Positions 1 to 64,000 of a stretch of 64,000 nt of DNA are shown in pieces. The notes beneath the pieces are model-generated. The model was not told the DNA's origin. It did no database searches and was given only the letters and a program-made list of their open reading frames with translations. Source of the DNA: Warburgia ugandensis. Lineage: Eukaryota; Streptophyta; Magnoliopsida; Canellales; Canellaceae. The DNA lies in assembly GCA_035236585.1 (NCBI GenBank), contig CP141127.1:63841495-63905494 (forward strand), read 5' to 3'. The translations under genes were made by a program, and so were the position numbers. The stretch's first letter is position 1. Each line of letters begins with the position of its first letter.

Positions 1-1658
<1,658 letters not shown>

Positions 1659-2109
1659 GTTAGGCCTCCAAACCAAGTTAATGAAGAGCTTGAACATACC
1701 GAAAAATTAGAAGAAGATCTTGTTTTTTTACCTTTCTTTGTTGTTGGGTTTTTATTTCATGTGTACGTGGCTGAATGGGAGCACAAGGGATATAAAGTTG
1801 GAGCTATAATTAGCTATTAAATGTTTTATACCTATAATGATGGAATTATGTGATTTTATATATGTGGTTTGATGGTAAATGACCCATGTAAGGTAGCAAT
1901 GTAAGTGAAGGAATGATTTGTGCAATGAAATGAGCAATTTGTCAATGACCTGTTCGATGAAGTAATTTGTATAAACATGGGTACATGACTTACATAATCA
2001 TTTAAGCATTGCCAAAATGGAATGCAAGGAAGATCCTAAGTTATGGCATATACAAAATTCAATATTGACAAAATAAAGGAGTACAACTAGTGCTTAGGAT
2101 TAAGTGTAT
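1659..2109. other. Unassigned AT-rich spacer
   Basis: No open frame with family resemblance, RNA gene or repeat structure recognised. It separates two LTR fragments and is probably older repeat debris. Confidence 0.4.
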
Positions 2110-2490
2110 TGATAAGTGTTTAATTTTGCATCAAAACCACCTAATTAGTACCCATGTGTTACAACTTATAGTGTTAAATTATAATTTTTATACCAAAATT
2201 CATAACACATGCATTTTTGACCTAATGAAGAAAAAGTTTGTTATTTTGTAGGTCCACAAGATAGTATAAGGTAAGTATATAATTACTCATGTTTTATTAG
2301 GGTTTAATTGGGATTTTTAAATTTTTTGTAAGAAGTAAGATGGTGATCCGATGGCTGAGATCGATTGGGATGAAATTAAAGATGAAGATCAAAAGATCGA
2401 GTCAAAGCCTCAAATATATCACTTCAACATAAACCAAAGGCCAAGATCATCTTGTGGACCAGTAATGGATGTGATTAAAGGACCAACTTG
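2110..2490 (+). repeat. 5' fragment of an Athila/Tat-like gypsy LTR
   Basis: Begins TGATAAGTGT-TAATTTTGCAT and runs in parallel with the start of the LTR at 60065. Shared blocks include CATGTGTTACAAC, ATTTTGTAGG, TTAGGGTTTAATT and AAGATGGTGATCCGA. Homology fades near 2490, where Mutator-derived sequence begins, so this is a truncated copy of about 380 bases. Confidence 0.7.
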
Positions 2491-2869
2491 GCATATATAC
2501 CGCCTTTAAAACCTAAGCTAAATAATGATATTCTCATCAAACTTAGTAACAGATATGGTGCAAGGATTGACTCCCATGAGTTCAACCAAATAGCCATTTA
2601 GCTTGGCATATTGTACTTCTAGATTACTCTTTAAGCACTAACAATCTTCTTCTTGGTCCTATAAGTAGAAGATCTAGAAACATTCAATGTGTAATCCTCC
2701 ATCACATGCGTTATGAAGTCCTTGACATTAATTTTCAGTTTCATTCTAAACTTATCCACATGCATGCTCTGGTACATAAGTATTCACTTGAAGGCTTGGT
2801 TCCTTATGCATATTGGATGAATACATAATTTAATGGCACCCTTCTCTTAGACATTTCACTCTAACTCTA

Positions 2870-5240
2870 TGTGACACCCCGAGTTTTTATGACATAATAA
2901 TAATAATAATAATAATAAGGGCACCCTAAGGTAATGGGTCCCATACGTGTCGTATACACTAGCATCTCTGATCATGAGTACTCATATCCAACCTCTGAGT
3001 GTCATCACACCCAGGCATACCATCTCATCACCATGCTCATCATGCAAGCACACATAATAAGAGTATGGATCGTCATACTGTAGTGGCAACCCTCTATGGG
3101 TCTCAACCACCGCCGCTCCCGGTCGACACCATAATGGGTGACTTATTGTCCGTCCCCATGGAAAGGCCTAGACCGATAGTGTGGACTATCCACATTACCA
3201 AACTCCTATCAAATTCCATCTACAGGAAAGTGTCTATCATATCACAATCTCATCACATCACAAATCTTGAAGGGTGGGTGGCCAGCCCTCTCCCTCCTAG
3301 CATGATGCCCATCGGGTGAGAGCACCCGTCATAAAACACAAAAACACAAAATCATATATATGTCAAAACTCAAGAGTACTCATAGCTCGCAATCCCCAAG
3401 GCACGCCCCTCATCCCAGGATTAGCCTATAAAAGGACCAGCCATTAAGTCTCTACTTTTCTTTCTCATGAAAATCCCTTAATTTTAGCAATGTAATAAAG
3501 AAAAGGAATTTCTAATTATACATAATAGATAATATCATTCTCATGAAATCATTTGTAATAAATCCATTTAATAGATGATTGAAAATCAAGTAATGATCAT
3601 AGTATTGAATTCTAAATCTAGCAAAATCAACAATTACTATTAAGTGCAATTTAAATTCACAATCAATTTATGATGCTATAATCATGCAGAGTTTGAAAAT
3701 CAAAATAAAACATTAATTGCCGTCACCTACCTCAATGTGAGATCACTCAGTTCGCTCGTAAAATCCCCTTAACTTATATGTTTAGATGCACCTGTCAATG
3801 TCATATCACTATTTTATAATTTTTTCTAAATTAAAAGTGGTCATTTATAAGTTTTTAAGTTAAATCTAGGTCCGCGTCATCAATACGGTCACAACGCCTC
3901 TTTCTTATTGCAATTTGGACCTCTATAGCTCTCAAAAATCAAATTTTAAGTGAAAATACCCCTTAAATTAACTTTATTAATTTATAGGTGGGGTCGGCCA
4001 GTTGTTTACACCGGTTTATACCGGCGGGCTGCCTCTTACACCGGCCTATACCGACGTAACAACGTCACGAAGACATCTGTCTCAACAACGCATGATAGGG
4101 ACGCGTCGTGTGCGTCCCCGTGATCGGGACGCACGACTACGTGCGTCGCGGTAGCCAGGACGCAATGCATCCTGTCTCCAAGTGACAGCGCCTACAGGCA
4201 CTCCCGTGCACGCGGATGTTGCATGTGCGAGAGAGAATGCGCACCTGTTGTGCGTCTCCGTCAAGCATCCTAGCGTTAGCGCCAGGGTGCCGATGCTCTC
4301 GACATTGCTGGAGAAGATGATCGGATTCTGGTCCTCTCCGGCAAGCTTACAGGTGTCCAAATCTCTTGGTTTTTGCACCCTTTTGCTCAGAATTTTGTCT
4401 AGTTTCCATTCCTACCATCCTTTTGCATTGATTTTTATATATATAAAAATATGGTTTTTTTTGCTATTTTCTCCATATTCCTAAAATTTTCCTTAGGTAC
4501 TGTTTTTCACATTTTTTTTTGGCAATACTAGCCGTTGGATCTTTCTTAAATTTAAAGGGTTTGATCTTGGGTCTCTTATACACTACATGAATGGTCTGAT
4601 TTACAATCTAACTTGGCTTTCTTAGTGGATTTACCCTCCAACAATAGCGCACCCAAAGTTCCAAGGAAAACTACGTTTTTCCTATGTTTTCCATGCATTT
4701 CTACTCCATGCCTACTCATTAACAGGCGAAAAATATGCGTTTGGACTTACCTTGAATTGATGACAGAGTCTTGACGTGGCCAAGTCCCTTGCTTGCCGAA
4801 AAACTTAAGTTTTGCAGAGGGTAGGGTTTGGTGAAAAACAGTGGTGCGATGGAAAGGGATGTGGGTTGCTTGAGGAGTAGCCTAGGGAACAAGGTTGCAT
4901 TTGTGGAGGGGGAATGAGGCTCTTCCCTTTTTATGCCTCTCCTCTGACGATTTCGCAGGTGAAATTGCTGGATCTTATAAGGTAGTGTGGTTAGGGGGTG
5001 TCATTATCAAAATTGGCCCCCTATATTTCGGGCTATGGTAATTTACCAAAATGCCCTTACACTTCAATGGCTCATAACTCCTTTATTTGAGCTCCGTTTT
5101 TCTCGTTTTTTATGTCGTTGGAATCCTATCGACGAGTACTTTCTAGTTTTTAATTTTTAGGACCAAATTCTATGTATAAAATTTTTAATTTTATTTATTA
5201 AATAAATCATTAATTTATGCTTAAAATTGAGGATATTACA
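2870..5240 (+). mobile_element. Solo LTR (Ty3/gypsy, Tekay-like), 2371 bp, TSD CTCTA
   Basis: Starts TGTGACACCCCGAG and ends GAGGATATTACA, so it is bounded by TG...CA. The five bases before (2865-2869) and after (5241-5245) are both CTCTA, a perfect target-site duplication. There is no internal domain, primer site or second LTR, so this is a solo LTR left by LTR-LTR recombination. It contains the GAGCTCCGTTTTTCTCG-like block common near one end of such LTRs. The insertion splits the Mutator-like transposase frame, which continues on both sides. Open frames at 4082-4484 lie inside it and are treated as non-genic. Confidence 0.88.
2897..2920. repeat. (ATA)n trinucleotide microsatellite
   Basis: About eight ATA/TAA units near the start of the solo LTR. 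Confidence 0.9.
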
Positions 5241-5424
5241 CTCTATGTCTTGTATTATTTTAGAAACATAACTGGCTTTCCTTCCTTGATGGAATGTAAT
5301 TTAACTGCCTCTTCAAACTCATTATGATTGGTGAATTTCATGTCCATCTCAAACACAAGCATATTGTTCCCCACCCTTGGGTTATACTTTGGAAAGTCAT
5401 CTCTTTCATAAGCCATAATGTTCA

Positions 5425-5880
5425 CATCATCACTTGAATGAATCTTCTCATGTAATTTATCTTCAACTAAATATTCTTCCTCCTCTAACACTTTCTTTCC
5501 CTTATCTAAATTCATAGGTATATCCTTCTTTAATCCTAATAATTCTTGTTCATTCTCATCCCCTTTATATAACATCTCATCATCACTTGAATGAATCTTC
5601 TCATGTAATTTATCTTCAACTAAATATTCTTCCTCCTCTAACACTTTCTTTCCCTTATCTAAATTCATAGGTATATCCTTCTTTAATCCTAATAATTCTT
5701 GTTCATTCTCATTCCCTTTATATAACATCTCATCATCACTTGAATGAATCTTCTCATGTAATTTATCGTCAACTATATATTCTTCCTCCCTAACACTTTC
5801 TTCCCCTTAAATGAATATATATGTATATCCTTTTTTAATCCTAATAATTCTTGTTCATCCTCATTTCCTTTATATAACCT
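5425..5880 (-). repeat. Three-copy 153-bp (51-residue) in-frame tandem repeat
   Basis: The block starting CATCATCACTTGAATGAATC recurs at 5425, 5578 and 5731, giving an exact period of 153 bases. The first two copies are nearly identical, while the third has base changes, a small deletion and stops. On the minus strand each unit encodes an acidic, lysine-rich stretch including LLGLKKDIPMNLDKGKKVLE and EEEYLVEDKLHEKIH. It sits in the linker before the MuDR-type DNA-binding domain. Confidence 0.93.
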
Positions 5881-6484
5881 CTCATCAAAAGAATCTCAAT
5901 TATACTGATTGTCTGCAAAGCTAGAATATGAATAGTCATCCGCATCCATATCCACTACCTCGTTGCAATCCTCATCCCCAATCACTACCTCTTCTCTCTC
6001 TTTCCTATAATCTATTCCTTCACAATTTTTTACTACGTCACCTCTTACCTCCTCCCTTGGCTCTTGACAAACTTGTGATACTTGTGTGGCAAGAAAGCCA
6101 AGGCTCTAAGTCTCAATTTCTTCAACTAGGAAATTAGACATGTCACTACAAACCTCATCATCTTCAAGACTATCAATAAAAGTAGGTTTATGGCTTTCAA
6201 TTGCATGGACAATTTCTTCAACACCCACCATCCTCTCTTAGGTGTTACTTTACCCCTTGTATACTTATTGCACTTGAACCAACCCATCTTCTGAAACTTT
6301 TACATGGCATTCTATGATAGAAATTGGTGAACCCACTATAACCTACCACCTTTGTAGGTTGCATGGGTCTACTCTGGAATATATGTAAACTTTTCCTTAA
6401 AATGATGCCTGACGGTAAAAATACCATCACACCCATCTGAAAACATCCACAAATGAAACAAGATTCAAGGGGATAAAGTAACAC

Positions 6485-9245
6485 ACTCTTAAATGTATAA
6501 TATAGTAATGTAGCTGCATAAATAACTACTAAGAAAAGGAAACAGATTACACTTGTTGCTTAAGAAAAACTCATAAGCAAAGGAAACTCATAAATAACAC
6601 AAATATTTTAGAGTGTGCTACCCTATTGATTTGCATCAATCAAATAAAGCACATTTTAGTAATAAACAAATAGTTTTGAACCCTTATCAAGCAACACACA
6701 TAGATCTACCAACTAGATAACCAAGATATGAAGAATATCATGAAAAATAAGAATTAACGTAGCTAAATATGTCAGGATCAATATTCTAACATATTCTCTA
6801 CAAAAAGTTTAAGAGACAAATTACCCATGAAACAAGACACCTCAAAAACCAAACACCACACCGATTTTTAGGATTAGTTGTCAATTATTCTATGTAGAGT
6901 TACCAACACATATACCACGATACATACAAAAAACCGTGACTTAAGAGTTCCTCTAGTTTGTTTTAGAAATTTTTTAGTATCTTTTTGCTATTCAGATAAC
7001 TATGCAGGCCATGTTAATAGCCTAAAAATACTTAACAATTCATGGAGAGAAAGAGACCTACAAATACAACCAATCTAAACTAACAACAACAAAAAACAGC
7101 AACATGATCATAAAAACTAACAAATGTGACATGTACAATGATTACAAAGAAGGAAGGAATTCAAACTTCACACGTAGATAATTTACACCGTTCACAAAGA
7201 AAATCCCACATGCAAACCACTGTACCGACAACATGATCATAATGTACTCTATTCATCAAAAGTGATCCACATTCAATCATTAAAAAAGCCGTGATCAAGT
7301 AGAAAACTCCAATTTCTTATGGATGCAGTAAAAATCCCAATCTAGCCTATAGTAATACAAGAAAAGAACTTATTTTATTTTACTCTAAGAAAAAAACCCA
7401 ATTTCAATTCCTATTCCCGAACTCCAATAATTATAAATTTACAACATTTCTACTTAAAACCCACACCCAAGAACTTAAAAAGTCCATCCATCAACCAATC
7501 TAAAATGCATAGATTCCATGTTATCAACCACATTCAAGAAATTCAGTTCATAAAACCTACTTACTGCAATTAGGTATTCCAAAGCCATCCTCTTGCCTTC
7601 ATAACCCTCAAACCATACTGTCCTTTAATTAGCAATAATTTGGTCAAATCTTCTCTCTCGATGGATTTCCATGATGACTTGTAGATTTCTAACTGTTGGG
7701 TGCATGTAGGGCTTAAACGTTCTACTTCTGTTGCAAACTAGGGCTTTGAACTAATTTGAAACAAACCAATGCGAGATAATCTTGACGGGTATGGCCATCT
7801 CACGATTTTTCCCTTTATGGATGTCACAAGAATGGCACACATTCTATGATTAAAATAAATAGCATCTAATGGAATGGCACTCGAAGGAACACACATATGA
7901 ACGTGGGGCTTTTATGTGAGACTTCTAAAATGTGGGGTCCCTAAGTGGGATTTTTGGACAACAACATGGTATTACCATGAAATTTGTTCTAAATACAATT
8001 GTATAATAGTACCTATAAGGTAGAATTGACACACAAATGAATCTTATTCAATACACAAACATATAATAAATTAATCATTGGCTTATGAAGCATGCATTCC
8101 CACCAGAGCTGAGGCACCTTTTGATTGCTTGTGAGAAAGAAAAGAAAGAGACTGAGGAGCATCTCCAGAGTGAGATAGCAAGGTGGAGGAGTAAGGAGGA
8201 GAAGGAGCTATCACTTCCTTTTCCAATAAATGATTGCTTAGGGACCCTAGCTTACTTACGATCTGGGCCATTTCTTTCTCAACTTTGAACCTTAGCACCC
8301 AAAAAGTCTATCTGTACAAACAATCGAGGCATGTATTCAGAGTTTCCCTAGGGAGGGTGTAAGGGAAGCATGCTAGCATCTCAAGCAAGACCATGAAGGA
8401 ATATAGCAAATGAAGGTCTGAGAAAAGACTTAAGGATAGGAATGATTTATATATATCCACACAACATCTCTAGATGGTGTTGTGACTACTATGAGAGTAA
8501 TGAAATCCTAACCAATAAAAATCTAGAAGCAATACAAGAAGATTGAGAGGCTAGAATAGACTGTGTCAGAGAAATTGGACAAGAATAATGGGAGTTTGTT
8601 TTTTGGATCAATAAGAGAGGTTCAGAGCCACGAAGGAACATAGCAAGTGGGAATGACGGTTTGTAAGCAAAGATATTTCTTTAGCATTTCTTTCATGGTG
8701 AAAGGCTTAATGTGGCCGGGGCGTCTAGAAGAAATATTTTTGAAAAAGTAAAGTAAAAAAGACAGAAAGTTTTGGTAGACAAGAAGAATTAGGTTTTTTA
8801 GTGAATGTCATGAATAGTAGAAAAATTGTCTAAATAGCATGAAATATTGGTTGAATTGATTTCTACCATGAAGGCTGCAAGGAAATGCAAAGAATCAAAG
8901 CGAAAGAAGTAGGGGAAATTTAAAAAGGTCATTTGCAGAACACCTCTATATTTCCTTTCTCTGTTCACTAATATTCCATTTTGTAAAAAGTGAGCATGAT
9001 TTACAAATTGGGAGATGATACTGCAAGTTTTCAATGTCTATGAAATGAGATATTTTCTCGATCTCTCCACATTCAACAAAAGGCAATGCATGCGACCATC
9101 CAATAAAGAGAGAGAAAAAATGCCGAACTTGCTTTAGATTATTTTCACATTAACAATTGTTCTCTTAAGAAACAGATGCAATAGATCTTATATTTGGTTA
9201 CTGGGGCTTGTCTGTACAAGTATAGCCTATTTATGTAAACTATAT
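6485..9245. other. Unassigned region upstream of the Mutator-like pseudogene
   Basis: AT-rich with only short frames. Two spots look weakly coding. The minus strand at 7450-7630 reads VWFEGYEGKRMALEYLIAV followed by a splice-donor-like GTAAGTAGG. The plus strand at 8085-8288 encodes a charged, coiled-coil-like 67-residue frame (ELRHLLIACEKEKKETEEHL). I cannot assign either to a family. They could be exon debris or part of the Mutator-like element. Confidence 0.25.
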
Positions 9246-9434
9246 TAACCCCATAAAAGGGCATCCTAGCACACGAAGTTCCCGCATACGAAGAGTTTGG
9301 GGAAGGGGGATCACAAAGGTTCTACAATACATAACCTTACCTTGCATTTTTATAAGAGGCTGTTTCCATGCCTCGAATCCATGACCTCAAGGTCATACAA
9401 TGACAATTTTACCATTGCACCAAAGCTCCCCTTC
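9246..9434 (-). mobile_element. Au-type SINE, minus strand
   Basis: Shares the layout of the copy at 50558. Read on the minus strand, it has a tRNA-like head with a TTTGGTGCAATGGTAAAATTG box A region, a box B like GATTCGAGGCATGG, then GCCTCTTATAAAAATGCAAGG and a GGACC/CCCC tail region. It is flanked by AAACTATAT at 9237-9245 and 9435-9443. Au is a known tRNA-derived plant SINE family; the name rests on recall of its consensus. Confidence 0.85.
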
Positions 9435-9555
9435 AAACTATATGAATCCCATATCCAAAAAAATATAAACTATAGTAATCTTTGGGCCCATCTTGTATAG
9501 GCTATGGCCTAAAAATCTCATCCATTGTGTTGCATTCGTTGTTTAGAGTTGCAAA

Positions 9556-9558
<3 letters not shown>

Positions 9559-9615
<57 letters not shown>
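9559..9615. repeat. (GA)n microsatellite
   Basis: GA dinucleotide run of about 56 bases. Confidence 0.97.
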
Positions 9616-9618
<3 letters not shown>

Positions 9619-10884
9619 TGCATGTATCATTTCTAACATTTTTTCTATAAACAAAGGGTGGTGCATGTATCATATTTAACATCGTTTTTTAAAAAAAAAA
9701 GGAAGTTTTGGTATTTCATATTAAAGCCTTCTGTTGGGATTCCATTGAAGTGGCATTGGAATATGTGGAATGCCGGTATAAAGAGCAATAGCACGTCAAC
9801 AATGGTTGTATGTTTACGTGGTAGGCCTTATATTATCATTAATTCAAGATATTTATCTATCAAAACTGACTTTGGATATCTCATGGCCCAAAATTTATTC
9901 CAGAAAACAACTAGTAGCACTCAACAAGCTGTATTTAGTTCGTTGAATATAAATTATAGAGAGTTTCTAATGGTTCATATCTAGCAAGATGAAAGCACCA
10001 TTTGTTGGATGCTACTGGATTTCTTTTGAAATGAATTTTTAGGCATGAGATATCCAAAATCACTTGTATTAGATGAATGACTTAAATTAATGCTGTGCGG
10101 AATCCACCGTGGAAAAATAGAGGCGCTTCACCCTTGTTAATGTGCTGTCGAAATTTATACTTAGCATTCATCTTGAAAAATTAAGGGGAGCTGTTTTTAA
10201 ACTTGAGGCCACTGTTTACATAATTTTAAAATCCAGGCTTCTTTACAAAGAGGTCGAGGTAGAGGATTTTTTTTTTATAACAAATATTCCTGTCTGATGT
10301 GAAACGCAACACAACAACTATAATTACAAGTCAGTCTGATCAAATCGACATAGTGGAGATTGAGGTAGTCATTTAAAGCATAAGATGGAAGGCGTGAATC
10401 ACGGGTAAGTTTCAGCAACACTGCCAATCAACTCACATGGGACCAAATTACTATTTGTATAAGTTATCCCGGAAAGTTTTCGAAGGCTCTTCACTTTGCA
10501 TGTCCTTAATGATGAGCAGCGGAAAAGGCTTTTAGGCATGGCTTCTCAGTGGAGAACCGTTTGGAATCAACATGGACCTTTAGTTGTGCCTGCAAATCTA
10601 GCACAAGCACCGTATGAAAGCTGAATAAATGCGACCATCTCATCTCAAAATTAAAAAATAAACACTCTTTAGGATGTAAAATAATAGGAGATCTGATTCG
10701 TCTAATCAAGGCTTCCATGTGATAGAGGGGTTATAATCTTCTGCCCCTGGGTGGGCGAGCGAACTTGAGTCCACAACCTTTGTGAGGAATAAGTACTCTT
10801 CGCCGCTAGGCTATGCACTCATGCTCAGAATCTTTAGCGTGTTGCACAACTGAGGCAATGAAAATGGACATTTATTATTGAGAT
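9616..10884. other. Unassigned region left of the Harbinger element
   Basis: Frames at 9658-9984 and 10506-10718 have no recognisable domain. No RNA gene or repeat structure was noticed. Confidence 0.3.
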
Positions 10885-10887
10885 TAA

Positions 10888-10925
10888 GGGGGGTTTATTT
10901 AACTCTGTTTCTTGGGCTTTTCTAA
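10888..10925 (+). repeat. Left terminal inverted repeat of the Harbinger element
   Basis: Begins with a run of six G and GTTTATTTAA, next to TAA at 10885-10887. Pairs with 21824-21861. Confidence 0.75.
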
Positions 10926-11065
10926 GATATCATATTATATATCAAATATGCAACTTTTTACTGCAATATCTTGGACATATGTGAGATATTAGGTTCATTT
11001 AACTGCAATATCTTGAGCTTATATGCAATATTTTAGGTATATGTGAGATATTAGGTTTATTTAAC
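10926..11065. repeat. Left subterminal repeat cluster
   Basis: Contains repeated GCAATATCTTG, ATATGTGAGATATTAGG and TTTATTTAAC/TTCATTTAAC units. Related ATATC/GAGATATT motifs recur inside the right end. Such clusters usually bind the element's DNA-binding proteins; that role is inferred. Confidence 0.6.
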
Positions 11066-11188
11066 ATTATCCTACTTGATTATTTGATGTTATCACAGAT
11101 ATGCCAGACCATATTTACGGTGTAAAATCTACTCCTTTCTAGAGAGAGAAAAATCATATTCAAAACATAGTTTTTAAGAGAGAAGATA

Positions 11189-11523
11189 ATGGGCGTCGTA
11201 TTTTCATACCGTAAAGGAAGTCCCGCAGAGGAGAAAACCAGTTTAGCGCCCCTGATTATCTTCGACACCAGATCCAACCGACACCGCTCGTGTTTGCTGA
11301 CACTACATTCCGAAAGCTGCATCCTCCACGAGATCTATCTCACGGTCTGCAAAAACCCCAATCGCTTTCGCTGTGAGCAAATCCAGGATGTCACTCAAAA
11401 CCTTAGATTTGCTACAACCAAAACCCAGACTGCTTTCCGCAACATAAAACTTCCCCGATACAATTCGCACAAGTGGTCTGTCTCTATCTCTCTTGGCTTC
11501 TTGGTGAATCCATTCAAGGTATG
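11189..11523 (+). other. GC-richer exon-like block with a 3' splice-donor signal
   Basis: An open frame of 111 residues runs straight into AAG|GTATGATTTT, a good plant 5' splice site, and the base composition is clearly richer in GC than the flanks. No family was recognised. A second reading begins MSLKTLDLLQPKPRLLSAT and resembles an organelle-targeting leader, but it has a TAA and a TGA that single C-to-T changes could explain. The block lies 300 bases inside the left Harbinger end. It could be the first, partly untranslated exon of the transposon's own gene or a captured host exon. No downstream exon could be matched. Confidence 0.35.
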
Positions 11524-12097
11524 ATTTTGTCTTCTGTGAAATCTTGTTTATTGTGGAAAGATCTGCTCTCTAGTTCTTGCTCTACAAGTTGACGTGGATT
11601 TTGCGGTTTTTATTATAATTTAAGGCTAAACCGGATGACTGAGTAGAGCTTTATGTACAGTTTTTTTTGCTGTGTGCATGACATATAGTTTTGCTGATAC
11701 GTTACTGTCCTACGTGTGTTTGATGGTTAGATCCCTTTGTTGGTTGTAGTCTCCGCAACTTGATATCGAGCTCGTAAGAACGTGATTTGTGTATTTTGTT
11801 CGCATGATCCAACTAATTTCCTCCTCTGCAAAAACGAACTTAAAAATGGAAATGGGTTGAGAACTATTCAAGTTGACCAATAATGATGATGGTCCAACAA
11901 ATGCAAAGTTAGTTCCAGTTCAATTTTTCCCTGCATAGAGATCATAAATTGAAACTTCCATTTCTATTATTCTCTCACTTATCTGAAACGCATAGTTGCC
12001 TCTGTAAGGAAACTACCAACGTACATTTAGCTTTAGATGATACTCACTGAGCGGCTAGTTCCGTTAGTTGTTCTATTTGCCTCACAAGCTGTGTCTG

Positions 12098-12270
12098 GGT
12101 AGCACCCGTGCACAAGTCTTTCCACTGACCTGTCTGGGGAAGGGGTGGACCACGGGTCTATTGTACGCAGTCTTATCTTGCATTTTTGCAAGAGGCTGTT
12201 TTCACGCTTTGAACCTATGACCTCAACGTCACACGACGACAACTTTACCATTGTGCCAAGGCTCCCCTTC
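12098..12270 (-). mobile_element. Au-type SINE, minus strand
   Basis: On the minus strand: GAGCCTTGGCACAATGG at the head, box-B-like GGTTCAAAGCGTG, then GCCTCTTGCAAAAATGCAAG and a GGTCCACCCCTTCCC stretch. Imperfect target duplications AAGC-GTGTCTG lie at 12086-12097 and 12271-12282. Inserted inside the Harbinger element. Confidence 0.82.
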
Positions 12271-12282
12271 AAGCAGTGTCTG

Positions 12283-13892
12283 TCTGGAAAAAATTGTTTG
12301 CAAGATCTGCAAGGCACATCCAATCGGTCAGTTAGTTTATCGACCACAGATGTGAAGCCTGAACTATAAATATCTATACAAACAACCAGCTTTGTGTCTT
12401 CCAATACGGCTTCCAATGGGAGTGTTTTCTCGTACATGAAAGCTACAATGGAAGCAACCGGATCAATAAGAAAGGAATAGAAGAGCGCCAGAGTTCCCAA
12501 TAGCAGAACCCGTATCTATAAGTCCAAGTTAACTACAATAATTGTCGTAAGAGCTAAAGAGCTCTATATTTGACTCTTATGGTGTCATTCAGGTCACAGT
12601 GTTGGTGAATGTCCTTTCTTCCTTCTGGTTGATTCAGTTAGGAGCTAATCATGGCTTCTGATTCTACTAAACACGAATCTGATTCCAAACTCTTACAGGA
12701 AAAGCGAATCTCATTGAATGTTCTAGTGATTTTGCTAGAGTCTCAAGCCAGATAAAAGAGAGCTATATAATGCCAGAATTGCATACTGTTGTTTGATTCA
12801 ACTGTGTAGCAATAAATTAAGAAAGAATAAACAACAAGCTTGTAGAGATTTTTGATAAAGGTCCATATGTATCCTTTTCCTTTCTCCTAGAGATGTGAAT
12901 ACTTTATAGCTGTCCTTGCCAGAAACAAGTCGTATAGATGAGTTTCATCTGTGGGCAAGCTCTGGTAATTTTTCAAGATGGCATATGAGATTTACACCTT
13001 GGGGCATACTTTTTTAAGGTCTAATGTTAGTGAGGCATATGGTTGATATAATTTCTAGATCCTTCCATGTTTGTCTTTAGATTCTTTGCAATCTGGGGGC
13101 TCCTTTCTGACTCAATTGACAGGGCCGAACTTCAATATGGTGTATGCAGTATCTGCTCTAAACTAAGCCCATTTATACTTCATCCTGATTTAGGGGACAA
13201 TTGCTATTGCATTTTTCTTACCAAGACTAAAATCAATTTGATATACTGTTCAGGTGATTCGTATTTAGGTGATCAATGACTCATTTTTCTGTCCAGACCA
13301 GACCAAACAAAGCTTCTCTCTTCGACTTGATAATGGACTTGGATAGAGTAGGCAGGTCTTCAGATGGCTTGACATTTGATCTCAACCTATTTCTTACTTC
13401 TTCTGGGTGTTTTTCCAAACATATGAATTGCCAGATTATTCTGTATTTGATGTTCTTCAATCTCTAACAGTCCTTCAATATATAAATAAAAATCAGTTGC
13501 AGTTTGCAATAAAATTAGTGATGGTCGTGTCATGTTAGAAATGAAGTTATCCTTCAGTAAATTTCAATTGTACGGAACAAGAGGAATTCTATATTCCATT
13601 ATAACAATCCACTTTCTCCCACAATCATTCCTAAATAGATTGGAGAAAGTAACATGCTATTCAATTATTGGAGGCTCCCGATCACATGAAAAGTAAATTT
13701 ACGTGGACTGCATGCTTTATGGGAGTCGCCGGTCATTGTGTAGACAAGGAACATTAATTTGAAACGAGCAATGCGCATTGCATTGTTTGTGGGATCAAAC
13801 ATTCTCAACCATTTGCTTTTGGATTGCTAGGGATAAAGGAATTCAAAGGAACTACAGCAAACGATGTCTGTTGAAATTGAAAATGCTCACAA
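12283..13892. other. Harbinger interior with no recognised gene
   Basis: Short frames and splice-like AG/GT signals occur (for example TTACAG before 12700), but I could not chain them into a coding model. The block around 12650-12780 (MASDSTKHESDSKLLQEKRI in one frame) is the most gene-like and stays unassigned. Confidence 0.3.
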
Positions 13893-13947
13893 AAATGTGG
13901 CATTTCATGAATCCTTCCACTACAAGTGAAGGTGCAAGATATGTGAT

Positions 13948-14382
13948 TGAGATGCTAGATTTTACAGATTTTGCAATCAGGATTGATTCAATCACACACA
14001 AAAGAAGCAAGGAGATTTACGTGGTTTGGTCAAACTCAGCCTACATCCATGGGAGAGGAAGATTCTACTATGATTTGATTAGATTACATGGATGAGGAGG
14101 AGGAGGAGGAGGCTTAAAGCCTCTTCTAGCCCTCCTCCCTTACTCTAATCACAAACTCTCTCACACCCACACACACCAAATCCTAACATCACATATATTT
14201 AGGATTTTCTTTACTTGAATATGGATGGACTCTTATTTGATTAATCTTTATTTTTATAATCCTTATCCTGATCAATCCTTATCCTGTTTGAACTTATCCT
14301 AATTGATACTTATCCTAATAGTTTTCTATTGTTGCCAGGTTTCCTCACATGGGTATGGATCATATAAGGGTTCACCCCAACA
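13948..14382 (-). repeat. 3' LTR of the copia-type element
   Basis: Parallels the right LTR: GCAATCA-GATTGATT, AAGAAGCAAGGAGATTTA, CTCAGCCTACATCCATGGGAG, ACATGGATGAGGAGGA, ACTCTAATCACAAACTCTC and a CCCCAACA terminus. It lacks the long CA expansion of its partner. Roughly one base in seven differs, so the pair is old. Confidence 0.85.
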
Positions 14383-15270
14383 ATCTCTCCCTCCATACCC
14401 ATAGGAGGAGGATGGACTTTGATTCAACTCTCCAAAATTACAAGTATGTTTTTCACCCAGCTCTCCCTTCTATAATTGTATGCGCCTTCCAGCAGCTCCA
14501 TAAAAAATTTGCACGTATTTGCAGCTTCTCCTAGAAGGGTTGCTACTACCCCTGCTCAACACTCTCTGCTGAGTTTAAGTGCTAATAAGTCATTGAGTGA
14601 ATCATAAGCATTTAGAAGCTTGCCGCATAAAAGCTTGCCACCTAGAAGCCTGTCAGTACTCCACACCTGTCCTCGTGGGCCGCCCTCGTTAGCTGCTCAT
14701 AAATATCACTTAGAATGGTCATATTCACTCGGATTGGTCACCGGGTTCGCTCAAAATGGTCATCGAGTCCACTCGAATCGCAGGCCCATTTTACCAAGTC
14801 ATCTCATCACTATTCACCGAGCCATCCCACCACTATTCACTGAGTTGTTCTACTACTGGTCCTGAGTCATCTTGCTAATGTTCTCAAGTTAGGACCACTC
14901 GTGGTTGCTGAGTCCACTCATAGTAGTTACTATGTACACTTTATGCACTTGTTCATCGAGTCAACTCCTAGTTGTTACTAAATCACTCACCAAGTGTCAC
15001 CAAATCAACTTACTAATATGGGTTTCCTAAGCAGGGGTGTCTAACCAATTTCATGAGATGTTAATTATGTTCCCTAGGGTGTACTTATCAAAATTAGGGT
15101 ATATAATTTTTTCATGAGAAGAGATGCCCAGGTCAATTTTTAGGGGTGCAAAACTCCCTCCCTCCCTCTGATCGGTGCTGTCTTACCGACGCACTTCCGC
15201 CTATTTACTTAGCCATCTTTCCTTCTTCACTCCACTACACTCAGGCGCTCCATCTTCGCCGTCAACGTCA
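14383..15270 (-). other. 3' internal region of the copia-type element, unassigned
   Basis: After the purine tract, the region holds imperfect short repeats around ACTCGA/GAGTC-ACT and CACTATTCAC (14700-14990). No protein family recognised on either strand. Confidence 0.4.
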
Positions 15271-15279
15271 CTTGACCAA

Positions 15280-15780
15280 CACATGACCACTGTCGTCCTC
15301 ACCCTCCGACAAAAATTCTTGTCATTGGTGTATCCTCCAACTTCTCTCCAATCACTGGGCATGTAGTATTTCCCATGGCAAGCCAATGTTCAATCTTTGC
15401 CTCATCAAATGTCTCTCCGTTCTCCATAATAACCAGGTTTCTCATCACTACCTTTGTAATGAGGCACTGAACAAACATGGGGAAAATCTAATCGGTGGCT
15501 GGATCTGGATCATACACATTGGAATCTGCCCAAGTGTTCTGAAAGAACACAAATTTATAGTAATTGATGAGATTGGTGACACTTAATGTTCTAATTATCT
15601 TCTTACACATTGAACTCCCATGCTTATTGAACTCTGTTCTAGCCTTTTGATCTCACTCATCTATCTTTCAAAACCCGCAACTTCCAATCTCTAAAAGATC
15701 TTCTCAATCCTATCTCTAGCAAGAAATACTTCATCTTAGACTTCCTTAGCCCACCGCAACAACAACAACACCATGATGGC
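15280..15780 (-). pseudogene. Captured fragment of a plant U-box (PUB) E3 ubiquitin ligase
   Basis: The clean part is a 59-residue minus-strand frame, 15478-15299. It contains CLITKVVMRNLVIMENGETF, AKIEHWL, GNTTCPV and GEKLEDTPMTRIF. This follows the U-box pattern C-P-[IL]-T-x-x-V-M-x-D-P-V then NGxTF, IxxWL, xTCPxxGxxLxxT, with the usual D-P replaced by N-L. Upstream on the same strand (15770-15620), broken frames read DEVFLARDRIEKIF, LEVAGF and MSEIKRLEQ, like the helical region that precedes the U-box in PUB proteins. U-box proteins recruit E2 enzymes to ubiquitinate substrates. This is a truncated, stop-containing fragment and cannot encode a working ligase. Confidence 0.68.
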
Positions 15781-15887
15781 CAGCAATGACATGTCATCCA
15801 TGGGCGCTTCTGAAATCAAGATACTACCAAGTAGATAATTAAGCCCATGAATTACATACATAAGAGAAGAAGCTGCTTTCAAGACTT

Positions 15888-16178
15888 TCATGGGATTTGA
15901 GGCTTCTTCGGGTTGCTATTGTGGTGCAATGAATCAGGACCCGATGGCACCTTCCTTAACTCCCAACAGACTACGTTTTCACCACCGAGAGCATCCGATG
16001 GTTTAATCCCTTGACCACCTCAGACGAACTCACCAGCAACTTTCTGCTCCGATATTCCATTGGAGTTGCCACTGCACAGAAGCAGTGATATCCGTTTCTA
16101 CAATCCGAAATTTCCTCCCTGATGAGAAACAAAAACCAGCACAACAAGAATAGAAAACACGGCAAATCGAAGTGCCAT
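15888..16178 (-). pseudogene. Captured CLE (CLAVATA3-type) signalling peptide precursor, broken
   Basis: From ATG at 16178-16176, the minus strand opens with a classic secretory signal, MALRFAVFSILVVLVFVSHQ. In the same frame, 97 codons total, the C-terminus carries ELRKVPSGPDSLHHNSNPKK and ends at TGA 15890-15888. The 12-residue core RKVPSGPDSLHH (15956-15921) is a CLE motif; the ELR-VPSGPDPLHH context and short tail are closest to CLAVATA3-type peptides, with the usual P at core position 9 replaced by S. Two in-frame stops (TAG, TGA) interrupt the middle. The best-looking middle sequence (SRKLLVSSSEVVKG) is in another frame, so either introns remain or shifts occurred. CLE peptides are secreted ligands of LRR receptor kinases that control meristems. 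The length matches the ~96 residues of known CLV3. It lies in sense inside the copia-type element. Confidence 0.78.
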
Positions 16179-16425
16179 CTTCCCTGTGCAGTCGATTTTG
16201 GAGAATCATTGATAGTCTGCAATAAAGAGAATGTGGATTGCACTCACCGCCGTAGCCTTCTATCTCTAGATCGCAGCCAATCAATGGTCACAACATCCTC
16301 TAGATCTACATCAAGTGCGTATCCAGTTATCATGCACATCTACCATCATTAATAGGCTTACTTCCACTAATGTGTTTAATGATCTCCATGAATAAACAAT
16401 GTATAGCCCTAAAATGCCTTTATTA
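16179..16425 (-). other. Leader between primer site and CLE fragment
   Basis: A 247-base stretch between the primer binding site and the CLE start codon. It shows splice-like signals (CGGTGAGTG and TTATTGCAG on the minus strand) and probably represents 5' flanking or untranslated sequence of the captured gene. Confidence 0.35.
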
Positions 16426-16437
16426 GCTCTAATACCA
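16426..16437 (-). promoter_or_regulatory. Primer binding site (initiator tRNA-Met type)
   Basis: The reverse complement is TGGTATTAGAGC, one change from the canonical TGGTATCAGAGC. It lies 3 bases from the LTR end at 16441. Confidence 0.75.
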
Positions 16438-16440
16438 CTT

Positions 16441-16680
16441 TGATATGCCATATTTTATAGATTTGGCAATCATGATCGATTTAGTTACACACACACATTA
16501 AAGAAGCAAGGAGATTTATGTAATTCGGCTAAACTCAGCCTACATCCATGGGAGAAAAGGATTCCACTATGATCTGATCAAATTACATGGATGAGGAGGA
16601 GAAGGCTTAGAACCTCCTTTAGCTCTCCTCCTTACTCTAATCACAAACTCTCTCACACCCTCACACACCAAATTCTAACA

Positions 16681-16756
<76 letters not shown>

Positions 16757-16897
16757 GATTTTCCTCACATGGATATGGATGGACACCTATCTAATTGATC
16801 CTTATCTTAATGATCCTTATCTTGATCAATCCTTATCCTATTTGAACTTATCTTGACATTTTTCTATTGTTACCAAGTATGCGAGTCTACCCCAACA
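16441..16897 (-). repeat. 5' LTR of the copia-type element
   Basis: On the minus strand it starts TGTTGGGGTAGACTCGC and ends GGCATATCA next to the primer site. It is expanded by a CA microsatellite relative to the other LTR. Confidence 0.85.
16682..16755. repeat. (CA)n microsatellite
   Basis: CA run of about 74 bases grown from a short CACACA tract that the partner LTR also has. Confidence 0.98.
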
Positions 16898-16951
16898 ATG
16901 TTTAGTATTTTCTCTTATTTAGAAATGTGGCATTTCATGAATCCTTCCACT

Positions 16952-17758
16952 GTAATTACTTTCAATAGGTCATTTAGATCTAGTTGCCCTATTCTTTCAG
17001 GATATATTGGTCAGGCATATCTATCAAACTCCATGAAATCCAAGTGGATAAGACTTCTTGACCTTTTCATGCTCAAACTTTAAGTCTTGTAGAAATTATT
17101 TGTACCTGACAGTAAAATGCAACTTCTTTGCAATAAAACTAGCACAACTGGAACAAATGATGAGTCAAATTACCTCGAGTGTACGTGAAATACCTCCATC
17201 TGCACGAATAATTGGAAATTTTTGCAAATAAAAATTTTAGAACACAAAAAGAAAGATTGATTATGCTACAAACAAAATCGTCCCTAGAAAGAGGCTGGCA
17301 GTAAATACACTTGTGGGGTCCAGCAGTTTGGTGATCCAAATCATCCATCTTTCGAGCCAATATTGTATAAATAATATTCCAGAGTCTCCTATATCAGAAA
17401 CAAAACTTCAATACTAGGAGATCTTTTATCTGTAGTTCTAAATTTCAGAATAGTCCATTTTATCTCTAGAAAATGAAAAGGAGATGAGTTTTTAGGTCAT
17501 GGCTATCTATAATGAGAACTAACAAATGATTATCACCATAGACAATTTTGTCCCCTCCTACTTCATGTGCATTAACTTTCAGTCTTTCTCTGTATTGTTA
17601 TATGTATTGTTAATCAAATTTGCCTCTAATCTATTATAACAAGTAGAAAGATTAGTAGCTGCATTGCTTTCAACTATACTCTTCTGATGCATTCTCTTAT
17701 TCGTATAATCTATTTGAGACCTTTTGATAGCTTAAATAGCAAATATATTTCTTTTTAG
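16952..17758. other. Harbinger interior upstream of the Myb-like gene
   Basis: AT-rich, with no domain recognised. Likely leader or intron of the transposon genes, ending at TTTTTAG just before the ATG at 17759. Confidence 0.35.
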
Positions 17759-18640
17759 ATGCCACACAAAAGAAAGGATAGAGTTCCTGTGACACCTAAT
17801 CCGATTGATGGTGAAGATCCGGACACTATGTCTGAAGGCATAGTTGAGGGAGACAAGGGTCCTTATAATAAATGGACTAAGGAACATGAGGACTTTATTC
17901 TCGAAACACTCTATGATGAAATCATAGAGGGTAGAATCATTGCAACTAGGAGTATGCCAAAGAGGGCAGTAATTAAGGAATTGCTGCTTCGCTTCAAAAT
18001 TTGATTTTGGGTTGATTTGACGATGAAGCAATTGAATCCAAAAATAAGGCTTTTCAAGAACAAGTGCATTACACTTGCAAAATTAAAGAATGGAGACTCA
18101 GGATTAGGGTAGGACGTGAAGAGAAATTGCTTCCTTACAACTTCGGAGATCATAAATACTCACTTGCAGGTAATGCACTACTTTGACACTATAGTGCCTT
18201 ACATTACCTTTATAATGCCCTTACAAATGTTTATGTGTATATACAGTAAAATACGGAGGATCCTTGCTTATTTGGCAAGAACTTATGGAACTATGAACAC
18301 CTGGAAACGAAGTTTGAGGAGAGCAGCGTCACGGGAGAATTTTGCTCTAGGATTAATATCTCTACAAAAGATGAGGCACTCTGAGAATCGAGCATGGTTG
18401 GCAGTCAATATACACAACTGGTTGAGAAAGTATACAGACCGAATATGTCAAATGTGGATGCTGATGCATTTGACTCATAGGTCCCATATTATGGGGAGGA
18501 AGTAGAAGAGATGATGGATTGCACCCACAAGATCCATCTCAAGACCTTCCGCAACACAATCTTCGATTGCCTTCTCAACACAATCTTTGATTCCCTCCTC
18601 TAGAACTATTAACCTGTGGTGAATGAGGGGAAAAGGGAAA
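17759..18640 (+). pseudogene. Harbinger-associated Myb/SANT-like DNA-binding protein, pseudogene
   Basis: From ATG 17759 the frame reads MPHKRKDRVPVTPNPIDGED and then NKWTKEHEDFILETLYDEI. The KWT...E-D-x(2)-L pattern is typical of the Myb/SANT-like proteins encoded by PIF/Harbinger elements, which help the transposase bind or enter the nucleus. The frame stops at 18004. Related coding continues in shifted frames: TLAKLKNGDSGLG, then KRNCFLTTSEIINTHLQ ending at a CAG|GTAATG donor, then LETKFEESSVTGEFC and YGEEVEEMM after an intron-like gap. Premature stops and frame breaks show that it is dead. It sits ~0.8 kb upstream of the transposase gene on the same strand. Confidence 0.68.
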
Positions 18641-19389
18641 AAGCCAGTTAGGTAGCATCCTCAACATCTAATGATCCTCATCCATTCATTGATCCTTCCA
18701 TTATACACAGGCTAGAAAGACTTGAAAGTCTAAACAACACGTCGTGGATAATTGCTTTGGATTCTTTAGAGGATCTAACTAAGTTACAAAGAGTTAAGGC
18801 ATATAGTATTTTGCAACAAACAGGCTTAGGCTTCAGGGAGGCTTTTGCTTGTTGGTCGTAGGAAAGACAATTGGTGTATGTGAGGATGCACTTGTAGGAG
18901 AGTGCACTTTCTGGGAGACCTATGTAGTTCGATTAGAATCACTTTTGTAGTTTTTGTTGTTTAAAACTTTTTGGTGTGTTTCTATACTAGACCTCTGTAG
19001 GCGTTTTTTAATGTAGTTGTCGTTAATTATTACATATGTTAAGGCCATGGATATTAATTTTCTGTAGTGATGGACATCACTAGACTGTGGATTTGTAATC
19101 ACACATTTATTTTACTTAAATTATATGATTTCAAACTTTAATTACAAGTGGGTGATGCATTGATTTACATACCAGCTTATCTATTTTCATGCTTGTAAAT
19201 GTTGATTATTAGGTGTAACGAGTCACATGCGTGAATTGTGAAATCTCTTAAAAACATAGGAGATTTTGCCAAAATTTTGTTAAAATAAAAGCAAAATATT
19301 ATTGTTATCTATGTTTGTGATGCAATTTTCTGTAGCTATTGCACAAATGTTGTTGTTTACCCATTACTGTTTTCATCTGCCATAATGCA
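18641..19389. other. Spacer between the two Harbinger genes
   Basis: AT-rich. The first 250 bases may hold more of the Myb-like C-terminus (ESLNNTSWIIALDSL-type frames). The rest shows nothing recognisable. Confidence 0.35.
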
Positions 19390-20846
19390 GGGTGATGGGA
19401 GTCCATAGAGCACAGAGCGCTACATTCAATGATGAAGTGCTTTGTGAAGTGCAGCATGTGGTAAGCATGACCACATCGCACAAACTTACACAAATTATGC
19501 AACATAAGGAGGAGGATACCACACTACATATGCAAATGCCCCACCTATGTGTGCAAACAAAAAAAAAAAACTAGAGGTTACAAGGAATTTCGGCAAGTTT
19601 ATGAAGAAACTAGGACGAGATTCTAAAAATTATATAGAAAGCATTAGTTCCAATTTGATAAGCTAGTAAGTATTTTTCAAAACACCAGCCTCTTATTTGG
19701 AACTCGTTGGGTGACAGTAGAGACGATGATGGTAACCTTCTTAATGATTGTCATTCAAGACTCGAGGTACGAATTCACAACGAAGGATCTTTTCAAGTCA
19801 ACTTATACCATTAGTACCAACTTCCACAAGGTCGTTCGTGCACTGTTGCAGTTGTATAGTCGCCTTATGGCTCCTTATGCAACAGAAGACGAACCAGAGA
19901 TTACAAACAACTATCAGAGAGACAACCACTTTACATTAGCTCCATGTGTCTTTTCTAATCTTTAGTGCGATAGTTTGGGATGCCACACACTTAACATTCA
20001 ATCTGTCATTTCATTTATAGGGTTGCATTGTAATTGGGACATTGATCCCAGTTAGGGTTTTTGGTGTGGGTCCTTGTGATTTGATAAAGTGGCATAATAG
20101 AAAGGGGTTCGTCACACAAAATATTCTTGCATGTTGCAATTTTGACATATAATTCACACACGTGCTTACTGGCTTTGAGGGGGCTGCCCATGACTCTACC
20201 ATGGTGAAAGAATCTCTTAAAGAGAAGGTGCGTGGTTTACAATTTCTGAGGGTAAATCCATTATGTGTTAATATGTTCACATCTGTAGTTTCTACCTTGA
20301 TGGTTCATCGTTAATCATTGATGCAGTTATGGTGCAAGGAAGTGCTATTTGGTTGACATGGGTTATGCAAATAGATAATAATTTCTTGCCCCTTATCAAA
20401 AGACCAGGTATCACCTGAAGGAGTTTGGCCAGGGGATGAGGTAACCACAAAATGCAAAGTAGTTATTCAACTTTGGACATGCATCCTTGAGGAATACAAT
20501 AGCACGAACATTCAGTGTTCTAAAAGCTGGATTTCTCATTCTCAAGTATGCTGCGCCCTTTCCTCTTAGGACACAAATTAATCTTGTGAAGGCATTATGT
20601 GAGCTGTACAATTTTATGCGGTAGGAATGTGTTGACGACACATGGCTGGCAGAGGAAATGGGAGAGAATCCTAACTCTCAAAGTGATAATGACAATGACA
20701 ATATACTTTTGAGCAGTGATCTGGACAAGGAAGTTATAATGGTTGTAGACTTGGAAAGGGTGAACGCTAGTATGCAAGTGCTGCATCGAGATGAGGTGGA
20801 GATGCAAGGTTTACAAGCAGCCTTGATGAGTGAAGATATTCATTGA
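19390..20846 (+). pseudogene. PIF/Harbinger transposase (DDE_Tnp_4 type), pseudogene
   Basis: Plus-strand pieces in order are TSTRSF/NFHKVVRALLQLYSRL with NNYQRD (19801-19925), an intron-like break with TTTATAG, then GTLIPVRVFGVGP and IKWHNRKGFVTQNILACCNFD (20025-20150), TGFEGAAHDSTMVKESLKEK (20165-20230), YLVDMGYANR with FLAPYQKTRYHLKEF (20345-20425), LRNTIARTFSVLKAGFLILK (20487-20546), INLVKALCELYNFMR, and a tail with VDLERVNASMQVL ending at 20846. The order matches Harbinger transposases. The second catalytic Asp (AHDS) is present. The first (normally IDGTH) is lost in a small deletion, and the catalytic Glu of IERTF is Ala at 20502-20504. Many stops are present. Not functional. Confidence 0.85.
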
Positions 20847-21679
20847 ACATGCAATTACGCCCTACCTAGGAGTTTGCTGGTCGAGATGTTGCTACTTGGT
20901 GTGCTTCCATCACAAAGAAACTTTGGTTCGATTATATTTATAGAAACAATCAGTAGTTGTGTGATTATGACAATGAACATGTTGCTATACTATAACTCTT
21001 TTTTAGTCTATACTAAAACTCTTTTTTGGTCTGTTTAGTTGGTTTGTTATGAAAAGTTAAATGATGACTTCTTATATTAATTGTGTGTATTACTTACATA
21101 GAAAAATATATGTACATAATGTCTTCTTATAGTAATGGGGCAAAATCCACATCCCTATGTGCTTGCGGTCGAGGGCCTATACTATTATTTCAGGTGCGTT
21201 TGAAGCTTAATCGTGGCAAGCTATACTTTCGTTGCCTTGCCAACGAACAACATACAAGATGATTCATATGGCTTGATGACTATATGTCGGTTGAGCTACC
21301 ACCCTTACCACCAATTGAGACGACAATGCGCTAGAGAGAGCAACTGGATAGGAGGACGTCCAATCAGAATGTGGTGTCAAAGTCAGCTAATGCATTACAT
21401 GATTGAGAGAGCGACCATATTTTCTTCATATTTAACGCCCTATTGTCATCATGCAATGCAGTAGCATATGTCCTTTGTGGACTTCTACTTGTTATTATTA
21501 TTTGTATGATTGTGTTTATGTTTATGTAAAACTTATCTTAAAAACTATGTGTACTTCATTGATGCTTTCTAATGAAACTAGTTTATTATTAGATGAAACT
21601 ATATTCTTTGTTTTGAAGGTTCCATACTTTGAAGGTCATTGCATTCTGATTGGTTGATGCGTTAATTTTTATTAAAAAT
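20847..21679. other. 3' region of the Harbinger element
   Basis: No second gene recognised. Frames at 21213-21464 and 21451-21657 show no domain. Holds the presumed transposase 3' untranslated region. Confidence 0.35.
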
Positions 21680-21823
21680 AACAAAATATCTCACATAACA
21701 TATTTCTGATATCACCAAAAATATCACTAAAGATATCACAGAATATATGTTACATATTCCAAATATCACAGAACATAAGACACATATCTCAGATATCACA
21801 GATGATATTGCAGGAGATGTGCT
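21680..21823. repeat. Right subterminal repeat cluster of the Harbinger element
   Basis: Dense ATATCAC/ATATCTCA units (about ten in 150 bases), the reverse-complement counterparts of the GATATT motifs near the left end. Confidence 0.65.
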
Positions 21824-21861
21824 AATAGAAACACCCAACAAACACGATTAAATAAACCCCC
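21824..21861 (-). repeat. Right terminal inverted repeat of the Harbinger element
   Basis: Ends TTAAATAAACCCCC directly before TAA (21862-21864). Its reverse complement matches the left end. Confidence 0.75.
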
Positions 21862-21864
21862 TAA

Positions 21865-22402
21865 TGCTTATAAAAAATCTTGCTTGGGCTACAAGATTGA
21901 TTTTCCATTACCCGACTAATATGTGTTTAGTAAATACCAAAGATCTTTATCGATATGATAACAAGGGAGTGAGGGTATCCACTCCATTAATCTAAAATCT
22001 TCCCATTGTCGTGGTCAATATTTTCGTGTGTGTTGTGCTAGGATAGAACTTTAGTACTCAAGGAGGTTTATTTATCATTCCATCCAATTTGAGGACTAAA
22101 TTTTTTTTGGTAGACCCACTATCATATGAAAAGTTGGAGGAATGTTGGTATAGAACGCAATGAAATCCCAACAATGCTGCAACTCCACTTTTGTATAGTA
22201 GGTCTTACATATTATTATTATTATTATTCCATAAGATTCGTTTGACTACCAAATGTTGGATATCTACTGCTGCAAAATTCATATAAAAAGATTGCAAAAT
22301 GGTGTCTTTATTTCCAAATAGCAATAGCTCAGTATTAAACTTTAAATGAGGTTACCTGCTAGATGAGTTGAAGGCATTTCCTAACCTTTTAAACAAGTAA
22401 AT
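21865..22402. other. Unassigned spacer
   Basis: AT-rich, with a short (TTA)n run near 22212-22229. Nothing else seen. Confidence 0.4.
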
Positions 22403-25400
22403 TGTTACACCCATGTCCTGAGATTAGAGTAAAAAGGGTAACTAACTTGTTAATTTTCTCAAATTTTGTAGAACATGACTATCAATGTTAGATTGAATAG
22501 GTGGAGCTTGGCTTCTGTCAAACTCAAATTTAGGTAAATTTTGAATCATTAAAAAACCTATTGGATTGTATCTTGTGTTAAGAATTAAGTGACTTGAAAT
22601 TCCATTCTAGCTTCATCGCAAATTTTGAGTAATCTAGCTCAAATTGAAAATTCTATGAGAATTCAATTAATTATTAAAAAAATTAAAAATAAATGAAAGA
22701 TGTCAAAATTAGTGAATGAAAGGTCAACTATTGGATTTTGCTCAACAAGAACTTTCTCTGACTCTAATTAGTTGAAGGATGTCAAACTGATAACGGCACC
22801 CACTTTTACTCAACTGTTTTGACGCGTGGGTGTTGTAAGCAAGTCAACATGTGGGCATTGGACTCACCACAAGGACTTCGCCTTTCCCTCCTCGAGTCTA
22901 AGACAGGGAACAAAGGGAAAATCCCTTCCCCCCGCTCTCCCCACCCCCACTTGATCGTTCCTCTCTCTAATCCCTCTCTCTCTCAAGGAAATCCACCACT
23001 GGATGATGACTGATGACTTACAGAAACCTGTAAATCCATCCATTTTTGCAATCTCGCTGGAGCAATCTTCTTGCCAATCAGTCTTCACCACCCCCCAATT
23101 GGCTCTATCTCCCCCATCCTCCCTTCTTCTTGTCGTTTCTGATTTCACGCGACAGCAACCTGGAAATCCCTAGCTTGAACAGTACTTCACCTATGACGAT
23201 ATCTCCTCCCACCTGGAGTTGATCGGCTGAGGACAAGTAGGCCACCCACTTTGCTTCTCTCTTCCTTTTCATTCCCTCCCTTTCCTTTCATTCCTTCTTC
23301 ACTACCAACTAGCCATGGTTGTCGACGATTGTTAAAAACCCAGGTAGGAAAATCGACTGCTTGAAAAATATGGCCTATGGAACGGTGTTGAGTCAATGAT
23401 CCCAATCATTCATTCTATTCCTCAGATGATTACAAGTAAAACCTCTTTGGTTTCATGATGATCGTTAAGAAACAATGCCGGAATCTAAAAAAACCAGTCA
23501 CTTCGGTGATTTTAAAAATCTTGATAAAATCCAGCCAAAAACGCAAATCTCGACCAAATTTGTAGATGAAAAACTGTAGAAAACTCTAATTTAGGTAATT
23601 TCAAACAATTTCATGCAATTTAGTGAAAATTTCCTCATTGTATGCGTCGCTGGTGATTCTTTTCAATGACCCAAAAAGTAAAATTTCGCGGTTCTTGACC
23701 AATTTTAAATGATCTTTCAAACCACAATGAGGGATCTTCCATTGGAAGTCATCCGGCTGTGAAATTTTGACTAGAAATTTGGTAAGGTTTAGGAAAAACC
23801 TTAATCTTCGTTATACAATCATAAAAAATATGATCAGCAGGTAGATTTATATAATATGTGACTCTAACTATGCATTAATGAGCTGTGACAAAAATAATAA
23901 ATTAATTATGGGCTGGGTAATGCAAGGTCTGATCCAACCATTCAAAACCCTATTGGTGATGATCAGAGGCTAAAAAAGGTGATCAGGCTATTAATACGGG
24001 TAAAAATAATCAAATTGTTGAACCAATTACTTTAATGGTGTGAATTGAAAACTCTAGAGGCATGCACATTGATCTAGACCAACGATTAGAGGTAAACGGT
24101 GTTGATCTGGGGATACAATGACTAATTGATGTTATTAGATTAATGACATTACGAGTAGAGATTTTGAAGTAAATATAGTAATTTGCATAAATTAAAGGAA
24201 TTGTACTGATAAGCAATCCATATATTCAAATAGAATTCAGAAATTCACTTATAACTTTTATTACTGACAACAAGTTTTGAATAAGATCTAAACCGCATTG
24301 GTGATTGATTGTGAATTGTACCTCAAACAATGGGCTTGACATAGGTAAGAATCCTAAACCTTTCATTATCCTTAAAATCTTGTTGATCTAATGAATTTAG
24401 ATTATGGATGTGTAAAATATATGAAATATCATATAGATAGTGTGCATACTATGATTGCATTCACTTCTTGAAATTATCACGCGATATTTTGTTATGATAT
24501 AAATTGTGACAAACATTCATTACTCCCAAGACAATCAGCCTTGAGGGCCGCCTGGTGGACTATGATGACACCTCTCAAGATGATAAACCCTGAGGGAAAG
24601 TGTTATCTAGTTGATTGCAACTAAAATAAGCTACCTAAGATAGTAAACTTTGAGGTACGGGCTATCAAATGTTTAGCCTCTCAAGATGGTAAACCCTGAG
24701 GGAAAAGGCTAACTAGTTGATTGGCAAAGGTGGAGCTACTCAAGATAGTAACTCATGAGGGATGAACTATTAGATATTGAGCATCCTAAGATGGTAAACC
24801 CTGTGAGAAAAAGGCTCCTTAGTTTATTACAACTAATTTGAAGTTACCCAAGATGGTAACTCCTGAGAGATGAGCTCACGTATATTGAGTCTCCCAAGAT
24901 GATAAATTCTAAGGAACTGATTGTCTTATGGAATTTATAGTGGGTCACCTAAAATGGTAAACTTTGAGAGAGAAGACAATTTAATCAGTATGATTGTGAT
25001 ATAATTGTTTAACTATAACTTAGGAAATGATGAAACGAAATTCATTTTTGTACAGTTGTATTTGAATATTCTACTTATTGTGTTACAGTTTGAATTGGAA
25101 AATAAGTTGTATTCCTAGTTAAAATGCTAGTAGATTACATCAATACTCCATGTTAGTGACTTGGTTGATTTTATATTAAATGTAAATGAATATTTCATGG
25201 TTGAACATGGAAGTAGAGTTGAAGTAAGCTTAACAAGAATGGTAGGATATGCATGGGTTTAGTTTTTTTTCTTTATTGGGCTTCGCAGCTTATATTGTCA
25301 TTTTTCATATACCAATCAAGCTGAAAAAGGGAGGGCACTTATTGGAGATGAGTGAATCTTGATTAGCTAACACTCACATTTTGTATTGTATATGTGTGTG

Positions 25401-25420
25401 GTAATAAACATTAGATGTAC
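22403..25420 (+). repeat. Probable gypsy LTR or LTR-derived repeat
   Basis: Opens TGTTACACCCATGTCCTGAG, the TGT-ACACC style of the other gypsy LTRs here. It also shares with the 45122-48410 LTR an A-rich lead, a block like CAAA-TGATAA-GGCA-CCC near +380, a pyrimidine-rich section and a GTGATTGA...GGTAAGAATCCTAA segment. No matching 3' terminus or target duplication found, so the right limit is approximate and the copy may be truncated. Confidence 0.45.
24560..24980. repeat. Degenerate ~106-bp tandem array built of ~53-bp half units
   Basis: The phrase CTCAAGATGGTAAACCCTGA recurs near 24572, 24677, 24783 and 24890, interleaved with a variant (CTAAGATAGTAAACTTTGAG) near 24632, 24735, 24843 and 24945. 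This gives four long units or eight half units. It lies within the LTR-like repeat. Confidence 0.85.
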
Positions 25421-26489
25421 TTTAATGATTTGATGAGCAACTTTATGAATATATTTTTAACATTTAATATATTTAAGTTAATGATGTATGCATGAGATTC
25501 ATCTAAAGCTCCAAGTTAGTAAATAGAAGTTCTTATAATCTACTATAGTGAATTGTGTAGAAACTAAGTCTCCCATAGACATTTTAAAAAGTGTTATATT
25601 GTTTACCAAGGACGCGTATCAAATACATCAAATGTTCAAATCCCAAAAACAAAGGAAACTTTGCTGAAATTTTGTTAAAATTAAGAATGTAAAATTTTAC
25701 CACTCCAATCCATGTCTTGCATAGGACAAGAGCAACTGGCTCTGTTATCATTTTAACAGTTATTAATATATGAAAAGAAAAGAAAAGTAAATCACTATGT
25801 TTAATTACACTAAACCACAACCTCAAGGTGCGGGATCATGACATTAACTCTTGACGTTAGCACTTCTGTTCGTGGGAATATCAACTCCCCAACTAAAATG
25901 AGTACCGGTTTATACAGAAGTGGTTACCAAGAAATACACGAGCCTCGAGTTTCTAAACCTCTCTTGAATTTGTTTACAGGTGGCCAGTTTGAGCTATCTC
26001 ATCGGCCGGTACATGGACAGCAAGACGCCTATTAAAGTGCCCCTTTTTTCGTTGTCGCTTGCTTTTCCATATGAACTGAAGATGTAGGCAGATAGGATGC
26101 CCAAATAAACAACAATATGTATACATTTTAAAGAGCTTCCGTGTTGCGGCATAGGAATCTTGGTAGACCTTATGGAATAAAAATTGAGACGGATCAATCA
26201 TAAGGTAGGTTGCTCCGCGTTTGCTTGTGATAATGCAGGGGAACGCGGAACAGCTAACATGCCAACCAGAAATTATCAATGTGCCGATAATTTCTAGTGT
26301 CTAGTGTGAGACGGAAATAATATCTACGAACCAATTCTGCATGTGCAGTCAATGCATCAAAATATGGAGTCAGGGAGATGGTAACACTTAAATGCCACTC
26401 AAAATATTGAACAGTATTGATGTAAATAACTCTAAAATACATCTGACATAATAACACAACGGAAGATCCAAAATTTGTTAGAGAATAAT
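25421..26489. other. Spacer and 3' flank of the zinc-ribbon gene
   Basis: No domain recognised. A 65-residue plus frame at 25838-26035 is GC-richer than its surroundings but unassigned. The part next to 26490 is expected to hold the 3' untranslated region of the minus-strand gene. Confidence 0.35.
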
Positions 26490-29400
26490 TCACGAAATTG
26501 AATCAGCACGTTCGACCCTTTTAGGGATGGAAAGGTTGTCCCCAAGCATGAATGAAAGGTCAGGCATCTCTGACATCAACATTTCTACATTGGGATCAGC
26601 GGGTGCAAACTGACTAGTTGCAGAAGAAGCACCAGTGCTCCCGTCTACTGGGTTTTCAGATTTTACCTCCTGCATCCTGCATGCACAATGAAAACTGTGA
26701 GAATAACTGATGCATTGGAATACAAGCTCAACATTGAGCATATGCCATCCCCCATCAAGTACGTCACCTTGGTTTTTACAGTGAAAACTATTTCACTTCC
26801 CCCACACCCCCGACCCACATGCCAGGTTTATTGCGAGTTCAGAGTAATCTTGGATTCGAAATGCTACATCACACGTTAGTAAAAGAAGAAGAGCATAAAA
26901 GTAAAATTAAACTGACATCTATCTGGAGAAAAAGAACAGTTCAACTTCAGCTTCAGCATCAGCTCATTTAATGAACTCCACCAGAAAATAACCTTCAATG
27001 GGGAAAGGGGTATTTTTGCAAAAGAATGGCCTGCATAATTTGCTGAAGTAGCTATTTAAGACTAGCAACAACAATTTTAGCAGTAGATATATAGAATCAA
27101 ATACTGATAAATTAGCTATATCTTCATGACATTTTGATTTATGGTTTTGACCCAAATGGTTGAAGGTCTCAAAGTCTGACAAACCCAGTGAAAACATAAA
27201 GAAGCACTGGACAGTTCAGACTTAATACTAACAAACTGGCTCTTTGAGAATAAAATTAAGCATCCTGGAGCAGTCTTCCTACTTTCGGACTTCCATAGTT
27301 TCAGAGAGATGCTTACTTATCCAGACTTGAGAGAAGTCTTCAGTCCCACCAAATTGATGCACATAATGAAGTAGCAGCCTGATGTTTGAGCAACACTTGA
27401 TGTACTAGAAAAAAGTCGCAGCCCAATGTTTGAGCAACCACCACCTACCTTGATCGTAATGCAGGCCTCTCACCAACAAAAGGTAGTAGTTCCAAATTAA
27501 TAACATATACAAGACCTGTATGTTCACAGGCTTTTATGTTCTTCACTTCCTCCTGTAACTCCTAGGCTTTGAGCACAATTTCCAGAAGGTTTCCATTGAA
27601 CAGTCCTAGAGTGATCAGCATTGACATTATGTTAACTGAAAAGAAGACCTGAATTTAAGTTGATGCCTTTCAGTGCAGATATTCATCAATGCCTATTAGC
27701 ATTTCACTGGATTTATGAACAGTCAATCCATAAACTCTCCTTTTGTCAGGTCATTAGATAATGATTCTTCAATTCAAAACCAGATAAAAGAAACTGAAGC
27801 TCCCTCAGAGACGAGTAGATAAGTTCTCCAGATGCATTCTCAACCCACACAACTTATGACATATGTTTAGCTAAACATATAGCTTATGACTCTGAAGAAA
27901 TAGGGTTTATTGTCACCAGCAGAAAATGTTGCACCATTTTACCGATTTGAACTCTTACTTCCAAGATTCCAAAAAAGCAAGTTTTTTGAAGTTTAATCTC
28001 AATGGTTTAAATCCTTGCCATTTTCTTGAACCTTATATCACATCTTTTAAGGACTTCAGATGTTGTAAAAATATCAAACACCAATTGGCTCAAAGAGCTT
28101 AAGTATAAAATGCTATGTTGGGGGTCAACAAGGAGTTTCTCATCAGGGTGAGAAGGGTTCGAGACTGTGCATGGTGAATGGGTCTAACTTTCAAAATGTT
28201 CCTTGGATGCAATCCTTCTAACGAAGGCAAGTTGCAGCCACTGTATAAGGGATTGTTGAAATGAGAACCAATTATGGAAACCTAAGGTGCCACTTCAGTG
28301 CCTATGAGATACTTCTCAGTCTTTCTCAGAGATGACTGTAGCCTCACCCTCCAATTGCAAGACAATGTGAGAAATGGAATCCTCTTGCCTGATGATAATA
28401 CCCCATGAAGAAGAGTGATAAGCATATTTAACTTCATTAATAAAAGAAGAGAAACATACAACTGACCATTAACTAATATATGCGTTTCCCTCTCTTCAAT
28501 TTAAAACCCACTATATCAAGGATCTTGACAACGAAAATGGCAATCAAGATTATTCTAAACCTTCTGCCAATCTAGCTTCAAAAGCAAGCAACTTGTTTGC
28601 TCCTTCTGACAGTAAATCACCACTTAACAGCTATAATACTTTTACTATGATAACTCACAACTGGATAGGGGCCAAAAGTTACTCAATATAAAGAATAATA
28701 ACTTGGATAGATTTTACAGCATCACTCAAAAGACTAGTGGGTCTAAACACCTCCATGTACTTCTCACAGTAGAATAAGGAGATTTTCTTCTGTTGATGAG
28801 GAAATAGAACTCATCACACATCTAGAAATTCATGGAGAAAACCATCAGAGTCAAGCCCCGCATCACATCCTCTTGAAAAATAAAGCCGCTCAAATATCCT
28901 CTTTGGAGGAAAGGGACTCTGAAAATCTTAATCCAATGAGAAAGAAATAAAATTGAAAAGATCAACAATTTTATAAGAAAGAGAATTACCTATAAATCAA
29001 AAGCCTGAACTATCATTTAGATATAAAAGAAGAGCAAAACTATCTCGAGATGTTTTCTTCTATATCTCTGTTAGCTTTTAAATGAGTAACCAGAACCTGG
29101 AGCTTCTAAGTCATTCTTCCTTTCCATAATCATGGCAATTCCATGGACAGATTCTATTTGGAATCCTAGTAGCAGTGAAAATAATAACAGGGAAATAATA
29201 CAGACTCTCTGTCTGTTTTGGGGGCTCATAGACTCATATAAAGGGCAGCCCCAGTGCACAAAGCTCCCACCTATGCGGGTCTAGGGAAGGGTCGGACCAC
29301 AAGGGCCTAAAGTACACAGCCTTACCTTGCATTTTGTAAGAGGCTGTTTCCACGCCTTGAACCCATGACCTCAAGGTCACACGACAACAACTTTTACTGT

Positions 29401-32400
29401 TGCGCCAAGGCTCACTCATAGACTCATATATGCACTGCTTATTGCAGCGATCAGTTCTTCTCATTATTGAGCATAAATAGGTGTTATTCTCTGTATTTTC
29501 TGCAAGCTTGTTATCCTTCTTATCAGACTGATAGCAATACTTGCCTCTGTGTCTGAGCACAAGCTCCATGGAGGTGCTTGTTCTCTTATTGCTAAATGAT
29601 TTTCCCAAATGATAAGTAAGAATTCACTACAGGTGCACCCATTACAGCAATAAACATGGTTTGGCAATAAATTTCTCATATTACAGATCAAATGAAGAAA
29701 GACATTGTAGTAGTTAGTAGGTGGAAATATTAGAATATCTGCATCAGTGACCTTTCCAAGGAAAACCAAAATGCAGATTCTTTAAAAGCAAAAGTAAATC
29801 AAGTAGATGTGTATACAGACCTGTCCAGTGGGAAGGCATCCAACTGCATGAGATTCACACCAGTAGAACCTTTCTGAATGCTTGACGCTCCTGAACTGAC
29901 ATTTGGCTCAAAAACACTACCAAACTCCATTTCTTTTGAATTATCAGTTAAGCCTGAGGAAATATCTGCAGAAGCATGTCCATTGATAAGTGTATTACTG
30001 GTTGTAATTTGGGGCCAAGAATCTGAAAAAGGATCCACTGCATCTGCTGATCTGGCAAAATCTTGCCATACGTTCAATGAATCATCATTTTGAGTAGTTC
30101 TCTCAGTACTCTTAGACTGAGTTGTGCTACTAGTGTGCCAAAAATCATCTTCAATCCAGTCACCTGTAACAGATAAGGGATGCTTTGGAATACTCTTTGA
30201 CTCATCATCTTTACTGATCTCAAGTTGCTCTATGTTGCTTGATGCCTGTGCACTGGCAGTATGCCACAGATCATCTTTTGTCAAATTATGAGCCATGGAT
30301 AACATATCATCTGGGTTATCCTTCAACTGGCCATCAGCACCATGGCTCTCAATTTCAAATTTGCTATCAACACTTAGGTCAATAGCAGCAGCTTCAACAG
30401 GTGTAGCATGCTCGACTGCAGAAGACTCTGGAAAAAGATCAACTGAGTTTGTATTTCCTGGGAGATTTTCAGAACTGGCAGATTGGAACTCAGCCTCCCA
30501 AAGAGAAAAAGATTCACCAAACTGACCACCCGACATGTCTGTTGGGTTCAGTGACAAACATGAAGACTGAATGTTTAGAGAGATACCAACACTATCCTGA
30601 GAAGAAGGCAAATGACTATTCATATTTCTGATCTGTTCATCCGCTGTCAGTTGCGGCTCGGATACACTAGGAGCTGTCTTCAAATTTGCATCAGAGAAAA
30701 AGTTATCTAGATCAACTCCTGCCAAGTTTACAACAGGCTGACTGACAGTTGGCACCTTATTGTCACTGCTAGTCCCACTTTCTTCCAAATCCTCTGGCCA
30801 CCTTAATTTTAAATCTAACAGATCAGACAAGACCAATCCTTCTGATGATGCATTTTCAGTTCCAGTTGAATCACTTGCTTCATTGCCTAATGCAACAGTC
30901 TCCTGCAAAACAATACCATTTCTCTTCACATTTATAAAGGAAAGACTTTCAAGAAAAAGTAGTCTCATGTAAGTCATGTGGCGACGGAATAAGAACAGTA
31001 TGTCATCTGGTGACCGAGTAAGAACAGTATATGCATTTACTACCAAATTAATTAGGCATATTGCTAAGAAAAAAAATACTGGAACTGATTCATATTGTTA
31101 CCAGTTATATAATCAGCATGCAACTGTAGCAAATTATACATATACCACATATTTTGGACTGTAAGTTGTGTACTTGTCTCCCACCTGTTTAGTGATATTG
31201 TGCCCTCTAAAGTACCAGATGATGCAATGGAGTTCTTCTGTAAGTCACTGTCTCACTCGTGTATCTCTACATTAAACTGTACAACCTGTTCCCTTACAGT
31301 GAATCTCTAAAATTAATATTTCCAGCTTCGAATGCAAATCTTATTACAGGTGGCACAAATTTTTGCAGTACGCTTTCATGAATGATCTCTTGGGTTGCAT
31401 GTTGGGGAAAACATATCTTAGAGATTTGTTGCTATTAATTTTTTCCATTTTTAATCCCATAACTGCTTCATACCACCGAACTTCTCCACAAGATTCACCA
31501 TCCATGAGGAACTCTGAGATACTAGTAAAGCAGCTCCAGTAACAGGAGTATATCTGGAAATAAGCCCCAAATCCAGCCTTCAAACAAATTCAGGAACAGG
31601 TGAACATAAGATAGAGGTCTCTGTGTCATGTAAAAGTGATACCTCCAGACTCCCTAACAGACCTCACTTGCTTGGACTCCAACTTATGCTTTCTATAGGC
31701 TCTAATCTGCAGCTGTTGTCAGTGGACGTACTCTGCAATATCATTCAGCACGACAAAGATGCTGCCATGTATACGGGGTCCAGGGAAGAGGTAGACCACA
31801 AAGGGTCTAAAGTATGCAGCCTTGCCTTGCATTTTTGCAAGACGCTGTTTCTGCGCTTGGAACCCATGACCTGCAGGTCACACTACGACAACTCCAACAT
31901 TGTGCCAAGGCTCCCCTTCATTCAGCGTGGCAGAAGTTCAAAAATTCCCTAACTATAAAATCTAATTCTCAACTATCAAAACAAATCCATAACCGTACAG
32001 TGAAATAAATGTGAACATGTCTGAATATGGTTTGATGGATATTTTACCAGACAAGCAAATGCGACATTGACAGGCAATCCTTACCAGACAGGCATATACA
32101 GCATTTTTAGGGATAATCATGATGTCATGGTAATCTACATAGCTGTTTCTGCAGATCAAGCAAGCAAATCAACTTTAAACAACTGAAAGGAACAGTTCTT
32201 TTGACTAGTCTTCACATACATACAATGTTTGGAGATGAAACAGTGGTTGGACGGGATTTGTCCTAAGTCATTGGCTGGGCAGACAATTCTTCTCCAGGTC
32301 ACTGGCAGAATTGTACAAATCACTGATTTTACACATAGCAGCTTCCAGTTAATTTTATTCAATCACATTCCATATGGTGCTAATGAAATTGCCAACTCCT

Positions 32401-33384
32401 TTCCTAGCGAAGGATTTCATAGCTAAGCAAGTATGAGTTCTGTGACCCATCCTGTCTAAATGCTCAAGTTATCAATATTAATTACAAATTCAAATCTCAC
32501 TGTTCTTAGAGTTTCAGAAAACAGGTCAGAATTGATAGTTACAAAAGTGTCAAATTTTCTTTGAAAAAGTCCTGACTTTTTCCTCTCCCTACACAAATAA
32601 TTTAAAAATTTTTCACAAAATTTAAATTCAATGGAAATTTACAATTAAAAACGAACGCATTATATTAAACACAAATTTATGAACCAAATTGTCAAATTTT
32701 CGACTACTATTTATAAATCTAGTTAGAAATAAAACTCGCATCCTAATCATGCTCTTTTCTCAATCCTTCTATGAAGGTTTCCCGATTTTTTAAACAGTTG
32801 ACTTACCAACTTATTCCCCAACTTGAACAATGCAATTATGCTGAATATAATAAACATAGAGACGTCCACTACTCTGCGATTATTCCTACAAACTACATTC
32901 TGCTTGCACATCGCCATTTATCCTTTCAAAACCCGAGTAAAAACAAGTAAATAATAAATATTCCACGTCCAAGCAAACAGAAATTCTAAAAATCATTTCT
33001 AACATTAAAAGGTTCGCTTTTCCTATCATTTCTCAGCATACAAAAACGCACCGATCCATCTACTTGCAGAGATTCTAGTAGCTTCCGATAGGCAAAAGTC
33101 ATATTGAAAGAGATCGACGGTGGAGGAACATCCCTCCGCTGTTCCGCCCCACAATAAACGCAGATTGTAGACTGCAAACCTCTGAGAAGCCTTCCCCGGC
33201 ATTGTTTGCATCTGAGATAAGGAGGCGATGGATCGAACTCTGCGATTGTTTCTTCGAGCGTGGGAATACGTTGGAGCGAAGGATCGTCGGGATCGTATGA
33301 AGAAATACCGGCTTCTTTACGGAGCCCTTTCTGGATTGATTTGAGGAGAGAAGATGGAAAGTCTACTGGGAATTCAATCGCCAT
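26490..33384 (-). CDS. Three-exon gene for a plant zinc-ribbon protein of unknown function (533 aa)
   Basis: Exons on the minus strand are 33384-33052 (111 codons), 30902-29821 (360 codons plus 2 bases) and 26676-26490. Splice signals are TCG|GTGCGT to TTTTGCAG|GAG (phase 0) and GACAG|GTCTGT to CATGCAG|GATG (phase 2, restoring Arg472). The frame is then open to TGA. Residues 59-78 form a zinc ribbon, C59-x2-C62-x12-C75-x2-C78. The N-terminus (MAIEFPVDFPSSLLKSIQKG) is preceded by no longer in-frame start. The middle is acidic and Ser-rich, with SDLLDLKLRW (137-146), LAGVDLDNFF (171-180) and two copies of DD-[LF]-WHT (321-326, 363-368). The C-terminus has MPDLSFML. This layout resembles plant proteins annotated as dentin sialophosphoprotein-related; no biochemical role is known to me. 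Both introns contain Au SINEs. The coding frames are intact, so the gene is probably active. Confidence 0.85.
26677..29820 (-). other. Intron 2 of the zinc-ribbon gene (3.1 kb)
   Basis: Bounded by GT at 29820-29819 and AG at 26678-26677 on the minus strand, joining phase-2 exons. AT-rich, with an Au SINE at 29241-29414. No further exon was convincing within it. Confidence 0.75.
29241..29414 (-). mobile_element. Au-type SINE in intron 2
   Basis: Flanked by perfect 16-bp duplications CTCATAGACTCATATA at 29225-29240 and 29415-29430. On the minus strand it shows GAGCCTTGGCGCAACAG, GGGTTCAAGGCGTGG, ACAGCCTCTTAC and GGTCCGACCCTTCCC. Confidence 0.93.
30903..33051 (-). other. Intron 1 of the zinc-ribbon gene (2.1 kb)
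   Basis: Minus-strand donor GTGCGT at 33051 and acceptor TTTTGCAG ending at 30903, phase 0. The joined reading ...LLESLQVDGS|ETVALGNEAS... is open. Contains the SINE at 31750-31918. Small frames inside (31344-31583, 32986-33051 read-through) are not supported as exons. Confidence 0.7.
31750..31918 (-). mobile_element. Au-type SINE in intron 1
   Basis: Flanked by CATTCAGC at 31742-31749 and 31919-31926. The minus-strand body has GGGAGCCTTGGCACAATG, GGGTTCCAAGCGC, GCAAAAATGCAAGGCAAGGC and GGTCTACCTCTTCCC. Confidence 0.88.
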
Positions 33385-33646
33385 TGCAGCTAGAATTTCT
33401 GCATTAGGTTTGAGATACTTTTCTTACTTCTTTATTTTCTGGTTCGAATTCGCTGGCCTTCTACCTCGGCTGAAGGAGAACGCAATCCCTCACACGATTT
33501 CCCGACTGCGGATCTTGTCTTTTAAAATGTGGGTATTACGGAAAGTAATTTTGACAATTCCACATGCGTCGTGTGTGCCTTGCGTTCTCCTGGCAGCTCT
33601 TCCAAGTTAAGAATACACGTTTGATGCTCGGGATGCGACCTTTTAC

Positions 33647-33765
33647 AGTAAAAAGGTACGACACTCCCTCAACCACCGATTAAATCAATTTGACCCCTTC
33701 ATAATTAAGGTCATTAGCACGACTCATAATTATCACTTTCTCATCAACTAAACCCCTTTTGTCAA
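33647..33765 (+). repeat. Outermost left-arm segment of the long TIR
   Basis: AGTAAAAAGGTACGACACTC, ATCAATTTGACCCCTTCATA and CATAATTATCACTTTCTCAT match the reverse complement of ~39470-39578. Confidence 0.75.
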
Positions 33766-33769
33766 TTTT

Positions 33770-34335
33770 ATGTCATTATCATCATCATCGTTAAAGCCTT
33801 AACCCAATTATAGGCCGGCTACATGAATCTTATTCCCTTATTCTCCTCTATCAAGAGTCATAGCATCATGTAGTATAAAAGTTTTTAAATAATTTATTAC
33901 CACTTCTATCCATATTCTTTTGGGCTTTCCCTTTGCCCTCTTAAAGCCTTCAACTTAACTCGACTCACTCCTAATCGGTATTGTTTTCAATTTTCATTGG
34001 ACATGTCTAAACCATCCAAGTCTACCCTCCATCTTGTTACGTATTAGTGCTATGCTACTCCTAAATTTATTTTAATATTTTTATTTCTAATTCTATCTTT
34101 TCTTGTCTTGTCACTCATCCATTTCAACATTCTCATTTTAACGACTCTCATCTTTATGTATTTATTGTTCTTTAACTGCCCAATACTCTAATCCATAGAG
34201 CATAGCCGACCTTACATCCTATAAAATTTTCCTTTCAATTTGAGTTGCACTTGCTGATCACACAAACTCCAAAGGAACATCTCCATTTGATCTGACTCAC
34301 TTGGATTCTCTAAGTAACATTCCTCTCAATCTCTT
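33770..34335 (-). mobile_element. RTE-type LINE 3' fragment
   Basis: On the minus strand, broken frames read ERKIL, DVRSAMLYGLEYWAVKEQ, NENVEMDE, INT-QDGG-TWMVWTCPMK and EGKGKAQKNMDRSG. This follows the C-terminal part of plant RTE-like non-LTR reverse transcriptases (AMLYG-ECWAVK, MRMLRWM, RWFGHV, GRGRPKKTW). The 3' end carries a (GAT)n-like tail (rc of ATCATCATCATCG at 33780-33792), as RTE elements do. Truncated at 5' and full of stops. Confidence 0.7.
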
Positions 34336-34379
34336 ACTCTCATGAACCATGTGTACCATGTGTACAACTCCATGGGTCA

Positions 34380-34890
34380 TGGGCATGGTGATTGGGTGAT
34401 TTTTATCAAGTGATTTTTGTTTCCTTGTTTCATTATAGTTTAGCATTCTTTATTTATTTGTTTGCATTTTAGATTAGTTTTGTTAGTCTCCACATTTAGT
34501 TTTAGAAATTTTTTATTTTTCGAAAGTGTTATCTTAAGAAGTTTTTAATTCATGCGTATTTAAGTTTCCTAGATTAGGTCATTCTAGCTTTGCATTCGTT
34601 TTTTTTTATTGAATGCATATTAGTTAGGAAAGTTTCTAATTCCATTGAAGATCTTTATTTTTAGAAAGTTTCCATTTAGTTCATGTTTCTAATTTCATAC
34701 ATGTTTCATATTTATGTTGTTTATTTTCCTAGTTTAATCAAAACCATCTCTCATTGGATAAAGATAAGTGATTTAACTAAGATCTAATTAATTGAAAATC
34801 TATGAGATTCCCTTCGGGATCAACTTCTCTCATGTGCAAATTACTACATCGATTCGTGCGCTTGCAAGTATATTTAAAGCTATAACATAT
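34380..34890 (+). repeat. 3' fragment of an Athila/Tat-like gypsy LTR
   Basis: GGAAAGTTTCTAATTCC, TTTAGTTTTATTA-like tracts and GATTCCCTTCGGGATCAAC... CGATTCGTGCGCTTGCAAGT correspond to the end of the LTR at 60065-62515 (GATTCCTCATGGGATCGACC ... AATTCACGCACTTGCAAGT). Inserted in the left arm of the long-TIR element. Confidence 0.68.
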
Positions 34891-35223
34891 AGCATGAGGT
34901 AGCTTTTAATGCCAGAAATCTAAATGCAATGAAGGTTATAAATTCTTCCATTTTGCTTCTCTAAAGAGGTGAGCTGTTAGATGATTTTAGGACATGTGTC
35001 CTATGAAATTTGCACTAGTTTACTACAAAATTTGGCTAGGGACACTAGATCAGTCTTTTTTAATTTTAATTTTAATTTTTTAATTATTTTATTTTAAAAA
35101 GGGGAAATATCTAAGGAACCATTCTATACTATCACCTTTCATCAAAGTTGGTACCCTCTACAATGAAAACTGTAGATAAACTTCTCAAACTAATTAAGAT
35201 CCCATTTGTTAAAGTTTTGTTAA

Positions 35224-37746
35224 TGTAATAACCCCAATTTTTGTAATATTAAAATCCTATGAAAAGTTCAGTTTTGAAGATAAGGGCATTTTGGTCATTT
35301 CACTATTTTCCTTAATTGAACCCAAAAACTTGGTCCTGAAAATGATATCATTAGATGCGTCTCAGAAAAAGGAATCTAACAAGACCAAAATCACCCAAAA
35401 CGGAGTTAAAATGAGGAAGTTATGGCCCTTTGAAGATTAGGGGCAAAACTGTAATTTTTACAAAAACGGATTTAGCTGCAAAACACAGGGGCCCGTTTTG
35501 ATACGGGCACCCTTCATCTTCCACCTCCTAGAGAGTTCTAGAACGGCGATGATTGGAGGAGAAATCACCACCATTCAAAGGCGGTGAGAGCTCCCTCAAG
35601 AACCCTCTCTTAGCTCTATAAATAGAGCTCTTGGGCGCCTCTAATGGCAGCCCAAAATGTTGAAGAAAACCCATTGAGGAGCAGTGACTTAGAGGAGAAA
35701 ACAAGGAGAAAAACCCAGCAACGAGCCAAGTACGCCCAAAATCCCTCAAAACTCATCTCCACCATAGTTTTAAGATCAATTTCCCTAGGTTTTTGCATGA
35801 AAAACCATGCAAAATGGAGCCCTGGAGACTCACCAAGGACCCAGGGACGTCCCGGTTCCCCAACGAGCAGGACGTTCCAGTCGGAACGTCCCACGTCGTC
35901 TCCGTTTGAAAAACCAAACGGGCGCGTCCAGGGACGCGCCCGCCAAAGGGACAGTCGGGCGGAAAACCTGGCGCGTTTGCAGACGGGCAGCGCGCTAGCG
36001 CTAGGGGATTTTTCCATTCCTTAGGGAAGCTGGGGCGCATGACGCAGACGCGCAACGCCCTAGCATTCCATTTTTTTATTCTTAAGACGCTTATGTACGT
36101 GCGACACTAAAACGCTTATAACTTGAGATCTATAGCTCTGATTGAGGCGCCGCAAAAGGTGTTGTGTCCGTATCGATGACATGGACACACTTAAACTATA
36201 AAATCCCTGATCAAGGTTCAATGAAAGGTGGGAATGACCCTTAGAATAGGATGGTGGCACATGACCGCTAAACCTTTGGAAAACTGAGGATACCAAGGCC
36301 CAATTAGGACCTTAGGACACCCATAGGCATAGGGATGAACCCTAATGCCCAAGTAATAAGACCAATTACTCTAAAACCCATAAAAGATAGGCCAAACTAA
36401 CCTTTAGTCCCCAAACCATGTTCAGGAGCATCCGAGGACAAAGGGGTTAGCGCAACCTAGTCAGGTAGGTGCTCTATCGCTACTAGATTCTTTTAAAAGA
36501 ACTATGATTGTTTTGCAAATACATGATTTAAGTATATGACTTGTTTAGCATGCATGTGACAAATGCTTTATGCATAGACATGTTTTGTATATACATTATA
36601 CATAGATATGTTTTGCAAACTATTGCATACATTACATGATCTATGAGCATTAAGTTCTTGCAAAGATTGCATGTCCTTGAGGGTTGCCAAAAGATGCTAG
36701 AGTGCCGAGGGCCAGGCAGTTGTGAGGGACCCAAAGAGGACAGGTTTTGAAAAGAGGTTTTGGCTTATTTGATCTTATGTGATTTGGGCTAGTAAGCCCG
36801 TGGGTGCTATGCCGAGGGGTTTGAGTTGGCCACCCGGCCTCTACCACTATTAGGTGGATGGGTACCATGCTCAAAAAGAGGCAAGTCCCTACGTCGACTG
36901 CATGTGGTACAGGGGGCTACCACTGGTGTCACGGCACTGGGTCGACGTGTCATAGGCCCCGTGGAGGCTATGACCGAGTGTCCTCAGGTACCCGAGGACC
37001 ACACGGCGAGGAGGTCGTGGGGATAGTTGTACCCTATGATTTATGGACTTATTTGCATTGCATATAGCATGATATGAGGTTGGTCGACCATACCATACTA
37101 GAGATCCATGAGTTGGATTCAATGAAGTATCTTATGCATATCATAATGTTATGATATATATGTATATGATACTTTCGATTTTGGATTATGTGATCCTTTA
37201 AATCGTTGGTATTTCAGTTTGACAACGGATTTTTATCGATATTGAACTTGAGTATTCAGACATGCACATGTTTTGGAAAGAGCATATGATTTTAAAACAT
37301 CGCATGCATTATAAAACTAGTAGTGATAGACTCCTACTGAGTATGGTATATACTCACCCTATCCTTAACATTTTTCAGGATAATTCCATCCACGATTAGA
37401 GGACATCTATGTTAGTGCTACGAGCAAGTGAATAAAAAAGAAAACAATTATACATGTAAGTAAATTCTCAACCCTTTGGACATGTATTTGTATTTAATTA
37501 TAGTTGGGCTGTGTGCAGTGACTGGATAGATCTGGGGAAAAACACTTATGATTTCTGAAGCTTTTCAAAAACTACCTTGGTTGTTGTGAAAGCAAATGAC
37601 ACTCGGGGTTTTCAAAATAAGTTTAAAACTAAAAGGTTTTCTGCTGCATTGCATGGTTTTCATAAAATGGTTTTCAAAGGGATGCATCCCGCCTTAGGAA
37701 TTAGATACTACATTTAAAAATGCATGAGAAAACCTAGGTCGTGATA
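35224..37746 (+). mobile_element. Solo LTR (Ty3/gypsy, Tekay-like), 2523 bp, TSD GTTAA
   Basis: Starts TGTAATAACCCCAATTTTTG and ends AACCTAGGTCGTGATA, where a single C-to-T change would explain the final TA. Flanked by GTTAA at 35219-35223 and 37747-37751. Internal marks are typical of such LTRs: ACGGAGTTAAAATGAGGAAG near the start and ACTCACCCTATCC...TTTTTCAGG near the end. No internal retroviral domain. The GC-rich stretch 35820-36010 makes several overlapping long frames on both strands; these are treated as chance. Confidence 0.88.
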
Positions 37747-37960
37747 GTTAATATATATAACGTAACTCTAATTTAGGACTTGCTAGTGATATCTTTATTA
37801 GTACTTATGCCTTATTTGGGTTTTTTTTATGAAAAACTAAAACCGTACCTAATATTTAAGAAGTAAAAGAAGAAGGTAGTCATAAGTCACATCCAAACAA
37901 AGTTTTCTTCTTCATCGTCGAAGTCCCCAACTTCACTAGCTTTGGAACTTTGGTAGAAAT
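37747..37960 (+). repeat. Inner left-arm segment of the long TIR
   Basis: CTTATTTGGGTTTTTTTTATGAAAAACTAAAACC and the AAGTCCCCAACTTC...CTTTGGAACTTTGG stretch match the reverse complement of ~38980-39150. Confidence 0.78.
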
Positions 37961-38969
37961 TGTAAATTTCAATCTTATAGAACCTAACTTCTTATTTTCA
38001 TTCATCAATTTTGAGACTTCGATTTCCAACATTAATTCCTTCTTCTTAAAGAAGGGCTGAATATCAATCATAGCAGTCCCATTTCTTATTCATTATTTTC
38101 ATGATCTAACATCCTAACATCCCCTAAAACACACCACCTTTAACCTTCAATGACCATCCCGCTCCTACAATAAGCAAAGATAGATAATCCAGTATTAAAT
38201 TTGTAATAGTAGAGACTAAGTTAATGATACTTGGATAAATGGGTTTATATAAGAGAAGAAAATATGTTTAATAAGTATGGATCTTTTTATTCCTAACATG
38301 AAAAGAAGTAAGATTTTCCTAACTTGAAAGTAGAAGAAGACCAAATCGGATTACAATGGACTTGTAGTTAATACTTGTAGCCTATGAAGCACTATTCTAG
38401 TCATGATTTCAAAACATAGATAAAGTTATTTGAGAAAAGAGGCCCATTAAGCATACATGCTTAAGAGAAGAGGAAAGTGTACATGCTCATTTTGTCATGT
38501 ATGATAGTACCTTTTTGGTAGATCTAAGCCCTTCATCATTTTCATTATACCAAAAATAGTTTACCCATGAGAAATAAATACATTTGGATGATCCTAACCA
38601 CTTGTTTATGTCTTTTGTAAAAATTATAAAAAATGAATGGTTTAAATTTTTACCTAAAATAGGTAGGCAAGAACCATCCAATGGGCATAAAATTTGAGTT
38701 CTAGCATATTTATCTCATTTTTGATATTATAAATGGCTTTGATATGCAATAAAAGTTTTACTTTGCAAGGAAAAATGGGTAGGTATACTTTCCTCCCCTC
38801 TTGAGCATGTACAGTTACTAGGATTATGAGAAAAAATGTTGTTGTAGAGCTACATCAATCAATGTTTGAAGGTCATAAATAATAGAGATAAGATCATTGT
38901 ACATGGTAATTTTGTTCCCAATTTATCATGCCCATGCTGGAGTAAGGATTTGATGCAAAAAGCATTTGA

Positions 38970-39235
38970 GAAGCAACTCCAAATAGTTAGGTTAGGTACT
39001 ATGAAGGATGACTTGGGGCCAAAGTTGTAGAGCTTTAGAAGTTGGCGATTTTGGCAATGGGGAAGAAGACTTTGCTTGGATGTTTAGGTTAGGTTTTAGT
39101 TTTTCATAAAAAACACAAATAGGGTCTAAATAATAATAAACAAATCATTAATATGCCCAAATCAAAGTTCTATCACTCACATTGATAGAATGTTGACAAA
39201 AGGGCTTCCTATGAGGAATCTCAAGTAGTTAGTGT

Positions 39236-39311
<76 letters not shown>

Positions 39312-39578
39312 TTTCCATTATAGAGGGTACCAACTTAATGGAAGGTGGTAGTATAGGGTGGTTTCATACATTTTTCCCAAAAAGAAATATGGAGAAAAAT
39401 AATAAAATAATGACTTATGGGACCCATCTAGTGGTTATGGTAGCACTAAAAAAAAACTAATGAAAGTTGCCTTGCTAATGAGAAGGTGGTAGTTATGGTA
39501 GCATTGTTGATGAACTCAAATATGAAAAGGTCAAATTGATATAAAGTGGTAGTTGAGGGGGCACTTGAACCTTTTACT
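38970..39578 (-). repeat. Right arm of the long TIR
   Basis: Apart from a TA microsatellite, an uninterrupted partner of the three left-arm segments. Confidence 0.75.
39239..39308. repeat. (TA)n microsatellite
   Basis: About 70 bases of TA repeat inside the right arm of the long-TIR element. Confidence 0.97.
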
Positions 39579-40645
39579 CAAACATTTACCTTCCTATTTG
39601 AAAAATCTCTCCACTTAGATTAATTTTTTTCTTGATTGATTTTGTATCTAATTAGCATCAACTTTAAACACTTAGAGCCACTATGGCAAAACTTTGAAAA
39701 AAATTGAAGTTGGTCTATTTTTTATTTGAAAAAAAAGGAACAAAAAATCAAATGTGTGCTCAAGAATTATTGAAAAATGACAACGGAGATGTATATCTGC
39801 ACTAGTGTAATCATCCAATTTTAAGCCCGCATAAATCTAGCACAGTTTGTGACAGATAACAAGGCACCACTCCTTATTATGGTTGGTTGGAGGTTCAAGA
39901 TGGCACTTTTCCTCATTGGGGAGATCTCAAGTAGATTAAATAATTAGGATCATAAGTTCTAGACAGTTTGCTTCATAAACCTTTGTTGAAAAAAGAAAGT
40001 TATCAATCAAAATTTCTCTAGTAATGATTTGATTTTGTTATGGGAACTTGCCTTTATATGAGGCTCACAAGGCAGCAAAAAGGATATTTAAAAGGAAAGA
40101 AAATTTTAGATAAAAAAGACATTGACCAACATGATAGTGGGACATGACCATGGTTAAGTTGGTGTATGACCTAGTGATTATGCTGGCATATGATCCTAGT
40201 TATGGTGAGAGATGACCTTGCCACCTTTCCAATTTCTAAAAGAATCCAAATATAACTTAGAAGGAATGACTTGGCGTTAGCACATTATTAAGGTTACCAC
40301 CATTCCACCTGTCCCATATTAGAAGTTTCTAGATGCTTCATAAAGTTGGAGCCTATATAAATGGGTGGCATCTCATGAAGAATTCAAGCCAAATTGGGAA
40401 AAGGGCTTTGCTTTAAAAATATTCCACGAGAAGGAAACCATAGCCCAAAAACTTAGGAATCCTATGATGAAGTTAAATGAACAAACTTATCTTGCTCTCT
40501 ATTCTTATAATTTCAAGTAGCTACAAGTCTTCTAGTTTTTATACTAAATAAAAAGGTTTAAAAGATATTTAAAAACATACATAGAAAGTGATTCCAAAAT
40601 TGTCTTCTATCAAATTCCTTTGAAAATTATTTGAAAAAGAAGACT
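39579..40645. other. Unassigned spacer, may include the hidden left end of the CACTA element
   Basis: No gene seen. A CACTATGGC at 39679 was considered as a CACTA terminus but does not match the right end. Confidence 0.3.
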
Positions 40646-40659
40646 CTCACATAACCAAT

Positions 40660-40875
40660 GTCAAATGTATAGACATTTGAAGATGATTATAAGAAATTGT
40701 CTTTAAATGTGCTTACATTTAAAGATAGTTTTCGTAAACCGTCTTTAAATGAACACACATTTAAAGAAGGTTAACCATCTTTAAATGTTTGTACTTTTAA
40801 AGATGATTTAGAAATATCTTTAAATGTGTGTACTTTTAAAGATAGTCTTCTAGAACCGTCTTTAAATTCTTCTTA
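40660..40875. repeat. Left subterminal repeat cluster of the CACTA element
   Basis: At least eight units of the TCTTTAAATGTG-(N)-ACATTTAAAGAT type in both orientations. CACTA transposition proteins bind such repeats. Confidence 0.8.
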
Positions 40876-42262
40876 AAATATTTGTTTACCTACTATATAC
40901 AACAATGTTAACCTGCTATTGTAATCTTCTTATATATTCAATGAACTATTGCGATTATGGTCTTCTTGCAATCTTCAAAGGCATGAAAAACAAATTTGCA
41001 TTCACTTCCACATTCACTGCAATATCCACATTCAACATCCATGCACATTTATATAAAACCTAACTATATATAAACATGCTATTACAATCTTCCTTCTCAT
41101 TCAATGATAGTATACAATATTCCAACTAGCATAGTTTTCCTGTGATATACAAAGGATTTGAAAAAAGAAACTACAAATATGCAAAGCATAGTTTTCAACA
41201 TCTATATATGCACATTTAATAACTCTTAGTTCTCCAATCATGTAGCACAACAGCCTACAAGACAACATATTTAATTCAGTTGACACATTCATTTAGCTAG
41301 ATTCTCTTTCTTTTGAAATTGCATGGGGATAATATTATCCTAGTGTCAAAAAATGAATCCTATCTAACTAAAAGGCTCAAAGTGTACCTTGGTGATACTA
41401 ATATATGTAAAAATTGGACAATCTCAATGTAGAGATACCTAATATCGAATTTACCTTTGAATTATTGATAATATTTCCGTGTTAGACTCGTAAATACACC
41501 CTAAACAGAATGAGATCTGGTACATGATAGGAGTTTGCATGCCTTGGTTAATTCTCGCAGATGAAACTTTCAAAAACAAAAAAAGAAAGAAAAAATGTGA
41601 ACTTCCTTGATTCTTTGTAAATAAGTGTGTTATTTGGCTTTTCATTGATCATAACTCTACATTACATGTTACTTCAACGGTTTGTCTAGTAGAGATTAAG
41701 AAAATATGATAAAATAATTTAAGAGTTGACAACATTGGGTGGATATTATTGATCACCCACATAAACAACATATAACTCCTTGGCTATCATGAACTCAAAA
41801 TGATAACCATTTATGGGAGAAATGTTCATTCAAGAGAACCATTAAACAAAATGCGATTCTAATTCAAGCAACTACATGCATAGAACTTAGACATGCCATT
41901 CCTTGGAAATTTGACAGAGAGGGTCATATCAGGTTTTTCATAAAAAGTTTGACATGGATTCTTGACAAAGTCGTTAGATTTTTTCACAAAGTTAGGTTTT
42001 CTAGTCACCGATCTAATGCAAATTCAAGATCCATAAACATTACTAGAAAGAATTGATTGAAATAACACAATATACCTACCCTATTGGTTAGGTAGTTACC
42101 TATAAAAGGTTTGATGCCACTAGAGAAAATAGACCAGAATGTTCACAATCACTGTGCATTTAAGCTTTTCCCAAAAATTTGACACCAAAAGCTTCATTGA
42201 TTATTGATATCTCAAAGGGATTTTGCTATGATTGGAAAAAGGTTATGTTTTCCAATAGTGAA

Positions 42263-42375
<113 letters not shown>

Positions 42376-42439
42376 TAGGGAAGCTAGGGCAGGGAAGGTG
42401 GGTTTAAACCAAATTTTTTTTAAGGAGTTTTAAAGTTTT

Positions 42440-42545
42440 TTCCATTGACTGTCTTTAAAAACTAGTTTTTAAAGACAAAAAACCTACACCATCTTTAAAA
42501 CATAGTTTCTAAAGTCAGTTTAGGGGAATTGACTTTAAAAGCATA
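42440..42545. repeat. Additional TTTAAAGAC repeat cluster
   Basis: Units such as AAAACTAGTTTTTAAAGAC and GACTTTAAAAGCATAGTTTTT form short palindromes. Related in style to the CACTA subterminal repeats but ~1.6 kb internal to the left cluster. Confidence 0.55.
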
Positions 42546-42689
42546 GTTTTTAGGAACCCTCCAATGACTTCTCAAGTTGGGATGTTCCTAACATACCTAG
42601 ATCATATATAACTAGAGATATAGAAACATGCATATTACATAAATAAAAATAACACAAGAACATATGAAAATTTTGGGATAACTCCTTTA

Positions 42690-42708
42690 TATATATATAT
42701 ATATATCA
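42690..42708. repeat. Short (TA)n tract
   Basis: About nine TA units. Confidence 0.9.
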
Positions 42709-45121
42709 AATATTCACATTTTAATTGCCCCCTCATATAATTTGTTTTCAACTTGAGCACTCTCCTCACTAGTGTCACACACAATCATCATTCTTAACAA
42801 TTAAGTCAATTGATGGCATTATTTTCATAGTACAAGGTTAATCTATTGCAATATGCCTTAGGTTGTTTTCATCATAAAAGTCCCTCGTAAAGACTAATAA
42901 AATAGTTGATCATCTCTTATCATGTTTGTATTGTACATAAAATATATGTTTTACTTGAGAGGCCAAAATACACTAATCATTTTTATAACTGATTATATTG
43001 AGGTCAACCAAAGTAAATCTAAGGACATCAATTTTGACATTGTCTTTGTTGAGTTCCCCCAAATTGCACTTACACACAATCATAGTTCTCTTGTATAACC
43101 TTGTAATAAGTATCATTCACCACAATTGGGTTGTAATTCTTTGAATTGGAAAAGAAAGTAGCATTGGAAACTAATTTGATCTTGATATTCTGTTGTGCTC
43201 TTGAGTTATCACGATCTTTTGTGTAAAAGTAATAACTATTAATGATATATCCAGCATACTTTATTACTTCTAGTTGTAGTCCGATTGCCACTAGCCCAAG
43301 GATTTAGACATACTACGACTTAAAACATCTCACTGATGTTGAACCTATGTATATTAAGTGGGATGATTTTTATAAGTATACATATGCAATTAATAACAAG
43401 TGAATAATGAAGTGTTAATTCATTTTACCTTCTGACAAAGTCAAGTAGTGAAGTTGCAATGGTGCACATATTGCAGGCACTTATGTTTCTTTGCATAACT
43501 TGGATACCTAGCTTCAAAGAAGCCCATGTGCTCACTATAAATGAAGAGTTATATAATAAAATATTACCCTTTATTTTTACACATATAAAATACAGGAAAA
43601 TGTGAAAGCAACCACAAAGAGATCATCAACTTACTCAATGTATGGCTAGACTTCACTAATGTTATTTCATAGGATATAAAGGTGACCCTGGTCCCATTCT
43701 TTATGTTCAATGATTAATGATCAATACACAACCACTCAAGAGAGGTTCACCAACTTTTAGATCATCAAATCCACTTGATTGTTTCTTCCTCAGAACTCCA
43801 ATATCATTTATGCTCTCAATAAATACAAAATGCAAAACTCCATTTCTTCTTTTATAATGTAACATTTGATGATACTTCCCTCTGACCAATTGTGATTTTA
43901 TACATACCCTTTTAAACTTTCATGTACCTCTCAAATGGGTATATCCATAGCAAGTAAACCAACTAACTCATAGAGTCTGACCTTAGTCTGACCTCATCAG
44001 TGAAGTGTACTATTAAGTGTACCTTGATATTAAAGAAGGATGGTAAAGGGTTTGTCTTAAGTTCACATAAATTTGTCACTAAATGGCCTTGGATTTTTCA
44101 TAATTTTAAACCATCCTTCACCTACTTACATAAGGCATTGAAGAAGTAATAGAATTTTGTAGTTGATCCTCGAACTTTATCTAGTAGTACAGAAGGTATT
44201 GCTATGGGTATGAGTTGTTGCATCAAAACATGATAACCATGTGACTTCATCCCTTAATAGTTTCAACTCTTCAACTCTTCAAGGAAACAATGTTTCTAAT
44301 GTTAGAAGAGTAGCTATCTAGGACTTTGAGCTCTAACATGGTTCTACATACTATTCTTCTCTCCTCTGTGTTGAGTATATAATTTTCTTTAAGCAAGTAT
44401 GTTTCTCAGCTGCCCCTATTATGTGGATGCAACTTTCTCTTCAGACCCATGTTCATAAGATTGATTTGAGCTACAAATTCATCCTTTGTTTTTCCCAACA
44501 TGTCAAGCAAGGTATAATCAAGTCTTCTCAAAGTGCATGATGCACATGGCACACCTATAGGGTTTCCAACACACAAGTTCAAAGAATATTGACTTCTTCT
44601 TTCAATAACCTTTAGAGGTACTACCACATGTACATTTAGTTGCTTTCTTCTTTTCCCCTAAGACATTAAGGTTTTTAACCTTTTCTAATACTTGTCTTCA
44701 TTTCAACATCTTTGGACAACACCATCATTAAATTCCCCATTTTAAAATGGTGTGAATGGTTTTTGTGCAACCATCTTCTATGGCCAAGAAATGCCATTTT
44801 TCATCAATGTGTAAGACGTACATCAGATGTTTGGTTAGGACAAGCATTGTATCCTTCATGGTGCATCTAGTCAAATTGTCATATGTAGGAAAGTATAGCC
44901 TTTAGGGTGAACCACTCTTTCTTGTATGCATCGAAAGCTTCAACCCCTACATCTTATAATGTCTTGCAATTGTTAATTAATAGAGTTAAGTACACATCAG
45001 TATGGTTCTCTAGTTGCTTGGGACCCAATATCAATATAGTTAACATCATGAACTTCTTCTTCATGCACAACAATGATGGGTTGTTGTAATAAACTATTAT
45101 AATAGGCCAAAAACTATAAAA

Positions 45122-45455
45122 ACCCTACATTTTGTCACTATTTTGATTGAATTTGGAATACATAATCAAAGTTCATTGAAATTAAAATTTGTAAAATTAA
45201 ATTCACCAAAACCCCCCAAATTAGACTTTGAAACCTCAAAATTCAGAATATATGTGATGAAAGCTTTTCAACGGCACTAATTTTTCATGAAATAGAGATC
45301 AAAGATTGAAAAACCCAAAATTTTACTAAATATTAGAGGGGGCCAAATTGATAATGGCATCCCCTCACAATGATGGACCCCACACGATGGGCAATTAGGA
45401 GGAGCTTTAGATGTGGAGCTCTATTCTCGGCTATCTATCACACAAGGGGGAGCCA

Positions 45456-45530
<75 letters not shown>

Positions 45531-48410
45531 ATCTCGCACCTCATTGTCTCTCTCTCTTGCATCTCACTCTCTTGCAGCATCCCTTTCCCTCTTTCCCTTC
45601 CTTTCTCTCTCTATTTCTCTCCACCTCTCTTTGTCTTGCACGCACGCCCACCATTGGTAACATGTAGCCTATTTCCACCTGCTTAACTTTTTCACAAGCA
45701 AGAAAAGTGCCATCGAGGCAACTAACTAATGAACTACCAGCTATGTTGGTCAAGGTTGGGGGAAACTTGGGTTTTGATTGAATCTACTGCAAAACCTAAG
45801 GGAAAAATGTTGTTTTTGGGAAAAAATTGGCTGACTATTACATCAAAATTTACCCTTTTTTGGAACTAAACAGTGATGGAATCAATCCAGATTTTGCAAG
45901 AATGAAGGTAAAATCAAGATCTACAAAACCCATATTTTATTTTCTTAAAATTTTATATTTTTAAGAACTAAATAATAGTCACTGACAGTGATTGTTTTCC
46001 ATCATCTTCTTCGAGGATGATGACAAGATTTCGGTGTCAGCGACTAGATTTTGACAAGGACAAAAATGGGAAATTTATATTGTTTGAATCCTTGTTGAAT
46101 GAATTACATATCTGTATTGATGAAAGTTCAATTAAAGATCATGTCACCATTGAATTTTCATTCTAAACATGGTGCACGAGTGGTGCTAGATCTAAGAATT
46201 TGACCATTGAAAACATGATCGAATAGTAAATCTATGAATCTAATAATATGAATTGTATGTTAAGGAAAATTTAGGTTAAAAAAAATACATGAAAAGCTTG
46301 CTAAATGTATAAAGGATGATCATATTGTTAATTTATAGATCTAATCACTCTAGTGCTTAGATCTATTTTATTTAGGCCTGGAAGATCATATCTGACTAAT
46401 TGATATATGATATTGACTTCCCCTTGATCTAAGGTTGAACAATAGATTAGGCATGATCTAACCACTCAAAATTAGGATCTTAGTATGCAAATATGTGATT
46501 AAGAAGTAACACTTATTCCATATTTCTCAAATTGGTGCTTAATTGATAATTAAAACTTTGATAGGTGATTCCTAATCATCGATCAATCTCCAAATTGTAA
46601 TCATAAATCAATCTCCAAACTAATTTGTGATTGACCTCGGTAAGTCTAAACCATTAGATCGAGGTGGGTAAATTCTAAGGTTGCTAAGTTTTCATATTAT
46701 TTGCACTTACGCATTGTTTTATTAAATACATGCAATTACAACACTTAAATGGTCATTGATGACTCATTTTGAGGTGGTAGAATATATCATCCTTATATTT
46801 TAAATTATATTATGACTCTTATGTTAATTGTGAATGAGATTGTCAGGAGATAGAGTCTCTATTTTTATTTAAACATGAAATGATGACTATCAAGTAAATC
46901 ACATCACATGCATTAAATGTGCATTGTCCTATAAATAGGGGAAACTTTGTCAAATTTTTCATAAAACTAATGGCACTTTATGATTATACTTGAAATTGTA
47001 AAAAGCATATCATGAGTTGATTTCTAACTAAATTTTGTGCGTTATTTATATTTGACATCTCATTCGCATTTAAATAAAAAATTTGTACATTTAAACCATG
47101 ATTAGGATTTAATTATGTGATTAGTGGGTGACTAATATGTCGTTGAGGGTATAATTGTACCTAAAATTTTCATGCATTGATTTTCAAATGATTTGTCTTA
47201 GACATGCCCTTTTGCTTGGTGGACATTATGATAGGAGGGTTATAGGGATGGCCAACCATGTTCTGAAAGTTGGTATTTCGACACCAAGCCCAAGTGGTTA
47301 AATTTCTAGTGTGACATTATGGGAAGGCTACACTGCATGATCCATTCTCCTCCCATGTGAGACGATTATAAGTCTCACATAGTGGGTGTCAGCATTTGAG
47401 CATGCAGTGTCGCACTATTAGTTAGTTTTTGCAAATAGTGATCCATGTACTCTTTTTACTATAGTGGCCCATGATTGAGTAGTTACTATAGTGTTATGAT
47501 GTCCCATTATAGGGCAGTTGTTGCAGGTTATTTTTAGGTACCACTCAACCAAAAGGATCATAATACCTTGGCCACTAGGCATGATGATGCCTTGGATGAT
47601 TTGAGAATTGATATATTTGTATTTGCATATTGAGAACTGATGTATTTGACATGAATTGACAAGAATTTTCCTATATGTGATTTAAATTGAGATTTTAGTA
47701 AGATTGAGATTTTAGTGCTTAACTATTTTATTATTGATTTTGTGCACATGTTTGATGAGGTTTCTTTTGATGTCAACATATTACATTATTCTTACACTTA
47801 TGTTGTACTCGACTGAACTGAAATCTTTAATGGAATGCTTGAAAGGTATACAAATGATGCATTGCAAGTTTATATGGACGAACCTTAGGAACAATACCTA
47901 AACATGTTTCACTATGTGTATGAGTGCATAGGTGCAAATTTATAGTGATTTATATTTATGATCTTAGTTTTACCTGTTAAGTAAGTCTCCTATACTCACC
48001 CCACCAACTCCACAGATAAACATGAAGAAGAGAAAGGCAAGAGCATTGAGACCAGTCACTTCAAATAGTTAGAGAGAGTATGAACAATGTATATATGATC
48101 AGTACATTTTATAAATATTGTGATTAGTTTAAACATGTATAAATATGTTTAGTGTATATTGGACTGTGGGTTGTAACTAGACACAATTATGGGAAATAAT
48201 AAGTTTTGAATTTTATATTTTCAATGTAAAAATGTGTGATTTCAGAACTCATGGAGGTGTTTTGATCAATCAGATGACACTTGGGGTTTTTTGAAAAGTC
48301 TTTTCAAAGAAAAATGTTTCCATTATTTGTTTTTTAAAGAAAATTTTAAAATAGGGATCCTGCCTTTCAAAAATAATTCTTAAAAGGAAGTTGAAAAACC
48401 CAGGTCATCA
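45122..48410 (+). mobile_element. Solo LTR (Ty3/gypsy, Tekay-like), ~3.29 kb, TSD TAAAA
   Basis: The transposase coding sequence stops matching at both points, and TAAAA occurs immediately outside each (45117-45121 and 48411-48415). The 3' end AAAACCCAGGTCATCA matches the terminal motif of the LTR at 35224. The 5' end reads ACCCTACATTTTG and appears to lack the first ~6 bases (TGTAAT type), so a small terminal deletion is likely. ACTCACCCCACC near 47995 is the usual 3' LTR block. No internal domain was found. Confidence 0.75.
45459..45528. repeat. (CT)n microsatellite
   Basis: CT run of 70 bases. It generates the serine/leucine-repeat frames nearby, which are not genes. Confidence 0.98.
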
Positions 48411-49764
48411 TAAAAAGTATGCCTAATACTCATAGAAACATAAAGATTAATCCCATTTGTAGATATTGCAAGTCATAGGTTTTTGGGTTTTTCTCCAAAA
48501 TTAGGCAGTAAGAAGACTATGAGCTTCCATGTTGGACTATCTACTTCATAGAGTAAATAGCTTTCAAGTACTCTCTCCATGGCATGCCATACTAGTTTCT
48601 TCAATGTTTTAGTAATACAAAACATTACTTTAAACCTTGAAATAGGAGGAAATACCATAACACCTTTACAAACATGTCTTTCACCTGTTCCATTAAATTC
48701 TTCGTTAACTTATATTTTGACTATCTGGGCTAGTTTTATCCGTGTGCTCCTTCATGTACAAGATGTAGTCATTAGGACAGTCATGTACATTTTCATGCTT
48801 CCACCCTAGTGTAGCCATGATTTTTTTGCCTCCCATGTAGACCTCACTAGTTTGTTCTCATTCAGTGGCACTTTACCCACCACTTTCAAGACTTCTATAA
48901 AACCTAGTACAATGGATCATTGGCTTCATCCAATATAGTTTGGAATTAGGTGGTCCTTAAAGACATTGTATGCATCTTAAAACATCAGTGCAACTATGCT
49001 ATCTCTAACACTTCCTACATTGTCTTCATATTCACACCTTTCCACACTTGTGAGGGTCCATGAGGAAGTTCTTCTCCATGCTAGATCCAAGGACAATAGC
49101 TTTCATTGACTCCATTAAAGTACAAATGTTCTCTAAACTCATCTACAATTACCCTCTGTAGGTTTCCATCATGGATAATGCATGCAATTACAATCACCCT
49201 TGCCCTAAGTGCAAACTCTATGAACTTTGGGTTCCCTCCTTATATTCTCCTGATGATCTTGCCATGGTCATCCAATCTTATTTGTTCATTTATTAACAAA
49301 TTTGAAGCTCAAATGTTTGTGAAGACTTTGCAAACATGAAAAGATTAATGAACTCGATTAGGCATTATACCAAACACTAGGTGTGTAAATAAAATATTAG
49401 AAAAAAATAAATTATAAGCTTGCATGGATTTTCCAATTAACAATAAGATCAATGCTAAGATGAAAGATTTATAAATAGCAAGGAAAAACTTTAAGGAAGG
49501 ATTTTTCCAATCATAAATATGCAAATATATAAAATATGAGATAAACATGAAAGACTTATCCACGCTAATCAATATAGGTTAGGATAGTGTAGGTCGAAGG
49601 CAACATATGTGATTCCAAATTGATTATGGTGTTTAACTTGAAGCTAACCACAATAAAATGCACCTAGATGAGCTTCAGGTTATGTTCATATATAGTTTGA
49701 TATGCTGCCATGTCAAGTTAGTTGAAGACAGGAAAGAAGATAGTTGTGGGATGTTATGTTCTAT

Positions 49765-50130
49765 AAGCAAGTCTTTAAAATGGTTAATATAAACTATCTT
49801 TATAAGTAGGCTTTTCAAAGATTGTTACAATAAACTATCTTTTATAAATAAGCTTTTTAAAGTCAGTTATCCATAAATGTCTTCTTATATGTAATTTTTT
49901 ATGATGGTTATTACTTACCATCTTCTTAAACTTGACTTTTTTAAGATGGTCTCATCAAACCATCTTCTTAAGTTCTTCCCATGAAACTTTTTAAGACAGT
50001 TTTCATAGAAACATCTTATTTAGTATGATTGTCAAAGAAGGTTTTTAGTCACTATCTTAGACTATTTTTACAAAGTCTGTTCCTTGAAAACCATCTTCTT
50101 TTTTGGTGTCTTTAAAAGCACCAATTTTAA
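49765..50130. repeat. Right subterminal repeat cluster of the CACTA element
   Basis: Ten or more AACCATCTTCTTAA / TTAAGATGGT / CTTTTTAAAG-like units in both orientations up to the TAGTG terminus. Confidence 0.8.
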
Positions 50131-50138
50131 TAGTGTTG

Positions 50139-50540
50139 ATTTTTTTTTATATTCCACTTTATCTGGGTCATGTGCAATTCTCTCCATTCTTTTGTTTAAT
50201 TTTCAGCTTTCTTACATTTTAGAATTAATTCTTGCATATAATATAGGGCTTTGTGATAGTTTGACTCATGATGTTTAACCCAAAGATGAGGCTGAGGCAC
50301 CTCTCTTTCATCAGTAGGTCATAAGTTTGAGGTAGCATGTCACATCCCTTTAGTGGATGTAGGAAGAGCCTGCACATTGAGGAGGGGGTGTCCTAGGTAT
50401 AAATTTGGCAAGAGTGTATGTCGAGGAATGTGTCCCAAGGATGCATATGAAAAGGATGTATTTATAAGATCTATTGGATGCATCAATTTCTTTTTTCATT
50501 TTTTTAAAAATCTTCTAGTAAACACCAATTTTAACTGGAT
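50139..50540. other. Unassigned spacer right of the CACTA element
   Basis: No gene or repeat recognised. Confidence 0.4.
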
Positions 50541-50557
50541 TAAGTTTGGCTCCTAAT

Positions 50558-50741
50558 TGAAGGGTAGCCTTGGTGTAATGGTAAAGTTGTCATCCTGTGG
50601 CCCTGAGGTCATGGGTTCAAGGCATGGAAATTGCCTCTTATAAAAATGCAAGGTAAGGTCGCGTACTATAAACCTTGATGGTCCTCCCCTATCTCGGACC
50701 CCACATATGTAGGAGCTTACTGCACTGAGGTGGCCCCTTTT
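50558..50741 (+). mobile_element. Au-type SINE, plus strand, with 17-bp target duplications
   Basis: TAAGTTTGG-TCCTAAT flanks both sides (50541-50557, 50742-50758; one C/T difference). The body has box A GCCTTGGTGTAATGGTAAAG, box B GGGTTCAAGGCATGG, then TGCCTCTTATAAAAATGCAA, TCGGACCCCACATATG and a short T tail. tRNA-like internal promoter boxes and A/T-poor body match the Au SINE family. Confidence 0.93.
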
Positions 50742-50758
50742 TAAGTTTGGTTCCTAAT

Positions 50759-51353
50759 ACTTTTTAACCCCATAACTAAGCAACTGCTCCTTTCTTTGGA
50801 TATTAATGTCCTATAACCCATTTCTATTAGTGCCAACTCAAGATACATCAGTAGAGCTGATATAAACCTTCCTTCAAAGAAAGAAATAGGAGCTTAATTC
50901 CAAATTCTCTTAACTTGACATTGATAAATTGCAAAGTGTACATTTGCATTTTGAATCCCAATGTAAAATACTAAAATACTATGGAGACAGAGAAAATATG
51001 CATGTCATTAACTAGTGGATGGCATTGATTGAATGGTAGGGCTCACTATAATGTCAATCTGGTTTCTTAAAAAAAAAGAAAAAAGAAAACTCTTAAATGT
51101 AACAAACATAAACTTCTTTGACTGTGGAATAAAGCTTTTGTAACCATTAGGCTAGATCCTTTGGTTAATTGATCTCTTTTTTCCAAATGTTGATGATTTA
51201 TTACCATAATAAAACCCCCTTAAATTAATAGTCCTAGGACGATAGGTTTTCTATTGACTTAGACAGTTTTTAAGTTCTCAAATAACCCCTTAAGTTAATA
51301 TACGTGGAAAATTTCTTATTTCTATTAATTTAGTAGGGTTTTGTGTCTTTTTT
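50759..51353. other. Unassigned AT-rich spacer
   Basis: Nothing recognised. Confidence 0.4.
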
Positions 51354-53664
51354 ATGTTGAGTGTTCATTTTTATACCAAAAACCATAACTTTAGCATTAT
51401 TTTAGTGCATTGATCAATCATTTTCAAACTTATAAGATAGGCTTTGCACTAAAACATTTAATTATTATCTAACCATTAACTGATGTATTTTTAGAGTTAG
51501 ATGGGCATCTAGAGATAAGTATGTATTAAACCATGTTATATGGTACTAATTAAAACTTTTTCTATGTTTTGTAAGTTGTACATTAAGATCCATGTGGTTA
51601 GATCAAGACAATCAACATTCTAGATTATCAATCAAGCTTAGATTGAAATGGATGATTCAAATCAATCCAAGTGATCTAGATCAAAATTCAGAAGCAATGG
51701 CTCAAAGTTTAATAATTTTCAATTACAATGGTTGAAGGTGTCTAAGAAAACCATGTTTTGAAGTGGATTGATGAAGATAAACGGTAATCTAAGCATGATT
51801 GGTCACAAATGTAGAGTTCTCATCATCTAAAAGGAGTTTAACGGATTGGATTGCTAAATTCATCATTTTTGTGCAAAATAAAAAAGATGCTCGATTTTAA
51901 TCATTTGGGATGTTAGGGATTAGATTTTGAGAATGGATTCAAAATTAGAGGATTGAACATTCCAAATGCATACCTTGATGATCAAGGAAAAAATGGCCAC
52001 AAGTTTCTAAGGTTTTGAAGTAAAAAATGTCATCTACAAGAGTTGCCTAGAGGTTAGGAAACAATGGGGAATGGTTTCTTAAGTAGGAAATCAGTTGTAG
52101 AAGGTGGGCAACTAATTGGGAAACCAAGTCAAATTAAAACTTCAACATGATTATATTGCTTGGGGAGGAAGGCATTGACATAAGGAAACTTTCAAACTGA
52201 CATCTCCATATCACACACACCCACTCACCCACTAGATCTAAGAATAAGAGAAAATTGGAGAAAAATATAGAAAAGTAAGAAGAAAAATAAGGTTATGTGA
52301 CTGGTCAACTGGGGGAGAAAACACAAGATTCCCGATGCATTGTTCAATGAAAAAACTCAAGGTTGATCTTGTTGGATAGAAGACCATAAGGAAAAGAAGA
52401 TCCAAGTAATAAAATCTAGATTGGAGAGAAGAAAACATTGATCAAAGCAATTGAAATTGGTACCCTATTATTGTTCCTCGTGTGAATAGTAATAGGGTTT
52501 TAACAGTTCTTTCTATTATTATCATTCACTCATAATTATGTTACACTTCATATCATCCTTAATTCAAGTAAGTTTTTTATGTTTTATTAGTAAATGTTGA
52601 AGTAAATTAATTAAGAAATTCATTTTAATGTTGAATTTTGGAATCTATTGCTAATTATTTTGGATTTAAGCAATTTTCATGTTGTTTAGAAAATTCATGC
52701 ATTGTGTAATCTCACTCTGCTATTTATTGTTGCATATTGTATTACTCTATTTTTTATTTAAACAAAATTTGAGGAGAGTCATGGTTATTTTTTGATGCGT
52801 GACAAATCAAGGATAATTATGGTTGATCTTCAAAGCTAAAAAAAAAATCTTAATTTTTTTATTATTAATTTTTAGGTTTTATGGTGAATAAAAATTAAAA
52901 AGAAAGTTACCTTGATTAAATTTTAGTTCTTTCCTAGTCGATATTTTTAGATTGTGAGATATAATTTTTTATTCATGTTTAAATGCTTACAAATTAGCTC
53001 TCTTTAATAGTTAGCAAGCTTAATTTTAGATTTCTTATTTATTTTTTCAAAATTTATAGAATTAATTTAGAAATTATGCTAGTCTGATTTGCTTTTGCAT
53101 AGGATTAAAGTGATCTTATTTTTAGATTAGAATACAAATTATGAGATTTTTAATGTTTTAATTGTCTTAGGAAATTAATTTAGAAAATATAATTTTATTC
53201 TTAGAATAAGTCTTTGATTTTATGTTATTACTTTTTATAGTGGATGCTTAGAAAATTGATCTTTGGTCCATTACAATTAGGCTTTAAATAGAGTGCTTAG
53301 CATTTGATGAATTATCTAGTTTTTGAAGTTTAGAAAATTTTAATTTAAATTTTCAAGGAAGATATTTTTTACAATGGTAATTGTAGTTTCAATTTGGTTC
53401 TTGAGCTATACAAAAAAAAGAGGTGGCGGAGCTAATTTAGGTGTTCTTTAATCCTAGTAATTTAAATATATGTTAAAAATCCATTTTTCATATCATCCAT
53501 TAAATTGGAAAACCATCATATTTCTTTAATCTTGCATTATTTTTAGGATAATTAGTTGAGATCAACTTTGGAGCTTTATTTTCATACTATATCTTGCCTA
53601 TGGATTCAACCCTACATAACACTACATTTGACTACTATGCATTTACAAGAAAAGTACAAACAAG
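51354..53664 (+). repeat. 5' LTR of the Athila/Tat-like element
   Basis: Begins TGTTGAGTGTTCATTTTTAT, which parallels the TGATAAGTGTCTAATTTTGC start at 60065. It ends just before a degenerate primer site. The 2.3-kb length is similar to the 2.45-kb LTR at 60065. The exact start is uncertain. Confidence 0.55.
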
Positions 53665-53668
53665 TTTT

Positions 53669-53686
53669 TGACACTATTGTTGGGGA
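53669..53686 (+). promoter_or_regulatory. Degenerate tRNA-Asp-type primer binding site
   Basis: TTTT followed by TGACACTATTGTTGGGGA corresponds to the TGGCGCCGTTGCCGGGGA of Athila/Tat elements, with several C/G losses. The copy at 62525 is better preserved. Confidence 0.65.
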
Positions 53687-54852
53687 GGTGATCATGTGGC
53701 CCAAGCACCATAGGATTAGGATAGTTTTTATCTTTCTTATTTTCCTTTTTTGAGCGGAATTATAGTGAGGATGACTTGTATTTAAACTTTAATCATAATT
53801 AAAAGGGTTATAATAATATATGTCAAGGATAAATCATCATTACTTGAAAGTTGATGTGGTTTGTAAATGGTTTACACTTGTATTAGAAGATTTAATTCCA
53901 AGACTCCACTACTAGATCTACTCATTCTTTTGTTTTGCTTATATTTATGAATTGCATTAGTAAAGTAGTTTTACATAATTGTTTAGTTGTATAATTCATA
54001 TAGATTGCATTCATACTTAAATCTTTGCATAGGTGGTTGTATTAGAAGCACTTACTTAACAAAGGATAGCCCAAGCTTGGCTATAACCAACAAGACACAG
54101 GTTTCCTAGGTTATAGTGTCCTGTCTATTGAAGCTCAGACCCTTTGAGTAAGTAGCATATAGATCGTTGCATTAGTTTACTGATTTTCTTTGCATTCTTA
54201 GGACACATCTACATGCTTTGAGGTAAATATACGTTGATTGAATTACCATGATGAATGGAAATTGAATAGCAAGGGCACTATAACCTACAAGATCAAGTGT
54301 GAATTTTATCACCACATCTTGGACCACCCAGGTTAATCATCACCTTTCAATTAGCCTAGCCTTTCAAGTTTAAATTAAATATAAAGTACATAAGACCTAT
54401 AGAAGCCTTTGAGCTCATATGACCCTTTTAGAAGGAGGCAAACTATTGTCATTCTAGTGGCCTTGCGCTACATCATAATGTTGGCTTTTAAATGACTAGA
54501 TTTGCCAACATATTCCATGACTTAGAATACCTATAGCTAATTCAGGATAGTGTAAATCATTTGATTTTGTTAAGATCTAATTGGTAAGCAATAGAACAAG
54601 TCTGAAAGAGAGGAGGAGCTTAAAAACTTCTCAGCTTGTTAGATTTAAGGATTGCTTGATTGTGTCATTTGTTTATACATCATTCTAGACACCAGGTTGC
54701 ATAATTTAGTTCATTCTTTCCATAAAAACTTTGAAAAGAAAAAACCCTAAAACCTAAAAATTCTTTCATTGTATGCCCTTTTGAATCCGCAACAAAATTG
54801 TAAGGTTAGTTAAAATACTCCAATAGCGAATACAACTAGATCAACTACTGTC
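53687..54852 (+). other. Untranslated leader of the gypsy element
   Basis: Shares blocks with the leader at 63140-63560, for example GAGCTCATATGACCCTTTTAGAAGG and GATCTAATTGGTAAG. No coding frame seen. Confidence 0.6.
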
Positions 54853-56450
54853 ATGGCTAATTCACAAGCTGATCATGGGGGAGATCTACCCCTTATAAAT
54901 ATTAGAGATGATCATCAACCTTTTATTAATTGATGATCCACTACCTCTAGTGGATGATGATGATCTCGCACTAGGGAGAAATGATCACCCGCAATATAGG
55001 TACATGAGGAACAACAGGCAATGGGACCAACAAAGTGAACTTGGGGACAATTGGAAAAATAACATCCTCATGAGAGAATCTTAAGAGAGTACTTGTAGCC
55101 TACACACACTAGCACACCTTCATGTTTGATTTTACTACAAAAATACTAATGCACAAGAATTAAAAATGGGAGTAATTCTACTACTTCCTAAGTTTCATGG
55201 GCTTGAAATTAAGAGTTCTTACATATATCTAAAAGAATTTGATGAAGTGTGCACTCCTTAGAGTATACAAAACATTATACTAGATGTGGTAAGACTTAAG
55301 CTATTTTCTTTTTCTTTAAAAGAAAAAGTAAAGATATGGTTCAATTCACAGTCAGGGGGTTCAATAGAAACCAAGCAAGAAATGACTAGGGAGTTCTTGA
55401 AAAAGTTCTTCTTTATGCATAAAACTAATACTCTATGTCATTTACTTGTCAACATCATGGATATGCAATGGAACATCTTAAGTTGACTAAATTTTGAAAT
55501 GTGCCAATTTGTTGAAATAATTTGCAATGAAAACTTCTCAAATAACACCCTAGTGATGTACAAGAGTATTTGGAATGGTTAGCAGAGAGTGCTCAAAATT
55601 GGGCTGATTCAGACAATAAGATTACTCAGACAATCCCAAACCTACCACCACATCTGCTAGGGTAGGAATGAATGCTATGACTAAAAAAGATGATATCAAT
55701 GCCAAAATAGCATGCCTAACTAGAAAAGTAGAGACTACAAAAATGAGGAAAACTACCTTGAAGAAGGTTAGGTAGGATTGTGGTATTTGTGAAAGTACTT
55801 AATACCCAACATGAGAATGCCTCATAATTTAAGCATTCTAGGATGTGCTTTATGAATAGGCTAATGCCTTGAATTCATATAAATGACCTTTTTCTCCACA
55901 CTTTGAGACATATAACCCCAACTAGAGGAATTGTCCTAATTTTAATTGCTACAATGGACCCAATGCTAATGTCTCATAGCATCCCTCATACTAATCCCAA
56001 TAAGAACCATCAACTCCTGGATCCTACATGCCCCGACTTAATAGGCTATTAAAAAATAATCTTTTCCAATTTATCCAAAACTAGAGAAGAAAAATGCTTA
56101 ATTTAAATAATCCATGAATGAAATGAAGAACATGATGACTTAACTTATGCAGACCGTAAATAGAGGGACATTTCCTACCCAACCACAACCAAACCCTAAA
56201 TGTGCGCATGTAGTTGATAAAAATACTTCTTTGAGTTCAACATGGAATAAACTAAGACCATTACCATTCTTAGAAATGATAAGCTAATAGACAAATCAGG
56301 TCCTATAAATGCTAACGAGTTTCAAGGAATTCCTAAAAGAAAAGAAAAATCTGTAGATGAGGAACCCCTTCCACCCACTGAGGCTTGTCCCATACCTGCT
56401 CACTTCCCTTATAGGCTATGGCAAGCTTCAAAGTCTAGCTCTAATGATAA
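54853..56450 (+). pseudogene. gag of the gypsy element, broken
   Basis: Starts MANSQADHGGDLPLINIRDD at ATG 54853. It continues through LPKFHGLEIK-type FHGLEIKSSYIYLKEFDEV (55190-55250), VVRLKLFSFSLKEKVKIWFN and TREFLKKFF (55286-55410), EWLAESAQNWADSD (55570-55615), MTKKDDINAKIACLTRKVE (55678-55735) and a proline-rich tail with FPTQPQPNPKCAHV (56170-56215). This is the pattern of plant gypsy capsid proteins, which package the element RNA. Frameshifts and stops are frequent. The zinc-knuckle-like CGICES is only partial. Confidence 0.78.
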
Positions 56451-56629
56451 GATTTGAAAATTTTTAAGCAAGTCAAAATCAACATATTGATGCTTGTTGT
56501 CATTAAACAAATCCTAACATATGTCAAAATTTTGAAAAATCTTTGCACCATCAAAAGAAGATTAAATGTGCAAAATAATACACTTTTGACTAAACAAGTT
56601 AGTTCAATTCTTTTGCATCATAAACGCCG

Positions 56630-56650
56630 CCCCCCCCCCCCCCCCCCCCC
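56630..56650. repeat. Poly-C homopolymer
   Basis: Twenty-one C in a row between gag and protease remnants; unusual in this AT-rich sequence. Confidence 0.97.
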
Positions 56651-56689
56651 ACCAATACAAAGATCCAAGTTGCCCCACTCTCACTTGCC

Positions 56690-57200
56690 TTATTAGCAAT
56701 CATAAGATTAGGCAAGCTTTGCTTGATTCATGATTTAGTGTTAACCTACTTCCATCTTGGTATATATACAATTAGGTCTTGGTGAACTTAAACCTACTTC
56801 TATTACACTCTAGCTAGCTAACCCTTCTGTAAAGATATCAATAGGGGTAGTATAAGATATGCTTGTCCAAGTAGATAGTTTTGCTTCCCTAAAGACTTTC
56901 TAGTTTTGGATACACATCTGGTGATATGAGAAGAATGAAATATCAGTCATTTTGGGATAACCATTTTTGGATACCTCTGATGCCTTAATTAATTGCAGTA
57001 ATAGTGTCATGAAGCTTTCATTTTGTAATATGACATTAGATCTAAACATCTTTAACATTTGTAATAAGCCTGGTGATATCTTCGATGACTTGCACACTAT
57101 AAACATGATCAATTCCTTACATCTTCCTTGTTGGGCCCATTGGAGGCTTGTTTGGCCCATTTTAATATGTTTAATGAGGATGCATTACTAAAGGAAGTTA
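56690..57200 (+). pseudogene. Retroviral-type aspartic protease remnant of the gypsy element
   Basis: Broken frames read LGLGELKPTSITL, VKISIGVV and DMLVQVDSF. An open frame at 56967-57191 reads MDTSDALINCSNSVMKLSFC followed by NMTLDLNIFNIC. These match the C-terminal half of Athila-type proteases, which cleave the polyprotein. The active-site D-[ST]-G region is not readable. Confidence 0.7.
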
Positions 57201-57289
57201 ATTCCCTTGATTCTGTGCTAGTAATGGATCATATAAAGATGAAAACCTTGTTTTGGGAAACTACCCCCATGGGAGTCCACTCCCATTCC

Positions 57290-58790
57290 ATCCTTTGTTG
57301 AGCCTCCTAAGGTTGAACTAAAATCTCTACTATTAGATTTAAAGTATGCATATTTTAGGAGAAACAAAGACTTTTCTTATGATAATTTTCTCCCAATTAG
57401 AAACATCTTAGGATGAACAGTTAATAGACACAATAAAGGAACACAAAGGTGCTATAGGATGGATCATTCCACATACAAAGGTCATTAACCCTTTAATCTA
57501 TACTCATAGGATTTACTTGGAGGATAATACCAAATTATGTCATTAATTGTACCACAAATTGAACCCTAATATGCAAGAGATGGTTAGAGTAGAAATCTCT
57601 ACATTGCTTATTGTATGGATCATCTATCTCATAAGTGATAGCAAATGAGTGAGTCCAACTCAAATGGTTATAAAGATATCAAAGTGTCAATGATGACAAA
57701 TGCCAACAATGAATTAAGTCCTACTAAAGTTAGCACATGTTGGCATATGTGCGTTGACTTTAGAAAATCGAATAATGTCACTAGGAAGGACCATTTTCCT
57801 TTGTCTTTATTAATCATATGTTAGAAAGGGTTTTAAGACATTAGTTTTACTATTTTCTCTATGGTTATTATGGATATAACCAAACAAAGATTGCATCTAA
57901 GGATAAAAAAAGATCACTTTTACTTATAAAAGAATGCCATTTGGACTATGTAATGGTCTTGCCACTTTTCATAGATGCATGATAAGTATCTCTAGTGATA
58001 ATGTAGAGAAATTTTAAGAGGTCTTTATGGATGATTTTTCTATTTTAGGTGATTCATTTGAAACATGTCTTGAAAACTTATGAAAAGTCTTATATCATTG
58101 TGAAGAGAAAAACTTAGTGTTGAATTAGGAGAAATGTCATTTTATGGTTTCCAAGGGAATTGTATTTGGTCAGATATTCCATCCAAAGGTATAGAGGTAT
58201 ATTAAGCCAAAATTGATTTGATCATTAATCTACCAATTCCTAAATTAGTGAGGGATATCCACTCATTTCTAGGACATGCATTATTCTACAAGAGGTTTAT
58301 TGAATATTTTAATGTAATATCAAGATCTTTATGTCACCTCTTTATAAAGGATGCCCCTTTTAAGTGGACTAATGATTGTCAGGAAGCTTTTACAAAGTTG
58401 AAACATGAGTTAACCATTGCATCTATCATGCATCCACCTGATTGGAGTTTTCCCTTTGAAATCATGTGTCATGGTAATGATTATGCTATAGGAGTGGGTA
58501 GGACACTCAATAGTACTCATTTGAACTATTCTACCACAAAAAAGAACTGCTCCTTGATGTTGTATTTGCATTGGATAAGTTCAGGTCCTATTTGGTTGGT
58601 TCTAAGATAGTTATTTTCTTGAGCATTCAGCACTTAAGTACATTCTTTCCCAGAAGGATGCTAAGCTAATACTATTTAGATGGATTTTTCTACTCCAAAA
58701 ATTGGATATTGAAATTAAATACAAGAAAGAAGTAGAAAATATAGTTGCAGATGATCTTTATCTTTCTAGACTTGTTGGATGAGTTTCTAA
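57290..58790 (+). pseudogene. Reverse transcriptase and RNase H remnant of the gypsy element
   Basis: Recognisable pieces in order are VELKSLLLDLKYAYF (57310), KDHFPLSLL-like GRTIFLCL in a shifted frame (57785), RMPFGLCNGLATFHRCM (57935-57985), VFMDDFSILGDSFETCLENL (58020-58080), EKNLVLN-EKCHFMV (58105-58150), VRDIHSFLGHALFYKRFIEY (58248-58310), FEIMCHGNDYAIGVG (58458-58500) and IEIKYKKEVENIVADDLYLS (58710-58765). F-M-D-D is the RT active-site box and is intact. The final RNase H AD-x-L-S motif shows an inserted residue. In-frame stops are many. The element's RT would copy its RNA to DNA. Confidence 0.85.
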
Positions 58791-58799
58791 TAAAGGATA

Positions 58800-59774
58800 A
58801 ATTCTTGAATGATTAACTGTTCATGTCTCTCATGCTCCATGGATTGTTGATATTGCAAATTATTTAGTTACACGAACGATACTTGAACATTGGATTAAGC
58901 AAGTAAAGCACTCCTTCTGGGATGATCCTAATTTATTTAAGTACTACCATCAAATAATTAGGAGATGTATACTTGATATAGAACCATCAAATAATCCTCA
59001 TTTGACATTCTGAAGCATGTGGAGGACATTTTTTTGCTCAAAGAACTACTACAAAAATTTTGCAGTGTGGTTTTTATTGGCCCACTCTTTGTAAAGATAC
59101 ACATGACTTTTGTAAAGCTTATGAGCATTTTCAAAAATTAGGAGGAACAACTTGTAGGAATATCATGTATCTGAATCCAATTATAGTGGTTGAGGTATTT
59201 GATTATTGGGGGACTAATTTCATGGGACCATTTCCACCTTTATTTGTATGTCTGTATGTTTTAGTATCTATAGACTATGTTTTTAAATGGATAGAGGCTG
59301 TTCTATTTAGGAACAATAATCATAAAATAGTTTGTAAATTTCAAAAAGAAAATATCTTTTCTAGATTTGTGCCTTGAGTCATTATAAGTGATAATAGTAT
59401 TCATTTTTTTCAACAGGGCTTTTGAAACACTCATGGATAAATATAATATGAAAAATAAAGTTGTAACAATGTATCACTCATAAATAAGTAGACAAATAAA
59501 AAATTCTAATTGGGTTATTAAATAGATTCTTCAAAAGATTGTTAACATAGATCATAAAGATTGGTCTCTTTGACTGAACGATGCACTTTGGGCATACAAG
59601 ACTACATATAAACCCCGAATTGGTATGTCTCCCTATCATATTGTACATGGTAAAGTTTGTCATTTGCTTATGGAATTGGAAGATAAAGCTTATTAGGAAA
59701 TTAAAACAAATTAATTTTAACATGCTTAAGTAGGCTCACATAGAAAAGAAATTAGGCAAAAAGCATATGAAAGT
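58800..59774 (+). pseudogene. Integrase remnant of the gypsy element
   Basis: Frame 59060-59377 reads QCGFYWPTLCKDTHDFCKAY, then DYWGTNFMGPFPP, LVSIDYVFKWIEAV and ending FSRFVP, continued by VIISDNSIHFF. This covers the zinc-binding region and catalytic core (D of DYWG, D of ISDN). The downstream part is shifted. The C-terminus runs into the inverted LTR fragment. Confidence 0.82.
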
Positions 59775-60064
59775 TGTGACGACCCGGGTTTTCTATAACA
59801 CTTTTTCATCTTTATTTTCAAAAGGTGGGGCCCCAACTTTGGAGAAAAAATTTGAAAATCAAATGATGAAAAACATTTTCTTTGAAATTTATTTCAAATC
59901 TGTGAGTATCACCCTTCAATCCTTCATTGTCTATTTAATATGATACTATATATAATTTTTGAAACTAGAAATATAATTTTTTTTAGAGTAAATAATCAGA
60001 GAATGATTTACTGAAACTAGGATCCATCCAGTCATCATGCATAGTCCATGTATTAATTATATAC
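59775..60064 (-). repeat. Inverted 3' end fragment of a Tekay-like LTR
   Basis: Starts TGTGACGACCCGGGTTTTCT, the reverse complement of the terminal motif of the LTRs ending at 1658, 37746 and 48410. It then matches 1395-1658 in reverse (GGGGCCCCA-CTT, TAGGATCCATCCAGTC). Cut at 60064 by the next gypsy LTR. Confidence 0.78.
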
Positions 60065-62515
60065 TGATAAGTGTCTAATTTTGCATGAAAATAGCCAATT
60101 AATTATTCATGTGTTACAACATATAGGGTAAATTATGATTTTTAGACCAAAATTTGTAACACATGTAAGTTTGACTTGATGAAGCAAAAGTCTAATATTT
60201 TGTAGGCTCAGAAGCTAATCCAAAGTACGTATGTAATTAATCATATTTTTTAGGATTTAATTAGAGTTTTTACTTTTTGTAGGAAATAAGATGGTGATCC
60301 GACTGTCGAGATTGATTGAGATGAAAATTGAAGCTCAAGATCAAAGGATGGAGTCAAATCTTTAAAGCCATTAATCCAAAGATCAAGATAATCTTAGGGC
60401 AAGCAATAGATGCTATCAAAGGAGTTAAATGTGACCAAAGCTGCCCCATGAAGTAATCCATGCATTACCACCACCATTGCATGGAAGCCATGTAAGCCAC
60501 CTTAGTCAAATTTAGGCCGTGAACAAGGTGACAATCTAAGGAATTCAGGCCACTCAAGCCAAGGGATGGAGCCATGCTAAGAGAGGATGTAAACCAGCCA
60601 TGAAACTTAACCAATGGAGCCCTCAAAGTTAGTTATCAAAGCCACATAAGCTAAGCTAAATGGAAGGCCATGATTGGAGGAAAATCAAGAGGATTATCCA
60701 TAAGATTCTAAGGGATATTTTGAAAATAATTAAGGATAAATTCATTAGGATAAATTTGCATGTGTACCAATAGGATTAAACCCTTTTATTTTCCTATTTT
60801 TTCATGTTTTTCCCACCTTTTTATCACTTTGTAACTTATTATTAGATAGCACCACGAATTTGACTTTCCATTCAAGAGTCCTATCATTCCAAGACTCCAC
60901 CTTCCTAAACTCCCATTCAAACTACCCAACAAATCCCAACATCTTAGAAAACTACCTAGCCAATCAAAATTTCCCACCTCATCTTTCTTTCTTATCTTTT
61001 ACCACCAATTTCTTTTCTCCCATTATCTCCTTCTCTCTCTTACCTCATCACACAACCTAACTTTCCATTTTTAAAGAAATTTTCACATTTTTTATTTCTA
61101 AGGGGGATGGCTCCTTCTAAAAATTAGGCACCTCCCCCTCCTTCACTTCCTAAAGGGCAGCAACCAATCTACCTTGTTTCCTCATTAGAAACCCTAGCCT
61201 CTCACTCATCTTAGCCATCCAAAATTGCTTATTATTAGGACACCTCGCAAAAATAGGAGAAAAACTATAAAAGGCTAGAAAAAACATAAGTTAAGGGGCT
61301 CTTTTCCTCTTAGGAAAAAGATGCCTCCGACACTTGAAGGAGGATGTCTTCTTCCTAACCTTCCTTCTTCCATTATTTTGCTTGGATTTTCTCTCCTTTT
61401 GGGTGGATGCTACTCTTTTCCAAGGTGTGTGGGCATCTTCTCAAGTGTTTCACACCTAGCTTTGGTCTTTTAACTCTTCTTTGAAAGTTGGTTGGTTCCC
61501 TTTTAATTTTCTTTTCTTAGCTTGAACTTTACTTCCATTGTTTTAGTTAATCCTTATCCTTACTTTTCATTGCTTTTAGATCTCTTTTTGTTTCATTGAA
61601 ATCCTTTCTTGCTTTCCTTATAGTTCTTTAATCTTGCCTTGAGTTTCTATTGGAATTTTGCTTTGATTTTAAGCATACTTATTCATGATTGATAGTTGCA
61701 ACAATTGAAGAAGGATTAGCTTATATTTGTGGGTGGATTAAGATCAAATGGACTTCATAGTCAAAGGATTTTAATTTTAGATTTGGATTATGTGTGTTGG
61801 AGCTTTATGTTAATGGATTTTTATGTAATTCAATAAGGTTTATTGGAGTTTTCAATTCATGTTGGTGTCCAGTAGTTGATAGTTTGCATTTTTGAATGCT
61901 TTCTTACATTACAATTGATTAATTCCATGTTTTCTATTTTCTATTGAGTGAATGATTCAACTACTATGCTGCTAGAATTTCTTTTCATAGTTTGTTTTGT
62001 TTAATTTCCAACACCAAGCACTTTATGCTCACTTGATTTTTCAAGAACCTGACTAGATTTTTAGATTGCTTAGTTAATGTTAAAGTAAGATTTCATGCTT
62101 TAGGATTTGCAAAGTAGTTGATTAGTGCATGTTTCCTTAGGTTAGTTACTTAATTTCATGTTTAGGAAAGTTGCTAAAATTTTCATTTTTGGGAAGTTTC
62201 ACTTTAGGAAACTCCTTAGTTAGGAAAGTCATAAAATTAGAAGGTTTTCAATTAGCAAAGTTTATTTTTAGAAAGTACATGTTTTAGGATATTTTTTAGT
62301 TTTATTATGTTTCTAATTTTTACATAATTTTCATTTCCATGTGTTAATTTCCATACTTACATTAGAAGAAAAATCTCTTAAATCTTGGCTAGGCTAGATA
62401 GTTTAAAGTAGAGGCCACTAACATCACAATCATTTGATTCCTCATGGGATCGACCTCCTCGCTTGAGAATACTACAATCAATTCACGCACTTGCAAGTTT
62501 AACTTTAAAATCACA
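60065..62515 (+). repeat. 5' LTR of a second Athila/Tat-like gypsy element
   Basis: Starts TGATAAGTGTCTAATTTTGC and ends CTTTAAAATCACA, nine bases before a well-preserved primer site. Length about 2451. The first ~350 bases match 2110-2490 and the last ~500 match 34380-34890, so this family has at least three copies in the window. Confidence 0.8.
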
Positions 62516-62524
62516 ATAAGTTTT

Positions 62525-62542
62525 TAGCGTCGTTGCCAGGGA
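62525..62542 (+). promoter_or_regulatory. tRNA-Asp-type primer binding site
   Basis: TAGCGTCGTTGCCAGGGA differs at three positions from TGGCGCCGTTGCCGGGGA; all three are C-to-T or G-to-A changes. Confidence 0.82.
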
Positions 62543-64000
62543 ATCACAATGTTTTGTGTAGTGGACAATACTTTTGATTATTTTCCTCTAGTTTAAGTTT
62601 AGGAGTGCATTAATTTAGGATTTTGCATTATTTGTGCATTTATTTTCTATTTTTCTCATATTGACCAATTTCTTTGATTTTTGTGTGAGAAAAATCAGCA
62701 AAGGAGTGGGGACAATCATATGGGCCATGGCTTCATCAACATAGATTAGGTTTTCATTGCTTTCCTAGATTATGATTTGAGTGAAACTTGTAGTGAAGCT
62801 CATTGTATTTTGCACTTTATTATTTAATTTTAAATGGGTTGTAATAATACAAGGCAAGTGTGGGATATGGTGGCCCACACCTTATCTTCATCAAAAACCC
62901 CATTGTAAGTATCACTCACTTTCATTTTATTTTTCTAGTTAGTTGCATTTTGTGTAGAATTGCATTTGGATGGTAGAATAAATCATATAGGCTAGGATCA
63001 TTCACTTTGTTTGTTGCATCTTTACTTAGGGTTGTTGAATTAGAAAGCACCTTTTTAACTTTGGTTGGATAGGATAGAGGTTGCATTAGTTTGCTTTTAT
63101 TTTTCATTGCATATTAATTGCTTTATGGTGGAATGGAATTAATTGTATTAAGGTTCCCATAGGAACCCATATAAGATAAGGAATGAAGTTCACCACTAGC
63201 TCCTTGGCCCACTTAGGAATCATCCAACATCCTTGAATGTCATGATCCCAACTCTTGAACATTAATTAAAATCAATTAGAAAGAGACTTACAATATTGAG
63301 CTCATATTGCCCTTTTTAGAAGGATACAATCTATTATCACTCTAGTAGCTTCTGAGCACTGTGAGTATAGTGGGTGTCTTAAAATGCAAGAGATTTTTTC
63401 GCTTCTTCTGTTGACATTAGTTGAGGTCTAAACACCTCCTAACATGAGGATTGTCTTAACTATTTCGACTAGAACCCAATTGGTAAGTAGTAGTCAAATT
63501 CGGATAAAAGGAACAGCTATCTAGATCTAAGTCTAAGAAGTTACCACCTGTGTAGTAAGAAAAGATAATCAAGACACTGCTCAATTAGTAGATACTAATA
63601 GGATTTGATTGTGCATCATTTAGTATATGACTAACATTTAGGTTTCATATAGTTAGGGTTTTTCCCTTCATACTTAAAGAAAAAAAAAGTACCCATTTGT
63701 TGTATATAATGATTAGTTTTATTGTATATAAAGTTGAGTACAATGGCCTATTAAGAAGGGGTAGAAAACCATTATGCTACTATTTTAGTTCTAAGCCATT
63801 ACCTTATGAGGATAGAAATGAGATCAAAGCAAGATATACTCCTTATTTGTCCAATAAATTGGATAATATAATTGGTAAGTAGGATAAGATAATAGCTAGG
63901 ATGGACAGAATGGATAGTTAAATGGATAGGTTCCTTAAGCAAAATAATGATATGATGATTCCTATATTGAGTCATATCACCACCCTCAGTGTAATAATGA
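62543..64000 (+). mobile_element. Leader and gag-side start of the second gypsy element, cut by window end
   Basis: Leader blocks match the first element (see 54360-54680). The last 300 bases contain an open frame (63697-63882) with YYFSSKPLPYEDRNEIKARY, and after a stop IARMDRMDS and QNNDMMIPILSHITTL, suggestive of a diverged gag or upstream frame. Protein family uncertain. Confidence 0.55.

Follow-up and report, generated by a model that had tools for sequence, protein, structure and literature searches.

A relic of a CLV3-like CLE precursor, probably captured by an old LTR retrotransposon in Warburgia ugandensis

The analysed window, a stretch of 64,000 nucleotides from Warburgia ugandensis, contains on its minus strand the relic of a CLV3-like CLE precursor between a pair of LTRs. 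We consider it likely that the surrounding unit is an old non-autonomous LTR retrotransposon which captured this CLE frame along with part of a U-box E3-ligase gene, the two pieces being in sense orientation. The CLE piece was probably copied from an mRNA. The first-pass annotation had read the locus as a CLE relic in sense orientation inside a copia-type LTR element; the relic, its orientation and the LTR element are retained here, the copia label is not.

Reading frame and motif of the CLE relic

The CLE relic comprises the following features:

15888-16178, minus strand: CLE precursor relic with a CLV3-like motif and internal stops at 16098-16100 and 16020-16022 (motif profile and hydropathy)
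16119-16178, minus strand: secretory signal-like N-terminal segment, MALRFAVFSILVVLVFVSHQ (hydropathy test)
15921-15956, minus strand: CLE dodecapeptide motif, RKVPSGPDSLHH (34.7 bits on a profile of 72 distinct motifs)

Translation of 15888-16178 confirmed the coordinates and the minus-strand frame given in the first-pass annotation. The frame runs from a methionine to a stop codon, and its translation starts with MALRFAVFSILVVLVFVSHQ and ends with WELRKVPSGPDSLHHNSNPKKPQIP. It contains 96 codons ahead of the final stop, two of which are stops themselves. The openness of the frame was rejected as evidence for a CLE gene: one other frame on the minus strand and one on the plus strand of the same stretch also contain two stops.

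The motif was scored with a CLE profile of 72 distinct motifs. These were derived from 102 motifs, 50 from poplar (PMC4776436) and 52 from tomato (PMC9670457), listed in the parts of the two papers that were available; redundant motifs were removed, and so were the first of the 13 residues given for poplar and the 13th residue shown in brackets for tomato. RKVPSGPDSLHH reached 34.7 bits, and the runner-up among the 12-mers in all six frames of the window scored 5.6 bits. The best score in 60 simulated windows, which were first-order Markov sequences and not exact shuffles, was 18.1 bits (mean 7.48, sd 2.95). When each real motif was left out of the profile in turn, 42 of the 72 scored below RKVPSGPDSLHH, which places it inside the range of the family. 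A CLE motif near the C-terminus, as described at first pass, is supported by the profile.

Among the 102 listed motifs, that of PtCLE25 comes closest, with 10 of the 12 residues in common with RKVPSGPDSLHH; in both cases the motif is preceded by a leucine. PtCLE25, PtCLE4 and PtCLE17 were assigned to the AtCLV3 group by the authors of PMC4776436, in the available part of their text. The CLV3-class assignment of the relic is a motif comparison with the 102 listed motifs and not a whole-protein tree. Position 9 of the motif is serine in the relic; the listed motifs have proline (95), alanine (4), serine (2) or histidine (1) at this position. Proline at position 9 has been reported, in the same part of PMC4776436, to be critical for AtCLV3.

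The hydropathy test asked for an open 24-mer at least as hydrophobic as that of the CLE frame, with a basic residue near its start. Among the 3098 ATG positions on both strands of the window a single one passed, namely the start of the CLE frame itself, in agreement with the secretory signal that had been proposed for this end. Taken together, the predicted signal segment and the CLE motif are far above chance expectation.

Database searches were less informative. No Pfam family matched the CLE frame at E 1. A phmmer search of the PDB returned six matches with E-values from 0.13 to 1.3, none of them a CLE protein; all are named as variants of sc-apCC-4, which we take to be designed proteins. 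A search of a protein collection gave one candidate and no match at E 10, as would suit a collection poor in plants. In viral contigs six stretches matched the pattern used for CLE relatives, and none of them was confirmed. Judged by motif and predicted signal, we regard the CLE assignment of 15888-16178 as sound despite the silence of Pfam.

Internal stops and possible splicing

Two in-frame stops separate the predicted signal from the motif, and there is no methionine between the second stop and the motif. For these reasons no ligand is to be expected from the copy. It probably makes none today, and a new ligand derived from it, as had been suggested, appears unlikely. The copy is probably a gene relic and not a working member of the family.

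The gene could still be functional if the stops were spliced out, perhaps on a three-exon plan like that of CLV3, a reading we consider extremely unlikely. On paper, five single GT-AG introns of at least 60 nt open the frame. All five, however, cut inside the 20-residue signal, the mildest of them after residue 16. They use one common acceptor, which lacks a pyrimidine tract, and are not enriched in AT (0.52-0.54, compared with 0.53 for the whole CLE frame). Pairs of introns offer more combinations. With each intron at least 40 nt long, the frame is opened by 139 pairs, of which 10 leave the 20-residue signal whole, whereas at a minimum of 60 nt none of the 58 pairs that open the frame does so. 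Six of the ten signal-keeping pairs were detailed: their introns are 55-74 nt long, the first begins just after the signal, and the second ends just before, or within, the stretch preceding the CLE motif. An intron below 60 nt that is not rich in AT is unlikely in a plant. Rescue of the frame by splicing would need weak, very short introns or partial loss of the signal, and was rejected as not credible, with a small chance left for a three-exon gene. The earlier description of the copy as a probable relic with two stops is therefore upheld: both stops are present and are not credibly spliced out.

The LTR element

The element and its structural parts are located as follows:

13948-16897, minus strand: non-autonomous LTR retrotransposon, 2,950 bp, with ends at TG...CA (LTR alignment, primer site, purine tract)
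16441-16897, minus strand: 5' LTR, 457 bp (alignment to the 3' LTR; TG...CA ends)
16426-16437, minus strand: primer binding site, TGGTATTAGAGC (one mismatch to TGGTATCAGAGC)
14384-14394, minus strand: polypurine tract, GGAGGGAGAGA (11-base purine run one base before the 3' LTR)
13948-14382, minus strand: 3' LTR, 435 bp (alignment to the 5' LTR; TG...CA ends)

The paired LTRs with their TG...CA ends lie on the same strand (minus), 2,058 bp apart. The primer site is found at the inner edge of one LTR and the purine tract at that of the other, again on the same strand, and the CLE relic is sense-oriented between them. This is the order and strand that the first-pass annotation had described. Counted inwards from the 5' LTR, TGGTATTAGAGC begins three bases beyond its inner end, and no other match to TGGTATCAGAGC with at most one mismatch occurs on either strand of the window. 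We take TGGTATCAGAGC to be a primer site of the initiator tRNA-Met type. Purine runs of at least 11 bases occur 69 times on the minus strand of the window, so that the purine tract is backed by its placement and not by its rarity.

An alignment of the two LTRs resulted in 84.5% identity over 393 columns, with 49 transitions and 12 transversions (K2P 0.18) and an exact run of 31 bp common to both. If a rate of 6.5e-9 or 1.3e-8 per site and year is assumed, the LTR pair would be 13.8 or 6.9 million years old, respectively. Only the 5' LTR has a pure CA/TG microsatellite of 74 bp (16682-16755), to which a few degenerate units correspond in the 3' LTR.

A Pfam search of the internal region (14390-16440, six frames, stops as X) at E 1 found no gag, protease, integrase or reverse transcriptase, the only domain being a U-box. 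The name 'copia-type' had to be dropped, as no pol domain was found and the name rests on end sequences only. At gathering scores the window gave no Rfam match, and the LTR patterns occurred neither in viral contigs nor in bacterial and archaeal genome contigs (0 in each). Most of the 3' internal part (14386-15304, GC 0.45) is without a match to any domain, which counts against capture. Imperfect short tandem repeats are found in the 3' internal part at 14613-14649 (15-bp unit) and 14793-14844 (23-bp unit).

A second host-gene piece

The U-box domain belongs to a further piece of host origin, which is an addition to the first-pass annotation:

15305-15800, minus strand: second host-gene piece, U-box E3-ligase fragment, core at 15335-15475 (Pfam and PDB)

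The Pfam match is to a partial domain (E 0.017, 15.7 bits) and lies under the gathering score of 21.4 bits. Four PDB sequences matched the piece, with E-values from 5.7e-6 to 1.3e-5: two carry the name U-box domain-containing protein 12, one is a RING-type E3 and one an armadillo repeat protein. The latter two are presumably plant U-box proteins as well. The core is located approximately 0.4 kb downstream of the CLE stop on the same sense strand. Upstream of the core, as far as approximately 15800, further frames interrupted by stops and a shift of frame may be part of this gene as well. Within the piece there is a T-rich run whose last bases are CAG, at 15539; the frame stays open through it. 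This run could be the end of an intron, in which case the U-box piece would stem from DNA or unspliced RNA.

Flanks of the element

No 5-bp target-site duplication was observed at the LTR ends: the 5' flank reads AACAT and the 3' flank ATCAC, and three of the five positions agree. This absence, also an addition to the first-pass annotation, slightly weakens the filing of the unit as an LTR element; decayed ends or recombination could account for it.

Together with the modest identity of the LTRs, the missing duplication could also mean that the CLE and U-box pieces represent normal pseudogenes of the host and that two separate, internally deleted insertions of a single LTR family flank them by chance. 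A divergence of 15.5% between the LTRs would suit two different insertions as well. Several features nevertheless make such an arrangement unlikely. The inner edges of the two LTRs, 2,058 bp apart, are a primer site and a purine tract on the same strand, and blastn of 13801-17100 against the window (E 1e-3) found no further LTR copy and no second copy of the element. Two unrelated gene pieces between the LTRs, both in sense, would moreover require additional coincidences. Capture is favored over chance nesting because two host-gene pieces are sense-oriented inside one element.

Outside both LTRs we observed a perfect direct repeat:

13893-13921: 29-bp direct repeat, left copy, 26 bp outside the 3' LTR
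16923-16951: 29-bp direct repeat, right copy, 25 bp outside the 5' LTR

The two copies are identical. No other copy exists in the window at up to three mismatches, and none appeared in 100 shuffles. One possible source of the repeat is a later insertion of the repair type, which would have brought in the old element together with short flanks and left this duplication. Dating it as younger than the LTRs because it is perfect was rejected, since 31 consecutive bases are identical between the two LTRs as well.

As this repeat encloses the whole unit, it points to other events at the site, and one may ask whether the CLE piece landed, as a retrocopy or as filler, in a dead LTR element that was already inserted, and never travelled. 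The presence of a single copy fits this as well as it fits capture. On the other hand, no poly-A tract follows the CLE frame, and the two pieces in sense orientation favor capture. A direct repeat around the CLE piece by itself would, if shorter than approximately 25 bp, have escaped the self-comparison of the window. We regard a later landing as improbable.

Proposed origin of the CLE copy

Based on these features we propose that capture took place as follows. The ancestral element would have been under reverse transcription in its particle, where the enzyme would have switched template to packaged host RNAs. The resulting chimera would have kept its LTRs, primer site and purine tract and could consequently have been moved by the proteins of an autonomous relative. 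After insertion the element would no longer have been conserved; its LTRs would have decayed mostly by transitions and the CLE frame would have gained its two stops. An mRNA template, this mode of capture, past mobility and the absence of a product are what we infer for the CLE copy.

The mRNA template is supported by a comparison of gene structures. In Arabidopsis and pennycress, CLV3 and CLE40 each contain two introns, according to the available part of PMC10436580, whereas the relic has one frame from its methionine through the motif, with two stops. Taken for itself, the continuous frame is suggestive and constitutes weak evidence, because many CLE genes have no intron. The ten intron pairs that open the frame and keep the signal also count against an mRNA template, as they leave a small chance that the relic retains introns. 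Introns were reported for only 13 of the 50 poplar CLE genes in the accessible text of PMC4776436, and from partial sources most Arabidopsis CLE genes have a single exon. For tomato, two such sources differ, one describing introns in CLE genes as rare and an older survey giving 7 of 15.

Surroundings in the window

A Pfam scan of the surroundings covered ten chosen stretches. On the minus strand, 32986-33423 contains a DUF7815 domain (E 1.6e-16) and is probably a host-gene exon, and 29799-31097 is an open frame of 432 codons that matched no family in Pfam at E 0.1 and may represent a large host-gene exon. An RT_RNaseH_2 domain (E 2.2e-8) at 58206-59400 on the plus strand marks the remnant of another retroelement. 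At 5422-5887 a 153-bp unit is repeated in tandem about three times, with 90-95% similarity between the copies, and overlaps an open frame of 183 codons on the minus strand; the Pfam matches here were weak and below the cut-off, the best being DUF5338 (E 1.9e-4). A dispersed repeat of approximately 100-180 bp is present in five copies that are 75-87% alike (9252-9436, 12132-12272, 29235-29413, 31775-31920 and 50557-50740). It resembles, in our view, a tRNA-derived SINE of the Au type.

Implications

If the capture is real, the precursor of a developmental peptide hormone joins the known cargo of plant LTR elements. The copy looks dead and thus marks a past capture, not a function. CLE precursors are short, so a whole frame may fit into one capture, which would make these genes candidates for retrotransposon-borne spread. 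Captured CLE frames may also be prone to misannotation as extra members of the family.

A more far-reaching scenario has, in our estimate, a very small chance of being correct. The element may have spread its CLE cargo while the frame was intact, sister copies may make an LTR-driven CLE ligand or small RNAs that silence the donor, and the retrotransposon family may thereby tune meristem size.

Comparison with known systems

TRIMs and LARDs are non-autonomous plant LTR elements which possess LTRs, a primer site and a purine tract and are devoid of gag and pol. The Warburgia element is unlike them in its length of 2.95 kb combined with host cargo.

With respect to its cargo, the relic resembles PtCLE25 of poplar (PMC4776436, available part) in 10 of 12 motif residues, in the preceding leucine and in length (96 versus 100 amino acids). 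It is unlike PtCLE4, PtCLE17 and PtCLE25, as described there, in its two stops and in having serine instead of proline at position 9.

A survey of three grasses counted the host genes captured by LTR elements: 672 for rice, where many of them are pseudogenes, 1,343 for sorghum and 424 for maize (PMC3726574, in the part accessible). As in Warburgia, a host gene lies within an LTR element equipped with primer site and purine tract. The grass captures in the accessible part of that study were surveyed in full-length elements, whereas here there is one old copy. The same part reports unique small RNAs on 85 captured genes of rice and 812 of sorghum. By analogy, the small-RNA effects proposed for the CLE copy at first pass would have a loose precedent in these genes.

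For maize, the available text of a review (PMC13317346) describes Bs1, an LTR retroelement with three captured host-gene segments. The cargo of Bs1 consists of H+-ATPase, xylan endohydrolase and glucanase segments, in contrast to CLE and U-box pieces here, and its chimera is transcribed and translated, whereas the Warburgia element is known from sequence alone. The two are alike in carrying more than one captured host-gene piece in an LTR element. The literature drawn on, in part, also includes PMC4195864 and PMC7552357; the portion of the literature searched, which contained few subscription papers, yielded no published example of a transposon with a captured CLE gene. Gene capture by plant LTR elements is already well documented, and a CLE precursor is an unusual cargo.
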